Of a stretch of 58,380 nt of DNA, positions 1-58,380 are shown in pieces. A program made the position numbers and the translations under genes. Each line of letters begins with the position of its first letter. Position 1 is the stretch's first letter. A model generated the notes under the pieces. It made no database searches, had not been told where the DNA came from, and saw nothing but the letters and a program-made list of their open reading frames with translations. The DNA lies in the NCBI GenBank assembly GCA_021776465.1, contig JAJFFU010000048.1:1-58380 (forward strand), read 5' to 3'. This DNA is from Parvularculaceae bacterium. GTDB lineage: Bacteria; Pseudomonadota; Alphaproteobacteria; Caulobacterales; Parvularculaceae.

Positions 1-346
1 AGCCGGATGATGGAACTGTCTTTGTGATATAGCCGCTTTTTCTTTTTGTGCCGCTGCGGCAGTTGCAGCCCTTCCTCACGCCACAAGCGCTCGACTTTCT
101 TGTGATTGACCGTCCAGCCTTCAATACGGAGCAACTCAGCGATCTTGCGATAGCCATAGCGGCCATATTGTCTGGCCAATCGGATCATCGCCAGCCGAAG
201 GCTGTCATCATCTTGTTCCACGGCTTTATAGTTTTGCGTTGATCGCGCCATACCAATCGTTTTGCATGTATGCCGCTCGGACGATCCGAGTTTCTGACGT
301 ACATGGATCACGGTCTGGCGCAGAATGGCGACCGTCAGACCTTGGG
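1..346 (-). CDS. IS3-family transposase OrfB, partial (N-terminal part)
   Basis: Read from the frameshift point towards position 1, this frame encodes the N-terminal region of an IS3 OrfB. It contains the RYGYRKIAELLR segment and the HKKVERLWREEGLQLP segment typical of the HTH_21 region that precedes the rve integrase core. The DDE catalytic core would lie beyond the window edge and is not seen. There is no convincing start codon of its own, so it is probably made as an OrfAB fusion by -1 frameshifting in the orfA tail. The frame is open to the window edge, so the element could be active. Confidence 0.8.
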
Positions 347-622
347 CTTTAAAAAGTCGAGGCTTTCTTTCAGGATCAACTTCTCCAGTTCAAGCTCCGC
401 AACGATCTTCTTCAGCCGGGAGTTCTCTTTCTCCATGGTCTTAAACTCTTGCAGTTGTGACCGTCCCATGCCGCCATAGCGCTTACGCCAGCTGTAATAC
501 GTTGCGTCGCTCACGCCTGCCGATCTGCATGCTGATGCTACATCACTGCCTGATGCCAGGCTCAGTTCTATTTGCCGGAGCAGATTCAATATGTCTTCGT
601 CGCTGAAACGCTTCCTCGCCAT
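335..622 (-). CDS. IS3-family transposase OrfA (helix-turn-helix subunit)
   Basis: The 95-residue product has the OrfA layout: an N-terminal HTH region containing SDATYYSWRKRYGGM (about residues 38-52), followed by a leucine-rich coiled coil (about residues 58-90) used for multimerisation. OrfA binds the terminal inverted repeats and is fused to OrfB by frameshifting to make the active transposase. The length is normal for the family. The sequence style resembles the IS407-type subgroup, but this is from memory. Confidence 0.85.
   Translation of the reverse strand: MARKRFSDEDILNLLRQIELSLASGSDVASACRSAGVSDATYYSWRKRYGGMGRSQLQEFKTMEKENSRLKKIVAELELEKLILKESLDFLKPKV
347..353 (-). promoter_or_regulatory. 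Probable -1 frameshift slippery heptamer in IS3 orfA
   Basis: The minus strand reads T-TTA-AAG in the orfA phase, an X-XXY-YYZ heptamer, six codons or fewer before the orfA stop. A -1 slip here continues into the orfB frame (A-Q-G-L-T-V...). Its position matches the OrfAB frameshift of IS3 elements. No downstream stimulatory structure was evaluated. Confidence 0.6.
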
Positions 623-688
623 CCCATAACCTCCACATTGTCGTAGAATATCACGTATTTTGTGGTGCAGTTATATGGGGGCAAGACA

Positions 689-1082
689 GTGTACTGGTAT
701 TCTGGGGATTAGGGCGCAAGCTTTTTCCGAAGGAAGGTTTTGCGCTTAGCGCGTTCTTCGACCCTTAAAGGTAATGTATTCAACCCACGGACATTCTTTC
801 TAAACGCGGAGTTTAACGACGCGCCTCACGGTTATTGTTGAAGCCCGCTACGCTTACCCATATGTCCGATAATCTTTAATGCCGGAATCAGTGCGCAGGG
901 CGGATGCGTGTGAACTATGAATTCTAAGGTAAAAATGGGCGCGCTAAATGATAGCCATGGCCTTGATACAATTTAAGCGGGAGCCCCTTCAGTGTGGACA
1001 CAAGGCGCGAAGTAATAGAGTAATATAGGCTCTTCGCTCGCCGGTTCGTTTGGTAATGGTTTTGATTGTCTAGGGGAATATC
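689..1082. other. Intergenic stretch without a recognisable gene
   Basis: About 390 bases lie between the IS end and the secreted-protein gene. Short frames here look like chance. The only structure noted is the TATGTCCGATA motif at 861-871. A ribosome-binding site (AGGGGAA) precedes the ATG at 1083. Confidence 0.6.
860..880 (+). repeat. Left copy of a recombination-site-like direct repeat
   Basis: ATATGTCCGATA followed by a T/A-rich stretch recurs at 5985-6005 in the same orientation; the first 12 bases are identical and about 17 of 21 match overall. Here the second arm of the palindrome (around 880-888) is degenerate. The two copies bracket 5.1 kb. No recombinase gene is seen between them. 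Confidence 0.5.
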
Positions 1083-2915
1083 ATGAAATTTTATGTGTGC
1101 GTCACTGCTGCAGTTTTTGGACTTGTGTCTACGGTTAAAGCGCAAGAGGGAACGCTTCGAATCGAAGGCGAGGTTTTTTCACGCACCGGCGCTCTCGCCG
1201 GAGAGGCGCCATTTGAAGTAGGCGATCCATTTGTGTACTTGGTGAAGTTCGATAACTCGTTTGACGGCCCTATGGCCGGAGTTCAAGAGATCGATTTTAC
1301 CACTATTTCTGAATTTTCGGCGGCGATCGGTTCGTATCGTATTTCTGGCGGATCAGGTAATGTTGGACTCTCTAATGATTTTGTCGTTCCTCCGCCGATC
1401 GTAGAGACAATCGATCAGCTTAGCTTCCAACATTTCTTCGAACCTTTCTATGATGAAGTCTTTGGAATGCCGGGTCGGACTGATTTTGAGTTTACCGACG
1501 GACCTATCAGCGGGGAGGAATTGAATAGTCTGGTTTTTAACGTGCGAACGCCAGGAATTGAAATTGTAAATGCTGGCGAATCCATTGTGGAGATCGTCGA
1601 AAATGTTGAAGCCAACTTCGAAGCACTTAAAAATGATCCAAACCTCCCGATCCTCGCGACCGTTGCTTTTGACAATGAAGCCTTAGGATCTCAACCTGTG
1701 GGCCTTCTAATAACTATTACCGACGTTATTGCGAATGCCGACATAAATGCTGAGCCCCTTGAGTACGGAACCGTAGCGGGCGCCATAGTACGTAGTCGGC
1801 CCGGTGGGGCCGTGCTATCGTCGTTTACCAACAGACTCGAATCCACAAGGGGCGCAGACTCTTTCGTGCAGGCCTTCTCTACATCTGATGGCTCGGCTGT
1901 TGCCAGCGCGGCGATTGATGCGACTGGAGGTGAGGTCAATCCGGATGATATTCCAGGCTTAAAGGTTGGGGTATATGCAGGTTCCGGTGATACTGCGGCC
2001 AGGGGAATAGCTTTTCGCACCTACACTTACTCGGGTGAATTTCAGCAGGTTATCCGCACGAATGCGACGCTGGATGTCGAGTTTCGCGCGCCCAGGTTCG
2101 GGGGGGGCGGTGCACGTAGGACAGCCAAAGGGGGCATCTACATTTACGATGCTAAGACTTTTGCAGCATCTATCGAGTCGCTTGGTGGAGACATCGAGGA
2201 AATTTTCATGCCGCTATCTCGGCTGGAAAATGATAACGAGATCAGTTCCGCTGGGGCAATTGCAGACGCAACGCCGAGCGAGCTATTAAACATTAATGCG
2301 CTCGGCGCCGACACATTTAGCCGTCGAGGAGCTGGAGGAACTGAACTCGAGTTGAGTGTCCGTGCTACGGCCTTAATACAGCCTGAACAAGCATTTACGG
2401 TGCTATTCGATTTATCAGGAATTTCGCCAGGTCTTGGCGACCTATTGGCCTTGAATTCTCTCGACGCTGACGAAACCTTTTTTACTGATGAGTTTGGATT
2501 GCCGATAGATGGGATCGTTGAAATTGGAGAGGCAGAGCCTGGCGCGACATCCGTCGACATCGACATTATTCCATACTCTAAACGAAACCGCTTCCTCCTT
2601 GAATTTAGAAGGTGGATCCCCGTCGCAATTCTCTCCAATGAAAATTTTGACGCGGTGAACGATCTCGATCGATCAACTATTCGGTTCGGAACGACAGGTG
2701 AAGAGACTGCGCCTCGTCGGTGCCGCGCAAAAGTTGTAAACCACGAAGACAATTTACGTGACCTGGTTTGCTGGTTTCGCGTTAAGAAGGCTGGCTTTGG
2801 CGAAGAAAGCGCAATTGGCGTGTTGACAGCTAATACTTTCGAAGGAAGGCAGATAATTGCGACCGACGAGGTAAACCCGATTTCGTTGCGCCAGTTCTAT
2901 AAATTCAAACATTGA
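1083..2915 (+). CDS. Secreted protein with a C-terminal calcium/adhesion-like repeat domain
   Basis: The 610-residue protein starts with a clear Sec signal (charged Met-Lys start, hydrophobic stretch, cleavage near VKAQ-EG at about residue 21), so it should be exported. The bulk is a beta-rich, acidic region I do not recognise. The C-terminal part (about residues 490-600) resembles a domain common at the ends of surface proteins in cyanobacteria and planctomycetes, with a VDIDI start, a central IPVAILS motif and a following STIRFG motif. Function is unknown; a surface or matrix role is inference. The start is supported by an AGGGGAA ribosome site. The gene stands alone and faces the membrane-protein pair across a stem-loop. 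Confidence 0.65.
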   Translation: MKFYVCVTAAVFGLVSTVKAQEGTLRIEGEVFSRTGALAGEAPFEVGDPFVYLVKFDNSFDGPMAGVQEIDFTTISEFSAAIGSYRISGGSGNVGLSNDFVVPPPIVETIDQLSFQHFFEPFYDEVFGMPGRTDFEFTDGPISGEELNSLVFNVRTPGIEIVNAGESIVEIVENVEANFEALKNDPNLPILATVAFDNEALGSQPVGLLITITDVIANADINAEPLEYGTVAGAIVRSRPGGAVLSSFTNRLESTRGADSFVQAFSTSDGSAVASAAIDATGGEVNPDDIPGLKVGVYAGSGDTAARGIAFRTYTYSGEFQQVIRTNATLDVEFRAPRFGGGGARRTAKGGIYIYDAKTFAASIESLGGDIEEIFMPLSRLENDNEISSAGAIADATPSELLNINALGADTFSRRGAGGTELELSVRATALIQPEQAFTVLFDLSGISPGLGDLLALNSLDADETFFTDEFGLPIDGIVEIGEAEPGATSVDIDIIPYSKRNRFLLEFRRWIPVAILSNENFDAVNDLDRSTIRFGTTGEETAPRRCRAKVVNHEDNLRDLVCWFRVKKAGFGEESAIGVLTANTFEGRQIIATDEVNPISLRQFYKFKH

Positions 2916-3042
2916 GCCAGGCAGACGTAGGAAAATTTGTCTGAGTTTGTTTTCCATCAGCAATAAAAGCGTCAGCGAGGGAATATAAAATTCGGTCCGA
3001 ACTTGTTTATAACGTTGTCGGCAGTGATTTTGCTGTCGGCTC

Positions 3043-3080
3043 CAGCTTCAGCAAAGTTTTCTTTGAAAAAACTGAAGCTG
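3043..3080. terminator. Stem-loop between convergent genes, probable bidirectional terminator
   Basis: Perfect 9-bp arms CAGCTTCAG (3043-3051) and CTGAAGCTG (3072-3080) enclose a second short hairpin, CAAAG-TTTT-CTTTG, with an A-run bulge. It sits between the plus-strand gene ending at 2915 and the minus-strand gene ending at 3091. Confidence 0.55.
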
Positions 3081-3090
3081 TCTTGCCCCC

Positions 3091-4752
3091 TTACCGGCCT
3101 TTGTAGTTCCACACTGGATTGTCCTCTTCCTGCCACGAGGTGTCACCCGCATTGCGGTCACGGCGGCGACGGAACGCCATGAGGAGGACTGTGACATAGA
3201 GGCTTATGACCATCCCCTGAAGCACCACGGGGGAGACGACGGCCCGGGCGACATGGCGGGCGGGAGCCTGGCACCAGTCGGGCGCAATCCAGGCGGGTTT
3301 GCCCTTATCCTCTGGCGGCTTACACAATGACAGGTGCCAGTCGATGCTCCCTGACGGGCCGCACCAGCCAGGGGCGATCCACTCCGGATTGCCTCCGTCA
3401 TCCGCGGGCGGCTTACATAGTGAGTGCTGCTGATTGATTTCAAGATCGGGGCGCGTGCCCGTGAGGAGCAGGGTCCATTCGGCGTCAAGCCAGACGGCCC
3501 CTCGGTCGACGACTTCGGTCATGCGGTCATGGAGCCAGGCATCGACGATGGTGACGAGCGCGAGAGCCTCATACGCGCCGCCGGGATCATCGCTCTCTCC
3601 ACCGCCTTCATTTGCGTTGTCTGTACCAGCCTCATCGGTACCCGTCTCTTCTTCACCGATATCCGGTTCGGTTTCGCGCAGCTCCGGATACAAGTCCAAC
3701 GGATTATTGCAACCATACCTCCGGCGCCATTCTGTAGCCTCATCGTCTGTGAGCTGCCCGGTGCGCTCCTTGCACCAGTCACCCCCGCGATAAAAGCCGC
3801 AATGCGCCAGGCCGTAGATGGCGTTCTCCGCATCCCGCAAGTCCTGAATCCTATCAGAAAGTCTGAACTCCGCCTCTCGGGCGACATAGCGATCACTGAT
3901 GCAGACATATCCTTTATCATCCGCGTTCCACATCCATCTATTCTCAAGGCACTCGCGCTTACCGACAATCTCGCAGAGATTATCTTCCTTGGACACGGCC
4001 TGTTTCATCAAACTTCTGACCTTTTCCGGCAGAAAAACCTGCGCTTCCTTGATGGCTGCAAGCTCTCCTTTCTGAGCCGCAAGCTCTGCCTCCAGATCGC
4101 TGATCGACCTAATTAGACTCTGATCAAGCACGTAACTGTCAAACACCAGCCGCACCGCTTCGCCAGCCTGCGCCACGTCCGGCTCCGGGAACACGGCGCT
4201 GGCAGTTCTCTCCTGCACCCAGACAAAGAGGCTCGAATAGACAAGGCCCACGACCAGAGACAAACGGAAGAAGCTCCAGCGGGCCGCTTTGAGGCCAGGC
4301 ATGGGCAGGCGGTCAAGGGCGAGGAGCAGGAGGGTGAAGCCGGTGCCGGTCGCGATAAGCAGGATCAGAGTCCAGCGAAAATCCTCCGCCATTGCTTCGC
4401 CAAGGCTTTCGGAGACACTTTTCACGCTGTCTGCATCAGGAAAGGTGAACAGCGCCGCGATGACGACGAAGACCATGCGGAACAGGACGCCAACAGCTAC
4501 GAGGGAGACTACGACGCCGAGGGTCAGGCCGCCAAAGGGACGGCGGAAGAAAAGCGGCCGGTCAAAGAGCAGGCGCCGCACTTCCATGGGAAAAGAGATG
4601 ACGAGGGAGACCAAGCCCGTGAACACCGCAAAGCCGAGAATCGGGCTTGTCTGAACGGCGAAGACGACCCCGGCGGTACACAGCGCGAGCCAGAGAAAGC
4701 GCAGTCGGTCACCGCCCTTGAGGATCGCGTTGAGAAAGCGGGGCTGTTTCAT
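3091..4752 (-). CDS. Unknown multi-pass membrane protein with a Cys-rich soluble region
   Basis: The 553-residue protein is not recognised. Visible are about five N-terminal hydrophobic segments within residues 15-180, a heptad-like coiled coil (about 205-245), a long region rich in cysteines (CEIVGKREC, HCGF, WCKE, GCNN), an acidic low-complexity linker, two copies of a short unit of the form SLCKPP-x-D-x-G-x-P-x-WIAP-x-WC near residues 445-500, and a last membrane segment (about 515-535) before a charged tail. The paired cysteines suggest a disulfide-bonded domain outside the cytoplasm. It follows the 258-residue membrane protein after only 30 bases, so the two are likely co-transcribed and may form a complex. 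Confidence 0.6.
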   Translation of the reverse strand: MKQPRFLNAILKGGDRLRFLWLALCTAGVVFAVQTSPILGFAVFTGLVSLVISFPMEVRRLLFDRPLFFRRPFGGLTLGVVVSLVAVGVLFRMVFVVIAALFTFPDADSVKSVSESLGEAMAEDFRWTLILLIATGTGFTLLLLALDRLPMPGLKAARWSFFRLSLVVGLVYSSLFVWVQERTASAVFPEPDVAQAGEAVRLVFDSYVLDQSLIRSISDLEAELAAQKGELAAIKEAQVFLPEKVRSLMKQAVSKEDNLCEIVGKRECLENRWMWNADDKGYVCISDRYVAREAEFRLSDRIQDLRDAENAIYGLAHCGFYRGGDWCKERTGQLTDDEATEWRRRYGCNNPLDLYPELRETEPDIGEEETGTDEAGTDNANEGGGESDDPGGAYEALALVTIVDAWLHDRMTEVVDRGAVWLDAEWTLLLTGTRPDLEINQQHSLCKPPADDGGNPEWIAPGWCGPSGSIDWHLSLCKPPEDKGKPAWIAPDWCQAPARHVARAVVSPVVLQGMVISLYVTVLLMAFRRRRDRNAGDTSWQEEDNPVWNYKGR

Positions 4753-4782
4753 GCTGACGTGGCTACGAACGGTCTTTTAAGC

Positions 4783-5559
4783 TCAGGCAAGCGAGGTGAA
4801 CACGTCGATCATTTTGCCGAGGATGAGGAAAAACAGGTTTTGGAACATGTTGTCCCCTTTTCCTATGGTCTTTTTCCTGACCTGGTTCAGAGCTCCCATG
4901 ACCTTGTCTTTTGTCAGGGTACGGACCCAAAGAACAATGGCAGAAAAGATAGCATTGAAGAACAGGGCGTAGCCCACAGCCCAAAGGGCGAGGCGGACAG
5001 GGGCATCGCTCAACTGTGCATCCACCATCGGCAGATTGACAACAATACCGAGCCAGTCTGTGATCAGCCCAGGCCCCGGCGCGCCGGGCAAAAAAAGCGC
5101 CGCCCATAGCGCCATGGAGGATAGCGCGAAAGCCCACCAAAGGGCCAGACCGGCGAATACTACAAGGATCAGGAAGGCCGCATTTGCTTTCTGAACGACC
5201 TGCGTGAACCCGAGGAGCAGAAGCGCGATCATGCCCCCCTGGATGACAGCAACGATCCCCAGGTACCACTTTCCGAACGTGTCAAACCGGATGCCGAACG
5301 CCCCGCAGAAGATAGAGGTCAGCAGAAAGACAACCGCCATGATGACGATCGGTTTGACGATACTGCTAGTGATCAGCGCGTCAGCGACCGAGTTTCCCTT
5401 ACGCGCAACCGATGGGGGGGCGCTGGCCTCAAAGGAGGCGCGGGCCTCCGAAAAGTCGAAGCGGGAAAAGCGGAAGCGAGCCACATAGATCCCGTCCTGT
5501 TCAATACCGGCGGAGCTGACCTCTGCCGTCGCGTTTCCGTGTTCCGTCCCAATACTCAT
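4783..5559 (-). CDS. Unknown integral membrane protein, partner of the downstream gene
   Basis: The 258-residue product has a soluble N-terminus of about 65 residues, then about five hydrophobic segments between residues 70 and 200, and a short basic stretch (VRKKTIGKGD) before an amphipathic C-terminus. No family motif was recognised. The ATG is preceded by a G-rich ribosome site (GGGGGTG). It is first in a two-gene operon with the Cys-rich membrane protein. A transport or secretion complex is possible but nothing in the sequence proves it. Confidence 0.6.
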   Translation of the reverse strand: MSIGTEHGNATAEVSSAGIEQDGIYVARFRFSRFDFSEARASFEASAPPSVARKGNSVADALITSSIVKPIVIMAVVFLLTSIFCGAFGIRFDTFGKWYLGIVAVIQGGMIALLLLGFTQVVQKANAAFLILVVFAGLALWWAFALSSMALWAALFLPGAPGPGLITDWLGIVVNLPMVDAQLSDAPVRLALWAVGYALFFNAIFSAIVLWVRTLTKDKVMGALNQVRKKTIGKGDNMFQNLFFLILGKMIDVFTSLA

Positions 5560-5887
5560 GAAGCACCCCCATAGTTAAAGGGATTTTAACCTTTGGGAAA
5601 CGGGGAATGTCAAGAGACGATTGTGTGACAGCAGCTAAGTATCTTATCAGATGAGGACGTCTTGGGCACTGATTAGGCGGCTTTCAACGGACGAAGACGA
5701 ACTATGCTAACTTCGACCCAACGCTGATTGACGAACAGCTATCTGACCTGCACGAGAATTAATTCTCCAAGAAAACCGAGAGCGCTTCCCCAAGATCGGC
5801 GTGCTATCTTTGGAGCTCCTCTATACTTAGGATATATCCCTACTCAATTAATACTAAGTACCATAAAGGACGTTATGATGCGCTATG

Positions 5888-5963
5888 AATGTCCGCTTTT
5901 GATCAAATCTAAGACCTCAAAGGGGCAGCGCTCAATGTCGCAAACGGGCCAAAAGCGGTCATT
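5888..5963. repeat. Short element with inverted ends, likely a dispersed alphaproteobacterial repeat
   Basis: The left end reads AATGTCCGCTTTTG and the right end CAAAAGCGGTCATT, an inverted pair with one mismatch, about 50 bases apart. From memory, very similar sequence occurs scattered in many alphaproteobacterial genomes. It is too short to encode a protein. A non-autonomous mobile repeat is the likeliest reading. Confidence 0.45.
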
Positions 5964-5984
5964 GAAAATACCCGATGTCCGCAA

Positions 5985-6014
5985 ATATGTCCGATACCTT
6001 TTAACTTCGGACAT
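5985..6014 (+). repeat. Right copy of the recombination-site-like repeat (full palindrome)
   Basis: The arms ATGTCCGA (5987-5994) and TCGGACAT (6007-6014) form a perfect 8-bp inverted repeat with a 12-base centre. With flanking bases this looks like two 11-bp arms around an 8-base spacer, the layout of a tyrosine-recombinase core site. Its left arm is identical to that at 860-871. Confidence 0.5.
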
Positions 6015-6191
6015 TATTCCCGGATAGCGTTCGATTTTAATGCGCTAGCCGATGCCGTGATGCGCATTTATCGCGCCGATTCTAGTGTTTCCGCCCTATC
6101 GGATGAGACACTACTATTATTAGTGTTATCTGAAACGGTGGCGCGGCCAATAGCGCCGCCTTCGAGGCAGACAAAAGCGCAAATCGTTCCC

Positions 6192-6494
6192 ATGACATTT
6201 GTAAAAAACCATGACTCACCACAAGCAGCCAAGTTCATAACATTCCAGAAACGAATGGGCTGGACAAACTCGCAGTGCGTAGCTTTCTTTGGCGTTACAC
6301 AGTCGTCGTGGCGAAAATGGAAAAGTGGAATGCACTCACCACGTCAGGAATACATGGACCGCATCAAAATTGCATTCTATGCCGTTCGAACCTCCAGCGG
6401 GCGGGAATTAATACAGGAATGGATCGACGCTTATGAGGACGGTCGAAAACGCGGTGATCTCAATACGAGATGTTGTTTTTTCCGCTACTCGTGA
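6192..6494 (+). CDS. Small helix-turn-helix DNA-binding protein
   Basis: From the ATG at 6192 the product is 100 residues. Residues about 14-58 look like an XRE/Cro-type HTH: FITFQKRMGWTNSQ, then VAFFGVTQSSWRKWKSG, where a Trp-Lys-Trp recognition region is followed by a basic tail. The frame stays open upstream to 6057, but that extension looks non-coding in composition. It stands alone next to repeats and could be a remnant of a mobile element's regulator. The gene call is moderate and the start uncertain. Confidence 0.5.
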   Translation: MTFVKNHDSPQAAKFITFQKRMGWTNSQCVAFFGVTQSSWRKWKSGMHSPRQEYMDRIKIAFYAVRTSSGRELIQEWIDAYEDGRKRGDLNTRCCFFRYS

Positions 6495-6613
6495 GTCGAC
6501 CTTATGTCTAATGCGACTCGCTAGTGAATCTTTTTGCCAAAATTACACCGTTTCTAAGTACTCAAACCTCCAAAAAACGGAGGTTGAATCAGAACTTGGC
6601 CTCTATGAGTACC

Positions 6614-8455
6614 CTAATTTTCTTCGGGCGCTAGTTCAATCTCTTCCGTCACACCTGATCTGCGCATTAAGGTATAGACGCGTGTATCAGCTATGTAACG
6701 TTGAAGAGAATCGAACTGCGACGAAAACAGCGCATAGTTGAAGGCCTCATCCAAAATATGGCGAGGAGGTCTTGCAGACCTCCCACGCAATCTAATTTCT
6801 CGAAGCCGTTCTTGATGCTCGAGTCGGCGGAGCAATCGTTTATTTGAAATATTAGTACATTCATCAGTAATTCGCTTTATTAGAATTTCGCTGTCACGCG
6901 CCGCTTTAGCTCTGTCAGCGCGAGATGTTGACCGTGGCAATCGCTTGCTTCCATCTCTGATCGCTTGAACAAATGGCACCCATACGTCTTGTGTGTAATA
7001 ATTTATGACACGGTCATAACTGGGCTGAACGCCATTCGAAAGTAAAACTCCCTCAAGTTCGCAAACATGATTGCCGAGCGATAGACCTCGATTGAAATTC
7101 GACCGTAGACGTTGAATAGCTTCCGGACTTTGCTCGTTCAAGTCTGTCGAAACTGATACTTCTAATTCAGTTGGCATGCGTCGTATGAACTCCTTGTAAA
7201 CACGATCAAGCAAACCTCCGCTAGAAAGCGATCCTATGACAGCAATTGCCCCGAGCGTTGGCACACGATAACTAGGCAAGTCGGCGTGTTGGGATATGAA
7301 ATTCGAAACTACTGTGCCGTACGCGCTTTCCAACCCATTATTGCGCCCATCACCATAATAAAAACAATACGGCATCGTAGCAATCATGAGATGAATGTTC
7401 TGCTCTGCATGCGGATAATCGTTTTGCAGAAGTGTGATTTCGTCGGCTGTATCGTAACACGCTTGAGCCTGTACTTGCTCGCGTGTCCTGTCTTTAGGAA
7501 GCTGTCGACGTATGCGGAATGGAAACGCTTCAGAATAGACAAAGCCAGAAACGAATACTCTCGTCACGTCTTTCACGCGTTGTAAGTAGGCATCCGTGCG
7601 GCCTAAGGCTCTTGCCATTGAACCGTTCCACGGTGTTTGCCGAATGCTGTCCAGATAGGTGAGGTATTTTTCTTCCGCATAGACGAGCACCGCTGCGGCG
7701 CGATCGTCCGGCGACGCATAGTGACCATTGGGATTATGTGGCATTCGTTCTATCAATGACAAAGCACCTTGGATAGAAAACCCTGCAGACACCATGAGGT
7801 CTACAGCAAACCTGTCCGCTCTCAATTCAGTTTCAGAATAATCAGGTTTCGCTTGATCCCTTTCGGAAACTAAAGGGTCAATGTTCCATGCATTTGACGC
7901 TGTATGGTCTTGGCTAAGGGCACCTTGATTTTGGTCGATATTGTAGCGCCGATATCGCCGCGAAGGATCTGTGAGGAGAGATTTTTCACCAATATCATTA
8001 AATACAATATGTGCAATTTCGTGAGCGATTAAGAAAGCTGCTTGATCTCGGGTCTTCAATTCCAATGCTATTGGTGCGCAAACTGTTATCGTTCCCCCAT
8101 AGTCGTTCCATGCCCAACTGCGTGCGCCCAAACAAGATGTCACTTGGAGATCGACGAAATTGCTAGGCATATTGATTGCCTCAACAATATCTCCAGCAAT
8201 AGAGCGATACTCTCCTTCCAGTTCCTTTTCATGCCAGCGCGCATCATTTTCATAATAGCGCGCTACCCACCGACTGCTGAACCAGTCACCACGTTTTGGA
8301 TCCCAGTATTGCCGCACAGTTTGTTCGACAGTTCGTTGTGTATCTTCCCGCACTTCATCAAGTCCGGCTCTATCTTGAGCGAGAAGAGGCCCCGAAGCTA
8401 AAATCGCGAAGGTCGCCAATACCCGCGCAAAAGAAATAGTCAATTGATTGAGCAC
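6614..8455 (-). CDS. Exported M48-like zinc metalloprotease
   Basis: The 613-residue protein has an N-terminal signal (hydrophobic stretch ending SGPLLAQ, about residue 27). The zinc site is visible as HEIAH (residues 145-149) with the third ligand expected in the ELRAD motif (E210), an order and spacing typical of peptidase family M48 (BepA/Oma1-like). The roughly 350 residues after the catalytic domain show no clear TPR repeats. It probably acts in the periplasm on misfolded or envelope proteins; this is inference from the family. It is last in an operon with a CHASE2 protein and a small exported protein (gap 9 bases). The start is GTG at 8455. Confidence 0.75.
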   Translation of the reverse strand: MLNQLTISFARVLATFAILASGPLLAQDRAGLDEVREDTQRTVEQTVRQYWDPKRGDWFSSRWVARYYENDARWHEKELEGEYRSIAGDIVEAINMPSNFVDLQVTSCLGARSWAWNDYGGTITVCAPIALELKTRDQAAFLIAHEIAHIVFNDIGEKSLLTDPSRRYRRYNIDQNQGALSQDHTASNAWNIDPLVSERDQAKPDYSETELRADRFAVDLMVSAGFSIQGALSLIERMPHNPNGHYASPDDRAAAVLVYAEEKYLTYLDSIRQTPWNGSMARALGRTDAYLQRVKDVTRVFVSGFVYSEAFPFRIRRQLPKDRTREQVQAQACYDTADEITLLQNDYPHAEQNIHLMIATMPYCFYYGDGRNNGLESAYGTVVSNFISQHADLPSYRVPTLGAIAVIGSLSSGGLLDRVYKEFIRRMPTELEVSVSTDLNEQSPEAIQRLRSNFNRGLSLGNHVCELEGVLLSNGVQPSYDRVINYYTQDVWVPFVQAIRDGSKRLPRSTSRADRAKAARDSEILIKRITDECTNISNKRLLRRLEHQERLREIRLRGRSARPPRHILDEAFNYALFSSQFDSLQRYIADTRVYTLMRRSGVTEEIELAPEEN

Positions 8456-8464
8456 TCTAACCTA

Positions 8465-8965
8465 CTATTCGTCGCAACTACCGTCATTTGATCCGACGAC
8501 ACCTGCCTGAGAAGATGCATCGGCTAACAAACAACGCTGTTCATCAACCCGGACCAGTTTTTCTTCGCAACCGTTACCTTGGGTGACCAGGTGAGCCTTC
8601 AATAATTCAACGACAGTTGTAGAGTTTACTTCTTCCGCATCGCTTAAACTGATTGAATACCGAAAGCTCAGGGGATCATAAGATATGGGGACAACAGGAA
8701 ATTCAATCTGAGCGCCAAGCTCCGAATTTCGAATATTCGAACCCTTGTGGAACGCAGGAGTTGATTTTCTATAATACTCCTTGAACCCTATTATCTCACA
8801 CCCTGAAATAACAGTTATCTCATCGGCCTCTTGCGCCTCTACGAGCGTGAAGGGGGAAATAAAAAGTACGACAAACACGATGCTCAAAAGACAAAAGGAC
8901 TGCTTTCGACAGTGCAACGATCGATCCACTGGCCTATTGAACATGTTTTTTTCCAGAAAGCTCAT
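8465..8965 (-). CDS. Small exported protein of unknown function
   Basis: The 166-residue product has a basic N-terminus, a hydrophobic segment (about residues 23-43) and a cleavage-like VEAQ-EA site, so it should be exported. The mature part has several cysteines (SGCE, NGCE, RCL, SCDE), which suggests disulfides. No family was recognised. The start overlaps the end of the CHASE2 gene by 32 bases, so the two are translationally close. A Met at 8944 is an alternative start. Its sandwich position suggests that it works with the CHASE2 protein or the protease. Confidence 0.6.
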   Translation of the reverse strand: MSFLEKNMFNRPVDRSLHCRKQSFCLLSIVFVVLFISPFTLVEAQEADEITVISGCEIIGFKEYYRKSTPAFHKGSNIRNSELGAQIEFPVVPISYDPLSFRYSISLSDAEEVNSTTVVELLKAHLVTQGNGCEEKLVRVDEQRCLLADASSQAGVVGSNDGSCDE

Positions 8966-10256
8966 AAATACCCCATCCCAACAACGAAAAGGACACTAAT
9001 GACGGGCCAAGAATCCAGTTGTCTGGAGACGTTCGAAATAGGGCCACCTCGATGTAAGCAAGGGCAGAACTAAGCGTCACAATTATAGAGAAATCTACTG
9101 CGCGACCAACTCGCCAGATTGGGCGCCCGCGACGGGATATGAGAGCTAATGCGCGACCTAAAAACAATCCTGTGACGACGAGCATGATGTATATGCTGTC
9201 AAACAAATCGTTCGCCATTTTGAATGGCCGGCCGTATTGATAAGGGCGACCATTATAGGTCGTCATATTGTCCAACGCCGCGGCATGTCCATACACCCCT
9301 GGAAGGACGCCATAGGTTGGTGACTCAACGAAGTCCCGAATGCCAGCAAACCGCCCCCCTATAAATACAACACGACCCTCGGCTTCATTTTCCATCAGCG
9401 CTCCATTAAGCAGGTCGGTCGCACTGATCGTTTCGTACGGGTACCAATCTCTGAGCCGTTCCTTTGGATCTTGAATAAATCGTGGTGCCATCGTCGCCAA
9501 CGCCGAAAGAAAAAGTCGATTGAAGAAGTTTGTGGTAACGGGTGGGCAATTAAGGCCCTGCCGAGAGTCCGTATTGTGACATTGGCGCGGGCTTGCAGGC
9601 CAAACAAGTTGAATTGAGTCATGCCTTCTTACCATTGCTGCTACGTCACAGTATTGGCTTTCCTGATCGCAAATCCCGTCTAATACTGCTAACGCAGGGG
9701 TGGGTAATTTGACGCCATCGTTAGTAGTGGTTGTTACCGGTAAGATAGTTGTTTCTTCATAGAAGTCTGTGATGGTTGGGTCAGAAGCATACAGATTTTT
9801 GTCTGCATTATTCTGGCTAAAAAATTCGACTAACTGGCCACTTCGCGCAGCCCCGAATGCGGACGTCGAATTTAAGTAAATTACAGGGTGGTGTTCTCCC
9901 GCGGCTTCAAGGCTTGCTATGAGTGCGTCAACCCCGTCGGCTGTTCGATCGTCCATAAATAAAAAATCTACGACAACTGCCCTTGGTTTTAAGCTAGACA
10001 ATTCAGCAATGATCTGAGCATGGGTTTCCAACGAAACTGGCCAGCGTTCACCCAGATAAGGAAGGTCTTTATCCTCTATGATTAAAACCGAAATATCTAT
10101 TTCTGATTTGATTTTTGACAAGTTGCCAGCAACCGCATCAAGATATTCGTTGTTACTAAGACGCTTTAAGGCAGACGTGGCGCCCAACGGGTCCACCCAA
10201 GCGACAACGAATGTCGCCGCAAGGCTAAACAACCACGCCCCCCATTCGAACTTCAT
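8934..10256 (-). CDS. CHASE2-domain membrane protein without an output domain
   Basis: The 440-residue protein begins with a membrane segment (about residues 5-22), followed by a long extracytoplasmic region with CHASE2 hallmarks: IEDKDL, an R/W-P step, AVVVDFLFMD, the IGG of the late beta strand and LPGVYGHAAALDNM. Three more membrane segments end the protein (about 345-432). CHASE2 domains normally sense signals for kinases, cyclases or adenylate-type outputs. Here the protein stops after the membrane segments, so any output must come from a partner. The start at 10256 is chosen because GGAGG sits five bases upstream; a TTG at 10274 is less likely. It is first in the CHASE2-exported protein-M48 operon. 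Confidence 0.8.
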   Translation of the reverse strand: MKFEWGAWLFSLAATFVVAWVDPLGATSALKRLSNNEYLDAVAGNLSKIKSEIDISVLIIEDKDLPYLGERWPVSLETHAQIIAELSSLKPRAVVVDFLFMDDRTADGVDALIASLEAAGEHHPVIYLNSTSAFGAARSGQLVEFFSQNNADKNLYASDPTITDFYEETTILPVTTTTNDGVKLPTPALAVLDGICDQESQYCDVAAMVRRHDSIQLVWPASPRQCHNTDSRQGLNCPPVTTNFFNRLFLSALATMAPRFIQDPKERLRDWYPYETISATDLLNGALMENEAEGRVVFIGGRFAGIRDFVESPTYGVLPGVYGHAAALDNMTTYNGRPYQYGRPFKMANDLFDSIYIMLVVTGLFLGRALALISRRGRPIWRVGRAVDFSIIVTLSSALAYIEVALFRTSPDNWILGPSLVSFSLLGWGIYELSGKKHVQ

Positions 10257-10432
10257 GACGCCCTCCGAGAACAATTATTCACTACTATTCCGCTTCATTC
10301 AATAGCTCGTGACTGCACTTATGAATTATTCAAAGCTATTGATGAGGTGAGTGCCGAATGGCAACTGAGGATTTCGGAATCAACGTCAGCCGAAAAAACA
10401 GTCAAAGATATTCGTCGAGCGATCCCGAAGCG

Positions 10433-11185
10433 TTATGCGATTGCGGAAAGGACTTCTTCACATTTCAAATAATGGGAGTTTTTAAATTTCTCCAGCAGAC
10501 TACGATGAATTGCCGATACTTCATCAGCTTCATCGGAAAGCCGCAATGCTTTGAAATGATCATCCGTCTTTTCGGCGGTACGCCGCAAGTTCTTTGCTTC
10601 ACGTGCGAGTTGGCGTAATCTTCTCGATAAGTATTTTCTGAATCCCTCGTCTTCACTGCTCAGCTCACGTATCAAGACGTCCCCTTCGCGATAATCTAAG
10701 ACAATATCAGAGGGATGAACCGGTGGATCTTCGCTTGGCTCTCCTGTTCTGAGACTCCGATCGATAATGGGCTCCCAGTATGCCTTGTAGTTGGTAGCTG
10801 CCTCAAAAAATTCTACCTTTTCGGTAAAAGCGACTTTTTCTGCACGCGAGTACGCATCTAGGAGCACCTTCTGAGCTCGAACGTCGCCTTTTGCCGCGCC
10901 TACGTAAAGCGACCGAATAACAGTTTTCATCGTGCTGAGGGTTATAGGCTTGCCGGCCTCCTGTATCGTTATATGGCGATCTCCTTCATCAAGGATCAGT
11001 TTCGACAGCGTGTTATCATCGCTGTGTGGTTTGTTCCTCGATCCCTTTGGCCGGCCTTCCGGGTTTCCGGATTCCCCTTTTTTGAATTGCGTTTCCTTTG
11101 GGGGCTTACCGTAACCAATCGTGTAGTCTTCGCCTGGCGCATTGCGGGGATGGTCGGGGCTGTTTCGGGATTGTTTCTTGGTCAC
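10433..11185 (-). CDS. DUF5681-domain protein
   Basis: The N-terminal region contains the DUF5681 signature: GYGKPP, then QFKKGESGNPEGRPKGSRN (about residues 24-51). The rest is charged and helical. Such proteins are frequently found in prophage and mobile regions next to ParB-methyltransferases and terminases; their role is unknown. The GTG start at 11185 shares one base with the stop of the methyltransferase gene (TAGTG), so the pair is translationally coupled. No phage structural genes are nearby, so this is probably a remnant module. Confidence 0.75.
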   Translation of the reverse strand: MTKKQSRNSPDHPRNAPGEDYTIGYGKPPKETQFKKGESGNPEGRPKGSRNKPHSDDNTLSKLILDEGDRHITIQEAGKPITLSTMKTVIRSLYVGAAKGDVRAQKVLLDAYSRAEKVAFTEKVEFFEAATNYKAYWEPIIDRSLRTGEPSEDPPVHPSDIVLDYREGDVLIRELSSEDEGFRKYLSRRLRQLAREAKNLRRTAEKTDDHFKALRLSDEADEVSAIHRSLLEKFKNSHYLKCEEVLSAIA

Positions 11186-12489
11186 TACGCTGCCTCGTCA
11201 CGTTGAGTGTTGCCGACGCCGCAGATCAATTGTTCAGCGTCGTCTTTGGCGTAAATTTCCCAACGACGAATGATCCGGTCACAATAGATAGGATCGATTT
11301 CGCACAAAAACGCATGGCGGCCGGTCTTTTCAGCGGCAATGAGTGTTGAGCCTGACCCGCCGAAAAGGTCCAACACGATTTCGCCGCGGCCGGAGACGTC
11401 CTTGATCGCATCTGCGATCATTTGCACCGGTTTAACGGTGGGGTGGAGGGAAAGCTCCTCAAGACGGCCTGCCTTCATTGTGTTCACGCCGGCGTAATTC
11501 CAAACATTGGTCCGATAGCGACCGTGTTGCCCAAGTTCGAAAGCGTTGACGTGGGGCGCGGTTCCAACCTTGAAGACAAAAACCAATTCATGGCGGGATC
11601 GGTAAAACGTTCCCATGCCGCCATTGTCCTTTGCCCAGACGATCAGGTTTTTAAATTCGGAATAGACCGATTTGCCCGCAGCAAGCATTTCGCCCATATG
11701 CCTCCAATCGATACAGACGAAGTGGATCGCACCGTCGACGCTGAATTCCGCATGGTTGCGCAACGCCTGTTTCAGGAACTTTGTGAATTCCGGGACAGAC
11801 ATTTCGCCGGAGGCCATGACGAATTCGCGATGCTTGATCTTTCCGAGCCCGCCGACATTGCCATCAATGGTCACGTTGTATGGCGGGTCGGTAAAGACCA
11901 TTCGCGCCTGGTTGTCGCCCATGAGTAGAGCGACGACATCAGGATCGAGGGCGTCGCCGCAGATTAAGCGATGAGCGCCAAGTTTCCACACGTCCCCTCG
12001 CTTGCATATTGGCGGGCCGTCCGGAGCAGGGGCGTCACAGGCGGGATCGCCGGGTTCCTCAGGTTCTTGTCCATCTATCAGAATATCGATTTCGGGGATG
12101 GAAAACCCAGTGATTTCAAGGTCAAAATCGAGATCTAGCGCTTGGAGCTCGCTGAGTTCCAGCGCCAGCAATTCTTCATCCCAACCCGCATTAAGGGCGA
12201 GCTTGTTATCTGCGAGGGCATAGGCGCGCATTTCCTCTGCCGTCATTCCTGACAGTACGCGGCATGGAACGCTGGTCATGCCGACTATCTTCGCCGCCAG
12301 GATGCGGCCATGGCCGGCCAGGATGTTGTATTCCGCATCGATCAGCACCGGATTTGTAAATCCGAATTTTTCGATGCTTTTACCGATCTGCAACTCCTGT
12401 TTTTTCGAGTGTTTTCTTGCGTTTCGTGGGTTTGGCTTCAACAAATCCACATCGATGTGTTTCAAGTGTTCCGTGTGATTCATAGTCAT
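11185..12489 (-). CDS. ParB-like nuclease domain fused to a DNA methyltransferase
   Basis: The 434-residue protein has a ParB/sulfiredoxin-like N-terminus (about residues 10-110: KPNPRNARKH, then GHGRILAA) and a C-terminal adenine/cytosine-N methyltransferase. Motif IV is DPPY at 201-204. The AdoMet site FGGSGST follows near the C-terminus, an order in which the catalytic motif comes first. No restriction enzyme gene is adjacent, so it is an orphan modification enzyme of the phage-associated type. It is first in a two-gene operon with DUF5681. A GGGAG ribosome site precedes the ATG at 12489. Confidence 0.85.
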   Translation of the reverse strand: MTMNHTEHLKHIDVDLLKPNPRNARKHSKKQELQIGKSIEKFGFTNPVLIDAEYNILAGHGRILAAKIVGMTSVPCRVLSGMTAEEMRAYALADNKLALNAGWDEELLALELSELQALDLDFDLEITGFSIPEIDILIDGQEPEEPGDPACDAPAPDGPPICKRGDVWKLGAHRLICGDALDPDVVALLMGDNQARMVFTDPPYNVTIDGNVGGLGKIKHREFVMASGEMSVPEFTKFLKQALRNHAEFSVDGAIHFVCIDWRHMGEMLAAGKSVYSEFKNLIVWAKDNGGMGTFYRSRHELVFVFKVGTAPHVNAFELGQHGRYRTNVWNYAGVNTMKAGRLEELSLHPTVKPVQMIADAIKDVSGRGEIVLDLFGGSGSTLIAAEKTGRHAFLCEIDPIYCDRIIRRWEIYAKDDAEQLICGVGNTQRDEAA

Positions 12490-13340
12490 AGCGGCGGCTC
12501 CCTGCCTGCAGCTGCTGAAGGATAAATTTTGTTAATATTGTGGTTAATAAACCCGGATACGGCTTATGCGTCCGAGCGCGGATTCTGTTCCGTCTTATGC
12601 TGCAATACCAAGATCTGTTCGGAATTCGATGTCAAGGCCATTGCCCGAACAAGCGATTGTGTCATTCGCTTTTAAAACCGAGCAATCAGCGAACGATTTT
12701 TCGGTATTCAGTTTTGCGAATTCCCAGATCCGCGAGTATAAATTCCCTGATAAACCCCGATGAATTCCCTGTTCCAAAATGCAGGGAATTTGCGCGTAAC
12801 GCTTTGAATATTGGCGGGTCTCAGCACCAGTTCCGGGTGAAACAGCCCAAAATCTGCAAAATTCCCTGTAAATTCCCTGTAAACAGGGAATTTCGACCCG
12901 GAGACTGATTAGCTCAGGACTGCGTCGCCCACCACACAGTCCCGCATAATTAGCGACCTATTCAGCCCTTGCGAACAGGCCGCGATTTCCGCGGGTTTCT
13001 GCTCCCGATGGAAGATCGAACTGGCTGTCGCTGTCCCATAGCGGAGGCCAGGTCGGCTGGGATCACAGTTACCGGCGCTGGCGGTCTGTACCCCAATGAT
13101 GAATGCGGACGGATTGTGTTGTAGTGACGACGCGGTACGCGGACGGTTGGAAATTTGGGGGAATAATTTCCAGATCAAGGGCTTAGTGACTTTACGAGAT
13201 TTTCCAAGTAGTCAGGGTTTAGGTCCTCTTCTAGGCAGAGGTCCGATTCACTCTTTATCGTTCAAACGGGCGTCAACTTCGTCTGACCTTGCAATGTTTG
13301 TGCTGTTATAAACTAATGACCCAGTGTTTTACTTTTATAT
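12490..13340. other. 850-base stretch without a gene, with repeat cluster
   Basis: Neither strand shows a convincing coding frame. The 12741-12892 part holds a set of AATTCCCTG repeats (listed separately). The 13180-13340 part is A/T-rich. It separates the orphan methyltransferase module from the catabolic island, so an island boundary is plausible. Confidence 0.6.
12741..12892. repeat. Cluster of AATTCCCTG repeats and palindromes
   Basis: The plus strand carries AATTCCCTG at 12741, 12763, 12860 and 12871, and the inverted copy CAGGGAATT at 12782 and 12884. The copy at 12871-12892 is a perfect palindrome with 10-bp arms and a 2-base centre. The copy at 12763-12790 is a looser inverted pair. 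From memory, similar repeats are scattered in alphaproteobacterial accessory DNA. They may be protein binding sites or remnants of a mobile element. Confidence 0.6.
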
Positions 13341-14339
13341 TCAGCATACGGAAATAAGTTCCAGGTAGTTTGAGAAATTCTTATGAGAATGATCTGCGTT
13401 TTCGGCGAGGCAAAGGAGCAAAAGGATCCTTGCTTTGAGGCTATTCATAATGCCGCCTGAGATTAGACCGCGCCCGATCAAATCTTTTTCTGAACCGGAA
13501 TATCCATAGGTATCCTCAAAAACCTGGCCGCTCTGTGCCCGTGAGCAAAGAACCACGGGCATCTGGTTTGCCAGCCGCTCAATTTTATCAACGATAGAGG
13601 CGGGCGCATGACCGCCGCCCATCGCCTCTAACACGCAACCTTGATAGCCGATTGCTTGTAAGTGCTCCAAAATCTCCCCATCGTCGCCGAGAACAAGTGG
13701 TAACACAGTAACGCGAGGCCAACGGGCTTGATTAGTCAGACTGATTTTAGGAAGCGGTTGAGCGGTCCATTTGATTGGTTCACGAACCTTTCCTTCGTGA
13801 ATGCGCATCAACGGGCCGGCAGGTGACGATGTGAACGCGTTGAGCGCGGAGGTATGCGCCTTTATGACATAGCGCGCCAGGTGGATCTCGTCATTCAAGA
13901 CAATGTAAACTTCTGGTCTGTTCGTTGCGTAAGCGGCGACTTTAAGTGCTGCAACCAGGTTCGACGGGCCATCACATCCTGGTTGGGCGGCGCCTCTCAT
14001 AGCGCCTGTGAAAATGATAGGAAACTTCACATTGACGAGAAGCTCAATTGCAAAGGCTGTTTCCTCCAAAGTATCAGTGCCTTGAATAATAACAACGCCA
14101 GCATATTTTGTATGATCGAGTTTGCTGATGATTTTGGCGATATGTAGCAAGTCGTCAAATGAGAGGCTGGCGCTAGGTTTCTGCATCAAATCGATTGTCT
14201 CAGTTGAAATTGACATGGGGTCTGGTATCGCGCGTGATAGGATTTCGTCCAAAGTTTGCGATGGGATCAGCCCGCTACCGCCATCGGTCATTGAAATAGT
14301 CCCCCCAAGGCCAATGACGGCAATTTTCCTATTTTCCAT
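13341..14339 (-). CDS. L-asparaginase family amidohydrolase, cytoplasmic
   Basis: The 332-residue protein hydrolyses asparagine or a related side-chain amide to the acid and ammonia. The first active-site motif is GLGGTIS with the nucleophile Thr14. The second is GTDTLEETA with Thr88 and Asp89, and Lys160 follows in VIKAH. There is no signal peptide, so it should act in the cytoplasm. The length matches the family. The start has a GGGAGAGCAGG ribosome region. It diverges from the enoyl-CoA hydratase gene with an operator between them. Its place among epimerase, amidase and D-amino-acid-type enzymes suggests a role in a specific catabolic route rather than general nitrogen metabolism. True substrate unproven. 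Confidence 0.85.
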   Translation of the reverse strand: MENRKIAVIGLGGTISMTDGGSGLIPSQTLDEILSRAIPDPMSISTETIDLMQKPSASLSFDDLLHIAKIISKLDHTKYAGVVIIQGTDTLEETAFAIELLVNVKFPIIFTGAMRGAAQPGCDGPSNLVAALKVAAYATNRPEVYIVLNDEIHLARYVIKAHTSALNAFTSSPAGPLMRIHEGKVREPIKWTAQPLPKISLTNQARWPRVTVLPLVLGDDGEILEHLQAIGYQGCVLEAMGGGHAPASIVDKIERLANQMPVVLCSRAQSGQVFEDTYGYSGSEKDLIGRGLISGGIMNSLKARILLLLCLAENADHSHKNFSNYLELISVC

Positions 14340-14431
14340 ATTCGCCTGCTCTCCCTTTCTTATTTGTGCCGAAAATGCTGGTCGCTATATTGGCGCACAC
14401 ATTGAGAATGACTTTTCTCTGGACATAAAAT

Positions 14432-14444
14432 TGACCATGGGTCA
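14432..14444. promoter_or_regulatory. TGACC-N3-GGTCA operator between asparaginase and enoyl-CoA hydratase
   Basis: TGACC-ATG-GGTCA has perfect 5-bp arms. It is 93-105 bases from the asparaginase start and 46-58 from the hydratase start, where a repressor could control both promoters. The same motif occurs in three other divergent regions. Confidence 0.65.
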
Positions 14445-14489
14445 TATATCTGTCTGGTAGTCTTAAAGTGGTGCGATAGGATAGTTGTT

Positions 14490-15287
14490 ATGCTGGTTCA
14501 AGAGGATGCGGGAGATGCGATAGCCTTCACTGAGGAAGGTGGCGTCAGCGTCATTACATTGAATCGGCCAGCGCAATTAAATACGTTTCGACATATAGAC
14601 TATGTGCGGTTTCTGGAACTGCTGGAGCGTGTCCATCAATCTTCGGCGAGAGTGCTGATTTTGACGGCTGTCGGTCGGGCGTTTAGCGCTGGGCAGGATT
14701 TGACAGAGCTGGATACAAACGCACTTGTAAAAAAAGATGATCAGGCGGTCATCCTTCAGCGGTTTCAAGAAATCACACGTAAGATTACACTACTTAATAT
14801 TCCAACAATCGCGGCATTTAATGGTTTTGCAGTGGGCGCAGGTCTTGAGATGGCGTTGGCGTGCGACTTTCGGATTGCTGTGCCGCATGCCTACTTTTTA
14901 TTCGCTGAGGCGCAGCGCGGGTTGTTTCCAACGAACGGCGTGTTGTGGTTGTTGCCGCGTCTTATCGGTATTAGCCGGGCAAAAGAAATGTTGCTGTTCG
15001 CCCGGAAATTTGATGCGGAATATGCGCTAACCGCCGGCCTCATCAACGAGATTGTTACAGAAGACAAGTTGGCGGGGCGCGCGATGGAGATGGCGGTGGC
15101 GCTTGCAGACAACGCTCCGTTTACGATTGCAGGCATCAAGACGCTTTTGCGTTCCACCTATGACATCACGTTGGATGAAATGATGGAGAAAGAAATCGAC
15201 TATAATATGCGCGCAGTTGAAAGCGATGATTTCGCCGAGGGCGTAAGTTCCTTTCTTGAAAAACGTAAACCTGACTTCAATCGGTAA
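14490..15287 (+). CDS. Enoyl-CoA hydratase/isomerase (crotonase family)
   Basis: The 265-residue protein has crotonase-fold landmarks: GRAFSAGQDL (oxyanion hole), FNGFAVGAGLEMALACDFRIA (second oxyanion segment and the helix after it), and FAEAQRGLFP, which places a Glu at the usual catalytic position. It should act on a CoA thioester, adding water to or isomerising a double bond. It pairs logically with the acyl-CoA ligase at 22449-24068 in the same island. The gene converges on the epimerase gene with an 11-base gap. It could be an isomerase rather than a hydratase; motifs alone do not decide. Confidence 0.8.
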   Translation: MLVQEDAGDAIAFTEEGGVSVITLNRPAQLNTFRHIDYVRFLELLERVHQSSARVLILTAVGRAFSAGQDLTELDTNALVKKDDQAVILQRFQEITRKITLLNIPTIAAFNGFAVGAGLEMALACDFRIAVPHAYFLFAEAQRGLFPTNGVLWLLPRLIGISRAKEMLLFARKFDAEYALTAGLINEIVTEDKLAGRAMEMAVALADNAPFTIAGIKTLLRSTYDITLDEMMEKEIDYNMRAVESDDFAEGVSSFLEKRKPDFNR

Positions 15288-15298
15288 ACTCGAGCGTT

Positions 15299-16282
15299 TT
15301 ACCCCCAAAATCGCTTGTCCGGTTCTGCAACAACGCTTCCATCATAAGTCATTTTGAGTGCGCGATCGCATATAAGGCTGAGGGGGCCATCGAGATCGAC
15401 AAGGTCGCAATATTGGGCGACAACAAACCCTGGGGCCGCCGCCAGTGATGTGCCGCTCATATTGCCAACCATAACCCTGAGGCCGGCGCGTTTTAAATCT
15501 TCGATGAGTAATAGGGCTTCCGTAAGGCCGCCTGTCTTGTCGAGCTTGATATTGATCATCTGATATCGTTTTGAAGCATCAGCCAGGTCGGTTCGGTCAA
15601 GGCAGCTTTCGTCGGCGCATAGAGGAATGCAGGGCGTTAGTGTTTCAAGAACAGCGTCCTGTCCACGGGGTAAGGGTTGCTCAATCATCTCAACGCCGCA
15701 CGCCTTAAAGACAGGCAGGCAGTCACTCAGAAGATCGATGTCAAAGGATTGATTGGCGTCGATTACGAGCCGAGCGTCCGGCCTGACGCGTCTCACCGCT
15801 TTAACTCTTTCCATCGGAGCGTTTGCGTCGAGCTTAATTTTCAATAGCGGCGCATGATTAAGGGCTGACGCCACGCTAGCGACATCTTCCGGCGTCGGCT
15901 GCAAGCCAATCGTTTGAACCGTCAACTGTGGTTTTGGCGCAATATTGAGTTTTTCCCAGATTGTTTGGGTCCCAAGCCTGCACTCCAAATCCCAAAGCGC
16001 ACAATCGATCGCGTTTCGCGCTCCCCCTGATGGCAGCATATCAAGCAGATGCATCCTATCTGCGCCTTTTTCTATTTCATCGCGTACGGCCATGATCTGA
16101 TCAAGCGCCGTGGACGGCGTTTCATTTAAAAAGAATACGCCGCTGGCTTCGCCGTAACCAACGATATTTTCTTCGCGGATCTCGACAATAACAATATTGC
16201 AGGACGTAAAAGTGTGTCCAGCAATCCGAATAGGGTTTTTATATTTCCAATCTTCCACGTGGGCGGAGAGGGATCTGGTCAT
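15299..16282 (-). CDS. Dipeptide epimerase (enolase superfamily, L-Ala-D/L-Glu epimerase-like)
   Basis: The 327-residue protein shows the muconate-lactonising/epimerase subgroup pattern: the K-x-K motif (148-150), metal ligands in IDAN (D175), EQPLP (E201) and CADES (D224), and the second catalytic Lys in the NIKLDKTGG segment (244-252). Near the end, GNMSGTSLA matches the specificity loop of dipeptide epimerases. Such enzymes invert the alpha carbon of one residue in a dipeptide or N-acyl amino acid. N-succinylamino-acid racemase is the alternative. It diverges from the DUF819 gene with an operator between them. AGGAAAC precedes the ATG. Confidence 0.8.
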   Translation of the reverse strand: MTRSLSAHVEDWKYKNPIRIAGHTFTSCNIVIVEIREENIVGYGEASGVFFLNETPSTALDQIMAVRDEIEKGADRMHLLDMLPSGGARNAIDCALWDLECRLGTQTIWEKLNIAPKPQLTVQTIGLQPTPEDVASVASALNHAPLLKIKLDANAPMERVKAVRRVRPDARLVIDANQSFDIDLLSDCLPVFKACGVEMIEQPLPRGQDAVLETLTPCIPLCADESCLDRTDLADASKRYQMINIKLDKTGGLTEALLLIEDLKRAGLRVMVGNMSGTSLAAAPGFVVAQYCDLVDLDGPLSLICDRALKMTYDGSVVAEPDKRFWG

Positions 16283-16334
16283 TTGTTTCCTAATGCGCTG
16301 CGAGAATTCGCATTATTAAACCAGTAGCATAATA

Positions 16335-16351
16335 TTTGACCATTGGTCAAA
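16335..16351. promoter_or_regulatory. TGACC-N3-GGTCA operator between epimerase and DUF819 gene
   Basis: TTTGACC-ATT-GGTCAAA is a perfect 7+7 inverted repeat, the best copy of the motif. It lies about 55 bases from the epimerase start and about 45 from the DUF819 start. Confidence 0.7.
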
Positions 16352-16393
16352 AAACTCTCATAATCGAACCGATCTTGATTTGTGCGGGAGATC

Positions 16394-17536
16394 ATGAACC
16401 CTGAAACATCAGTCATATCGTCTGATAGCGTATTCGCGCTGCTGGCTTTTCTTGGAGCAGCGGCGTTTGTTGCCGGGCTTGCAGAAAAAACGCGCCTGTT
16501 CCGTCAGGTTCCTGGCGTCGCGATAATGTTTTTTCTGGCGGCGGCGGCGGCGCATTTCGCAATCATACCGCGTTCATCAGTACTCTATGGCGCCATCTGG
16601 TCGTATTTTGTGCCGATGGCAATCGCCATGTTTTTGATCAAGGCCGATCTGTTTGAGATATTTACCAAGGGTGGCCGCACGCTGATTGCATTCCTGTTTG
16701 GCGCCCTCGGCGCCGCGTTAGGAGCGATCATTGCTGTCTTGCTCGTTGATTTGGGACCCGAGGAGGCGAAGCTCGCGGCGGTATTCAGCGCTACCTATAC
16801 GGGCGGTTCGCTCAACTTCGCGGCTGTCGCTGAAGCCGTGCAGTTTCAAGACCCGGCGTCGGTTTCAACGGCGCTTGCAATCGATAACGTTTTTGGTAGC
16901 GCCTACATCATTCCACTGATGTATCTAGGCGGATGGAACTACTTTAAAAACCGCTTCGGTTGGCGCGCGGATACGATTTTCCTCTCGGAAAGACAGACTG
17001 CCGAGCGCGTTAATCGACCTTCCACACTCATTGATTTATTCGCAGCCATATCGTTGTCAGCAGCCGTTTGTGCGGCGGCGGTTTTTTTGATGGCAGCTCT
17101 TGGGTATCCGTCTTACTCAATACTGGCAATCGCCGTTCTTATGGCCCCGATTGCCACCATCGGCAGGCGCTATCTCTCAAAGATCCGCGGTGAAGACATT
17201 CTCGCCATGGCTCTTATGTATATGTTTTTTGCCATGATCGGCGCAGGCGTTGATATCCCGGCCATGTTAAGCGCCGCGCCGGGAATGTTCGTCATGGTGC
17301 TGCTGATATTTTCTTTTCAATTCTTGTTTGTGATGCTCGCCGGTTATTTCTTAAAACTGAATTACGCTGAACTGATCATAGCGTCGCTCGCATGCATTAC
17401 TGGCCCGCCCGTTGCGGCGGCGGTCGCTATCACATTCAAATGGCATAACCTCGTGGTTCCCGGGGTTGTAACCGGTGTCTTTGGTTATGTAATCGGGAAC
17501 TTTATCGGCATCGGTATATTTTGGATGTTCGGATGA
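16394..17536 (+). CDS. DUF819-family inner-membrane transporter
   Basis: The 380-residue protein is highly hydrophobic with about ten membrane segments and the DUF819 (YjcL-like) landmarks: TYTGGSLNFAAVAEA in the first half, AIDNVFGSAY, and the second-half repeat ITGPPVAAAVA. Members are presumed solute transporters and a few neighbour peptide-processing enzymes. Placement with a dipeptide epimerase and a serine hydrolase supports import of a peptide or amino-acid derivative, by inference. ATG 16394 is chosen; a GTG at 16382 in the same frame is possible because the GGGAG ribosome site is only three bases before the ATG. Confidence 0.8.
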   Translation: MNPETSVISSDSVFALLAFLGAAAFVAGLAEKTRLFRQVPGVAIMFFLAAAAAHFAIIPRSSVLYGAIWSYFVPMAIAMFLIKADLFEIFTKGGRTLIAFLFGALGAALGAIIAVLLVDLGPEEAKLAAVFSATYTGGSLNFAAVAEAVQFQDPASVSTALAIDNVFGSAYIIPLMYLGGWNYFKNRFGWRADTIFLSERQTAERVNRPSTLIDLFAAISLSAAVCAAAVFLMAALGYPSYSILAIAVLMAPIATIGRRYLSKIRGEDILAMALMYMFFAMIGAGVDIPAMLSAAPGMFVMVLLIFSFQFLFVMLAGYFLKLNYAELIIASLACITGPPVAAAVAITFKWHNLVVPGVVTGVFGYVIGNFIGIGIFWMFG

Positions 17537-17540
17537 TTAT

Positions 17541-17566
17541 CGGCTGATGCTGTCAGCCGGTCTTTT
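17541..17566 (+). terminator. Hairpin between DUF819 and serine hydrolase genes
   Basis: CGGCTGA-TGCTG-TCAGCCG forms a 7-bp stem and is followed by GTCTTTT. It could be a partial terminator or an mRNA-processing hairpin just before the next start codon. It lowers, but does not exclude, co-transcription. Confidence 0.45.
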
Positions 17567-17569
17567 GAG

Positions 17570-18757
17570 ATGAGAAAATATATATATATGAAACTATATT
17601 GCAAATTGGGTAGGGCCATTTTATTTGGCGCAACGCTGGTTTTGAGTGCGTGCTCAACGCCGCAGCCTCACCCTGTCATTCAGAATCGCGGATTATCCAC
17701 CTTTGTGAAATCATTTGGAGATGCGGGGCCCGGCTGTGCCTATGCAATCCGCAAACAAGGCGTGCTTCTTGCCGAAGATGCGAACGGCTTAAAAAATATT
17801 GGAAGCAAGGCACGCCTTACCGCGTCGAGTTTTTTCGACATTGGGTCTGTCAGCAAGAGTTTTACCGCGGCAGTGATCCTCGATCTTGAAGCCGCCGGCG
17901 CGCTGTCACTCAATGATCCGCTATCGAAATACATTTCTGGACTGCCCACCTGGGGAGGGCGTGTGACCATTGCCGATGCCATGTATATGCGCTCGGGCGT
18001 TTCGGAATTCAGGTTTGATTCTCCGGATGTTCCCGGATGGGAGGCCGATCGCCTTTATGGGACGGACCTATCTCCGCGTGACATCGTGTCAGCCGATCAG
18101 ATCATAGATGCAATAAAGACAATGGCAGACCTGAACTTCGAACCCGGTTCGTCGTATGAATACAGCAATTCAAACTACTTGTTGCTCCGCCGGGTTGCGG
18201 AGTCATCAAGCGGGTCGGCTTTCGAGATGTTAGTTAAGAATGCCGCCAAACGCATCGGCGGCATTGATATTAGAATATCGGACTTTCGCGAAGGGCGGCG
18301 TCAATCCCGGTCCGACGTGACCGGGTATGATCTTGGGGCGTCTGAAACCAGCGTACCACTGCTAAGCGATTGGGATGTGCTCGGCGCCAGCAGCATTTGG
18401 ACGAGTGTTCGTGATCTTGCATCATGGGGCGAGGGGTTGATGTTAGATAGTGATCGTTTTGAAAAGCACGCCCGAATTGGCATAGAACGAAACTCGGAAG
18501 ACGAAGAGCACCGAGGTTACGGTGCGGGGTTGATGACAATACACATTAACGACGAGCGCATTGTCTATCACCTCGGCGGTACAGAGGGTTTTTCATCCGG
18601 TGTCTTCTTACGGCCGGAACGCAGCGAAGTGCTGGCTTTTTCCTGTAATATGTCGCCGGACCTGTTTTTTTTTCGGGGACTTGCCGGAGCCTCACGCGAG
18701 CAGCTTGCTGCGCATAAGGAATTGGTATTCCTGAAGCTGTGGTTGTCCGACAGTTAG
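17570..18757 (+). CDS. Serine hydrolase lipoprotein, class C beta-lactamase fold
   Basis: The product is about 395 residues. A signal ending in the lipobox LSAC (Cys near residue 28) predicts a membrane-anchored periplasmic enzyme. The active site is of penicillin-binding/class C type: S-V-S-K (the SxxK nucleophile), YSN (YxN) and the HLGG segment in place of KTG. Such enzymes act as esterases, D-aminopeptidases or amidases rather than true beta-lactamases. It lies downstream of the DUF819 transporter, which fits a hydrolase that feeds a transporter. A second ATG at 17588 is possible. Confidence 0.8.
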   Translation: MRKYIYMKLYCKLGRAILFGATLVLSACSTPQPHPVIQNRGLSTFVKSFGDAGPGCAYAIRKQGVLLAEDANGLKNIGSKARLTASSFFDIGSVSKSFTAAVILDLEAAGALSLNDPLSKYISGLPTWGGRVTIADAMYMRSGVSEFRFDSPDVPGWEADRLYGTDLSPRDIVSADQIIDAIKTMADLNFEPGSSYEYSNSNYLLLRRVAESSSGSAFEMLVKNAAKRIGGIDIRISDFREGRRQSRSDVTGYDLGASETSVPLLSDWDVLGASSIWTSVRDLASWGEGLMLDSDRFEKHARIGIERNSEDEEHRGYGAGLMTIHINDERIVYHLGGTEGFSSGVFLRPERSEVLAFSCNMSPDLFFFRGLAGASREQLAAHKELVFLKLWLSDS

Positions 18758-18802
18758 GTTGATGTTCCTTGTACGGTGGTGTGCGCGATCAGTCTTGTAT
18801 TG

Positions 18803-19417
18803 CTAACTGAGAAGTTTAAGCATTTTTCTAAATGTTTTTGCTGATGCTGACGGGCTGACTTTTTCGGGATCAGCACAATATTGAGAACTGAGACCGTCTA
18901 CGAATGCTTGAATTGTATCGGCGAACTCCCTTGAATTTACACCACTGAAAGCGCCGTCGCGTTTTGCCTTATTGATAAGGCGCACAAGGTATTTGCGTTG
19001 TGTTGCATTGGCGTGCGCCATATAGCTGCGTTTTTCCTCAATGTCGCCGAAAGATCCCAGCGTATCCAGATAGAGAATAAATTCGTCCTGGTGGCTCTCA
19101 AAGTACGAAGCACAGATAACCGGAAATGACAGTATTTTTTCCGCACTATCGTCGATACCATTTAATTCATCAGTGATGTGCGCGCCATAACTGGAAAGTA
19201 TTTCTTCGAGGACGGCCTTTCCAAGATCAGATTTACTGCCGAAATGATAGAGAATAACGCCTTTGCTCACCCTGATCGCTTCGGCGATCTGTGAAATGGT
19301 GGAGCGCTCAAACCCCGTGATGAGAAAGATATCACGCGCCGCTTCGATAATCTGCTTGCGCCGTGCTTCTTCGATAAAGGTGGGCCGCTCGGGCGCCGCG
19401 CGGTTTGATCGGGCCAT
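18803..19417 (-). CDS. TetR-family transcriptional regulator, likely controller of the island
   Basis: The 204-residue protein has an N-terminal TetR DNA-binding domain (about residues 17-63): RKQIIEAARDIF, TISQIAEAIRVSKGVILYHF, then the GSKSDL turn. The C-terminal ligand domain is variable, as usual. It is the only specific regulator gene in the 13.3-31.7 kb block and is transcribed away from the MFS gene. The intergenic region holds a TGACC-type operator plus extra half-sites, so autoregulation is likely. The inducer would be the substrate or a CoA intermediate, which is unknown. Confidence 0.85.
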   Translation of the reverse strand: MARSNRAAPERPTFIEEARRKQIIEAARDIFLITGFERSTISQIAEAIRVSKGVILYHFGSKSDLGKAVLEEILSSYGAHITDELNGIDDSAEKILSFPVICASYFESHQDEFILYLDTLGSFGDIEEKRSYMAHANATQRKYLVRLINKAKRDGAFSGVNSREFADTIQAFVDGLSSQYCADPEKVSPSASAKTFRKMLKLLS

Positions 19418-19504
19418 CTCAAGAATTCTCCAATATCATGACATATTTCTTTTCAGAGGCGAGGGTTTCTTATGCGCAAAGACTTGTAGCAGAAAGAAAG
19501 AAAA

Positions 19505-19548
19505 TGACCAGCCTGATAGAAAACTGACCAATGGACAAATGAATGACC
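19505..19548. promoter_or_regulatory. Operator array between tetR and the MFS gene
   Basis: TGACC-AAT-GGACA (19525-19537) is the island motif with one mismatch in the right arm. Two extra TGACC half-sites start at 19505 and 19544, 20 and 19 bases away, about two helical turns each. The array is about 108 bases from the tetR start and 89 from the MFS start. Confidence 0.55.
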
Positions 19549-19625
19549 AGTGTGTAACTTGAATTGCCCTGCGGCGCGGAAAGCGGCCTGCCACCCGTGC
19601 TTTGCCAAATGTGAGATGCGTGGAA

Positions 19626-20993
19626 ATGACAGCCGTGCCCATATCCCGATGGCGATTGGCGGCCTATGCCAGCCCGGCGATGATCACCTATCTCGCCTGG
19701 ATGCCGCTCGGCTATGTTGTTGCAAAATTTTACGCGAAATATACATCTCTCGACCTTGCCACAATTGGATTGATTATCTTCGTCGGGCGTCTTTTTGACG
19801 CCTTTAGCGATCCCCTTGTCGCTTACCTCTCAGACAGATTTGACACGCGTTGGGGGCGCAGAAAGCCATGGATTGTTTTAAGCGCACCGGTTTTCGCCAG
19901 CGGATTCGCCATGCTGGTAATGCCGCCAAACGATATTCATTGGAGCTATTTTCTTCTGGCGAATGTTATTCTCTATTCCGGCTGGACATTCTTTGAAGTT
20001 AGTCATGTCGCCTGGGGGTTGGAGCTGGATCGTAGCCACGACGGGCGCACAAAAATTGCCGTGTTGTTAAAGCTCTTTGCATACATCGGGTCGCTCGCAT
20101 TTTTTGCTTTTCCATTCATCTTTAATCCCGACCCAAATTCCACGGAATTTACAAGGCCGGTCATGACGGCGCTCGGCCTTGTCGTCGTGGGCGCCTTTCC
20201 TGTGTTGGTTTTGTTTTCTGTTCTGGCCGCACCATCAGAGCAACGGCTGGGAGATCAACCCTATCGTTTGCGCGAAGTGTTTAAAGAAATCAGACGCAAT
20301 CCGCATTTGCTCACTTATCTTGGCGGCTTCGGCGCCTGGGTTGTTGCTGATGGCGTAATCATTGGCTTGTTCATTGTTTATGTGGATGCATTTCATAATC
20401 TCTCGTCAGCAGAAGGCATCATTCTTCTTGCGGCGTACCTCAGTAGGGTTTTGGCGGCGCCCGTCGCGATGGTGATGCTCACGCGATTTTCGCGTCCCAA
20501 ATTTTGGTTGGGCGCTTGCATCGCAAATGCATGTCTTTATCCAATTCTCATTTTCATGCCGCAAGGTGCAGAAGCGCTGCCGTTGCTCGTCGGATTTGCA
20601 GTTGTTGCGGGGGTGATCGATTGTGCTATCGGCATTCTTGCGATTACGTTGTTGGGCGATTTAATTGACGAGGACGCTGCGCGAACGAGGCGGGACAAGG
20701 CGGCAAGTTATAAGGCATGCGTAAACCTTGCCGAGAAATCACTGCGTGCGCTAGGAATCAGTGGTGGTCTGTTTGTGGTCGGTGCAGCTGGATTGACGAT
20801 TGGGCAAGGCAACTCCACGGTGTCTCTACTGATTCTTGTTGGGATTTTGGCCGGCGCACCGAGCCTCCTCAATCTCATTTCGGCGTTTACCATGCGCCGG
20901 CTGCCATTTTCGGGACCTGTTGCTTCAACGCCTATTCCTGACGGCGCTGAAATTCACAAGCCGACGCGTCAGTCTACCGGGCGCGTAGATTGA
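19626..20993 (+). CDS. MFS transporter, GPH (MelB-like) type
   Basis: The 455-residue protein has about twelve hydrophobic segments. Near the N-terminus it carries the glycoside-pentoside-hexuronide family signature: FVGRLFDAFSDP followed by YLSDRFDTRWGRRKPW. Despite the family name, many members in catabolic clusters move other solutes. The ATG at 19626 is chosen over a TTG at 19602. The stop overlaps the amidase start by one base (TGATG), so the two are coupled: import followed by amide hydrolysis. An operator array lies upstream. Confidence 0.85.
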   Translation: MTAVPISRWRLAAYASPAMITYLAWMPLGYVVAKFYAKYTSLDLATIGLIIFVGRLFDAFSDPLVAYLSDRFDTRWGRRKPWIVLSAPVFASGFAMLVMPPNDIHWSYFLLANVILYSGWTFFEVSHVAWGLELDRSHDGRTKIAVLLKLFAYIGSLAFFAFPFIFNPDPNSTEFTRPVMTALGLVVVGAFPVLVLFSVLAAPSEQRLGDQPYRLREVFKEIRRNPHLLTYLGGFGAWVVADGVIIGLFIVYVDAFHNLSSAEGIILLAAYLSRVLAAPVAMVMLTRFSRPKFWLGACIANACLYPILIFMPQGAEALPLLVGFAVVAGVIDCAIGILAITLLGDLIDEDAARTRRDKAASYKACVNLAEKSLRALGISGGLFVVGAAGLTIGQGNSTVSLLILVGILAGAPSLLNLISAFTMRRLPFSGPVASTPIPDGAEIHKPTRQSTGRVD

Positions 20994-22405
20994 TGACGGA
21001 TGAGGCGACGCTGGTTGATCTATCGGTAGTGGAGCAGGTCCGTCTGATCATTGATCGGCGCGTATCCGCGACTGCGTTAGTGAGCGCGTATTTAGGTCGC
21101 GTGGACCGCTACAACGAAGCGATCGGCGCCTTTGTTCACGTCGATCACGACGGTGCATTGAAAGAAGCCTCAGGGATTGACGACAGGCTAAACCGAGGGG
21201 AGGCGGTCGGTCCGCTCGCGGGCATTCCCTATGGCGTCAAAGATTTCAGCAATGTACGCGGCATGCCCACTTATGCGGGGTCGCATGCGCTTTCTGACGG
21301 TCAAGCCGAACCCGTTGATGATCCCATGGTTGCGCGATTGCGTGCAGCGGGCGCCATCGCGATCGGCAAAACAAACGTTCCGGAATTCGGGATGCATTCT
21401 GCAACTTATAATGAGCGGTTTGGCGTCACGAGAAACCCCTGGAATTTGGAATGCACGCCAGGCGGCAGCAGCGGCGGTTCCTCAGCGGCGGTTGCTGCGG
21501 GGCTCGTCTCCTTCGCTACGGGGTCCGACGGGGGCGGGTCAATCCGAACGCCTGCGGCGTTTTGCGGCCTTATTGGCATGAAGTCCACATCAGCGCTTGT
21601 GCCGCGCGCCTCTGGCGAGTCACAACTATCTTGTCTCGGCTTTTTAACGAGAACGGTCGCTGATACGGCGCGCCTTCTCGACACCGCTGGTGGTGCTCAT
21701 TCCTGCGACAGGCTTTCCGTTTCGCTACCCGCCGAGCGGCTTGAACGCTTAATGCAGTCACTCAATGTGTCGGGGCTCAAGATCGCGTGGTCGCCAGACT
21801 TCGGCTATGCGCCGATGGAAGCCGAAGCCGTGAGCATCGCCAGGGAAGCATTCGAACAGCTCGTCGACAGCGCGGCATTGGAGAGGAAAGAGATCAGCAT
21901 TGATTTGCCGAACGTATACAAAGACTGGATTGTGGGCTCACTGAATTTTCTTGCAGAGGAGCTAGCGTTGGACGGTGTTGATATCACTAAGCTTGATCAA
22001 CGCACACAGGCGCTTCTGGCGTCTTTTTCTAAGTCCGACCCAAATGAGCATATCCGCATTCAAAAAAGCTATTGCGAATTGGAACGGCGCGCATCGGCGC
22101 TGTTCAGCGAAATTGATTTGATTGCAACACCGTCAACCGCATGCGCCGCCTTTGGCGCCGAAGAAGAACCGCCGCAGATGATCGGCGGGCGCGATGCTGT
22201 TTGGACTGGGGCCGAGCCGCTTTCGATGTTTGCCAATGTTCTGGGGGTACCTGCCATCTCAATCCCTGCTGGTCTCACCAAGGATGGGTTGCCAATCGGT
22301 TTGCAGATTGCCGCCCGCCGGTTTGACGATGGTCTGTTGCTTCGGCTTGCGCGTATGGTTGAGGAGACCAGACCATGGCCGCTATTAGCGTTGGATTTTG
22401 CGTAA
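20993..22405 (+). CDS. Amidase (amidase-signature family)
   Basis: The 470-residue cytoplasmic enzyme hydrolyses an amide bond through the Ser-cisSer-Lys triad. The Lys is in GIPYGVKDF (about residue 80), the cis-Ser is in the glycine/serine-rich TPGGSSGGSSAAVAAG, and the nucleophile Ser is in GSDGGGSIRTPAAF. Family length is normal. No signal peptide is present. The ATG at 20993 overlaps the MFS stop. In context it would cleave an imported amide, releasing an amino acid and an acyl part that the neighbouring ligase could activate; that order is inference. Confidence 0.88.
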   Translation: MTDEATLVDLSVVEQVRLIIDRRVSATALVSAYLGRVDRYNEAIGAFVHVDHDGALKEASGIDDRLNRGEAVGPLAGIPYGVKDFSNVRGMPTYAGSHALSDGQAEPVDDPMVARLRAAGAIAIGKTNVPEFGMHSATYNERFGVTRNPWNLECTPGGSSGGSSAAVAAGLVSFATGSDGGGSIRTPAAFCGLIGMKSTSALVPRASGESQLSCLGFLTRTVADTARLLDTAGGAHSCDRLSVSLPAERLERLMQSLNVSGLKIAWSPDFGYAPMEAEAVSIAREAFEQLVDSAALERKEISIDLPNVYKDWIVGSLNFLAEELALDGVDITKLDQRTQALLASFSKSDPNEHIRIQKSYCELERRASALFSEIDLIATPSTACAAFGAEEEPPQMIGGRDAVWTGAEPLSMFANVLGVPAISIPAGLTKDGLPIGLQIAARRFDDGLLLRLARMVEETRPWPLLALDFA

Positions 22406-22448
22406 TTTTGAATCATCGGGTGTAAAGCGGCAAAAAATATAACGGGCA

Positions 22449-24068
22449 TCAAGACTGAGCAATCAGTTTCAACGATTTTTTGTCGATCTTGCCATTCGGG
22501 AGCATCGGCAGCTCGCTCATAATGGTGAAGCGTTTTGGAATTTTATAGTTTGCAAGCCGTTCCCGGCAATATGTTTTCAAAGCGGGAGCAGTGAGGTCGC
22601 CTGATTTTGCGATGACGAAAGCATGTCCTATCTCCGCATAAAGCGGGTCGCGAATACTGACCACAGTCGCCATGGCAACTTCGGGATGTGTTTCAATAGC
22701 CTGTTCGACTTCGGCCGGATAGACATTGTATCCACCTGATTTGAACATCTCCGAGCGCCGACCAACGATTGACATCATGCCGTCGTCACGGCGCATTGCG
22801 AGATCGCCTGTGCGCAGCCATCCGTCTTTGGTGAAGGCGGCACGCGTCGCTTCGGCATCGCGCCAATACCCTTTCATCAGAAATTCACCGCGGACATAGA
22901 TTTCACCAACTTCATTGGCGGCTGCAGTGATGTCATCGCCCTTGAATATGTCTATTTCATACTCCGGCGGAGAAAATCCGATTGTATTTGCAAACTGCTC
23001 GTCGGTGAAATCGCGGCCGCGTGCGAAAATAATGTTGCCGGTTGTCTCGGTCATCCCGTAAACATTGGCAAGCGCAGGGGAAATGGCGCGCAGGCGACGA
23101 ACCAGATCGATGGATGCGGCGTTGCCGCCCCACATGATTATTTTGAGTGAGCTAAGATCATAGGTTTCAAAATCAGGCTGGGACAATTCCATTTGTAACA
23201 TCGCCGGAATTTGACCCAGATGCGTAATCCGCTTGTCAGCGATCGCTTCGAGCACGGCCGCCGGGTCAAATTCCGGCATAAAGATCACCGATCCGCCTGC
23301 GACAAGTGTCGTTGTGCACACATCGCCTACGCAAGCGATATGATTGATTGGGAAATTACAGAGTATTTTTTGTCCATCAGCCCACAAATTATATTTGGCG
23401 TCGGTTCGTGAGCAAAAGATGAGCCCGCGATGGGTAATCATGGCGCCTTTTGGAATGCCGGTCGTGCCGGATGTGTAGACGATCAGGCAGGCATCATCCT
23501 TTTCGACGCTGGCCCGGCGAGCTTGCAGCGCGCCATCCGAAATATCAGCCCCGCTTTCCAGAAAAGCGTTCCATTGAGGCGTGTCGCAATTTTGCACGTC
23601 GTCTTGCGGGCTGGCCGGCGGTAATCCCATGAGGCGAACATCCAATTTTTTGTCGACGATGATTTGCGTTAATTCGTCCCGATAGCGCCTGCCTGTATAG
23701 TTGGCTGGCGCAAAAACCAGTGACGGAGCGCAATGTGTCAGAGGATGACTTAGCTCATGAAGCGAATATTTTGGATTGAGGCCAACCCAAATGGCGCCGA
23801 TTGAGGCAGTGGCGAGAAAGATTTCAAAGAACAATGTGCATGGAGGCGACAACATCGCGACGCGATCGCCTTTTGCGATGCCCGCCACAATGAGCGCTTT
23901 GGCAATGGCGTTAACATCCCTGTTGGCGCGCTCGTAGCTTTGCGTGTCTCCGTCTATCACAAATGCGTCGCGCTCGGGAAAGTGCTGTGCTCCATAGCCA
24001 AGATAGTCGCTGAGAAGCTTGAGATCTGGCGGCACGGCGTTTTGTGGCCGGTGTGCGTGTTTGAGCAT
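22449..24068 (-). CDS. Acyl-CoA synthetase (AMP-forming, class I adenylating enzyme)
   Basis: The 539-residue protein carries the ANL-superfamily motifs in order: IVYTSGTTGIPKGAM (ATP loop), VYGMTETTG, GWLRTGDLA and the C-terminal GKIDKKSLK with the catalytic Lys. It activates a carboxylic acid to its CoA thioester. Chain or ring preference cannot be read off. It starts 20 bases after the serine hydrolase gene ends, so both are probably one transcript from the operator-bearing divergent promoter. The product would be the natural substrate supply for the enoyl-CoA hydratase in the island. Confidence 0.88.
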   Translation of the reverse strand: MLKHAHRPQNAVPPDLKLLSDYLGYGAQHFPERDAFVIDGDTQSYERANRDVNAIAKALIVAGIAKGDRVAMLSPPCTLFFEIFLATASIGAIWVGLNPKYSLHELSHPLTHCAPSLVFAPANYTGRRYRDELTQIIVDKKLDVRLMGLPPASPQDDVQNCDTPQWNAFLESGADISDGALQARRASVEKDDACLIVYTSGTTGIPKGAMITHRGLIFCSRTDAKYNLWADGQKILCNFPINHIACVGDVCTTTLVAGGSVIFMPEFDPAAVLEAIADKRITHLGQIPAMLQMELSQPDFETYDLSSLKIIMWGGNAASIDLVRRLRAISPALANVYGMTETTGNIIFARGRDFTDEQFANTIGFSPPEYEIDIFKGDDITAAANEVGEIYVRGEFLMKGYWRDAEATRAAFTKDGWLRTGDLAMRRDDGMMSIVGRRSEMFKSGGYNVYPAEVEQAIETHPEVAMATVVSIRDPLYAEIGHAFVIAKSGDLTAPALKTYCRERLANYKIPKRFTIMSELPMLPNGKIDKKSLKLIAQS

Positions 24069-24088
24069 GGGGCGAAACTATATCCTTG

Positions 24089-26083
24089 CTAGGCGGGCAA
24101 TCCGCCGAACCCAAACATGTTCCAGACATTTAGCTGCCACGCGAAAATGGAGAGTGCGGCGAGGGACAGCCAAGCACCGACAATGAGCTTTGCTGGATAC
24201 GTTTGCGCTCTGAGGCCAAAGCCTAACTTCACAATTGCAACACCGACCAGAAAAACGCCAGCGGGCGGCAACAGGAAGTAAAGGCGCGTTTCATCAGATA
24301 CCCCATAAACCAGGTCCTGATTGAATTTGCTGAGTATGAGGGGAATGAATGCAAAAGCCGTCAGTGTTCCCAAAATAGGAAGTGATGCGCTGCCCCAGAG
24401 AAGCGTTGAACTTTGCTTGGCGCCGGCAAGGAACCCTGCAAGGGTTAGTCCGATGCCGATCGCGCCAACAGCAAGGCTCGCAACCAATAGTGCAAGATGC
24501 AGGCGCAAATTTTCACTGTTTGGCGTCTTCTCAAACATGAACGATCCTATCTTCGAAAACATCAACTCAGTTTCGTCCGTCGCAGAGTTTCTGTGGGCGA
24601 CCAGCGCGCCAAAAGCGCGGGCGCCGTCAAGCCCTGGATTTGCAGGAACATAGACGCCTTCCTTTATGCGACGATAGGGTCTTTGCTTTCCAAAGAATTG
24701 TACCTTGATGTCTTTGTCGTTCACTTTTGTAACCGAGACGCCGGTCGTCATCGGCCAGAATAGTTTTTCGATTGTGGATATGTTTTTTCGGCTAGGTACA
24801 AACGTTCCCTCGACGTCATCAGTGGCGTTCGGCACAGGTTCGCCAGAAAAGAGGTTGTCGCCGTCCTCGCCAGGAAAGTAACGGTCCATGAAACCGGAGA
24901 TTATCTGCGTGGCAGCGTCGCCAGTCTGGTCACTATTAAAGGAAATAAAGATCGATACTTTTTCATTGGGCATCATCAAGAATTGCGTTTTGTAAAAACT
25001 GATGTCTCCGCCATGTCCAATGGTTGTGCGGCCGTTCCACATAGACTGTTCAAAACCGAACGTCATTCCTGCAACTTGCGGAACATTGCCGAATTGGCGC
25101 TCATGCATACTCTCCCAAGCTTGGGCGCCAAGCACTGCCGTGTTCGGTGTCGCCGACAAATGCGCAATAGCAAACTGTGCCATGTCCGTCGCGGTCGTCA
25201 TCATAGCTCCGTTGGGGTAAAGGTTCATATATTCAAACTGACCTTTGACGCGCGCGCCATCTCGGATTGTGTATCCGCTTGCGAGGTCGTTGATGAGATC
25301 AGGCTGAAGCGGCTGACGGATTGAGCTGTGTGTCATATTAAGCGGAGTGAAAATATTTTGCTCAAGGTAGTCAGGATAGGGCGCGCCTGAAACGCGTTCG
25401 ACGATGTACCCTGCTAACGCAGCGCCATAATTCGAGTAGGCGGTTCGGGCGCCAGGTGGCGCCGCTCTTTCTGGCAGCATCCGTTTTACCGTGTTTGACA
25501 ACGGTTCGCGTTCCGCGGCAGTGCGAACGGACGCGCCAATGTTAACAGCCTCAAAGCCTGACGTGTGCGTGATTAAATGGCGTAGTGAGATCGGTTGGCC
25601 GGGAAATGTGTCCGGAATGGAAAAATCCAGATAGGTGTTGATGTCTTCATCTAAGGCCAATTTCCCGCGATCGGCGAGCTGGATGATGCTCATCCACACA
25701 AATGGTTTTGATACTGATGCAACGCGAAAGAGATGGCGTTCCGGATCGACAGGTATCTGTGCGGCCACATTAGAAAACCCGACCCCCCGCAAATAGACAA
25801 TATTATTGCCCTGGGTAACCGCGACTGCAGCGCCGGGTATCTTGTTGGCGTTCATCTGTTCACGCACAAGACCATCAAGAAAAGTTGCGAGATCCTCTGT
25901 ATCGAATTTTGAGGACTGGTTGTCCTTAGAGGTTTCGACGGACTGCGGCGCCGTAATATTGGATGGCGCGGCAGTACTGGGCGCTGAGTTCAGAGCCAGG
26001 GCTAGGCAGACAATGAGCGATGTTAGCCATTCTCTGGGCGAGGGGATTTTCGATTTGTGGTGCTGTAGAGGCTGATAGGCCAT
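24089..26083 (-). CDS. Exported serine hydrolase (beta-lactamase fold) with C-terminal membrane segments
   Basis: The 664-residue protein starts with a signal or anchor (hydrophobic stretch about residues 18-40). The catalytic domain has S-V-S-K, YSN and HGG motifs of the class C/D-aminopeptidase family, and the following part is beta-rich. Four hydrophobic segments in the last 150 residues (for example LALLVASLAVGAIGIGLTLA) anchor it in the membrane. The active site should face the periplasm. ATG 26083 is preferred: GCGAGG lies eight bases upstream, and the longer frame to 26140 would run through the operator. It leads the ligase operon and diverges from the TonB receptor. Confidence 0.82.
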   Translation of the reverse strand: MAYQPLQHHKSKIPSPREWLTSLIVCLALALNSAPSTAAPSNITAPQSVETSKDNQSSKFDTEDLATFLDGLVREQMNANKIPGAAVAVTQGNNIVYLRGVGFSNVAAQIPVDPERHLFRVASVSKPFVWMSIIQLADRGKLALDEDINTYLDFSIPDTFPGQPISLRHLITHTSGFEAVNIGASVRTAAEREPLSNTVKRMLPERAAPPGARTAYSNYGAALAGYIVERVSGAPYPDYLEQNIFTPLNMTHSSIRQPLQPDLINDLASGYTIRDGARVKGQFEYMNLYPNGAMMTTATDMAQFAIAHLSATPNTAVLGAQAWESMHERQFGNVPQVAGMTFGFEQSMWNGRTTIGHGGDISFYKTQFLMMPNEKVSIFISFNSDQTGDAATQIISGFMDRYFPGEDGDNLFSGEPVPNATDDVEGTFVPSRKNISTIEKLFWPMTTGVSVTKVNDKDIKVQFFGKQRPYRRIKEGVYVPANPGLDGARAFGALVAHRNSATDETELMFSKIGSFMFEKTPNSENLRLHLALLVASLAVGAIGIGLTLAGFLAGAKQSSTLLWGSASLPILGTLTAFAFIPLILSKFNQDLVYGVSDETRLYFLLPPAGVFLVGVAIVKLGFGLRAQTYPAKLIVGAWLSLAALSIFAWQLNVWNMFGFGGLPA

Positions 26084-26126
26084 CGTAAATCCTCGCAAGG
26101 GTTGATGGTGAGTGATTCCACAAAAC

Positions 26127-26139
26127 TGACCAACGGTCA
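26127..26139. promoter_or_regulatory. TGACC-N3-GGTCA operator upstream of the serine hydrolase
   Basis: TGACC-AAC-GGTCA has perfect 5-bp arms, extended by a further A/T base pair. It lies 44-56 bases upstream of the hydrolase ATG, an ideal place to block that promoter. Confidence 0.65.
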
Positions 26140-26227
26140 AATAGTGAGGAGGCTATCTTTATATCGACAATAGCGCTTTACCTGAGTTAAGCGCCAGTCC
26201 TGTTTCGAGCGCATAAACAGCAAAAAT

Positions 26228-26259
26228 TGACCATTAAAAAAAAATTTGACCACGGGTCA
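26228..26259. promoter_or_regulatory. TGACC-N3-GGTCA operator plus half-site upstream of the TonB receptor
   Basis: TGACC-ACG-GGTCA (26247-26259) has perfect 5-bp arms. An extra TGACC half-site begins 19 bases earlier at 26228, the same spacing as in the tetR region. It lies about 81 bases upstream of the receptor ATG. Confidence 0.65.
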
Positions 26260-26339
26260 TTTTGATGTATTATTCCATCAAAAGACGTTGCAGCGCGAAA
26301 TGCGCGCAAAAATAACCTAGCTTTTAATGGGGAAACACC

Positions 26340-28571
26340 ATGGATCACAGATTAAGGCTTGCGGCGTCTACCGCGATAATCATTGTTTTGGCTAGCCAAA
26401 GCGTTCATGCGCAAACGTCGTCAACGGATGATGGCGCACAGGGTCGGCGTGGTGGCGATGAAATTATCGTTACGGCGACGCGCCGCGCACAGTCTATTCT
26501 GGACGTTCCGCAAAGCATTCAGGCGATCGGCGGGGATGCCATTGAGGATCTTGTAATCAACAATGTTGAAGATGTGGTGTCGCTTGTTCCCAATCTTAAT
26601 ATCGAAACCAATCGGAAGTTTGGCGGTCGGTTTAATATTAGAGGCTTTGGTGATCAAGAAGGCGCCTTCACAGCGTTCTCGACGGTTGGTATCTATATCG
26701 ACGATACGCCGTTAACGGACGCGCGCGCGAATTTCGAAGCAGGGCTTTTTGATATTGAACGAATTGAAGTCCTCAGAGGGCCTCAAGGAACGCTTTATGG
26801 TGAAGGATCGCTCGCGGGTACGGTTCGGATCATTACCAACAAGCCGAATGTCGATGAATATTCTGCGAGTCTATTGGGGCGTGTGGAGACGACAAAAGAC
26901 GGCGAGGAAAGTTACCGCGTTGGCGGTGTCGTCAATGTGCCTCTTGTCAAAGGCAAAGCGGCGTTACGCGTGACCGGAAGCTATGATGATGCCGGCGGAT
27001 TTATGGACAGCGGACCATGGCCAACAGGGGCACCTGTAACAGAAGACGTTAATGGCGGATCATCGGTATATGTTCGCGCCGCCCTTCAGTTTAATCCTAC
27101 TGACGCGATTTCAATCCGCCCAAGCTTCACCTATGAATCGGTTGACGCGCAAGCCGGACCGATCGATTCGATCGCTCTCCCGGATCTTGTTGGCTATTCG
27201 AACGGGCCTGATTCGTTTGAGGACGAGCTCTCTGTCTTCGCATTGGAAGCCGATATCGATTTTGGCTGGGCAACGTTGACATCAAGCACTTCATACTATG
27301 ACCGAACATTTGACAGTATTGACGATGATCTACAGGCAAACACGATCATCGACCTGTTCATTGCGCCAAGCGCCTTCACGACGCAGACATTCATGCGAGA
27401 AACACAAACGTTCTCGCAGGAGCTCCGGCTCGTTTCGGCGGCCGATGGCCCGCTCACCTGGCTGATCGGCGGGTTCTATCGCGATAAGGAATTGAAGGAG
27501 GATACGCTCATCTTGAGTGAGACGATTGGTTTGGTCGCCGGCGATGAGCGCACATTCTTTCAGGACAATGCAGCCACGTTCAGGCAAATCGCATTCTTTG
27601 GCGAAGCAAACTATGCGCTCAACGAAAAGCTTACCGTGACAGGCGGCTTGAGGTGGTTCGACGAAGACGCTTCGTCAGCGCTCAATTTTGGCGTATTTGA
27701 TCTCGGCGTGTTTGGGTTTGTATTGAACCCTGAAATTACGCCGGACTTTTCCGAAAATGGCGTTCTCTTTAAGGGGGCGGCGACTTACGAAGTCAGCGAC
27801 GATATCACCCTGTATGCGCTTTACTCCGAAGGATACAGACCAGGTGGCGTTAATGACCGGTTGGCCGATATTGGCGGTATGTTGACCGCAGAACAATTGG
27901 CGGCTTTGGGCACGTATCAACGGGATGAGACGTCGAACTATGAAGTCGGTTTGAAATCTCGGCTATTTGACGGGCGCGTCGCCTTCAACGCGACGGCTTT
28001 TTATATTGATTGGTCGGGCACGCAAGTTTCGAGCGAGCCCATTCCCGGGGCCAATGTTGTCGTCAATGCAGAGGGCGCCGATAGCATAGGCTTCGAGACA
28101 GATTTGATGGTTCATGTGACGGATCGCCTGACATTTGGCGCCGCTGCAGGCTACGCCAAAGCCGAAATCAGCGCTGATACCGCGTCTGCATCTGGCGTTA
28201 TTCCAGAAGGATCAGCGCTGCCACATGCGCCGAAATTTTCGGGGAACGCCTATCTGGAATATCGCCATCCACTCTCCAATGCCATCGATGCGCGATTCCG
28301 CATCGATACCCGCTATACCGGCGCCCGCCAGAACCGTGTTGATATCGTGGGGCTGTCGGGGGCGCCGCTTGACGAATACAATATTGTCAACGCGCTGGTT
28401 GGTATTGAAGGCGAGGATTGGTCGGCTAATCTCTATGTCAACAATCTAACCAACGAATTGGCTGAGCTGAATTCGCTATTGTTCGATGACGGGACCATCG
28501 GAAACGTTGCCGCTGGCTTTGTCAGAAACCGTCCTCGCACATTTGGGCTGCAGGTTCGTAAAGATTTCTAG
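26340..28571 (+). CDS. TonB-dependent outer-membrane receptor of the island
   Basis: The 743-residue protein has a Sec signal (cleavage after VHA, about residue 24), a TonB-box-like EIIVTATRR (about 40-48), a plug domain (IEVLRGPQGTLYGEGSLAGTVRIIT, about 140-165) and a 22-strand-type barrel ending in the terminal Phe required for outer-membrane insertion. It takes up a bulky or scarce substrate using TonB energy. No STN domain is present, so it does not signal. GGGGAAAC precedes the ATG. The operators upstream tie it to the TetR regulon and identify it as the likely substrate gate of the pathway. Confidence 0.9.
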   Translation: MDHRLRLAASTAIIIVLASQSVHAQTSSTDDGAQGRRGGDEIIVTATRRAQSILDVPQSIQAIGGDAIEDLVINNVEDVVSLVPNLNIETNRKFGGRFNIRGFGDQEGAFTAFSTVGIYIDDTPLTDARANFEAGLFDIERIEVLRGPQGTLYGEGSLAGTVRIITNKPNVDEYSASLLGRVETTKDGEESYRVGGVVNVPLVKGKAALRVTGSYDDAGGFMDSGPWPTGAPVTEDVNGGSSVYVRAALQFNPTDAISIRPSFTYESVDAQAGPIDSIALPDLVGYSNGPDSFEDELSVFALEADIDFGWATLTSSTSYYDRTFDSIDDDLQANTIIDLFIAPSAFTTQTFMRETQTFSQELRLVSAADGPLTWLIGGFYRDKELKEDTLILSETIGLVAGDERTFFQDNAATFRQIAFFGEANYALNEKLTVTGGLRWFDEDASSALNFGVFDLGVFGFVLNPEITPDFSENGVLFKGAATYEVSDDITLYALYSEGYRPGGVNDRLADIGGMLTAEQLAALGTYQRDETSNYEVGLKSRLFDGRVAFNATAFYIDWSGTQVSSEPIPGANVVVNAEGADSIGFETDLMVHVTDRLTFGAAAGYAKAEISADTASASGVIPEGSALPHAPKFSGNAYLEYRHPLSNAIDARFRIDTRYTGARQNRVDIVGLSGAPLDEYNIVNALVGIEGEDWSANLYVNNLTNELAELNSLLFDDGTIGNVAAGFVRNRPRTFGLQVRKDF

Positions 28572-28601
28572 CGACCTGGAGCGTTGTCAGCAAAAAGCCC
28601 G

Positions 28602-28620
28602 CCCCGGACTTGATCCGGGG
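28602..28620. terminator. CCCCGGA-N5-TCCGGGG hairpin after the receptor gene
   Basis: A perfect 7-bp stem with a CTTGA loop lies 30 bases after the receptor stop. From memory this palindrome is a widespread dispersed repeat of alphaproteobacteria (REP-like), often at operon ends. No T-run follows directly, so termination is uncertain. Confidence 0.5.
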
Positions 28621-28734
28621 TGGACCCGGTTTTGTGGTTCGAAAACGCGATAAAATATACTTAGAACGGTTTACCTGAATCGGGGATCAGTTAAACCTAG
28701 TCTAAATGTGGGATTTTCAGCGGTAAACGGCGCT

Positions 28735-30876
28735 ATGCAATCGCTCCTTGATGTTCAAACGCCGTGCCTTGTTGTGGATCGAAAACGATTGACTGGAAAT
28801 GTCCATCGTCTGCAAAAGCGGTTTGCGAATACTGAAGTAAAACTTCGCCCACATCTGAAAACAATCAAAAGCATAGAAGCGGCAAGGTTCCTGTTCGATC
28901 CGGGGCAACCGGCGACAGTCTCGACATTGAAAGAGGCGCAAGTCTTTGGCCAGGCGGGATTTACAGATCTGCTTTATGCTGTCGCGATTTCGCCTGCAAA
29001 ACTCGATCAAGTTTCGTTTCTGCGCCGATCCGGCATTGATCTGAAAATCATCACTGACAACATTGCGGCGGCAGAAGCGATCGCCGCTCACTGCCGTGAA
29101 ACAGGTGATGCAATTCCAACACTGATTGAGCTGGATGTTGATAGGCATAGAGGCGGGGTTTCTCCCGACCGTCCGACGGAACTTGTTACAATTGGGGCGG
29201 CGTTGACACATGGCGCGCGGCTTGAGGGTGTTCTTACGCATGCGGGAGAGAGTTATAATCTGTCGGATGAGGGAGCCTTGAAGCAAGCTGCTGAAGGTGA
29301 GCGGTCGGGCGCCTTGAGGGGTGCGAACAGCCTTCGCAGAGCTGGACTCCCGTGCCCAATCGTCAGTATAGGCTCGACTCCCACGGCGTTTTCCCTTGAA
29401 TGTGTTGACGGCGTTAATGAGGTGCGCGCAGGGGTCTATATGTTCTTCGACCTCGTTCAGGCGGGGATCGGTGTTTGCAGCATTGATGACATTGCGCTCA
29501 GCGTACTCGCGACCGTTATTGGCCGCCAAACTGACAAGGGCTGGATCCTTGTCGATTGTGGTTGGACTGCAATATCGAGTGATTGCGGCACGGCGTGTCA
29601 GGCAACTAATCAGCATATGGGATTGGTTTGCGATCTGACCGGCCGGCCTTTCGGCGACTTAGTGTTGTTGCATGTCAATCAAGAGCATGGCGTGATTGCC
29701 GTTCGCCCGGGATCGCAGGGACAATTACCAGATTTACCCGTGGGCTCGCGCGTGCGGATCCTTCCGAACCATGCCTGCGCTACCGCGGCCCAGCACGACA
29801 AATACCAAATTGTGGATGAATCCAGTGACGTTGTTGAGGTATGGCCCAGATTTAATGGGTGGGAAATTGATATGCCTTTGGTGGCGGGCAGCAAAGGTGA
29901 ACTCGCTGTCATTGGCGGTGAGGCTGTTAGAACGGCGGCAAGTCGAGAGCTGGCGTCCAGTGGTGTTCGGGATGCCTTTCGTGCAATAGCGGATGGTAAC
30001 GCAACGCTCTTTCCTGTTGTAACGGCTACTGTTCGGGCGCCCGAAACAGCGCTCGCGATCAAGTCAGGCGTGAACGTCCGCGATGGTATCGTCGGATTAA
30101 AAGTAGGTACATACTGGCCTGACAATGCACATCGATTTGATATTCCTAATCACCATTCAACGACCGTGCTCCTCGACAATGAAACGGGCGCCACGCGCGC
30201 CATCATAAACGCGCGTGACTTAAACGGGCTTCGAACTGCGGCGGCGAATGCAGTCGCGACCAAGGCGCTCGCCCGTCCTGATGCGGAGGTGCTCACAATT
30301 TTGGGCGCTGGCCATCAAGCTGGCTATGAGGTGCGTGCGGTATGTGATGTGCGCCCAATAAAAAAAATCATCCTTTGGGCGCGTGCGCGACAACAGGCTG
30401 AAGCGCTGGCGTCGTCGTTAACAGACTTGACGGTCGATCAAATCGTCATCGTGGATGATGTAAATGACGCAGTCTCGCAGGCAGATATCATCACGACAGT
30501 CACAACAGCACGCAGCGCTCTGTTTACAGGAGCGAACACGCCGCCGGGTGTTCATATTTCGGCAATGGGCGCAGACAGTGAAGGCAAGCAAGAGCTTGAT
30601 TGTGCGCTCGTGAAGACTGCAATGCTGTTTGCCGACGCGCCCGCGCAATCAGCGACTATCGGTGAGTTTCAACATGTGGTGCAATCCGGTATGGTCAGCG
30701 TAGACTCTATTGTGCCGATTGGAAAAGTATTGACAGGGGAACATCCAGGGCGAACGTCTGAGCATGAAATCACGATATTCGACAGTTCCGGTGTGGCCAT
30801 TCAGGATTTGAACGTCGCCCAACGTGTTCTTGATGAATGCTTAAAGAATGGCCGCGCAAAGACAGTGTTATTTTAA
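28735..30876 (+). CDS. Fusion of DSD1/D-threonine-aldolase-type PLP enzyme and ornithine-cyclodeaminase-type imine reductase
   Basis: The 713-residue protein joins two families normally encoded separately. Residues about 1-385 form an alanine-racemase-fold enzyme of the D-serine dehydratase/D-threonine aldolase group: LRPHLKT with the PLP Lys at 42, and the late metal pair His346 and Cys348 in PNHACAT. Residues about 395-713 form an ornithine cyclodeaminase/mu-crystallin domain: GLKVGTYWPDN, then the dinucleotide loop LGAGHQAGYEV (about 523-533). The first half should act on a D-3-hydroxy amino acid, by dehydration or aldol cleavage. The second should reduce an imine or release ammonia with NAD(P). 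A GTG at 28708 is an alternative start. It follows the receptor gene and directly abuts the racemase pseudogene. Confidence 0.82.
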   Translation: MQSLLDVQTPCLVVDRKRLTGNVHRLQKRFANTEVKLRPHLKTIKSIEAARFLFDPGQPATVSTLKEAQVFGQAGFTDLLYAVAISPAKLDQVSFLRRSGIDLKIITDNIAAAEAIAAHCRETGDAIPTLIELDVDRHRGGVSPDRPTELVTIGAALTHGARLEGVLTHAGESYNLSDEGALKQAAEGERSGALRGANSLRRAGLPCPIVSIGSTPTAFSLECVDGVNEVRAGVYMFFDLVQAGIGVCSIDDIALSVLATVIGRQTDKGWILVDCGWTAISSDCGTACQATNQHMGLVCDLTGRPFGDLVLLHVNQEHGVIAVRPGSQGQLPDLPVGSRVRILPNHACATAAQHDKYQIVDESSDVVEVWPRFNGWEIDMPLVAGSKGELAVIGGEAVRTAASRELASSGVRDAFRAIADGNATLFPVVTATVRAPETALAIKSGVNVRDGIVGLKVGTYWPDNAHRFDIPNHHSTTVLLDNETGATRAIINARDLNGLRTAAANAVATKALARPDAEVLTILGAGHQAGYEVRAVCDVRPIKKIILWARARQQAEALASSLTDLTVDQIVIVDDVNDAVSQADIITTVTTARSALFTGANTPPGVHISAMGADSEGKQELDCALVKTAMLFADAPAQSATIGEFQHVVQSGMVSVDSIVPIGKVLTGEHPGRTSEHEITIFDSSGVAIQDLNVAQRVLDECLKNGRAKTVLF

Positions 30877-31660
30877 ATGATAGCAGCGTCGCGCATTCAA
30901 ACAGCTGCCCACGTGCGAGAAAAAATGCTGGGCATATTTGGCGACATGGGTCTGCAGCGACGGCTGATTTTATAAAAAAAACTTGTTGCGCGGACGCCAG
31001 CGATGTCGGACCGAGGCCATATTCTTTTTGTTTTGGTCAATGACCCGACAGTGCCGGATAGAACGGACGCCTTCTCGGAGGGGCGCGACGAGGAAGGACT
31101 GGCGGTCTCCTGCGCGGTGTGGCTCGGCTCAAGGCAGCAGGCGCTGAGAAGTTGGTTATTCCCTGTAACTCCGCACACCATTGGGCGGATATTCTGGAAG
31201 CGTCGGCAGACATCAAACTGATCCACATCGCCGACGCGAGCGTGTTGCAGCTGAAAAAAACAACCCGCAGGACGCTCGTATTGCAATTATGGGAACGCCA
31301 ATAACAATCGCATCTGGTTTTTATCAAGACAAAATAGTCGCAGCTGGTTTCACGCCGGTTTTGCCAGGTGAGACGCTCTTGCGAGGCAAAATTATGCCTG
31401 GAATTCGCTTTGTAAAAGCCGGGTTGGTTTTTGAGGGTGCAAAGGCTCTGAACCATGCAGTTGATGAGTTCTACGCAATTGAAGCGGATGCCATATTGCT
31501 CGCCTGCTCAGAGATCCCGATTGCGTTGCACAGTCGCATTGCACAGGACATGCGTCTGGTTGACACGACACTAGCACTTACAAGCGCGTGCATTGATTCG
31601 TGGATTGAAACTCAAAATAGGGGTGATTTGTGCAGCCCAAATAACAGCACCAATTTTTGA
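30877..31660 (+). pseudogene. Aspartate/glutamate racemase family gene broken by frameshifts
   Basis: Reading across frames restores a racemase: GIFGDMG, then (shift near 30951) SAATADFIKK, (shift in the A-run near 30976-30983) SDRGHILFVLVNDPTVPDRTDA, (shift near 31118) ARLKAAGAEKLVIPCNSAHHW, (shift near 31260) NPQDARIAIMG and on to the end, with the second catalytic Cys in LLACSE. The first Cys is in PCNSAHH. At least four indels occur in about 310 bases while the last 400 bases are intact. It begins immediately after the fusion gene's stop. Either it has decayed recently or the sequence contains errors, since some lesions lie at homopolymers. Confidence 0.8.
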
Positions 31661-31690
31661 GCAACAAATAAAAGTCGGCTGCTCAGGTTC

Positions 31691-31739
31691 GTTATACCGA
31701 GATAACGTTTTTTGAGCCTCCGATTTTTATTGACGGAGG
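31691..31739. terminator. Two short hairpins between convergent transcripts
   Basis: GTTAT-N6-ATAAC (31691-31706) followed by GTTTTTT could end plus-strand transcription. CCTCCG-N11-CGGAGG (31717-31739) follows directly and could serve the minus strand from cstA. Both stems are short. Confidence 0.4.
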
Positions 31740-31752
31740 TTTGTAATCGATC

Positions 31753-33423
31753 TCATTTCCGTTGCTTCTGGCGACGAATATTCAATAACGCGGACAACGC
31801 TTCCAGGATGACCATGATGCTTGCGCAAATGACTATTATATCCACAATCATCAACACCCACTCTTTTTCCCGCCACCATTCAAAGAATTTAATGATCGAC
31901 GCCCACACAGCGAAAAGTAAAACGAAAGCCATTGGTGCAAGAGTAAAATAGGCGTTCCGGCCCAATCGAATGAGGTAGATTGAAATCACGAGCAGCGTCA
32001 GCGCCGCGAGAATCTGATTTGTTGATCCGAAGAGCGGCCAGATCATCAGGCCGCCGGATCCATCTGCTCCCCCAACGCCAAAAGCGAGCAGGAGGCAAGC
32101 AGCGACAGCGACAAGGGTCGCGACAATGCCGTTCTGAAGGAAGCGAACGCGATAGATTTCCCCCCATTCTTGAATGATATAGCGCTGTAGGCGCAATCCG
32201 GAGTCCATTGTCGTGCCGGCGAAAAGCACAACCATTGTCGCTAGCAGTGTCGAACCAATTTCAGTTGGAAGACGCCATCCATTTTCAATAAGGCGGGCGC
32301 CGCCTTCTATAAATACATCAGCACCGGCCGTTCCATATTGTTCGTAAATCGCATGCCATTGAGCGGGCGTTTCAGCCAGCGCGACGCTGCTGACGACAAT
32401 AATGGTTACAAGGGCGAGTGCGCCTTCGCCTACGGCGCCGAGATAGCCGACGAAACGAGCGTCTGGCTCCTTGTCCAATTGCTTGGACGTCGTGCCGGAC
32501 GAAACAATGCCATGAAATCCGGATATCGCGCCGCAGGCGATGGTTATAAATAAAAGAGGAATTAAGGACGGGCCGCTTTCGATACTTCGATTGATCGCTG
32601 GCGCGGCTAAGTCTGGCATGGAAATCAAAGTGGCGCCATAGAGCAGCCCTAGCCCGATAAACAATTGAATGCCGTTAATGAAATCGCGTGGTTGCAAAAG
32701 CGCCCATACTGGAAGAACGGAAGCCACGGCGGCGTATGCAAACAGGATCAAAATCCACATTGCCTTGTCGGAGACGCCAAATTGGACCTCCGGTAAGGCT
32801 ATTGGCATGCTGCTGCCCACGAATATCATGCCGTATAGTATTGCTACACCAAGTACAGTCAGTATTGTGAGGCTAAATTTACGCTTGAGCAGTTGCCCGA
32901 TAATCAGTGCAACGACAATCGCCGACCACGCAGGCAGAACTGATTCCGGCGCGTCAACAAATGCATTGGCAATAACAACGCCAAAAACCGCGTTGACCAT
33001 AAGGAGAACAAGAAAAACGATAATCATGAAGAGTGCGCGGGTGCGCTCTCCGACGATGTCTTTCGCCAGCGCGCCAATCGACTTTCCTTCATGTCGTGCG
33101 CTAATCCACAATGCGCCGAAATCGTGTATGCCGGCGAAAAAAATCGTGCCCAGGGTGACCCACAGGACAGCCGGAAGCCATCCCCAATAGACAGCGATGG
33201 CGGGGCCGACAATAGGGGCGGCGCCCGCTACAGACGTGAAGTGATGGCCCCAAAGAACGTATTTATTGGTCGGGTGATAATCCACCCCGTCCTTGAATTC
33301 GTGAGCGGGTGTGATGAAAGTCGGGTCAAGAGCGAAAATGTATTTCGCTATGAATCGGGAATACAAAAACCAGCCCGACAGCATCCCAAAGATGCCGATA
33401 AATACGATTATGACAGATGACAC
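31753..33423 (-). CDS. cstA: CstA-type peptide/pyruvate transporter
   Basis: The 556-residue, very hydrophobic protein matches the CstA carbon-starvation family: the N-terminal region has RFIAKYIFALD and GHHFTSVAGAAPIVGPAIA, followed by HDFGALW. A later loop has GFHGIVSSGTTSKQLDKE. CstA proteins import peptides or pyruvate under carbon limitation. The length is on the short side of the family (about 550-700). The start is GTG at 33423. It lies 177 bases downstream of the sugar-dehydrogenase-like gene and may be the last gene of the MmgE/PrpD operon. Peptide import would suit both loci. Confidence 0.88.
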   Translation of the reverse strand: MSSVIIVFIGIFGMLSGWFLYSRFIAKYIFALDPTFITPAHEFKDGVDYHPTNKYVLWGHHFTSVAGAAPIVGPAIAVYWGWLPAVLWVTLGTIFFAGIHDFGALWISARHEGKSIGALAKDIVGERTRALFMIIVFLVLLMVNAVFGVVIANAFVDAPESVLPAWSAIVVALIIGQLLKRKFSLTILTVLGVAILYGMIFVGSSMPIALPEVQFGVSDKAMWILILFAYAAVASVLPVWALLQPRDFINGIQLFIGLGLLYGATLISMPDLAAPAINRSIESGPSLIPLLFITIACGAISGFHGIVSSGTTSKQLDKEPDARFVGYLGAVGEGALALVTIIVVSSVALAETPAQWHAIYEQYGTAGADVFIEGGARLIENGWRLPTEIGSTLLATMVVLFAGTTMDSGLRLQRYIIQEWGEIYRVRFLQNGIVATLVAVAACLLLAFGVGGADGSGGLMIWPLFGSTNQILAALTLLVISIYLIRLGRNAYFTLAPMAFVLLFAVWASIIKFFEWWREKEWVLMIVDIIVICASIMVILEALSALLNIRRQKQRK

Positions 33424-33600
33424 ATCTACCGCTTTCTTTCATGCGATTATCGTCATCAAACGACCGCGTTTTGGGCACCCGTTGCTGACGTTAATTTGAA
33501 TTTATAGGTGGATCGCCGTTGCCTCGATTCTCCAAAGACACGGCGGCGAAGGAGGTCGACTAGCCTTAACGTTTTTAACGGCGGGACGGCGATATTTTCC

Positions 33601-34896
33601 TTACTGCTCCCGCGTGATCCGGAGCAACTCGCCGTTTGCAGCGTCATTCGAAGCTGGATCATCTATATTTTCATTTGTTGTAAGTACGAAAATTGACCCG
33701 TCCGATGCGACGCGGACATCGCGAATCTTCTGTTGACGCTCGCGAAGATATCGTTCCTCGCCCATGACTTCACCACCTTCCATGTCAAGACGATGAAGGG
33801 TCATGTCCCGGAGGCCGCCGATTAACAAATCGCCGTTCCACTGCGGAAATTCTGTACCCCTGTATACGGTCATGCCTGCGACGCCGACGGGGACAGACCA
33901 CCAAAAGAGCGGATCAATGGCGCCTTCGACTTCAGTGAATGGTGTAATTTGGTCGCCGCTGTAATCAATACCGTACGTTGCAACAGGCCAACCGTAATTC
34001 CCGCCCGGTTCAATTACATTGAGTTCATCACCGACAAATGGGCCATGCTCGTGGGCGTAAAGGTGGTCAGTCACCTGGTCGAACGCCAGCCCATGCGGGT
34101 TGCGGTGTCCCTTCGAGAAAAGCTCCGGCAGTGCTGTATCAATGCCCCAGTTTGGATTGTCGTCCGGGATAGAACCGTCATCGTTGATCCTGATAATTGC
34201 GCCGTAACTTGCGTCCGCTTGCTGGGCGAGGTTTTTTGAGTCCTCGCCAATAGTCACATACAAAGTCCCGTCAGGGCCCCACGCCATTTTACCGCCAAAG
34301 TGCAAGTCGGTGGCGCGCGGCGGCGTACTTTCATAGATTACTTCGAAGCCTTCAAGCGCACCATTAGAGAGGACGCCCCTGCCGACGTTAAGCGTGTTGG
34401 CGTTTATATCGCCCGCAACATACGACAGGTAAACGAGCTTATTCTGTTCGAATGCGGGATGTGGCAGTATGTCGAGATAACCGGCGTGATAGGCGACAAA
34501 AGTGTCGGGGCCGCCGGTGACAGGCGCTTCCAACAACACTCCGTCTTCAATCAATCTGATGCGACCGATTTTCTCCGTCACGATGATTGATCTGTCGGAC
34601 AGGAAAGAAAAACCCCACGGATAGACGAGCCCCTCGGCGATCGTTTCCACAAGAAGGGGCGCGGTTCCGTCCGGCGCTGGTTCCGTTACGACGCCTTGCA
34701 AGGAGACGTCGCCGCCACCAGCGCCCAGTGGAAGTGCTGTGCCGTTTGATCTGTCTTCTTGGGGCGTTGACTTCGCTAAAACCGGGATCGCCGCAGCTTC
34801 CGACGGAGTGTCGGCGGTGTCGTTATGGTCATCTGAACAAGACGTGGATACGACAGCGAAAATCAACGCCAATATTATGTTACGCGGAAAGGGCAT
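33601..34896 (-). CDS. PQQ-dependent sugar dehydrogenase-like lipoprotein
   Basis: The 431-residue protein is of the soluble glucose/sorbosone dehydrogenase family (six-bladed propeller, YliI-like): GLVYPWGFSFL, GHRNPHGLAFD, then EHGPFVGDELN and GGNYGWP. The signal ends in the lipobox STSC (Cys about residue 20), so it should be anchored facing the periplasm. Some relatives oxidise aldoses with PQQ; for many the substrate is unknown. The ATG at 34896 is chosen because it gives a proper lipoprotein signal; the frame is open to 34974. It sits in the operon downstream of three MmgE/PrpD genes. Confidence 0.82.
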   Translation of the reverse strand: MPFPRNIILALIFAVVSTSCSDDHNDTADTPSEAAAIPVLAKSTPQEDRSNGTALPLGAGGGDVSLQGVVTEPAPDGTAPLLVETIAEGLVYPWGFSFLSDRSIIVTEKIGRIRLIEDGVLLEAPVTGGPDTFVAYHAGYLDILPHPAFEQNKLVYLSYVAGDINANTLNVGRGVLSNGALEGFEVIYESTPPRATDLHFGGKMAWGPDGTLYVTIGEDSKNLAQQADASYGAIIRINDDGSIPDDNPNWGIDTALPELFSKGHRNPHGLAFDQVTDHLYAHEHGPFVGDELNVIEPGGNYGWPVATYGIDYSGDQITPFTEVEGAIDPLFWWSVPVGVAGMTVYRGTEFPQWNGDLLIGGLRDMTLHRLDMEGGEVMGEERYLRERQQKIRDVRVASDGSIFVLTTNENIDDPASNDAANGELLRITREQ

Positions 34897-34978
34897 TTGA
34901 GTTTCCCATTTGAATATATAGTAATTTCGGTGGATTCGAACGCGAAATGAGGCGTCGACGCAAAATGCGATCAACTAT

Positions 34979-35452
34979 TCAGTTTTGCTCGTTTTTCAAC
35001 CATTCCTCCGTGTCAAGACGGAATGTTGAAACTGTCTGAAGACCATCTAGCAACTGGAAACGACGCTGTTCTTCTTTTTTCCATTGCTTCTGGTTTGGAT
35101 AGAGTCGTTCATAAATCTCCTTGCGATCCCGATCGATCAATTCATGCGCCAGCAATACGTTTTTCCAGGTGATCGTGACGCGAATGTCCCAACGATGAGT
35201 CTCGGGAGCGAGGTCATGGGCTTGGTCAATCCGAACATCCAGCATGTGACCGCGCTCCATTTCAGCGGCAAGCACCGGCCAATGGTTTTTTTTGTAAAGC
35301 GCCATGAACTCATCGAAATGCCCCCATTTAACGCGGTAAAGATATTCAACCGTGAATGGCGTGTTTGCGCCCTGCGGTGGTTCTTCGGCGCGGGCTGCAG
35401 ACAATGCGGCGAAATACGACGCAAACAATATTAAGAACAAGCGAACGCGCAT
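34979..35452 (-). CDS. Small exported protein, possibly of dimeric alpha/beta-barrel type
   Basis: The 157-residue product has a Sec signal (cleavage near ARA-EE, about residue 22). The mature part contains EYLYRVKWGHFDEFMALYKKNH, a pattern that recalls NIPSNAP or other ferredoxin-like dimeric barrels, but I cannot assign a family. GAGGAG precedes the ATG. It is located between an MmgE/PrpD gene and the PQQ-enzyme gene on the same strand, so it probably acts in the same periplasmic route. An imperfect copy of the island operator lies just upstream at 35488-35500. Confidence 0.6.
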   Translation of the reverse strand: MRVRLFLILFASYFAALSAARAEEPPQGANTPFTVEYLYRVKWGHFDEFMALYKKNHWPVLAAEMERGHMLDVRIDQAHDLAPETHRWDIRVTITWKNVLLAHELIDRDRKEIYERLYPNQKQWKKEEQRRFQLLDGLQTVSTFRLDTEEWLKNEQN

Positions 35453-35520
35453 AATTTAAACTCCTCATTGATTGATGGTAGAAATGATGACCGACGGTGA
35501 TGTGAACGGCTTCAGGAAGT

Positions 35521-36918
35521 TCACGATTTACCAAGAAGCGCGGCAAGGTCTTTCACATTGTCCAGCGCCTCTAAGTGCAAAACGACGTTTTCCAATTCCG
35601 AAAGTTGAGCGGAGTCGTAAAGACGCTTGCCGTCTTTGCGGAGCCAGTCGCCCCATTCTGCGGGCGGAAACGGGAAGGTGAAACCATCAGATGCTTTTGA
35701 GAAAGATTGACCGTCCTTCCTGTCGACCTCGATACGGCAATACCGCTGCACGTCGTGCCCGTCTTCAAACTGTATAAAGATCTTATCGATGACAGCTTTC
35801 GCTTTATCGTCGTTGATAGTCTCCGGCGTATAATTGTCTGGAGAAACTTCGTCATAAAGATGCGCGAGGGCGAGCGCGTAAGGCATGGACGAATAGGCTT
35901 CGCTCTCATTCTGAAACGGTCCCTTGAACAGGTTTTCTCCACGATGGCGGCGTTCAGGGTCAATGTAGACGCGAAATTCGGCGACATTTTCAGGTGTAAG
36001 TCCGTGCGTCTTGGTCAACGTGCGCATCAGTTCAATTGCGATTGTGTTTTGCCCCGTGCCATGATGGCGTTTGTATTCAGCGCGTAAAATTTCCCAATCC
36101 TGTCCCAAGCTGTCGATCAGGTCCGGCAGACTTTTTGGAACTTCGCCAAAAAAGCTGTGATACAGGCCGGTGTCGCCTTCTATGATAGAATTTCCGTAAG
36201 GCGCACCGCCTGCCTTTACGATTTCGGCGGCAAACGCGCCGTTTCGATTGATCAGGCTATAGAAGTGATCAACCTGGCCGCCTTCCGGGACGCCGGCGCA
36301 AAAATTCGCTGCATAAGCCATCGCCCGCATGGTTTCTTCTTTATTGAATTTCAGAAGGCATGAAGCTGCAGTGAGGGAACCGAAACCGCCGAATATCATT
36401 GTCGGTCTTCGCGGGAATGGCGCAGTCCATCCGCCGCGCGCCGCCGATAGCTTTCCGAGCACCTCATATGACAGGGCGACAGCAAGTAGTAACTCTTCTC
36501 CTGAAGCGCCGCGCATTTCTGCAAATGCCAATGCGGGAGGGATCGACATTATTCCGGGATGGACGCCGCCGGGAAACAGAACGTCGTCTCGCCAGATTGC
36601 ACGCATTAATGTGGTGTTCGCGAAGACAGCGTCAGCGGTCTGGAGACGGTAGGGCGCTCCAATCACAGAGGCGCCCGAAGGATGCTCGTATGAAGAGACA
36701 GCCCGTTGCATCTGTTCGCCTTCAAGATTGAAAAATCCGGCGAATGCAAGGCCTAAATGGTAAGCAATCTGCGCCTTTGAACGCTCTACAACTGCATCGG
36801 GAAGATCCTTGAACGACGTGTTGACGATAAAATCTGCGAGCCTGCCTTCAGCCCGTTGTGCGGCTTTATCTTTGCCGGGTTTTATTTTGTGTTGCGGGTC
36901 GGCTTGAAAAATGTCCAT
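35521..36918 (-). CDS. MmgE/PrpD family protein, cytoplasmic copy
   Basis: The 465-residue protein belongs to the 2-methylcitrate dehydratase/cis-aconitate decarboxylase/iminodisuccinate epimerase superfamily. It shares the blocks RDDVLFPGGVHPG, ALSYEVLGKL, RRPTMIFGGFG and INRNGAFAAEIVKAGG with its two neighbours. The usual FDD-T segment of the family is replaced by RDDV here and in both paralogues, which marks a divergent branch. No export signal is seen. Reaction unknown: dehydration, decarboxylation or epimerisation are all known in the family. It is the third of three tandem paralogues in one operon. Confidence 0.8.
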   Translation of the reverse strand: MDIFQADPQHKIKPGKDKAAQRAEGRLADFIVNTSFKDLPDAVVERSKAQIAYHLGLAFAGFFNLEGEQMQRAVSSYEHPSGASVIGAPYRLQTADAVFANTTLMRAIWRDDVLFPGGVHPGIMSIPPALAFAEMRGASGEELLLAVALSYEVLGKLSAARGGWTAPFPRRPTMIFGGFGSLTAASCLLKFNKEETMRAMAYAANFCAGVPEGGQVDHFYSLINRNGAFAAEIVKAGGAPYGNSIIEGDTGLYHSFFGEVPKSLPDLIDSLGQDWEILRAEYKRHHGTGQNTIAIELMRTLTKTHGLTPENVAEFRVYIDPERRHRGENLFKGPFQNESEAYSSMPYALALAHLYDEVSPDNYTPETINDDKAKAVIDKIFIQFEDGHDVQRYCRIEVDRKDGQSFSKASDGFTFPFPPAEWGDWLRKDGKRLYDSAQLSELENVVLHLEALDNVKDLAALLGKS

Positions 36919-36997
36919 GGCTGCAATTTCGGTTTCTGGTCAGATTGAGTTGATGTCGTTCAGTTGAGGCGTTCGCCATTGCGTTCTTGCGTTGGAG

Positions 36998-38482
36998 CTA
37001 AGCCGCATACACCATCAAGTCGCGTACGCTCTTTACGTTTTCGAGATCGACTAATCCGTCCGAGAGGCGTTCTAACTTTGAGTCCGGTAGGACACCCTTT
37101 CCATATTCCCCGATCCATGACCGCCATTCACGCGGGCCAAAAGCGATGCCCAGCGTCTCCGACTCCCGGCGAAAAACGCGGCCGTCGGTGGTTTCAAGTT
37201 CAAGTATCGAAAAGCGATCTGATTTATCAGGCATGGCCGCGAAAATGACGTCTATTTTTTTCATCTGCGCGGCGACCTCAGGGTCGTTGTATACCCGCAT
37301 GCTTAGATCATCTTTGTATCGCTGATAGGGTATGTCCCGTTCAAGAAGAGCGAGGGCTGCGCCGTAAGGGAAGGAGGAATACGCTTCGACAGCTTTCTCG
37401 AACGGCCCCTGGTTTGAAACTTCCTGCTTGCGAGCCGGCGCATCACTTACTGAGGTGTAAGTGACGCGAAGCGATTTCACGTCATCTGCAACTAAGTCGT
37501 ACTGTTCGAGCAATTCCAGTAACAGTTGGAAGGCGATGGCATGTTGGCCGGTGCCGGGAAAGATTTTTCTTTCCGTCGTCAATATGTCCCAGACCACTCC
37601 CAGATTATCAATTCTGCTGTAAACCGTCGGCGGCATTTCGCCATAAAACGATCGGTAAAGGCCGAATTCGCCTTCAATAACATTCGGCGAGTAGGGAACG
37701 CCGCCTGCTTCAACAAGATCTATAGCGAACAGACCGTTTCGATTAATAAAACTGTAGTAGTGTTGCATCATGCCTTTTTCGGGTACGCCAATCCCGATAT
37801 TGGCGGCGTAACCCATCGCGGATGCAATTTGCGATGGATCAAGTTTTCGTAATTTCGCTGCGACGGTGGTTGGTCCGAACCCGCCGAAAATAATCGTCGG
37901 ACGCCGCGGCAATGGCGCGCTCCAGCCGTCTCTGGCGCCGCCCAACTTGCCGAGGACCTCATACCCCAGCGCCACCGCCAAAATGAGGTCTTTGCCTGAA
38001 GCGTTGACCGATTCCGCGATGGCAAGTGCTGACGGGATAGTAATAACCCCGGCATGGATTCCCGCAGACCAAATAACGTCGTCGCGTGTGGAGCCGCGCA
38101 TCAAGCTGCAGTTTGCAAAAGCAGCGTCTGACGGGAATAACTTAAAATTTTTGCCGATTACAGTAGCGCCGTCCTGAGGTTTGGCGAGTGATCGCGCAAC
38201 GTGATTGATGTGTTTCGCACGCGCGTCGGTGTGCCCCTCAAACGCGCGCCCAATTAGAAAAACAACTTGCTCCTTGGTTTTACGCACGACTTCCGGAGGA
38301 AGGTCGTCAAAAGTAGTTTCAGCGATAAAGCGCGCAATTCTGTCCGACAAGAACGGCGCGCCGCTTTTATTTGGCGGTACATCATTTTTGGAGCCAGCCG
38401 GCGCCGCATAAAGCACGTCAATTGGCGTAGCCATCCCGGCCGCCATGAGTTGAACCATCGTTCGTCGAGATAAAGACGTCAT
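36998..38482 (-). CDS. MmgE/PrpD family protein with twin-arginine signal
   Basis: The 494-residue paralogue carries an N-terminal signal with SRRTMVQLMAAG and an AYAA-type cleavage region near residue 28, so it is probably exported folded by Tat. The catalytic blocks correspond to those of the downstream copy: RDDVIWSAGIHAG, ALGYEVLGKL, RRPTIIFGGFG and INRNGLFAIDLVEAGG. A periplasmic MmgE/PrpD enzyme is unusual. GGAG precedes the ATG by five bases. It is the middle gene of the tandem trio, 79 bases from the next. Confidence 0.8.
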   Translation of the reverse strand: MTSLSRRTMVQLMAAGMATPIDVLYAAPAGSKNDVPPNKSGAPFLSDRIARFIAETTFDDLPPEVVRKTKEQVVFLIGRAFEGHTDARAKHINHVARSLAKPQDGATVIGKNFKLFPSDAAFANCSLMRGSTRDDVIWSAGIHAGVITIPSALAIAESVNASGKDLILAVALGYEVLGKLGGARDGWSAPLPRRPTIIFGGFGPTTVAAKLRKLDPSQIASAMGYAANIGIGVPEKGMMQHYYSFINRNGLFAIDLVEAGGVPYSPNVIEGEFGLYRSFYGEMPPTVYSRIDNLGVVWDILTTERKIFPGTGQHAIAFQLLLELLEQYDLVADDVKSLRVTYTSVSDAPARKQEVSNQGPFEKAVEAYSSFPYGAALALLERDIPYQRYKDDLSMRVYNDPEVAAQMKKIDVIFAAMPDKSDRFSILELETTDGRVFRRESETLGIAFGPREWRSWIGEYGKGVLPDSKLERLSDGLVDLENVKSVRDLMVYAA

Positions 38483-38535
38483 TCAAACTCCAATAATTCG
38501 TCAATGAGCGTTGGCGGCAAGCGGCTGCAGCATGA

Positions 38536-40077
38536 TTATGCGTTGGCGGCCAACAACGACATCAAGCTGGTTACATTTCGAACGTTTTCCATCCGGCGGA
38601 CGGAAGCGGCAAACTGGTCTAGCCTCTCACCTGGAAGAAGCGTCTCGCCGTCCTTGCGAAGCCATGCTTTGCCGTCGAGAGGCGGAAAATCATGGTGGGC
38701 TCCATCTTTGGTGAATATTGTTCCGTCTTTCTTGTGGACGGTCAGGCGTGCATATCTGTCGTTTGAATGTCGAATGAGGCGAACGGAAATTTTTTCAATT
38801 TCGGCGCGGATTTCCGGAACGTTCGGATGGTCAAAACGAACAGAATTTTGGTTGTCTCCGTCTCGAAGCATGATCGCGGCCTGAAAGACGACTGATGATT
38901 CGGCCTGCGTTCTTGTCGGATATGGCCCGGGCGATATGGACGTGTTGAACGTGCTGCGATCTTCAGGAAGCTCTATCTCCACACGATCAACGGCGCTTGA
39001 CCCCAGTTTGTTCTCCATCAGAATCGACCGCAGCAATTCAATTGGCACGATGTTCATCGCCGTGCCGGGGTAGCGTTTTTGTGTTGCCCGCAAAATTTCC
39101 GGTTCTATTCCGAGATTTTCTATGGCCTTAAGCGGTGGGGGCATGCCGACAACGGTAGGATAGTATCCGTATTGTTCTTCAAGAATTGTCGGCGACGTTT
39201 CACCGCCTGCTTTTGCAATTATCGCCGACATAATTGAGTTACGCGCAATCAAACCATATATATGGGTTGGTTGTTGTTCGTGCCCCGCTTTCAAGCCCAT
39301 CGCGGAATCCGCGGCGTAACCGATCGCGCTGGCGATTTGCTCGCGGCTAAGGCCCATCAGTTTTGCTGCGACTGCGGTCGATGCGAATGGACCAAACGGC
39401 ATGGATGGGCGGCGTAATCGGTCCAACGCAACGTTGACTGTCATCTTGCCCAGGACTTCATACCCGACGATAACCGCCGTCAGAATATCATCTCCTGCGG
39501 CGTTGAATTGTTCGCCAACGGCAAGGGCAACGGGATAGGTCAGTAGCCCCGCATGAGTTGCAGACGGAAATAATACGTCGTCTCGCCCCAATGCGCGTAT
39601 AAACATGCTGTTGGCGAATGCCGCTTCCAGACTGCCGGTTTTTAAAGAATGTCCGATTACCGTTGACGGCCCCGGAGCACGGGTCAGGCTGCCAGCGATC
39701 GCAACGGCTTGTCGGCCGTTTTTGGTTAGCGCACCACTAAGCGCAAGGCCGGCATGATATATGAGTTGCTCTTTCGCTTTCTCGACGACCGCAATACTGA
39801 AATCGTCGAGTTTGGCGTCAAATATATAATCCGCGATATGGGTCGCAAGCGGCTTTTCTTTCATCGGGCTTGTCGCAACGGCAGTGCCCTTGCGGGCCTC
39901 AGACGTTGCGATGGGGGCACCTTCTGATGCCGCCGTTTGGCCATCGGTATTGCCACAACTTTGAAGCAAAACTGGTGTCGTTAGGCCGATACCCCCGATA
40001 ATGGCACTTCGCCGCGTCAGCGTTTTAGGGTTATCGGATACTGAGGTTCTGGCGCGAATCACGTCTGGCTTATTCAT
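38536..40077 (-). CDS. MmgE/PrpD family protein with Tat-like signal and lipobox
   Basis: The 513-residue paralogue starts with TRRSAIIGGIGLTTP followed by LLQSC, a twin-arginine-like motif leading to a lipobox, so it may be a periplasmic lipoprotein. It keeps RDDVLFPSATHAG, VGYEVLGKM, RRPSMPFGPF and IARNSIMSAIIAKAGG, but is the most divergent of the three. The frame is open to 40119; ATG 40077 is a reasonable start. It is the first gene of the minus-strand operon and diverges from the sigma-factor gene. Confidence 0.78.
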   Translation of the reverse strand: MNKPDVIRARTSVSDNPKTLTRRSAIIGGIGLTTPVLLQSCGNTDGQTAASEGAPIATSEARKGTAVATSPMKEKPLATHIADYIFDAKLDDFSIAVVEKAKEQLIYHAGLALSGALTKNGRQAVAIAGSLTRAPGPSTVIGHSLKTGSLEAAFANSMFIRALGRDDVLFPSATHAGLLTYPVALAVGEQFNAAGDDILTAVIVGYEVLGKMTVNVALDRLRRPSMPFGPFASTAVAAKLMGLSREQIASAIGYAADSAMGLKAGHEQQPTHIYGLIARNSIMSAIIAKAGGETSPTILEEQYGYYPTVVGMPPPLKAIENLGIEPEILRATQKRYPGTAMNIVPIELLRSILMENKLGSSAVDRVEIELPEDRSTFNTSISPGPYPTRTQAESSVVFQAAIMLRDGDNQNSVRFDHPNVPEIRAEIEKISVRLIRHSNDRYARLTVHKKDGTIFTKDGAHHDFPPLDGKAWLRKDGETLLPGERLDQFAASVRRMENVRNVTSLMSLLAANA

Positions 40078-40383
40078 GAGACAAGAACCATCCAAACCTA
40101 TTTCGACCGGCGTTCGCAAAGAATTTACGGTGTAGCATCATTACAGAACCGTTGAGTCGCATACGAACTATCGACCTTATTTAAGACATCAGAGCGCTGT
40201 TACACGCCCAATAACAGGGCATGCAAAATTGCATCCGACAGCATAGTTGCTGCAAGATCACACATAACATTGACAATGCCCGGGAAGAGAATCCTCTATT
40301 GCCAATCGCGAAATTCAGGACTTATTTTAAAACTGCATGAATTTAGTCGTGTTTCGCACGATCACTCTAAGTGCCGGCAATTA
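40078..40383. other. Divergent intergenic region, MmgE/PrpD operon versus sigma factor
   Basis: About 300 bases with no gene. A small palindrome, ATGCAA-AA-TTGCAT, lies at 40221-40234 and could be a regulator site. No TGACC-N3-GGTCA copy was found here. Confidence 0.5.
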
Positions 40384-41016
40384 ATGGCTCGACCCGACCA
40401 GCGGCGGCTAAGAATGCGGAAAGAAATTACGTTGACGGTACAAAGAGACAATAAATCGGGCGCCTCGCAAGAATCCCCGATAGAATCGGCGTTTCTTGCG
40501 ATTCGATCACAACTTGCCCGATACGTCGCGCGCATGGTGACAAGTTCCGTCGATATCGACGATATCCTTCAGGAGACGTACTTAAAGGCTAGCCAATGCT
40601 CGAAAACGACTGTCGTAAAGAACCCGCGCGGGTATCTATACTCAGTTGCGCGTAGCGTCGCCCTTAATGATCTTGCGCATAAATCCAGAAGTATCATCGA
40701 GTATATAGAGGAAGCGTCCGTTCTGGAGGTCGAATCTAATGAGCCGCCAGTTGATGAACAGGTTTCATCTCGTCAGCGGTTTGAGAAATTTTGCGATGCG
40801 GTGGCAAGCTTACCGCCAAAATGCCGGCGCGTTTTTATATTAAGGAAAGTTTTTGGATACACCCAAAAAGAAATTGCAAACGAAATGGGTATATCCGAAA
40901 GCACTGTCGAAAAACATCTGATTAAGGGCTTTACGCGGTGCAGGGGTTATATCAAAGAGCGCGCAGAATTCGAACTGCCGAGCGCTCTTAGCGAAGATGC
41001 GAAAAGGAAACTCTAA
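40384..41016 (+). CDS. ECF-type RNA polymerase sigma factor (FecI-like)
   Basis: The 210-residue protein has sigma region 2 (SSVDIDDILQETYLKA, about residues 52-67) and region 4 (LPPKCRRVFILRKVFGYTQKEIANEMG, then STVEKHL). Region 3 is absent, as in ECF factors. It is followed at once by a FecR-type anti-sigma and an STN-domain TonB receptor, the FecIRA arrangement for sensing a ligand at the outer membrane. The start is uncertain: the frame opens at 40270, and ATG 40384 or 40414 fits the domain boundary better. Confidence 0.85.
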   Translation: MARPDQRRLRMRKEITLTVQRDNKSGASQESPIESAFLAIRSQLARYVARMVTSSVDIDDILQETYLKASQCSKTTVVKNPRGYLYSVARSVALNDLAHKSRSIIEYIEEASVLEVESNEPPVDEQVSSRQRFEKFCDAVASLPPKCRRVFILRKVFGYTQKEIANEMGISESTVEKHLIKGFTRCRGYIKERAEFELPSALSEDAKRKL

Positions 41017-41028
41017 GAGAATTTGATT

Positions 41029-42066
41029 ATGGGTAACGTAATTGACTTTGACAATCTAAGCGGTATCGAGGCGGAAGCTGTCAACTGGATCGTTCGCCTG
41101 GACAGGAATAAGCCAACCGACGAGGAACTCGGCGAATTGGCGGCGTGGATAGCGCAAAGCTCTCGTCACCGCACATTGATCGTGGAGATGTCCGAACAGT
41201 GGGGTGAGCTTGACCAACTTACCGATTTGCTTGCAGTCGCGGAACCACAGTCAAGATTGGCGCGGCGTCCGCGCAGACGAATTTTCCGTACGGGAATAGC
41301 TGCGCGCGGGCTGGCATTTGCAGCGACAATATTGCTCGCGGTCTCTGCGGTGGTTTTTGTTGGGACGTCGTTTTTTGAGCGAGGGCCTTCAGTCTACAAG
41401 ACAGCGATCGGTGAGCAAAAGAGGGTGTTGCTGAGCGATGGCTCAATTGTTCGGATCAATACGAACACGGTTCTGCAGGTTAAATTTGCCGACGATGAGC
41501 GGCGTGTCGTTCTTGAATCCGGCGAGGCGCTCTTTGAAGTTGCGAAAGATGCGTCTCGTCCATTTGTCGTCGCTGCCGGAACAAGCGAAATTGTCGCGAT
41601 CGGCACCGCATTCTCCGTTCGTTTTGAATATGACACAGTTGAAGTGACCGTTTCTGAGGGTGTTGTCGATTTCCAGGCCCCGACGTTGTTGGCAAATACA
41701 ACACAAGAAAGCGGAACGAGAGTTAAGTCGGAAAAACTCGTCGCGCTTGAAAGCATCGAATACAATCAGGGGAATGCCGTTGTGACGAAGTTGGAACAGG
41801 AAGAGATGGCGCGCGCGCTTGCCTGGCGTGACGGTGCACTCGCTTTCCGCGGTGAGCCACTTGATTATGTCGTGGCCGAGGTTGGTAGATATTCCGAGAT
41901 TGAATTCGTTTTCGAAGACGATTCACTACGGGATTTAAGGGTCGGTGGGTATTTCGGCATTGGCGAGACAGACAATTTGTTGATTGCCCTTGAGGAGGGG
42001 TTCGGGGTGTACGCAAGCCGTAATCCGGACGGAAAGATTCTTCTCTCCCGCAGTCGAACAAATTAG
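41029..42066 (+). CDS. FecR-family anti-sigma/signal transducer
   Basis: The 345-residue protein has an N-terminal cytoplasmic DUF4880 region (VNWIVRLDRNKPTDEELGELAAWI), one membrane segment (about residues 92-114) and a periplasmic FecR domain (GEQKRVLLSDGSIVRINTNT onward). It would hold the ECF sigma factor inactive until the STN domain of the receptor signals substrate binding. ATG 41029 is chosen over the TTG six bases earlier. The gap to the sigma gene is only about 12 bases. Confidence 0.88.
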   Translation: MGNVIDFDNLSGIEAEAVNWIVRLDRNKPTDEELGELAAWIAQSSRHRTLIVEMSEQWGELDQLTDLLAVAEPQSRLARRPRRRIFRTGIAARGLAFAATILLAVSAVVFVGTSFFERGPSVYKTAIGEQKRVLLSDGSIVRINTNTVLQVKFADDERRVVLESGEALFEVAKDASRPFVVAAGTSEIVAIGTAFSVRFEYDTVEVTVSEGVVDFQAPTLLANTTQESGTRVKSEKLVALESIEYNQGNAVVTKLEQEEMARALAWRDGALAFRGEPLDYVVAEVGRYSEIEFVFEDDSLRDLRVGGYFGIGETDNLLIALEEGFGVYASRNPDGKILLSRSRTN

Positions 42067-42159
42067 CCTGTCGTGTAACGTGAAGCGAAACGAGAAATCT
42101 GCAGCGGATTTCACGTGAACTTATTTTGGCGAAATTACGAAAAACAAGTGGGGGGTTTT

Positions 42160-45100
42160 GTGCGTCGAATTGGTCCTTTCTATAGGAACCGGATCTGGAT
42201 GTTGACCGTATGGGTGCGTCAGAGCTGTTTCCTTAGGAAAAGGTGCCAAATTCGGTTTCTACTCGCGTTTGCGGTGTTGGCTGGTGTTGGTTTTGCGGAA
42301 GGGGGGCTCCAGCACGCGCACGCTGAAGCCAAAGTCTATAACTTCTCCGTACCAAGAGGTACTGCGGATCGATCTTTAGTTGAGATCGCTCAGCAGTCCG
42401 GGTTTCGAATACTTTTTCCTTATGACGAAGTGAGTGAAATTGAATCGAGAGAACTCAAGGGCGAATACTCTATTCAGGACGCAATTAGGCGTGTCCTGCA
42501 AGGAACAGAGTTAAAGTCCAGTCTATTAGAGCCTGGTGTTGTTGTTGTTTTCGTCGGTTCCGGTTCGAACAATGTTACGGGAGAAGGTCCGATGAACAAT
42601 TCTATAAGAGATGCGCTGCTAGGCTCAGCTGCGATGGCCATGGTTGGGTTGCCGTCAGCGGCGACTGCACAAGATGAAGATAATGATGACTATATCGTCG
42701 TTACAGGATCGTTGATCAAGCGATCTGAGGACAGCTCTCAACTCGTGACGAATATAGGCGAAGACGAGATACGACTACGGGTGGCTACAAACGCAGTTGC
42801 AATCTTGGACGCCGTCACCGCAAATCAATCGTCAACTTTTTCCAATATCACCGCCGGCCAGAGTGGTCTCACTAATGTTGCGGAATTGCGCTCACTTGGG
42901 CCTAACAACACGCTTGTTTTGTTGAATGGCAAGCGCATCGTCCGCAACCCCCTTACCGATGACGGCGTCGATTTAAACACTGTGCCCATCGCCGCAATCT
43001 CCAGCGTGGACGTTCTTTCCGACGGCGCGTCATCCATCTACGGCACCGACGCCGTCGCTGGTGTAATCAATTTCCGTACAAAAGAAGAGTTTGAGGGAAT
43101 TGAGTACAATGCAAACACGCTTCAGTCGGAAATCGGCGCCGGCGACCTCGTCGCCGGTACGGTATCTTTGGGAATCGGCTCGCTGGACCGCGACGGCTGG
43201 AACTTTTATGCTGGTGGAACCTGGCGTGAACGCAGTCCGCTAGCGTCCGTTGAAACTGATTATGCGAATACTTCCGTCATTCCGGAGCGCGGTCAGAATT
43301 TTTCGCTTCGTCAATCATTTCCAGCGAACCTTGCACAGTTTGACGCCGGCGGAAATTTGATTCTTGACGCCAGCAATCCGTTTGCGCCGGACTGTCTTCC
43401 GCCTGTTTCCATTCCAAACCCAGGGCGGGGATGCGCGTATGATGCTGACGCTGCAGGCGTGATCGAGCTTCAGAATAAGGAGTCTCAACAATCTGTAGTC
43501 AGTAAATTCACCGGGCAAATTGGCGATCATCAATTATCGCTCGAATATTTCTATGCGCGCTCTGAAATCACAGTTGGGCTTGCAGGCACGACCTTCGTTT
43601 TTGGCGATTTCGACGTTCCGCCAACGAGCCCGTTTTATCCGGGCAACGGCAATGTTCCGGCGGTGGCCGGTCTCGACACGAGTCTTCCAATTACAATTGA
43701 AAGCCGGTTCGAGCCAGCTGGTCGCCGTTCAACGCGCAACAATACCGAAACTGACCGGCTCCTTGGTCAGCTAGATGGCGTGGCGTGGGGATTTGACTAC
43801 GAATTATGGGCTCTTCACTCTACATCAGACGCATCACTTTCAGCGGTTCAGGGCGCTGTGTTTTTTGACGCCTTTGCTGACGGTTTTGCTGGCGCAAATG
43901 GCGCGCCGTTTCTCAATCCTTTTGGAGAGCAGACCGCAGAAGGTGCGGCGTATCTCGAAAGTATACAGTTTCGTGATGCATTTCAGACCGCCCGGAGTGG
44001 GCTAACATCCAGCGGGCTGACAATTGGACGGGATCTGTTTTCGCTTCCGGCCGGCGACGTCGCTGCTGCGGCCGCCTTCGAGTACGGGCGAGAATCGTCG
44101 TCATTTTTCGTCAATCCGATTATTTCGGAGCTCGACGGTGCTGTTGGTTTGCGCGAGGGCGAAAATCGCACCGGTTCGCGAAATCGTTATTCGTTGTCAG
44201 GTGAAGTGTTAATCCCAGTCGTCGAAGGGCTTGATGTAAATGCTTCGGTGCGTTGGGACCGGTACAGTGATTTCGGTTCAACCGTGAATCCGAAAGTGTT
44301 GGTAAGCTATGACCTCACTGACAACGTCAATATTCATGGTGCGTACAATACCGGCTTTCGCGCACCGACACTTTATGACCTGTTCTCGCCGGCCAGCCTG
44401 GGCACCATACTTGGCGCGACTAATGATGATCCTCTCCTTTGTCCCGATGGTGTCGTAAACACCGGGGCAGGCGGCGTGGAGCTTCGTGACTGCGATCGCC
44501 GTTTCAACGTGTTGTTCGGCGGCAATCCTGATGTGGAGCCGGAAGAGTCAACAGCCTTCAACGCTGGCGTAACATTCAGATTCAATAACGGAGAAATACC
44601 GTTCGGCAAAGCAAGCTTCAGTATCGACTACTGGAACTATAAATTGACCAACACTATTGGCACAATCAATGCGAACGATGCATTCGCGGATCCGACAACA
44701 TTTTCTGAATTCTTTGTTCGTTGCAGCGAAGCGGTTTCGGAATTCCTACCGCAAACACAGACCTGTCCTATTCCGGGCGGCGGCGACGCGTTGGCCTATG
44801 TTCTGGCAGCGAACGCAAATGTCGGCGAGTCGCGCACAACGGGGCTCGATTTCACCTTTGATTGGGGTGGCGAAACACCTATCGGTATCGCCTCTCTCAC
44901 TTATCGTAGCACCTGGGTGCACAATTTCGACTTTCAACAACTACCGGGCGGCGAATTTCAGGATCGCGCGGGCGCATTTATTAGTGGGCGTCCAGTCGTG
45001 CCATACAGCCATTTTGCAGCGCTCACGGTATCTAATGGCCCGATCTCGGTGCAACTTCAAAACCGTTATCTTTCCGGCTACGAAGACTGCAACGCACAAT

Positions 45101-45345
45101 GTGGTATTGATGAAGAATTCTTCAACCGCGTTGAAGCGTATTCACTGTTCAACCTGGCCGCCACCTATTCATTCAGCGAGCAATTGGTGGTGACGGCGCA
45201 TATCAATAATCTACTCGATACGGATCCATCGTTCAGTAACGGCGGCTTCTTTTGCGCCACCTGCGACCTCCGTTTCGCCGATCCTACGGGAAGAACATTT
45301 GGCGTCACGTTAAGCGGTTCTTTGGCCAGTCCGTTCCGGAGATAG
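42160..45345 (+). CDS. TonB-dependent transducer receptor with STN domain
   Basis: The 1061-residue protein begins at a GTG with a G-rich ribosome site four bases upstream; the frame is open to 42115. After a signal-like segment (LLAFAVLAGVGFAEG), an STN domain (VYNFSVPRGTADRSLVEIAQ to GVVVVF) follows. A second signal-like stretch and a TonB-box region (YIVVTGSLIKR) come next, then plug and barrel. Many cysteines lie in the extracellular loops. The C-terminus is Arg-Arg rather than aromatic, which is odd for a barrel. With the sigma and FecR genes it should form a surface-signalling uptake system. Substrate unknown, presumably that of the MmgE/PrpD operon. Confidence 0.88.
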   Translation: MRRIGPFYRNRIWMLTVWVRQSCFLRKRCQIRFLLAFAVLAGVGFAEGGLQHAHAEAKVYNFSVPRGTADRSLVEIAQQSGFRILFPYDEVSEIESRELKGEYSIQDAIRRVLQGTELKSSLLEPGVVVVFVGSGSNNVTGEGPMNNSIRDALLGSAAMAMVGLPSAATAQDEDNDDYIVVTGSLIKRSEDSSQLVTNIGEDEIRLRVATNAVAILDAVTANQSSTFSNITAGQSGLTNVAELRSLGPNNTLVLLNGKRIVRNPLTDDGVDLNTVPIAAISSVDVLSDGASSIYGTDAVAGVINFRTKEEFEGIEYNANTLQSEIGAGDLVAGTVSLGIGSLDRDGWNFYAGGTWRERSPLASVETDYANTSVIPERGQNFSLRQSFPANLAQFDAGGNLILDASNPFAPDCLPPVSIPNPGRGCAYDADAAGVIELQNKESQQSVVSKFTGQIGDHQLSLEYFYARSEITVGLAGTTFVFGDFDVPPTSPFYPGNGNVPAVAGLDTSLPITIESRFEPAGRRSTRNNTETDRLLGQLDGVAWGFDYELWALHSTSDASLSAVQGAVFFDAFADGFAGANGAPFLNPFGEQTAEGAAYLESIQFRDAFQTARSGLTSSGLTIGRDLFSLPAGDVAAAAAFEYGRESSSFFVNPIISELDGAVGLREGENRTGSRNRYSLSGEVLIPVVEGLDVNASVRWDRYSDFGSTVNPKVLVSYDLTDNVNIHGAYNTGFRAPTLYDLFSPASLGTILGATNDDPLLCPDGVVNTGAGGVELRDCDRRFNVLFGGNPDVEPEESTAFNAGVTFRFNNGEIPFGKASFSIDYWNYKLTNTIGTINANDAFADPTTFSEFFVRCSEAVSEFLPQTQTCPIPGGGDALAYVLAANANVGESRTTGLDFTFDWGGETPIGIASLTYRSTWVHNFDFQQLPGGEFQDRAGAFISGRPVVPYSHFAALTVSNGPISVQLQNRYLSGYEDCNAQCGIDEEFFNRVEAYSLFNLAATYSFSEQLVVTAHINNLLDTDPSFSNGGFFCATCDLRFADPTGRTFGVTLSGSLASPFRR
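42580..42594 (+). promoter_or_regulatory. Possible internal ribosome site and start inside the STN receptor gene
   Basis: GGAGAAGG ends four bases before an in-frame ATG at 42592, which opens a second signal-peptide-like sequence (MNNSIRDALLG to ATAQ). Starting here gives a 917-residue receptor without the STN domain. Confidence 0.4.
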
Positions 45346-45390
45346 ACGGCGTCGTCGATGCCGATCAAAAAAGACATCCTCCCGGCGCTT

Positions 45391-45422
45391 GAAGCGCTAG
45401 TGCATCTACGCGCTAGCGCTTC
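45391..45422 (+). terminator. Hairpin after the STN receptor gene
   Basis: GAAGCGCTAG-N12-CTAGCGCTTC is a perfect 10-bp inverted repeat 45 bases after the receptor stop. There is no T-run, so termination efficiency is doubtful. Confidence 0.45.
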
Positions 45423-45467
45423 AGGGTTTATAAGGGACATGATTAACTGGAAATGGGGATAAGGAAC

Positions 45468-45995
45468 ATGAATCGGACATTTGCGTTTCGAATAGTGGTT
45501 GCGCTCTTTGCCTTGATCGGCGCGATAACGGTTGCAGCGTGCTCCAATGGGCCTTCGCAATCGCCGATTGAGTCGAAAGACCTTAATCCGAACAAAGACT
45601 GGTTGTTGTTCGCTGAATCGGATGCAGAACGGTATCGTTTGATACAGACACAACTTCGCGGCTTTGATCAGCCCATGTGGGAGGTCGGCGAGCGCTATCG
45701 GATGTTTCATGAAGCGTTACAAAATGAAAACTATCCGCTTGCGAAGTACCATTGGTCAAAAATTGGAACAACGATTCGTAATGGCGTAGCTAAACGGCCG
45801 CCTCGTGTTAACAACGCGAACTTGTTCTTTCTGGATTCGCTTCATGGTGAGGTTGCAGATCTCTTGGAGGTCGAAACTTCCGAGACGGCGAAAGAGGCGT
45901 TTGACCTCGCTCGAAGCGCATGTGTGTCCTGTCACCATGCGGAAGGCGTTGAATGGATGAACCAACAGTCTTTGCTACAACTAAAGCTAGAATAA
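45468..45995 (+). CDS. Cytochrome c'-like lipoprotein
   Basis: The 175-residue product has a lipoprotein signal (VAAC, Cys about residue 24) and a single haem-attachment motif, CVSCH, about 25 residues from the C-terminus. A C-terminal CxxCH after a helical region fits class II (cytochrome c'/c556) four-helix proteins. It could carry electrons in the periplasm, for example from the PQQ enzyme or the molybdenum hydroxylase nearby; this is inference. ATG 45468 has TAAGGAAC upstream; an ATG at 45453 is in frame. Confidence 0.7.
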   Translation: MNRTFAFRIVVALFALIGAITVAACSNGPSQSPIESKDLNPNKDWLLFAESDAERYRLIQTQLRGFDQPMWEVGERYRMFHEALQNENYPLAKYHWSKIGTTIRNGVAKRPPRVNNANLFFLDSLHGEVADLLEVETSETAKEAFDLARSACVSCHHAEGVEWMNQQSLLQLKLE

Positions 45996-46122
45996 AAGAG
46001 AGCCAAAACTCCCTTTACTGTCATTCAAATATCAACGAAGAGCTAGGGATTCGTAAGTGTCTGAATAGCCCCTAGATTTGTAGACGCCTTGTTCCCTAAA
46101 AAAAGAGGACAAGGAGATCAAC

Positions 46123-46399
46123 ATGGGCCATCCCCGATATACAGAAGATTTCAAGATTGATGCGGTCAAGCAGATCACGGAGCGTGGATATTCCGTTGGT
46201 GATGTTTCACAGCGACTGGGCGTCAGCACGCATTCGCTTTATGCTTGGGTAAAGCGGCATTCAACACCGCTCGACAGCGCAGCAAAAAGATGACCAGTCG
46301 TCGGAGATCCGGCGCCTGAAGCAGGAACTGGCGCGTGTCACTGAGGAGCGTGACATCTTAAAAAAAGCAACCGCGTATTTCGCCAAGGATGCAAAGTGA
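46123..46399 (+). pseudogene. IS3 orfA remnant, frameshifted
   Basis: It starts MGHPRYTEDFKIDAVKQ, with the HTH stretch VSQRLGVSTHSLYAW. A frameshift near 46270-46280 leads to a premature stop at 46293. The original frame resumes as SSEIRRLKQELARV up to a stop at 46399, where it overlaps the orfB start. It cannot make a functional OrfA. Confidence 0.8.
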
Positions 46400-46975
46400 G
46401 GTACGCCTTTATAAAGGCGCATCGCCCGCGATTCAGCATTCGCACCATGTGCCGGATGCTCCCCGTTCATCCAAGCGGTTTCTATGCCTGGCTCAAAAAG
46501 CCGTTCAGCAAACGTGCGAGCGAAGATCAACGGCAAACTGAGATGCTGCAGGAAGCGTGGCAGGACAGTGGCAAGGTCTACGGCTATCGCAAGCTGCATG
46601 ATGATCTGCGCGATCAGGGCTCAGATTGGCTACAAACACCGAATAGGTAAGTATGGCGGACGACCATCACTCGCTGTCGATAATACCTTGGCGCGCCAAT
46701 TTGATGTTGCAGCGCCTGACAAGGTATGGGTAACCGACATCACTTACATCAAGACTTATGAGGGCTTCGCGTATTTGGCGGTCGTCATTGATCTGTATTC
46801 GCGCAAAGTTGTCGGCTGGGCCATGGAGAGCCGCCAAACGACCGATCTGGTCTTGCAGGCGTTGCTGATGGCCGTCTGGCGGAGAAAGCCAACGACAAAA
46901 GTCCTTATCCACTCAGATCAAGGCTCGCAGTTCAACTTCGAACGGCAGCAAAAACTGAACCCGCAGGGTGCCTAG
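46396..46975 (+). pseudogene. IS3 orfB transposase remnant with internal deletions
   Basis: The N-terminus is recognisable (RPRFSIRTMCRMLPV, GYRKLHDDLRDQG). A deletion with a frameshift near 46620 removes about 15-20 residues, and the frame continues from AQIGYKH. The rve core keeps DKVWVTDITYIKT and HSDQGSQF, but a second deletion joins SQFN to FERQQKL, so the third catalytic acid (Glu) is lost. Confidence 0.82.
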
Positions 46976-47089
46976 AAAACGCGGGGCTATTCAATTTGTG
47001 CGATAAACCGAACCAATTGGGTGACAGACGGTTCATCGGTTTTCGGAAAACGCCGCTATCATGGCTTTTTTAGCTTGGAGGCGGCGGCG

Positions 47090-47554
47090 ATGGTTCGGAT
47101 GAAGATCAACGGCGAGTGGCGGGACTTCAGCGGTGACGAAGACATGCCGTTGCTCTGGTATTTGCGCGAGGACGCGGGCCTGAAGGGCGCTAAATTTGGG
47201 TGCGGGATCGCGCAGTGCGGCGCCTGTACCGTTCATGTTGACGGCCAGGCCACGCGTTCATGCGTCTTGCCGGTGAGCGCGGTTGATGGCGCATCGATTA
47301 CGACCATAGAAGGGTTGAGCGACGGGGAAACACTCCATCCCGTTCAACAGGCATGGGTCGATGAAGATGTTGCGCAATGCGGTTATTGCCAGGCAGGCCA
47401 GATCATGGCTGTCGCGGCAATGTTGGAGGAGACACCCAACCCTTCGGACGAGGACATCGACCAGCAGCTGACAAATATCTGCCGCTGCGGAACTTATTAT
47501 CGTTTACGCAAGGCCGTGCATCATGCCGCAGCGCTTAGAAAGGAAGATCGGTGA
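47090..47554 (+). CDS. iorA: Isoquinoline 1-oxidoreductase-type small subunit, [2Fe-2S] protein
   Basis: The 154-residue protein carries both clusters of the xanthine-oxidase family small subunit: the plant-ferredoxin type ([16 protein letters not shown], with the fourth Cys in RSCVLP) and the second ([10 protein letters not shown], then ICRCGTY). It passes electrons from the molybdenum subunit encoded next. GGAGG eight bases upstream supports ATG 47090 over the open frame to 47021. It overlaps the large-subunit gene by one base. Substrates in this family are N-heterocycles or aldehydes; the real one is not readable here. Confidence 0.85.
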
Positions 47555-49809
47555 TGAATGGATCTTCCTTTGCCGCAACGCGGCGCGACGTCCTTCGTTA
47601 TGCAACATCTGCCGGCGCGCTGATTGTCGCGGCGCCGCTTTCCGCCTGTTCGCGCCGGGCAAGTGACGCTGAGTCACTTGACCATGGTCCGCAAGCATCA
47701 GTGGGCGCATTTGTCATCATTCGCCCCGATGAAACAGTGCTCATTGCCTTTCCCAATCCGGAAATGGGCCAGGGCGTCGATACGTCATTGCCCATGCTGG
47801 TCGCCGAAGAACTGGGCGCCGATTTCGATAAAGTCGAAACAACGCAAATGCCGCTTGAGCTGAAGTTTGGCGATGATGGTGCGATCACATGGAAATACGC
47901 GTCGCAAGGGTCTGGCGGAAGCTATTCGATTGTCGGCCAGTGGGAAGGACTGCGCATAGCCGGCGCAACGGCGCGCCAGCTTCTCGTTGCTGCGGCTGCA
48001 GAAGAACTTGCAGTCGACGCGGCCGAACTTACAGTCTCACAAGGCGTCATACGCCATGAAGCTTCGGGCCGTGAGCGGACTTTCGGCGCCGTCGCTGGCG
48101 CCGCCGCAGCGCTCGAACCGCCAGAGGAAGCGCCTCAATTGAAGTCGCGGGACGATTTCTCACTCATCGGTACGCCGCAAAAAATGAAAAATGCGCGCGC
48201 TATTGTCACCGGCAAAGCGATTTATGGAATCGATGCGGAATTGCCCGGCATGTTGCATGCTGTCATCGCCCGCTGCCCCTATTTTGACGGCGTCGCCGAC
48301 AGCGTCAACGACAGTGCGGCCCGCCAGGTTCCGGGTGTTTACGATATCGTCAAGATCGAACGACCGCCGCTGGACGGCCCTTACGGTGTTCAGGCGGAAG
48401 GATACGCAGTAGTTGCGGGATCAATCTGGGCGGCAATGAAAGGGCGCGAGGCGCTAAACATAGACTGGAATCATGGTCCTTATGCGGATGAGACAAGCGC
48501 TGGTTTTCAGGCGCATTGCGAGGAGTTGCTTTCGGGGCAGGGACAAGTCGTTCGGGACGATGGTGATATCGACGCCGCATTCGCCGCCGCCGCATCAACG
48601 CATCAGGGGTATTATTGGCAGCCTTATGTTTCGCACGCACCACTGGAACCGCAAAATTGCATTGCCGATGTGCGCGATGACGGGATCGACATTATCGGCC
48701 CGATGCAGTTCCCGAGTAGTGCAAACAGGCTGGTAGCCGAAACCCTGAACCGCGACCGGTTGTCCATCAAGGTCCAGGTGACCCGGCTCGGCGGTGGCTT
48801 CGGGCGCCGGCTATCCAGCGACTATGTGCTCGAAGCTGCATTGACGAGTGCGGCAGTGCGCAAGCCTGTAAAACTATTGTGGACCCGCGAAGACGATATG
48901 CGCCACGATTTTTATCGTCCCGCTGGCATGCATCATTTGCGCGCTGCGTTTGATGCTGACGGTGTTCTCACTGCATGGACGCATCGTCTCGCCAGCGCCT
49001 CGAAATATTATCGTCGGCCAAACTTACCGGAAACAGATTACTGGCAGGCGGAGCTTTATACGGATGATTTTCCGGCCCATCTGGTCGATAATTTGCGCGT
49101 TGAGTATTTTTCCGCGCGCTCCGGCGCGCCGCGTGGATCTTGGCGGGCGCCGGCGCATACGGCGAATGCTTTTGTCGTGCAGAGTTTTCTCGACGAAATC
49201 GCTGTCGCACGCGGGGAAGATCCTCTCGCATTGCGTTTGCGACTTCTCGGCGAGCCACAGGAGTTGGCATATGAACAACATGGCGGGCCGGTCTTTAACC
49301 CGGGACGGCTGGCGGGCGTTTTGCGTCTTGCCGCGGAAAAAGGTGATTATGGTGCGGTGATGCCGGCTGGCCGTGGGCGCGGGATCGCTGCGCATTTTAC
49401 GTTCGGTGGTTATGTCGCGCAGGTTGTTGATGTCGAGGTGGACGCGGATGGTCAGTTAAATGTGTCTCGGGTTGTTGCCGCAGTTGATGTCGGAACTGTC
49501 GTTAATCCGAACGGTATCGCCGCGCAACTTGAGTCTGGCGTTAATGATGGACTTTCGACCGCCTTACGCCTGGCCATCAATATAGAGGGCGGGCGCGTAG
49601 TTGACGGCAACTTTGACACTTACCAACTGATGCGTATTGCCGATGCTCCTCGCGAGATCGAAACGCACATTATAGATAATGGTGACGAGCCCGCGGGCAT
49701 GGGCGAAATGGGTTTGCCGCCATTGGCGCCGGCGCTTGCCAATGCGATTTTTCAAGCGACGGGCAAGCGCATCCGTAACTTACCAATCGGCGATCAACTT
49801 CGTGCGTGA
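47554..49809 (+). CDS. iorB: Isoquinoline 1-oxidoreductase-type large subunit, molybdopterin enzyme
   Basis: The 751-residue protein is the single-chain large subunit of the IorB type. It has a Tat-like signal (TRRDVLRYATSAG) ending in the lipobox LSAC, so it is probably periplasmic and membrane-anchored. Cofactor and active-site regions include FPNPEMGQGVDT, GSGGSYSI, LGGGFGRR, SGAPRGSWRAP and, near the end, GMGEMGLPP with the expected catalytic Glu. It starts within the small-subunit stop (TGATG) with AAGGA upstream. The electron acceptor may be a cytochrome; the cytochrome c'-like lipoprotein lies 1.5 kb away across the dead IS. Confidence 0.85.
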   Translation: MNGSSFAATRRDVLRYATSAGALIVAAPLSACSRRASDAESLDHGPQASVGAFVIIRPDETVLIAFPNPEMGQGVDTSLPMLVAEELGADFDKVETTQMPLELKFGDDGAITWKYASQGSGGSYSIVGQWEGLRIAGATARQLLVAAAAEELAVDAAELTVSQGVIRHEASGRERTFGAVAGAAAALEPPEEAPQLKSRDDFSLIGTPQKMKNARAIVTGKAIYGIDAELPGMLHAVIARCPYFDGVADSVNDSAARQVPGVYDIVKIERPPLDGPYGVQAEGYAVVAGSIWAAMKGREALNIDWNHGPYADETSAGFQAHCEELLSGQGQVVRDDGDIDAAFAAAASTHQGYYWQPYVSHAPLEPQNCIADVRDDGIDIIGPMQFPSSANRLVAETLNRDRLSIKVQVTRLGGGFGRRLSSDYVLEAALTSAAVRKPVKLLWTREDDMRHDFYRPAGMHHLRAAFDADGVLTAWTHRLASASKYYRRPNLPETDYWQAELYTDDFPAHLVDNLRVEYFSARSGAPRGSWRAPAHTANAFVVQSFLDEIAVARGEDPLALRLRLLGEPQELAYEQHGGPVFNPGRLAGVLRLAAEKGDYGAVMPAGRGRGIAAHFTFGGYVAQVVDVEVDADGQLNVSRVVAAVDVGTVVNPNGIAAQLESGVNDGLSTALRLAINIEGGRVVDGNFDTYQLMRIADAPREIETHIIDNGDEPAGMGEMGLPPLAPALANAIFQATGKRIRNLPIGDQLRA

Positions 49810-50229
49810 CGAAGATCACAATGCGTCCTGATTAGATTGGTATCGGCGCACTCGGTTTCCACCGATTAACGACCTCCCATTGGTCGCCGCAACGCTGTCG
49901 TGCAAGTAGCGAATTCTAATCGTATTGGCTGTACGTTATTTGAGGCGCAGCAGCGCTGAATGGCGCCGAACTTAGCCCGCCAAATTCAATGGCGTTGCAA
50001 TATCGCCACAAGCAATATCCGAAATAATCGGAACGTATCTGCGGCCGAAAGGCGTTATGACCCGTGCGGGGCAAAAAAGCTGGCTTGATTGCGCTAAAAG
50101 GACGATTTCAGGTGAAATAGCATTTTTGATATAATTCACGGATAGGTTCCGGGCTCCAGCACTTCAAATCGCAGTAGACGAGGACGGTTTTGGAGAATAC
50201 GACGGCGCAGGGATAATGAGGGAATATTC
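49810..50229. other. Intergenic stretch before the glycosyltransferase gene
   Basis: 420 bases hold no gene I can support. A promoter for the glycosyltransferase gene is expected here, and an A/T-rich patch at about 50110-50140 is the most likely place. No repeat or RNA structure was recognised. Confidence 0.5.
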
Positions 50230-53200
50230 GTGTCGGAACCGAATAGAATCACGGGGCGCTTTTTAACGTACCCCGACACCGAAGGGCGGCGTCTGGCTGA
50301 GGGCGGGCGCAGGCTTTCCGGTGGTCCGCAGCGCAATAGATCAAGCCGTCCGCTCGTGACAATTATCACGGTCTGCTGGAATTCCGAGAAAACGATCGAA
50401 CAGGCGATTCAATCTGTGCTCGGACAAACCTACGATAACATAGAATACGTAATTGTTGACGGCGCTTCCAGCGATACGACGCTCGACATTATCCAAAAAT
50501 ATGCAGCCAACATCGAATACTATGTTTCTGAGCCCGATCAGGGTTTGTATTTCGCCATGAACAAAGGCCTTGAATTGGCGCAGGGCGAGTACATTCTATT
50601 TCTTAATTCCGATGATTGGTACACGCCGGACGCCGTAGAAGCGCTGGTCAACGCGAAAGATTATAGCGGGTGTGATTTTGTTTCGGCGCTTGCCAATTAC
50701 GTTGACGAAGAAACAGGCGAACAAAAAACACTTCGGTCTATGCCATTCGATCATTCGCAATATCTGCGCATGTCGATCCGACATGAAACGATGCTGGTCC
50801 CGGCGACGATTTATGACCAGCTCGGCGGATACGATACGAAATATCGGATTCTATCAGATCGTGAGTACGCAACGAGATTGTTTGAAAACGCGTGTACGCA
50901 TTATGAAATCCGCCGATCACTGCTCAATTTCCGGACGAGCGGTGTCTCCAACACGAATATTAAACTTCTTCGCGAAGAACAGGACCTTATTCTGGCCAGC
51001 GATTTTCCGTTTCTCACTGGAGATGATCGCAAAAAACTAAATGATCACGCCAGCGCGACGCCCGAAACCTTTATCGATATGGCAAACGCCAATCTCGATC
51101 AGCCCAAATTTGCCTTTGCCTGCCGCGCGTTTCTTGTTGATCACAAAGCCAGTCACGGCGCGAAATGGCAATCAGGTGATGTCCGGACAATCGGGGCGAC
51201 TGTGCCTGGCGAATACCCGGCCGTTAGTGTCATTCTCCCGTTCTACTCTGCTGAAAAAACGATCGGCGCGAGCCTGGACTCGGTATTGGGTCAAACTTTA
51301 AAAGATATAGAAGTCATCTGCGTCAATGATTGCGCCGTCGACGAAAGCCAAACAATTATTGATGAATATGTGCGCCGTGATCCACGTATTCGGTCTGTTA
51401 AAAACTTTCGTAATATGGGACTGGGCGCTTCTCGCAATGCTGGCGTCCGTGCTGCCCGTGGGCGCTACATATTCCACATCGATCCAGACGATACAATTCC
51501 GTCCAATGCCCTAAAACTTTTGTACGACATTGCCGGCGCACACGGGAGCGCGATGGTTAAAGGCGCATTTCGAGCAGAGCAACTGATTCACGGCCGACCG
51601 ATTGGTGCGGGTACAATAAAATATCCTTGCGGTATCGAGGGTCGTGAGACGTTCGAAGTAAGCCCAACCGAACGTTCGATGCTTTTGCAATCAACGGAGG
51701 GTCACTGGTCAATTCTTTATGCTGCTGATTTCGCGCAAACTGTTCCGTATCCAACTGATTTAAAAATGGGTCAGGACAGCATATTTCTCGTTAATGCTCT
51801 AGCGCGGGCGCCTTCAATAAGTCTGACGCCGGAAATTGTTTACAATTACCAAGTCAATCCAGTGAGCGCGATGAATAATTTTTCGGCTCAAAAATGTTTC
51901 GACGAAATCGAGTGGCGACGGCGCGCTTGGTTTGTGCTGGAGGAGGCCGCTCAGTCTGATATGGCTGACCATATCCTGTACAGTTATTGGGATCCCGCAT
52001 TTTTTGATGCGCTGTCCAGTATTCTGTCTGCGGCGCAGCGGCGCGAATTCTTTCAAGTGCTCGGCGGGATTTTTGAAAATACTGAATATCGCGGTTTTTC
52101 GGCAATAAAGAATCCCAAGATATCGAATGTGTTTAGAGAAAATTTGATGAGTGGATCGCCGCGCCGCGTTGGGTTGGCGGAAAATAACGCCGGTTGGTCC
52201 GGTACTTTTGATAAAAATGCGCTGCGCATTGCGGCGTTTTCCACGCGTGATCACGGCGGCGCCGGCCTGGCGAGCAAGCGATGCGTCGATGCGCTTCGCG
52301 ATATTGGCCAGCGTGCGGAATTGTACTGTTATATTACGAAAGGCGCTGCACCTTATATCAAGCGCACGCCGCCTGATGCGAAGTTAAATATAAATCCCGG
52401 AGATGACGCAGCATTGGGTGATGCCTGGCGTGATCGCGCCGTCCTTACTCATACAAATTATCCGCAACTAAAAGCCCGTGAATTATTTTCTAAGACTGGC
52501 GCTGTCGTCGACTTCAATGATCTGAAACCAATTTTTGACGGCGCTGACGTCGTTCACTTCCATTGGGCGGTCGGGATGTTCGATTTCCGGAACGCCGCGA
52601 ATGTAATTGGAAACAAACCGGCGGTGTGGACGTTGCATGACATGAACCCGTTTACAGGCGGCTGTCATTATTCGGAGGGCTGCGATGGTTTCAAACGTGC
52701 ATGTGAAGCGTGTCCGCTATTAAATGGTTCTGACATTGCGCACGGCTTTTGGAATCAGAAAAAACTCGCTTACGGCGGATTGCGGAATCTGCACATTGTG
52801 TGCCCGTCACAGTGGCTTGCGGACCTCGCCGCTGAGAGTTCGCTCTTCCGTGGGTTCCCGATTCACGTCATTCCCAACCCGTTGCCAGTCGATGTTTTTC
52901 GTCCTGTAAACAAATTAACGGCGCGGCGGCGGCTGGGTTTTCCGTTAGATAAAAAACTTGTCTTGTTTGGCGCCGACAGCCTCGCGAATAAGCGAAAGGG
53001 TGGAGATTTATTAGTTGAGAGTATCGAGAAATTGTCGGCGCGCGGTTTGGCTGATGGCGTTGAGGGAGTTGTTTTCGGAGCAAGTAGTCTTCAGATTGGC
53101 GTCAAGACGCATAGTTTGGGCGAAGTTTCGGACGCGTCAAAGCTTGCGCTTGTTTATGCCGCGGCGGATGCCTTCGCTTTCCCGTCGCGCGAGGACAACG

Positions 53201-53592
53201 CGCCAATGACGTTGGCTGAAGCAATGCTTTGTGGCACGCCGGCCGTCTCATTTCCGGTCGGGAACGCGGAAGATCTGATAACGCATCGTGAAACCGGTTA
53301 CATCGCTAGATATCAGGACACTACTGATTTTGCGGAAGGCTTGGCTTGGGCGTTGGAAGCGCCGCGCAGCGAAGTAGCGTTGGCGCGGTCAATCAATTGC
53401 CATCTTACGGCAAAAGCGCATAACGATCCCGATGACGCCGCGCGCAAACTTACTGAGTTATATCAAAGTATAATAGAAGCCGCAAAGTCTGACTTGGAAG
53501 CGCCAAAAATAGAAAGTCAGGACTCGCCGATATCAAAGACGGGCGCGTCAGCGGATGGATCATATCCTAGCCGTGCGCACACTGATTTATAG
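50230..53592 (+). CDS. Three-domain glycosyltransferase (GT2-GT2-GT4)
   Basis: The 1120-residue protein contains three catalytic modules. Domain one (about residues 38-250) is GT-A, family 2: TIITVCWNSEKTIEQAI, VDGASSDTT and FLNSDDW. Domain two (about 330-560) is again family 2: VSVILPFYSAEKTIGAS and HIDPDD. Domain three (about 660-1090) is GT-B, family 4: DHGGAGLASKR, then FPSREDNAPMTLAEAMLCGTPAV. Such enzymes build repeated or branched surface glycans in one polypeptide. The GTG start has GAGGGAA upstream. Its 3' end overlaps the convergent sulfotransferase gene by 76 bases. Confidence 0.88.
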   Translation: MSEPNRITGRFLTYPDTEGRRLAEGGRRLSGGPQRNRSSRPLVTIITVCWNSEKTIEQAIQSVLGQTYDNIEYVIVDGASSDTTLDIIQKYAANIEYYVSEPDQGLYFAMNKGLELAQGEYILFLNSDDWYTPDAVEALVNAKDYSGCDFVSALANYVDEETGEQKTLRSMPFDHSQYLRMSIRHETMLVPATIYDQLGGYDTKYRILSDREYATRLFENACTHYEIRRSLLNFRTSGVSNTNIKLLREEQDLILASDFPFLTGDDRKKLNDHASATPETFIDMANANLDQPKFAFACRAFLVDHKASHGAKWQSGDVRTIGATVPGEYPAVSVILPFYSAEKTIGASLDSVLGQTLKDIEVICVNDCAVDESQTIIDEYVRRDPRIRSVKNFRNMGLGASRNAGVRAARGRYIFHIDPDDTIPSNALKLLYDIAGAHGSAMVKGAFRAEQLIHGRPIGAGTIKYPCGIEGRETFEVSPTERSMLLQSTEGHWSILYAADFAQTVPYPTDLKMGQDSIFLVNALARAPSISLTPEIVYNYQVNPVSAMNNFSAQKCFDEIEWRRRAWFVLEEAAQSDMADHILYSYWDPAFFDALSSILSAAQRREFFQVLGGIFENTEYRGFSAIKNPKISNVFRENLMSGSPRRVGLAENNAGWSGTFDKNALRIAAFSTRDHGGAGLASKRCVDALRDIGQRAELYCYITKGAAPYIKRTPPDAKLNINPGDDAALGDAWRDRAVLTHTNYPQLKARELFSKTGAVVDFNDLKPIFDGADVVHFHWAVGMFDFRNAANVIGNKPAVWTLHDMNPFTGGCHYSEGCDGFKRACEACPLLNGSDIAHGFWNQKKLAYGGLRNLHIVCPSQWLADLAAESSLFRGFPIHVIPNPLPVDVFRPVNKLTARRRLGFPLDKKLVLFGADSLANKRKGGDLLVESIEKLSARGLADGVEGVVFGASSLQIGVKTHSLGEVSDASKLALVYAAADAFAFPSREDNAPMTLAEAMLCGTPAVSFPVGNAEDLITHRETGYIARYQDTTDFAEGLAWALEAPRSEVALARSINCHLTAKAHNDPDDAARKLTELYQSIIEAAKSDLEAPKIESQDSPISKTGASADGSYPSRAHTDL

Positions 53593-54470
53593 CTCCGGCT
53601 TTCTTTGCAAGCGACCCTCAGTTCGGCGGAGACCTCTTGGCGAGGGCGCGATGCAATTTCGTTGCTTTTGCGCCCACTGTCGCCTGATACGGCAATAACA
53701 GGTAAAATATCCCGCCAATGGTCTGTGTATGGCAATGCGAGTATTTCGGTCATCTGGCGCGCGCGCCGGTCCGGGTCAGCAGTGAAATCTTCGTATCGAA
53801 GCACTGGCGCGTCAGCGTATGCATCCAGGAACAGGATATAGCGACGGCAGTATTCCTCAAGCGTTTTTGGCGCAAACATCACCCACCCGTTTCGAAGTAA
53901 TGAAATGAGAGAATCGAGTGGATGACGGACCGTGACCAGGCTGCGCAAGGTAAATTGTCGCCGAAGAATATCGCGAATTGTTGGCCTCTCGTCCGGATTG
54001 ATCTGTGTACAGTAATGTGAATGGGTGTGGTCGCGAATAACGAGGCGGCGGCCTGCGCGTAAATTCGCCTCATACATGGCGTTTAACCCGGCAAGAAACA
54101 TTTCCGACACGCCTGCGTCATCGAGGGGCCGCAGGCTTGTTTGCGATTGCCTGAGAAGATCATAAGGCGCGAAATCGACGGTGCTTAGCGGTAAGGTGCT
54201 CAACGGATCAATTTCGCTTAGCAATACCGTATTTGGCATGGCTTCGATGCAACGTGACAAAATCGTCCCGCCCGTGCAGGCGAAGTGATGAATGGTGCGC
54301 AAAGACTCTTCTGCGGCGGCGTCTAATGCGGCGCAAGCTGCTTCGCAGTCTTTTAGGAGGCTCGGCAACGGTTCTTCAGGAACTGGTCCACGAGATTCGG
54401 CGCTCCGTGTTTTTTCCAGTAACGCAAGTGTCTCTTCGATTGACAAGAGGAGATCGTGATGAGTTGACAT
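53517..54470 (-). CDS. Sulfotransferase-family protein
   Basis: The 317-residue protein has the PAPS 5'-phosphosulfate loop in HHFACTGGTILSRCIEAMP (about residues 62-80), and further on VTVRHPLDSLISLL, which fits the 3'-phosphate-binding segment. The last 30 residues fall in the overlap with the glycosyltransferase gene. It should transfer sulfate from PAPS to a glycan or other acceptor. The start overlaps the upstream stop by one base (TAATG). Together with the neighbouring coiled-coil proteins and the glycosyltransferase it suggests a sulfated polysaccharide. Confidence 0.78.
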   Translation of the reverse strand: MSTHHDLLLSIEETLALLEKTRSAESRGPVPEEPLPSLLKDCEAACAALDAAAEESLRTIHHFACTGGTILSRCIEAMPNTVLLSEIDPLSTLPLSTVDFAPYDLLRQSQTSLRPLDDAGVSEMFLAGLNAMYEANLRAGRRLVIRDHTHSHYCTQINPDERPTIRDILRRQFTLRSLVTVRHPLDSLISLLRNGWVMFAPKTLEEYCRRYILFLDAYADAPVLRYEDFTADPDRRARQMTEILALPYTDHWRDILPVIAVSGDSGRKSNEIASRPRQEVSAELRVACKESRSYKSVCARLGYDPSADAPVFDIGES

Positions 54471-55525
54471 TAACGGCTCTCGTTATCGTCAATGGCGCTA
54501 TCCGTGGCCTCGTCTTCCTCATCGTCCAGCGCTGAAAAATCTGTACTCGGCTCGTTCGGGAAATTTTCGCCTGCGCTGGATTGTACATCTTCAACAAGTC
54601 CCGCGGCTTCCGGCGTATCAATTGCCAGTCGGCGAAGATAATCAGACGCGTAAGAGAGTTTCTGCGTCACTTTACGCAGCAGTTCGTCCTGACTTTGTTT
54701 GTCAGCGCGCAATTCGGCGTGTTGGCGCTGCAAGTCTTTAAGATCGTCCTGGGACGCCGACTGGAGCCGTAAGGCGACGCGTAAGTCTTCGTCGGTCTTT
54801 TTTATTTTTGCATGGGCGTCAGTGAGTGCGGCGCCGCGTGTTTCATTCTCGGCGCGAAAGGACGCCGCCAGGTTTGTTTGTTGCTCTAGATTTTTTCCCA
54901 ACGGATTGCGTTGAAAATACAAAACCGGCAGATCTGGATCCGTTCCGTCCAGAACGACAGATCTGTCGTAGTGATGTGCAGCCAGCCATTCGAGAAGGTT
55001 TTTCGTTGGCGCAAAATCCGTCGACTCCGGCAGGCGTGCAATTCGCAAGACTATATTTGAAAATCGTTCGAGGGCGTCTTGGGCGTTGATTTCTTTCAAT
55101 ATGTCCAATTCTTCGCCAAGCGAATCGATAACAAGAAGATCAAGCCCACGGTGGTTTTGCGGGAACTTCGCGATCAATTCTGCGACCGGCAATACGTTGA
55201 CGGCGATACGCTCCGTTTCGCGCAAGCCGGGGAACAGCGATTTCAGCGCATCTAGATCGCACAACGCGCTGAGTGCATCGAAATTGTAGCGTCGCAACTC
55301 GGCGCGCCGACCGGCCGCCAGAACCGCGCTTTCAATTTGATCAACGCGGTTTGTCCGCGAAACCTCGCGGTTATTTATCGCCGCGCGCGACGGATCAGGT
55401 TCCGCTATTACGACATGCGCCGCGGTGCGACGATAAAATCTGAACCGCTCATACAAAACGCTAGGCCCGATATGGGCTACAGTGTCTTGCGTTCCAAGTC
55501 TCGCAAGCAAGTCATCGAATATCAT
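54470..55525 (-). CDS. FkbM-like domain plus coiled coil, unknown function
   Basis: The 351-residue protein starts with a Rossmann-like region (VAHIGPSVLYERF, VVIAEPDPSRAAIN, LDLLVIDSLGEELDILK) that resembles a degenerate FkbM-type methyltransferase lacking the usual glycine-rich loop. From about residue 210 it is a long coiled coil, ending in a very acidic tail. It may be a scaffold rather than an enzyme. It lies in a three-gene operon: 13 bases after the upstream coiled-coil gene and coupled to the sulfotransferase. Confidence 0.6.
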   Translation of the reverse strand: MIFDDLLARLGTQDTVAHIGPSVLYERFRFYRRTAAHVVIAEPDPSRAAINNREVSRTNRVDQIESAVLAAGRRAELRRYNFDALSALCDLDALKSLFPGLRETERIAVNVLPVAELIAKFPQNHRGLDLLVIDSLGEELDILKEINAQDALERFSNIVLRIARLPESTDFAPTKNLLEWLAAHHYDRSVVLDGTDPDLPVLYFQRNPLGKNLEQQTNLAASFRAENETRGAALTDAHAKIKKTDEDLRVALRLQSASQDDLKDLQRQHAELRADKQSQDELLRKVTQKLSYASDYLRRLAIDTPEAAGLVEDVQSSAGENFPNEPSTDFSALDDEEDEATDSAIDDNESR

Positions 55526-55538
55526 CGTCGGCCCAGCG

Positions 55539-56438
55539 TTATCGCGAAAAGACGCTTTTAATAGCGCGGACGGGAGTCGTCAGGCGCCAAGACGTAGAAT
55601 TACGGATAAGGTCAATAGATTTCTTGAGTGCTGCATTTTCAATCGTCAATGCAGCATTGATGCGTTCTGATTTACGTTCATCGCTAATGCGTTTTGCGTC
55701 TGTCTCTTGCAACATGGATTGAAGGTCCAGCACTTGTTGTGTGAGGATGTCTTTGGTTCCGGTCACGCCGTACCGGTTCTGTTGCTCGAGATCGTCAATT
55801 CGAAGCTGCAAATCCCGGTTCGATAATTCCAGCCTTTTGTTGGTTATTTCAAGTTCATCGAATGTGACGCCAGTCTTTATGCCGCGTAACTCGCTAGCAA
55901 TGAGTGCAAGTGACCTATCGAAATCGGGCTCATCTGCGTTCGGCGCGGCACTGCTTGCCTCTAATTCAGAAAGAAAATGCGCCGCTGGCCGAAATTGACG
56001 CACTGCATGCAATGCGATGAGTGAAAAGACTGCCGGCGTGCGTTGAGGATCCGGCGAGAATTCGTCTGGCGGTTGGCATCCCGGGAAGGCCCCGTTGAAT
56101 GCCGTCATTGCGAAGGCTTCGTTCGTAGCGTCCTTCTCAATGACAATCATTCTGCGTCGATGCCGGCGGACGACATCTAAGTGAAGTTCGGCTTCGTCAA
56201 TCCATTGACGCAAAGCGTCGTCGTCATACGCACCCTCAAAAAGCGCATTAGCAACGATGCTTGCCGGATGAGTAAATAGGAGCAAGCCCTTCGCGTTTCC
56301 GCTGTGCATTTGCGTGTCGAACCGATCCGGAACAACGAAACGTTGAAACCCACTGTCATTATTGACCGTGAATAGGAAGAACGATTTTGCGCCGGCGCGC
56401 GCCGGAGAAAGTGCTTGAATTTCCGTTTGAATTTTCAA
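55539..56438 (-). CDS. Coiled-coil protein of a polysaccharide locus
   Basis: The 299-residue product has an alpha/beta N-terminal half with PAPS-dependent or sulfotransferase-like flavour (GLLLFTHPASIVANALFEG, HRRRMIVIEKDA) that I cannot assign. It is followed by a coiled coil (about residues 180-270) and a terminal motif NSTSWRLTTPVRAIK. That last motif is common at the ends of glycosyltransferases and related surface-glycan proteins. The start appears to be TTG at 56438; no ATG or GTG lies in a better place. First gene of the operon with the FkbM-like protein and the sulfotransferase. Confidence 0.6.
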   Translation of the reverse strand: MKIQTEIQALSPARAGAKSFFLFTVNNDSGFQRFVVPDRFDTQMHSGNAKGLLLFTHPASIVANALFEGAYDDDALRQWIDEAELHLDVVRRHRRRMIVIEKDATNEAFAMTAFNGAFPGCQPPDEFSPDPQRTPAVFSLIALHAVRQFRPAAHFLSELEASSAAPNADEPDFDRSLALIASELRGIKTGVTFDELEITNKRLELSNRDLQLRIDDLEQQNRYGVTGTKDILTQQVLDLQSMLQETDAKRISDERKSERINAALTIENAALKKSIDLIRNSTSWRLTTPVRAIKSVFSR

Positions 56439-56568
56439 TTGTCGCCGGTCCTGAATGAGACGATTACTGGCGCACCCAGCTATTATGGATATCGCTCTTG
56501 CTAGTCAATTAGGCCTTGCTGGCGCGTTTCCCAAACAGGCTAAATAGTTGAAATAAGGTCCCGTAGCG

Positions 56569-57279
56569 CTACCCTCGTTGCGGTTTGCCTGCGCTATTGA
56601 AATGTATGCCGCATTCGGTTTTGTTTTGCCCGGCCCAACGACCGGATCGCGCATCGTCAGGGTTGGTTGCCCGCGACGTACAGGGAATACAGCCAATCGA
56701 GAGATAGTTTTCCTTGGTCAATGGGTGCTCGGGCAACCGGTGCTTTGAGACATAGGCGACAATTTGCGCGCGCGTCCAAGTGGCGAGGGGATTGAGTTTA
56801 AATCGGTCGCCGTCGCGCTCGATGATATCGATCCCGTCACGCATCGCGGTCTGGTGACGCTTGCGCCCGTTGATCCAACAGTCGAAACCGCGCAATGCGC
56901 GGGCAAGCGGTCGTGTCTTGCGCAGATTGCAACAGGCGTCAGGGTCAGACATCGAAAGGGTGCCTTGCGGGTCGTCATCTTCGATTTCGCGTTTGCTGGG
57001 ACCAATGACGCGGACATCTTCAAGCCCCAGATGATGTTGGAGACGGGTGCGATACCGTAACGTCTCACCGAACAATTTATGGGTGTCGAGGAAGATCACC
57101 GGGATCGCCGGATCTACGGTAGCGACGAGGTGTAACAGGACGGCCGATTCAGCGCCAAAAGACGAAACGACGGCGGTGCGCTCCTTGAAGAGTTCTTGTG
57201 ATGCTTGCGCTACAACGTCTGTCGTCGCCATTGTCTCGTAGCGCTCATTAAGCGCGGCGATGTCGATCGCTTGAACCAC
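56569..57279 (-). CDS. cysH: Phosphoadenylyl/adenylyl-sulfate reductase
   Basis: The 236-residue enzyme reduces activated sulfate to sulfite in cysteine biosynthesis. Seen are SSFGAESAVLLHL (nucleotide loop), CCNLRK (about 132-137), CIPCT (about 214-218) and ECGIHF near the end. The two Cys pairs are those that bind a [4Fe-4S] cluster, so APS is the likely substrate, as in many alphaproteobacteria. The GTG at 57279 is chosen because AGAGG lies about eight bases upstream; the frame is open to 57324. The usual cysI and DUF934 neighbours are not next to it. Confidence 0.9.
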   Translation of the reverse strand: MVQAIDIAALNERYETMATTDVVAQASQELFKERTAVVSSFGAESAVLLHLVATVDPAIPVIFLDTHKLFGETLRYRTRLQHHLGLEDVRVIGPSKREIEDDDPQGTLSMSDPDACCNLRKTRPLARALRGFDCWINGRKRHQTAMRDGIDIIERDGDRFKLNPLATWTRAQIVAYVSKHRLPEHPLTKENYLSIGCIPCTSRATNPDDARSGRWAGQNKTECGIHFNSAGKPQRG

Positions 57280-57495
57280 AGTGGATCGCCTCTTGTTTCG
57301 CCAATCGCCTAATATAGCCAACAATATAGAGCTTTTTGCTGATAAAAAAGGTAAAATTCTTCAGCCAGGGCGTCAATGCCCCGGTCCAGGGGCAATTGGC
57401 GACGCTGGAGCGCGGACAGATCGACGGCGCAGGCAGATGGCGACACCCTGCGTGACAGTAACGTTTCCCGAATTCGCCAGAAATTGGAGAGAATT

Positions 57496-57987
57496 ATGCA
57501 ATTGAAAATCGTGGCGCTAATCGCCGGTTTAATCGGACTCGCCGCTTGCGCCCAGCAAAGTGCGACCGATGTGAGCGAACGGAACAAGGAAGTTGCGCGC
57601 AGCTTTTACGAAGACCTTTGGTTCGGCAACAATACGGATCGGTATTCGGACTACGTCGCCGACTCTTATGTCGTCCATGATATCGGTGTTCGAAAGAATA
57701 TTACCGAGCCGGCTGTTGAACAAAAAGCTATTGCCGACTTGTTTCACGGGTTCGGCGAGATGAGCGGCAAGATCGATTACCAGATAGCTGAAGGCGACAA
57801 GGTCGCGACGCGCTGGTTTATCTATCTGGAGCCGAACGATCAGGCGCGGTCGATGGGCATTACGCCAATAGACGGGGTGGCGATCATAAATGTCTTCCGG
57901 TTCAACGAAGATGGGAAAATCGTCGAAATTTGGAATCACCGTCACGACGTCGAGCTGCCGCGGCCCCCTGATGATTTTGCTGACTGA
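57496..57987 (+). CDS. SnoaL-like (NTF2-fold) lipoprotein
   Basis: The 163-residue product has a lipoprotein signal with lipobox LAAC (Cys about residue 18). The mature part has the SnoaL/ester-cyclase pattern: VARSFYEDLWFGNN, YVADSYVVHD, a central DKVATRWFIYLEP and the C-terminal EIWNHRHDVELPRP. Some relatives are cyclases or hydrolases, but most exported ones have no known function. GGAGAG precedes the ATG at 57496. It stands alone between cysH and the tRNA gene. Confidence 0.75.
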   Translation: MQLKIVALIAGLIGLAACAQQSATDVSERNKEVARSFYEDLWFGNNTDRYSDYVADSYVVHDIGVRKNITEPAVEQKAIADLFHGFGEMSGKIDYQIAEGDKVATRWFIYLEPNDQARSMGITPIDGVAIINVFRFNEDGKIVEIWNHRHDVELPRPPDDFAD

Positions 57988-58047
57988 CGGTAAAAATTTA
58001 AAATCGACGCTTCGCAACGGATGTTTGCGCATCAATCGCGTGGAAAT

Positions 58048-58124
58048 TGGCGTCCCCGGCGAGATTCGAACTCACGGCCCCCAGATTAGGAATCTGGTGC
58101 TCTATCCTGCTGAGCTACGGGGAC
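58048..58124 (-). tRNA. tRNA-Arg, anticodon CCT
   Basis: The minus strand folds as a full cloverleaf: acceptor GTCCCCG/CGGGGAC, D-arm GCTC/GAGC, anticodon stem CCAGA/TCTGG around TTCCTAA (anticodon CCT), T-arm with TTCGAAT, discriminator G and an encoded CCA (58048-58050). The body is 74 bases. tRNA 3' ends are common integration sites, but no matching repeat was noticed in the window. Confidence 0.95.
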
Positions 58125-58309
58125 GGCTCAGGATCGGCGGAGCTTAGCCATTTCCGCGGTTTGTAAAAACCCAAAGCGCCTTTGCCGCCTAAATTTCCTG
58201 AAAATTCCCCAGAATTGTTTCGCGAGCGCTGCCGAACGGCCATAATTGCACGCAAAGTGATTTCGTACGCGCCGGCGATCATCGCACGGGCGCAAGGGAG
58301 GAGACGCGC

Positions 58310-58380
58310 ATGGATCGGCGCAATATCATCATCTTGACCGGAGCCGTCGTCGTTGCGTTTGCATTCGGCCTGCTTTTTGG
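58310..58380 (+). CDS. Start of a membrane-anchored or exported protein, cut by the window end
   Basis: ATG 58310 follows a strong GGGAGGAG ribosome site. The 23 visible residues (MDRRNIIILTGAVVVAFAFG and on) form a basic start and a hydrophobic segment, a signal or anchor. Nothing more can be said about function. Confidence 0.65.
   Translation, partial: MDRRNIIILTGAVVVAFAFGLLF

Follow-up and report, generated by a model that had tools for sequence, protein, structure and literature searches.

A single open reading frame joins a D-threo-3-hydroxyaspartate dehydratase-like half to an iminosuccinate reductase-like half in a Parvularculaceae bacterium

The D-threo-3-hydroxyaspartate dehydratase of Delftia sp. 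HT23 (3WQC) is a stand-alone enzyme with no reductase attached, and its reaction yields oxaloacetate and ammonia. It degrades D-threo- and L-erythro-hydroxyaspartate (PMC8071972). The iminosuccinate reductase BhcD of Paracoccus denitrificans (6RQA) also stands alone and was solved with NAD+; it acts with BhcA, BhcB and BhcC on glyoxylate (PMC8166194, PMC11166783), the iminosuccinate reductase of this beta-hydroxyaspartate cycle is assayed with NADH and iminosuccinate is described as labile (PMC8166194), and other imines are weakly reduced by P. denitrificans BhcD and by CRYM (PMC11876095). Here we analyze a 58,380-nucleotide stretch of DNA from a Parvularculaceae bacterium (GCA_021776465.1, contig JAJFFU010000048.1; hereafter the window), in which relatives of the Delftia dehydratase and of BhcD share one polypeptide.

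A single stop-free frame of 722 amino acids extends on the plus strand from a GTG at 28708 to 30876, within which the ATG at 28735 (28735..30876, 713 amino acids) is the better start because relatives begin at the ATG position. Residues are numbered here in the 722-residue GTG frame, where Lys42, His346 and Cys348 of the initial annotation, counted from the ATG, become K51, H355 and C357. Three Pfam domains exceed their cut-offs in the translated frame: Ala_racemase_N (84.4 bits, residues 23-248), D-ser_dehydrat (81.2 bits, residues 263-369) and OCD_Mu_crystall (PF02423; 206 bits against a gathering score of 24, residues 416-712), the last spanning nearly the full domain at profile positions 20-311 of 314. 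Chance resemblance is excluded because the two halves match solved enzymes of their two families with E values of 1e-113 and 3e-58. Both the dehydratase and the reductase domains thus read in one open frame in the draft sequence alone, the fusion of a DSD1-type with an ornithine cyclodeaminase (OCD)-type enzyme first proposed for this locus is borne out, and the fusion is real at the sequence level. The predicted structure of the fused chain, modelled as one chain, has a pLDDT of 92.4 and a pTM of 0.69, with each half predicted at high confidence. We know of no described case of such a fusion, and among the matches listed from the open-access literature, a scope that leaves most subscription journals outside, we found no description of the fusion or of the corresponding gene pair. 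The accessible part of PMC9007349 concerns other genes.

The N-terminal half (residues 10-385; 28735..29862, plus strand) is a PLP fold-III dehydratase of DSD1 type with the usual C-terminal Gly-Trp end. Its closest solved relative, by sequence and by fold, is D-threo-3-hydroxyaspartate dehydratase, and it resembles the Delftia enzyme in fold, over the full length, in the metal-binding His and Cys and at 51% identity. The half scores 384 bits against the D-threo-3-hydroxyaspartate dehydratase structure, 190 bits against D-serine dehydratase and 64 bits against the structure of the D-3-hydroxyaspartate aldolase BhcC (6QKB), and it reaches 108.3 bits on the NCBIfam BhcC model NF045642 against a cut-off of 690. 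An assignment to the DSD1/D-threonine-aldolase type therefore stands in its dehydratase part and falls in its aldolase part, and we reject a BhcC-type aldolase on the same scores. When the source genome, a draft of 250 contigs that is 83% complete, was scanned with NF045642, the fusion alone matched (111 bits against 690); the genome also carries an ammonia-lyase relative elsewhere (330 bits against a cut-off of 452) and two further OCD-family genes on another contig. Beyond the two Pfam domains, the DSD1/D-threo-3-hydroxyaspartate dehydratase family is recognized by Lys51 (28858..28860, plus strand), which we take to be the PLP lysine, and by the His355-Ala-Cys357 metal-binding pair (29770..29778, plus strand). 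All three residues, singled out already in the initial annotation, occupy positions that at least 90% of 17 relatives share, and the fusion retains them. H355 and C357 align with H351 and C353 of 3wqc, the residues altered in the H351A and C353A mutant chains of the Delftia enzyme. Across the half, 97 of the 106 positions fixed in at least 90% of these 17 dehydratase relatives are retained, the changes being M6V, E78Q, R101Q, S118N, G146R, D155R, D301N, Y304M and V368I, where M6 precedes the likely start of the fused protein. Some of these departures, among them G146R, D301N and Y304M, could alter the substrate.

The C-terminal half (residues 397-722; 29896..30873, plus strand) is placed by its PF02423 score in the ornithine cyclodeaminase/mu-crystallin family of reductases. 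BhcD is its closest solved relative by sequence and by fold, alike in fold and over the full length at 36% identity, with 201 bits against 127 bits for alanine dehydrogenase. On the NCBIfam BhcD model NF045643 the half scores 280 bits against a cut-off of 500, which two unfused relatives also fail to reach (L044, 281.7 bits; L047, 296.6 bits), and since it lies below this cut-off its substrate is one that we infer. Residues G533, G535, H536 and Q537 of a GAGHQ loop (residues 533-537; 30304..30318), presumably engaged in dinucleotide binding, are kept and fixed in at least 90% of 18 relatives, as are Arg559 (30382..30384) and Asp623 in the motif GADSEGK (30574..30576), all on the plus strand; we take Asp623 to occupy the family's catalytic Asp position. 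At the site of Arg559 BhcD carries Pro, and the cofactor-site triplet reads WNP in 6rqa (solved with NAD+), WNR in mu-crystallin (solved with NADPH) and WAR in the fusion, a comparison suggesting that the C-terminal half probably uses NADPH rather than NAD+.

Outside the source genome the two enzymes occur as a gene pair. A scan of genome contigs with the fused protein as query found no relative; when the reductase alignment served as query, 241 relatives were recovered, the best 80 of which were kept. Dehydratase and reductase genes are adjacent and co-directional in 62 of these best 80 of 241 loci, in the order dehydratase-reductase in 56 and the reverse in 6; the dehydratase gene lies farther off in 2 of the 80, and in 16 it is either missing or outside the sequence in view, some of the loci ending early at contig edges. 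A LysR-type gene stands on the opposite strand in 43 of the same 80. The pair was found in Pseudomonadota, Actinomycetota, Thermodesulfobacteriota, Myxococcota and one Planctomycetota MAG, and the annotated records inspected label its members only as alanine racemase or DSD1 family and ornithine cyclodeaminase family. Unfused pairs such as L044, L045, L036 and L049 have the same two adjacent enzymes in the same order, but as two genes with an intervening stop and with spacing that runs from overlap to about 100 bases apart.

Phylogenetic analysis links both halves of the fusion to such pairs. In the tree of N-terminal halves (75 of 77 sequences, two fragments omitted) the fusion is sister to L044 and L045 (support 99/89), and in the tree of C-terminal halves (65 of 89 sequences, the 24 omitted being mostly close relatives) it groups with L044, L045 and L053 (99/95) under a simpler model without mixture, which is more prone to falsely joining long branches. 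The link to L044 weakens to 82/75 in a thinned N tree of 38 sequences. By plain identity the N-terminal half is closest to L047 (56%, against about 51% for L044), so the C-terminal half, 49% identical to L044, can be placed with more confidence. Distances between dehydratase genes correlate with those between reductase genes over 61 pairs including the fusion (rho 0.69, with shared species history not removed), a value that 0 of 1000 permutations reached. The unfused DSD1-type/OCD-type pair is likely the ancestral state, and the simplest history suggested by these sequences is that this lineage lost the stop codon separating two genes that had long been paired. Other associations of the reductase were also seen: in a Desulfovibrionaceae MAG (L046:4438-6534) it precedes genes for a distant DSD1-type enzyme (26% identity) and RidA, which seems to be a similar pair with another fold-III enzyme, and at three loci with no dehydratase (L056:5434-6192, L098:5205-6011 and L048:5349-6479) the gene after it encodes a 2OG-Fe(II) oxygenase or a Cupin_8/JmjC-like protein that might make a beta-hydroxylated acidic residue.

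We found no second fusion in four overlapping genome sets searched with the whole protein, with at most two candidates per genome scored in the three larger sets. Counting the source genome each time, matches came from 31 of 100 genomes of relatives at E <= 1e-20, from 67 of 385 genomes in the class-level set at E <= 1e-60, from 14 of 398 in the order-level set at E <= 1e-80 and from 17 of 398 in the phylum-level set at E <= 1e-100. One match, in G442, spans 14-718 with one internal stop. Nor does a fusion occur among the best 80 of 241 reductase loci, where one or more stops separate the two frames at all 56 loci of dehydratase-reductase order and the genes of the 6 reversed loci likewise occupy separate frames. 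Among plasmid records, 107 contain one place covering at least 80% of the query, and the 9 of these 107 that were inspected (L033-L039, L139 and L140) hold no fusion.

In the window the fused gene has as neighbours a TonB receptor gene and a broken racemase gene. Beside it we saw no transporter, regulator or second dehydratase gene of the kinds present in known clusters, which weighs against the bifunctional reading set out below. The TonB-dependent receptor gene (26340-28571, plus strand) is directly upstream on the same strand; related frames occur at L048 and L086, and one in L033 was recognized by eye. The gap preceding the fused gene contains the perfect palindrome CCCCGGACTTGATCCGGGG at 28602-28620, present once in the window and terminator-like as read on the minus strand, which may be a dispersed repeat. 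Downstream, 219 bases past the fusion, is an Asp/Glu racemase gene remnant (31095-31588, plus strand) in two frames, each piece over the Pfam cut-off and the first quarter of the family unmatched; this is either a broken gene or a product of local errors, and its two pieces have no match in loci L033-L123. Farther along, on the minus strand at 35521-40119, three PrpD-like genes stand in tandem, all weak matches to the NCBIfam PrpD model; the two scanned with Pfam, at 36998-38482 and 38536-40119, match MmgE_PrpD_N as well.

Alternatively, loss of the stop codon could have been a recent read-through that is neutral or decaying, giving a chain that is made but in which one half is inactive or the join brings no benefit. 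The broken racemase gene next door and the lack of a matching fusion in the searched genome sets fit such an event, as does the N-terminal half itself: in a leave-one-out comparison 8 of 105 fixed positions are changed, the third highest value among 18 rows (unfused dehydratase rows range from 0 to 27 of about 105), so this half sits at the looser end of conservation, with a higher rate of such changes than 15 of the 17 unfused rows. The C-terminal half speaks against decay, as it keeps 65 of the 66 positions fixed in at least 90% of 18 reductase relatives; its 1 of 66 changed is a common value in the same comparison (unfused rows, 0 to 7 of about 66), and the half is therefore well kept. Retention of the catalytic and metal residues in the N-terminal half and the confident prediction of both halves point the same way, and we regard a neutral or decaying read-through as rather unlikely, although it can be compatible with the bifunctional reading favored here as far as the ancestor is concerned.

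We think it likely that the fused gene, arising by stop loss within a conserved pair, encodes a bifunctional enzyme that takes up 3-hydroxyaspartate as aspartate through the activities predicted for its halves. The N-terminal half, with PLP and metal, would dehydrate 3-hydroxyaspartate to iminosuccinate, acting on the D-threo isomer and perhaps also on L-erythro; with both isomers degraded by the Delftia enzyme, the fusion may likewise accept more than one. The C-terminal half would then reduce iminosuccinate to L-aspartate, probably with NADPH, ahead of its decay to oxaloacetate and ammonia. Such an enzyme would combine the roles that BhcB and BhcD play in the beta-hydroxyaspartate cycle, with a fold-III dehydratase replacing BhcB, and its gene would have formed when a stop codon was lost between two genes that are paired in many bacteria. 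It would resemble the cycle without necessarily belonging to it, since no gene in the 83% complete draft reaches the BhcC cut-off and the fusion falls below the curated cut-offs for both BhcC and BhcD.

Three lines agree on 3-hydroxyaspartate: the nearest relatives of the halves, a second dehydratase as neighbour, and clusters in Streptomyces and on plasmid pN3. A fold-II dehydratase adjoins the reductase in 5 of the best 80 of 241 loci (L058, L059, L063, L104 and L112) and accompanies it in plasmid clusters L033 and L038. Scored for 6 of these 7 genes, the NCBIfam threo-3-hydroxy-L-aspartate ammonia-lyase model is passed by those of L038, L058, L104 and L112, with L033 and L059 below the cut-off and L063 the unscored seventh. 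Iminosuccinate is the product that two unrelated 3-hydroxyaspartate dehydratases would share, and it is the substrate of BhcD; gene context points to it as the probable intermediate common to both halves. A Streptomyces plasmid cluster combines a dicarboxylate symporter, RidA, the reductase, the DSD1 enzyme and an ammonia-lyase, and Escherichia coli plasmid pN3 (L035) carries a partial dicarboxylate symporter gene, RidA, the reductase, LysR and the DSD1 enzyme. Plasmid pN3 is a conjugative IncN plasmid on which IS26 and tet(A) flank the L035 genes, and these may be a cassette for nutrient use carried by a resistance plasmid. A census of neighbours, covering 118 scanned of 137 ORFs after omission of 13 near-duplicate loci, gave PAS_6/HTH_22 regulators (5 of 118) and PALP enzymes (3 of 118) as the commonest among the 25 of 126 families listed; those 25 include no transporter, and the lack of a common one near pairs elsewhere speaks against the symporter link as a general rule.

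Alternatively, D-serine or another D-3-hydroxy amino acid could be dehydrated to an enamine or imine and reduced to L-alanine or the matching L-amino acid. The initial annotation had named D-threonine and D-serine beside D-3-hydroxyaspartate as substrates to assay; 3-hydroxyaspartate is favored, and the other two are less likely as main substrates. The N-terminal half scores 384 bits against D-threo-3-hydroxyaspartate dehydratase and 190 against D-serine dehydratase, the C-terminal half prefers BhcD over alanine dehydrogenase (201 against 127), and dicarboxylate symporter and 3-hydroxyaspartate ammonia-lyase genes lie beside some relatives of the pair. Given these comparisons, we judge a different main substrate to be unlikely.

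The junction itself lies in a linker of residues 386-396 (29863..29895, plus strand), the place at which, in the junction alignment, unfused relatives end the first gene with a stop codon and begin the second. Dehydratase genes end in GW followed by a stop in all aligned rows except L046 and L053; in the fused gene GAA directly follows the GW codons and the frame continues. Replacement of a base in a TAA stop, or the change of a single base where the genes meet, could have opened the frame. In unfused loci where the reductase directly follows, its start ranges from an overlap to about 100 bases downstream, and in L044 the second gene begins MSEL where the fusion reads KGEL, with the L044 ATG aligned to AAA, so the native reductase start codon is also gone. 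The same alignment of the L044 start codon led us to reject a relic of an old ribosome-binding site in the linker.

A draft-assembly artefact, in which a stop codon or frame change really separates an ordinary gene pair, would explain why the fusion appears in one genome alone (250 contigs, 83% complete), why one base separates the junction from a stop codon and why 219 bases downstream there is a racemase gene with a disrupted frame, and that broken gene is a caution on the local assembly. When the sequence was checked for an indel that might have joined two genes, both halves aligned in one frame to their usual ends with no frame shift required within or between them, a one-base junction change being possible. 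Together with AAA in place of the L044 ATG, and with long intact frames in the window (among them 743, 683, 1076 and 1120 amino acids) from which it follows that the assembly is not full of indels, this makes an artefact improbable. Chance joining of two unrelated genes is rejected by the C tree and by frequent pairing elsewhere.

The initial annotation further envisaged that the imine passes from one half to the other without release, a proposal that so far lacks support from the model: linker residues 387-395 fall under pLDDT 50 and pTM is 0.69, so the single-chain prediction does not hold the two halves in any fixed contact. Channelling is an attractive hypothesis, and tethering may bring some benefit. 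More tentatively, and with somewhat less than even confidence, the observations may combine into an imine relay that would convert 3-hydroxyaspartate to L-aspartate while never letting go of the labile imine, a widespread and undescribed LysR-dehydratase-reductase route that would retain nitrogen, and a supply of one iminosuccinate reductase by two unrelated dehydratases, of fold III for the D-threo and fold II for the L-threo isomer. The iminosuccinate reductase would then operate separately from the glyoxylate-bound beta-hydroxyaspartate cycle.

The chemistry of the fusion is that of two known reactions joined. If the favored bifunctional reading is true, the protein would be a natural single-chain dehydratase-imine reductase, a test object for tethering as protection of a short-lived imine, and a possible catalyst for turning hydroxy amino acids into L-amino acids. 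It would also suggest a role for the widespread DSD1/OCD gene pair, predict 3-hydroxyaspartate as a nutrient, and caution that an OCD-family gene next to a DSD1 gene probably does not encode a cyclodeaminase. Conservation of the unfused pair raises the interest of the finding because the pathway becomes testable in cultured strains. Two neighbouring genes that probably convert an unusual hydroxylated amino acid to aspartate in two steps, separate in many other bacteria, are merged in this bacterium into one, whose product could catalyze both.
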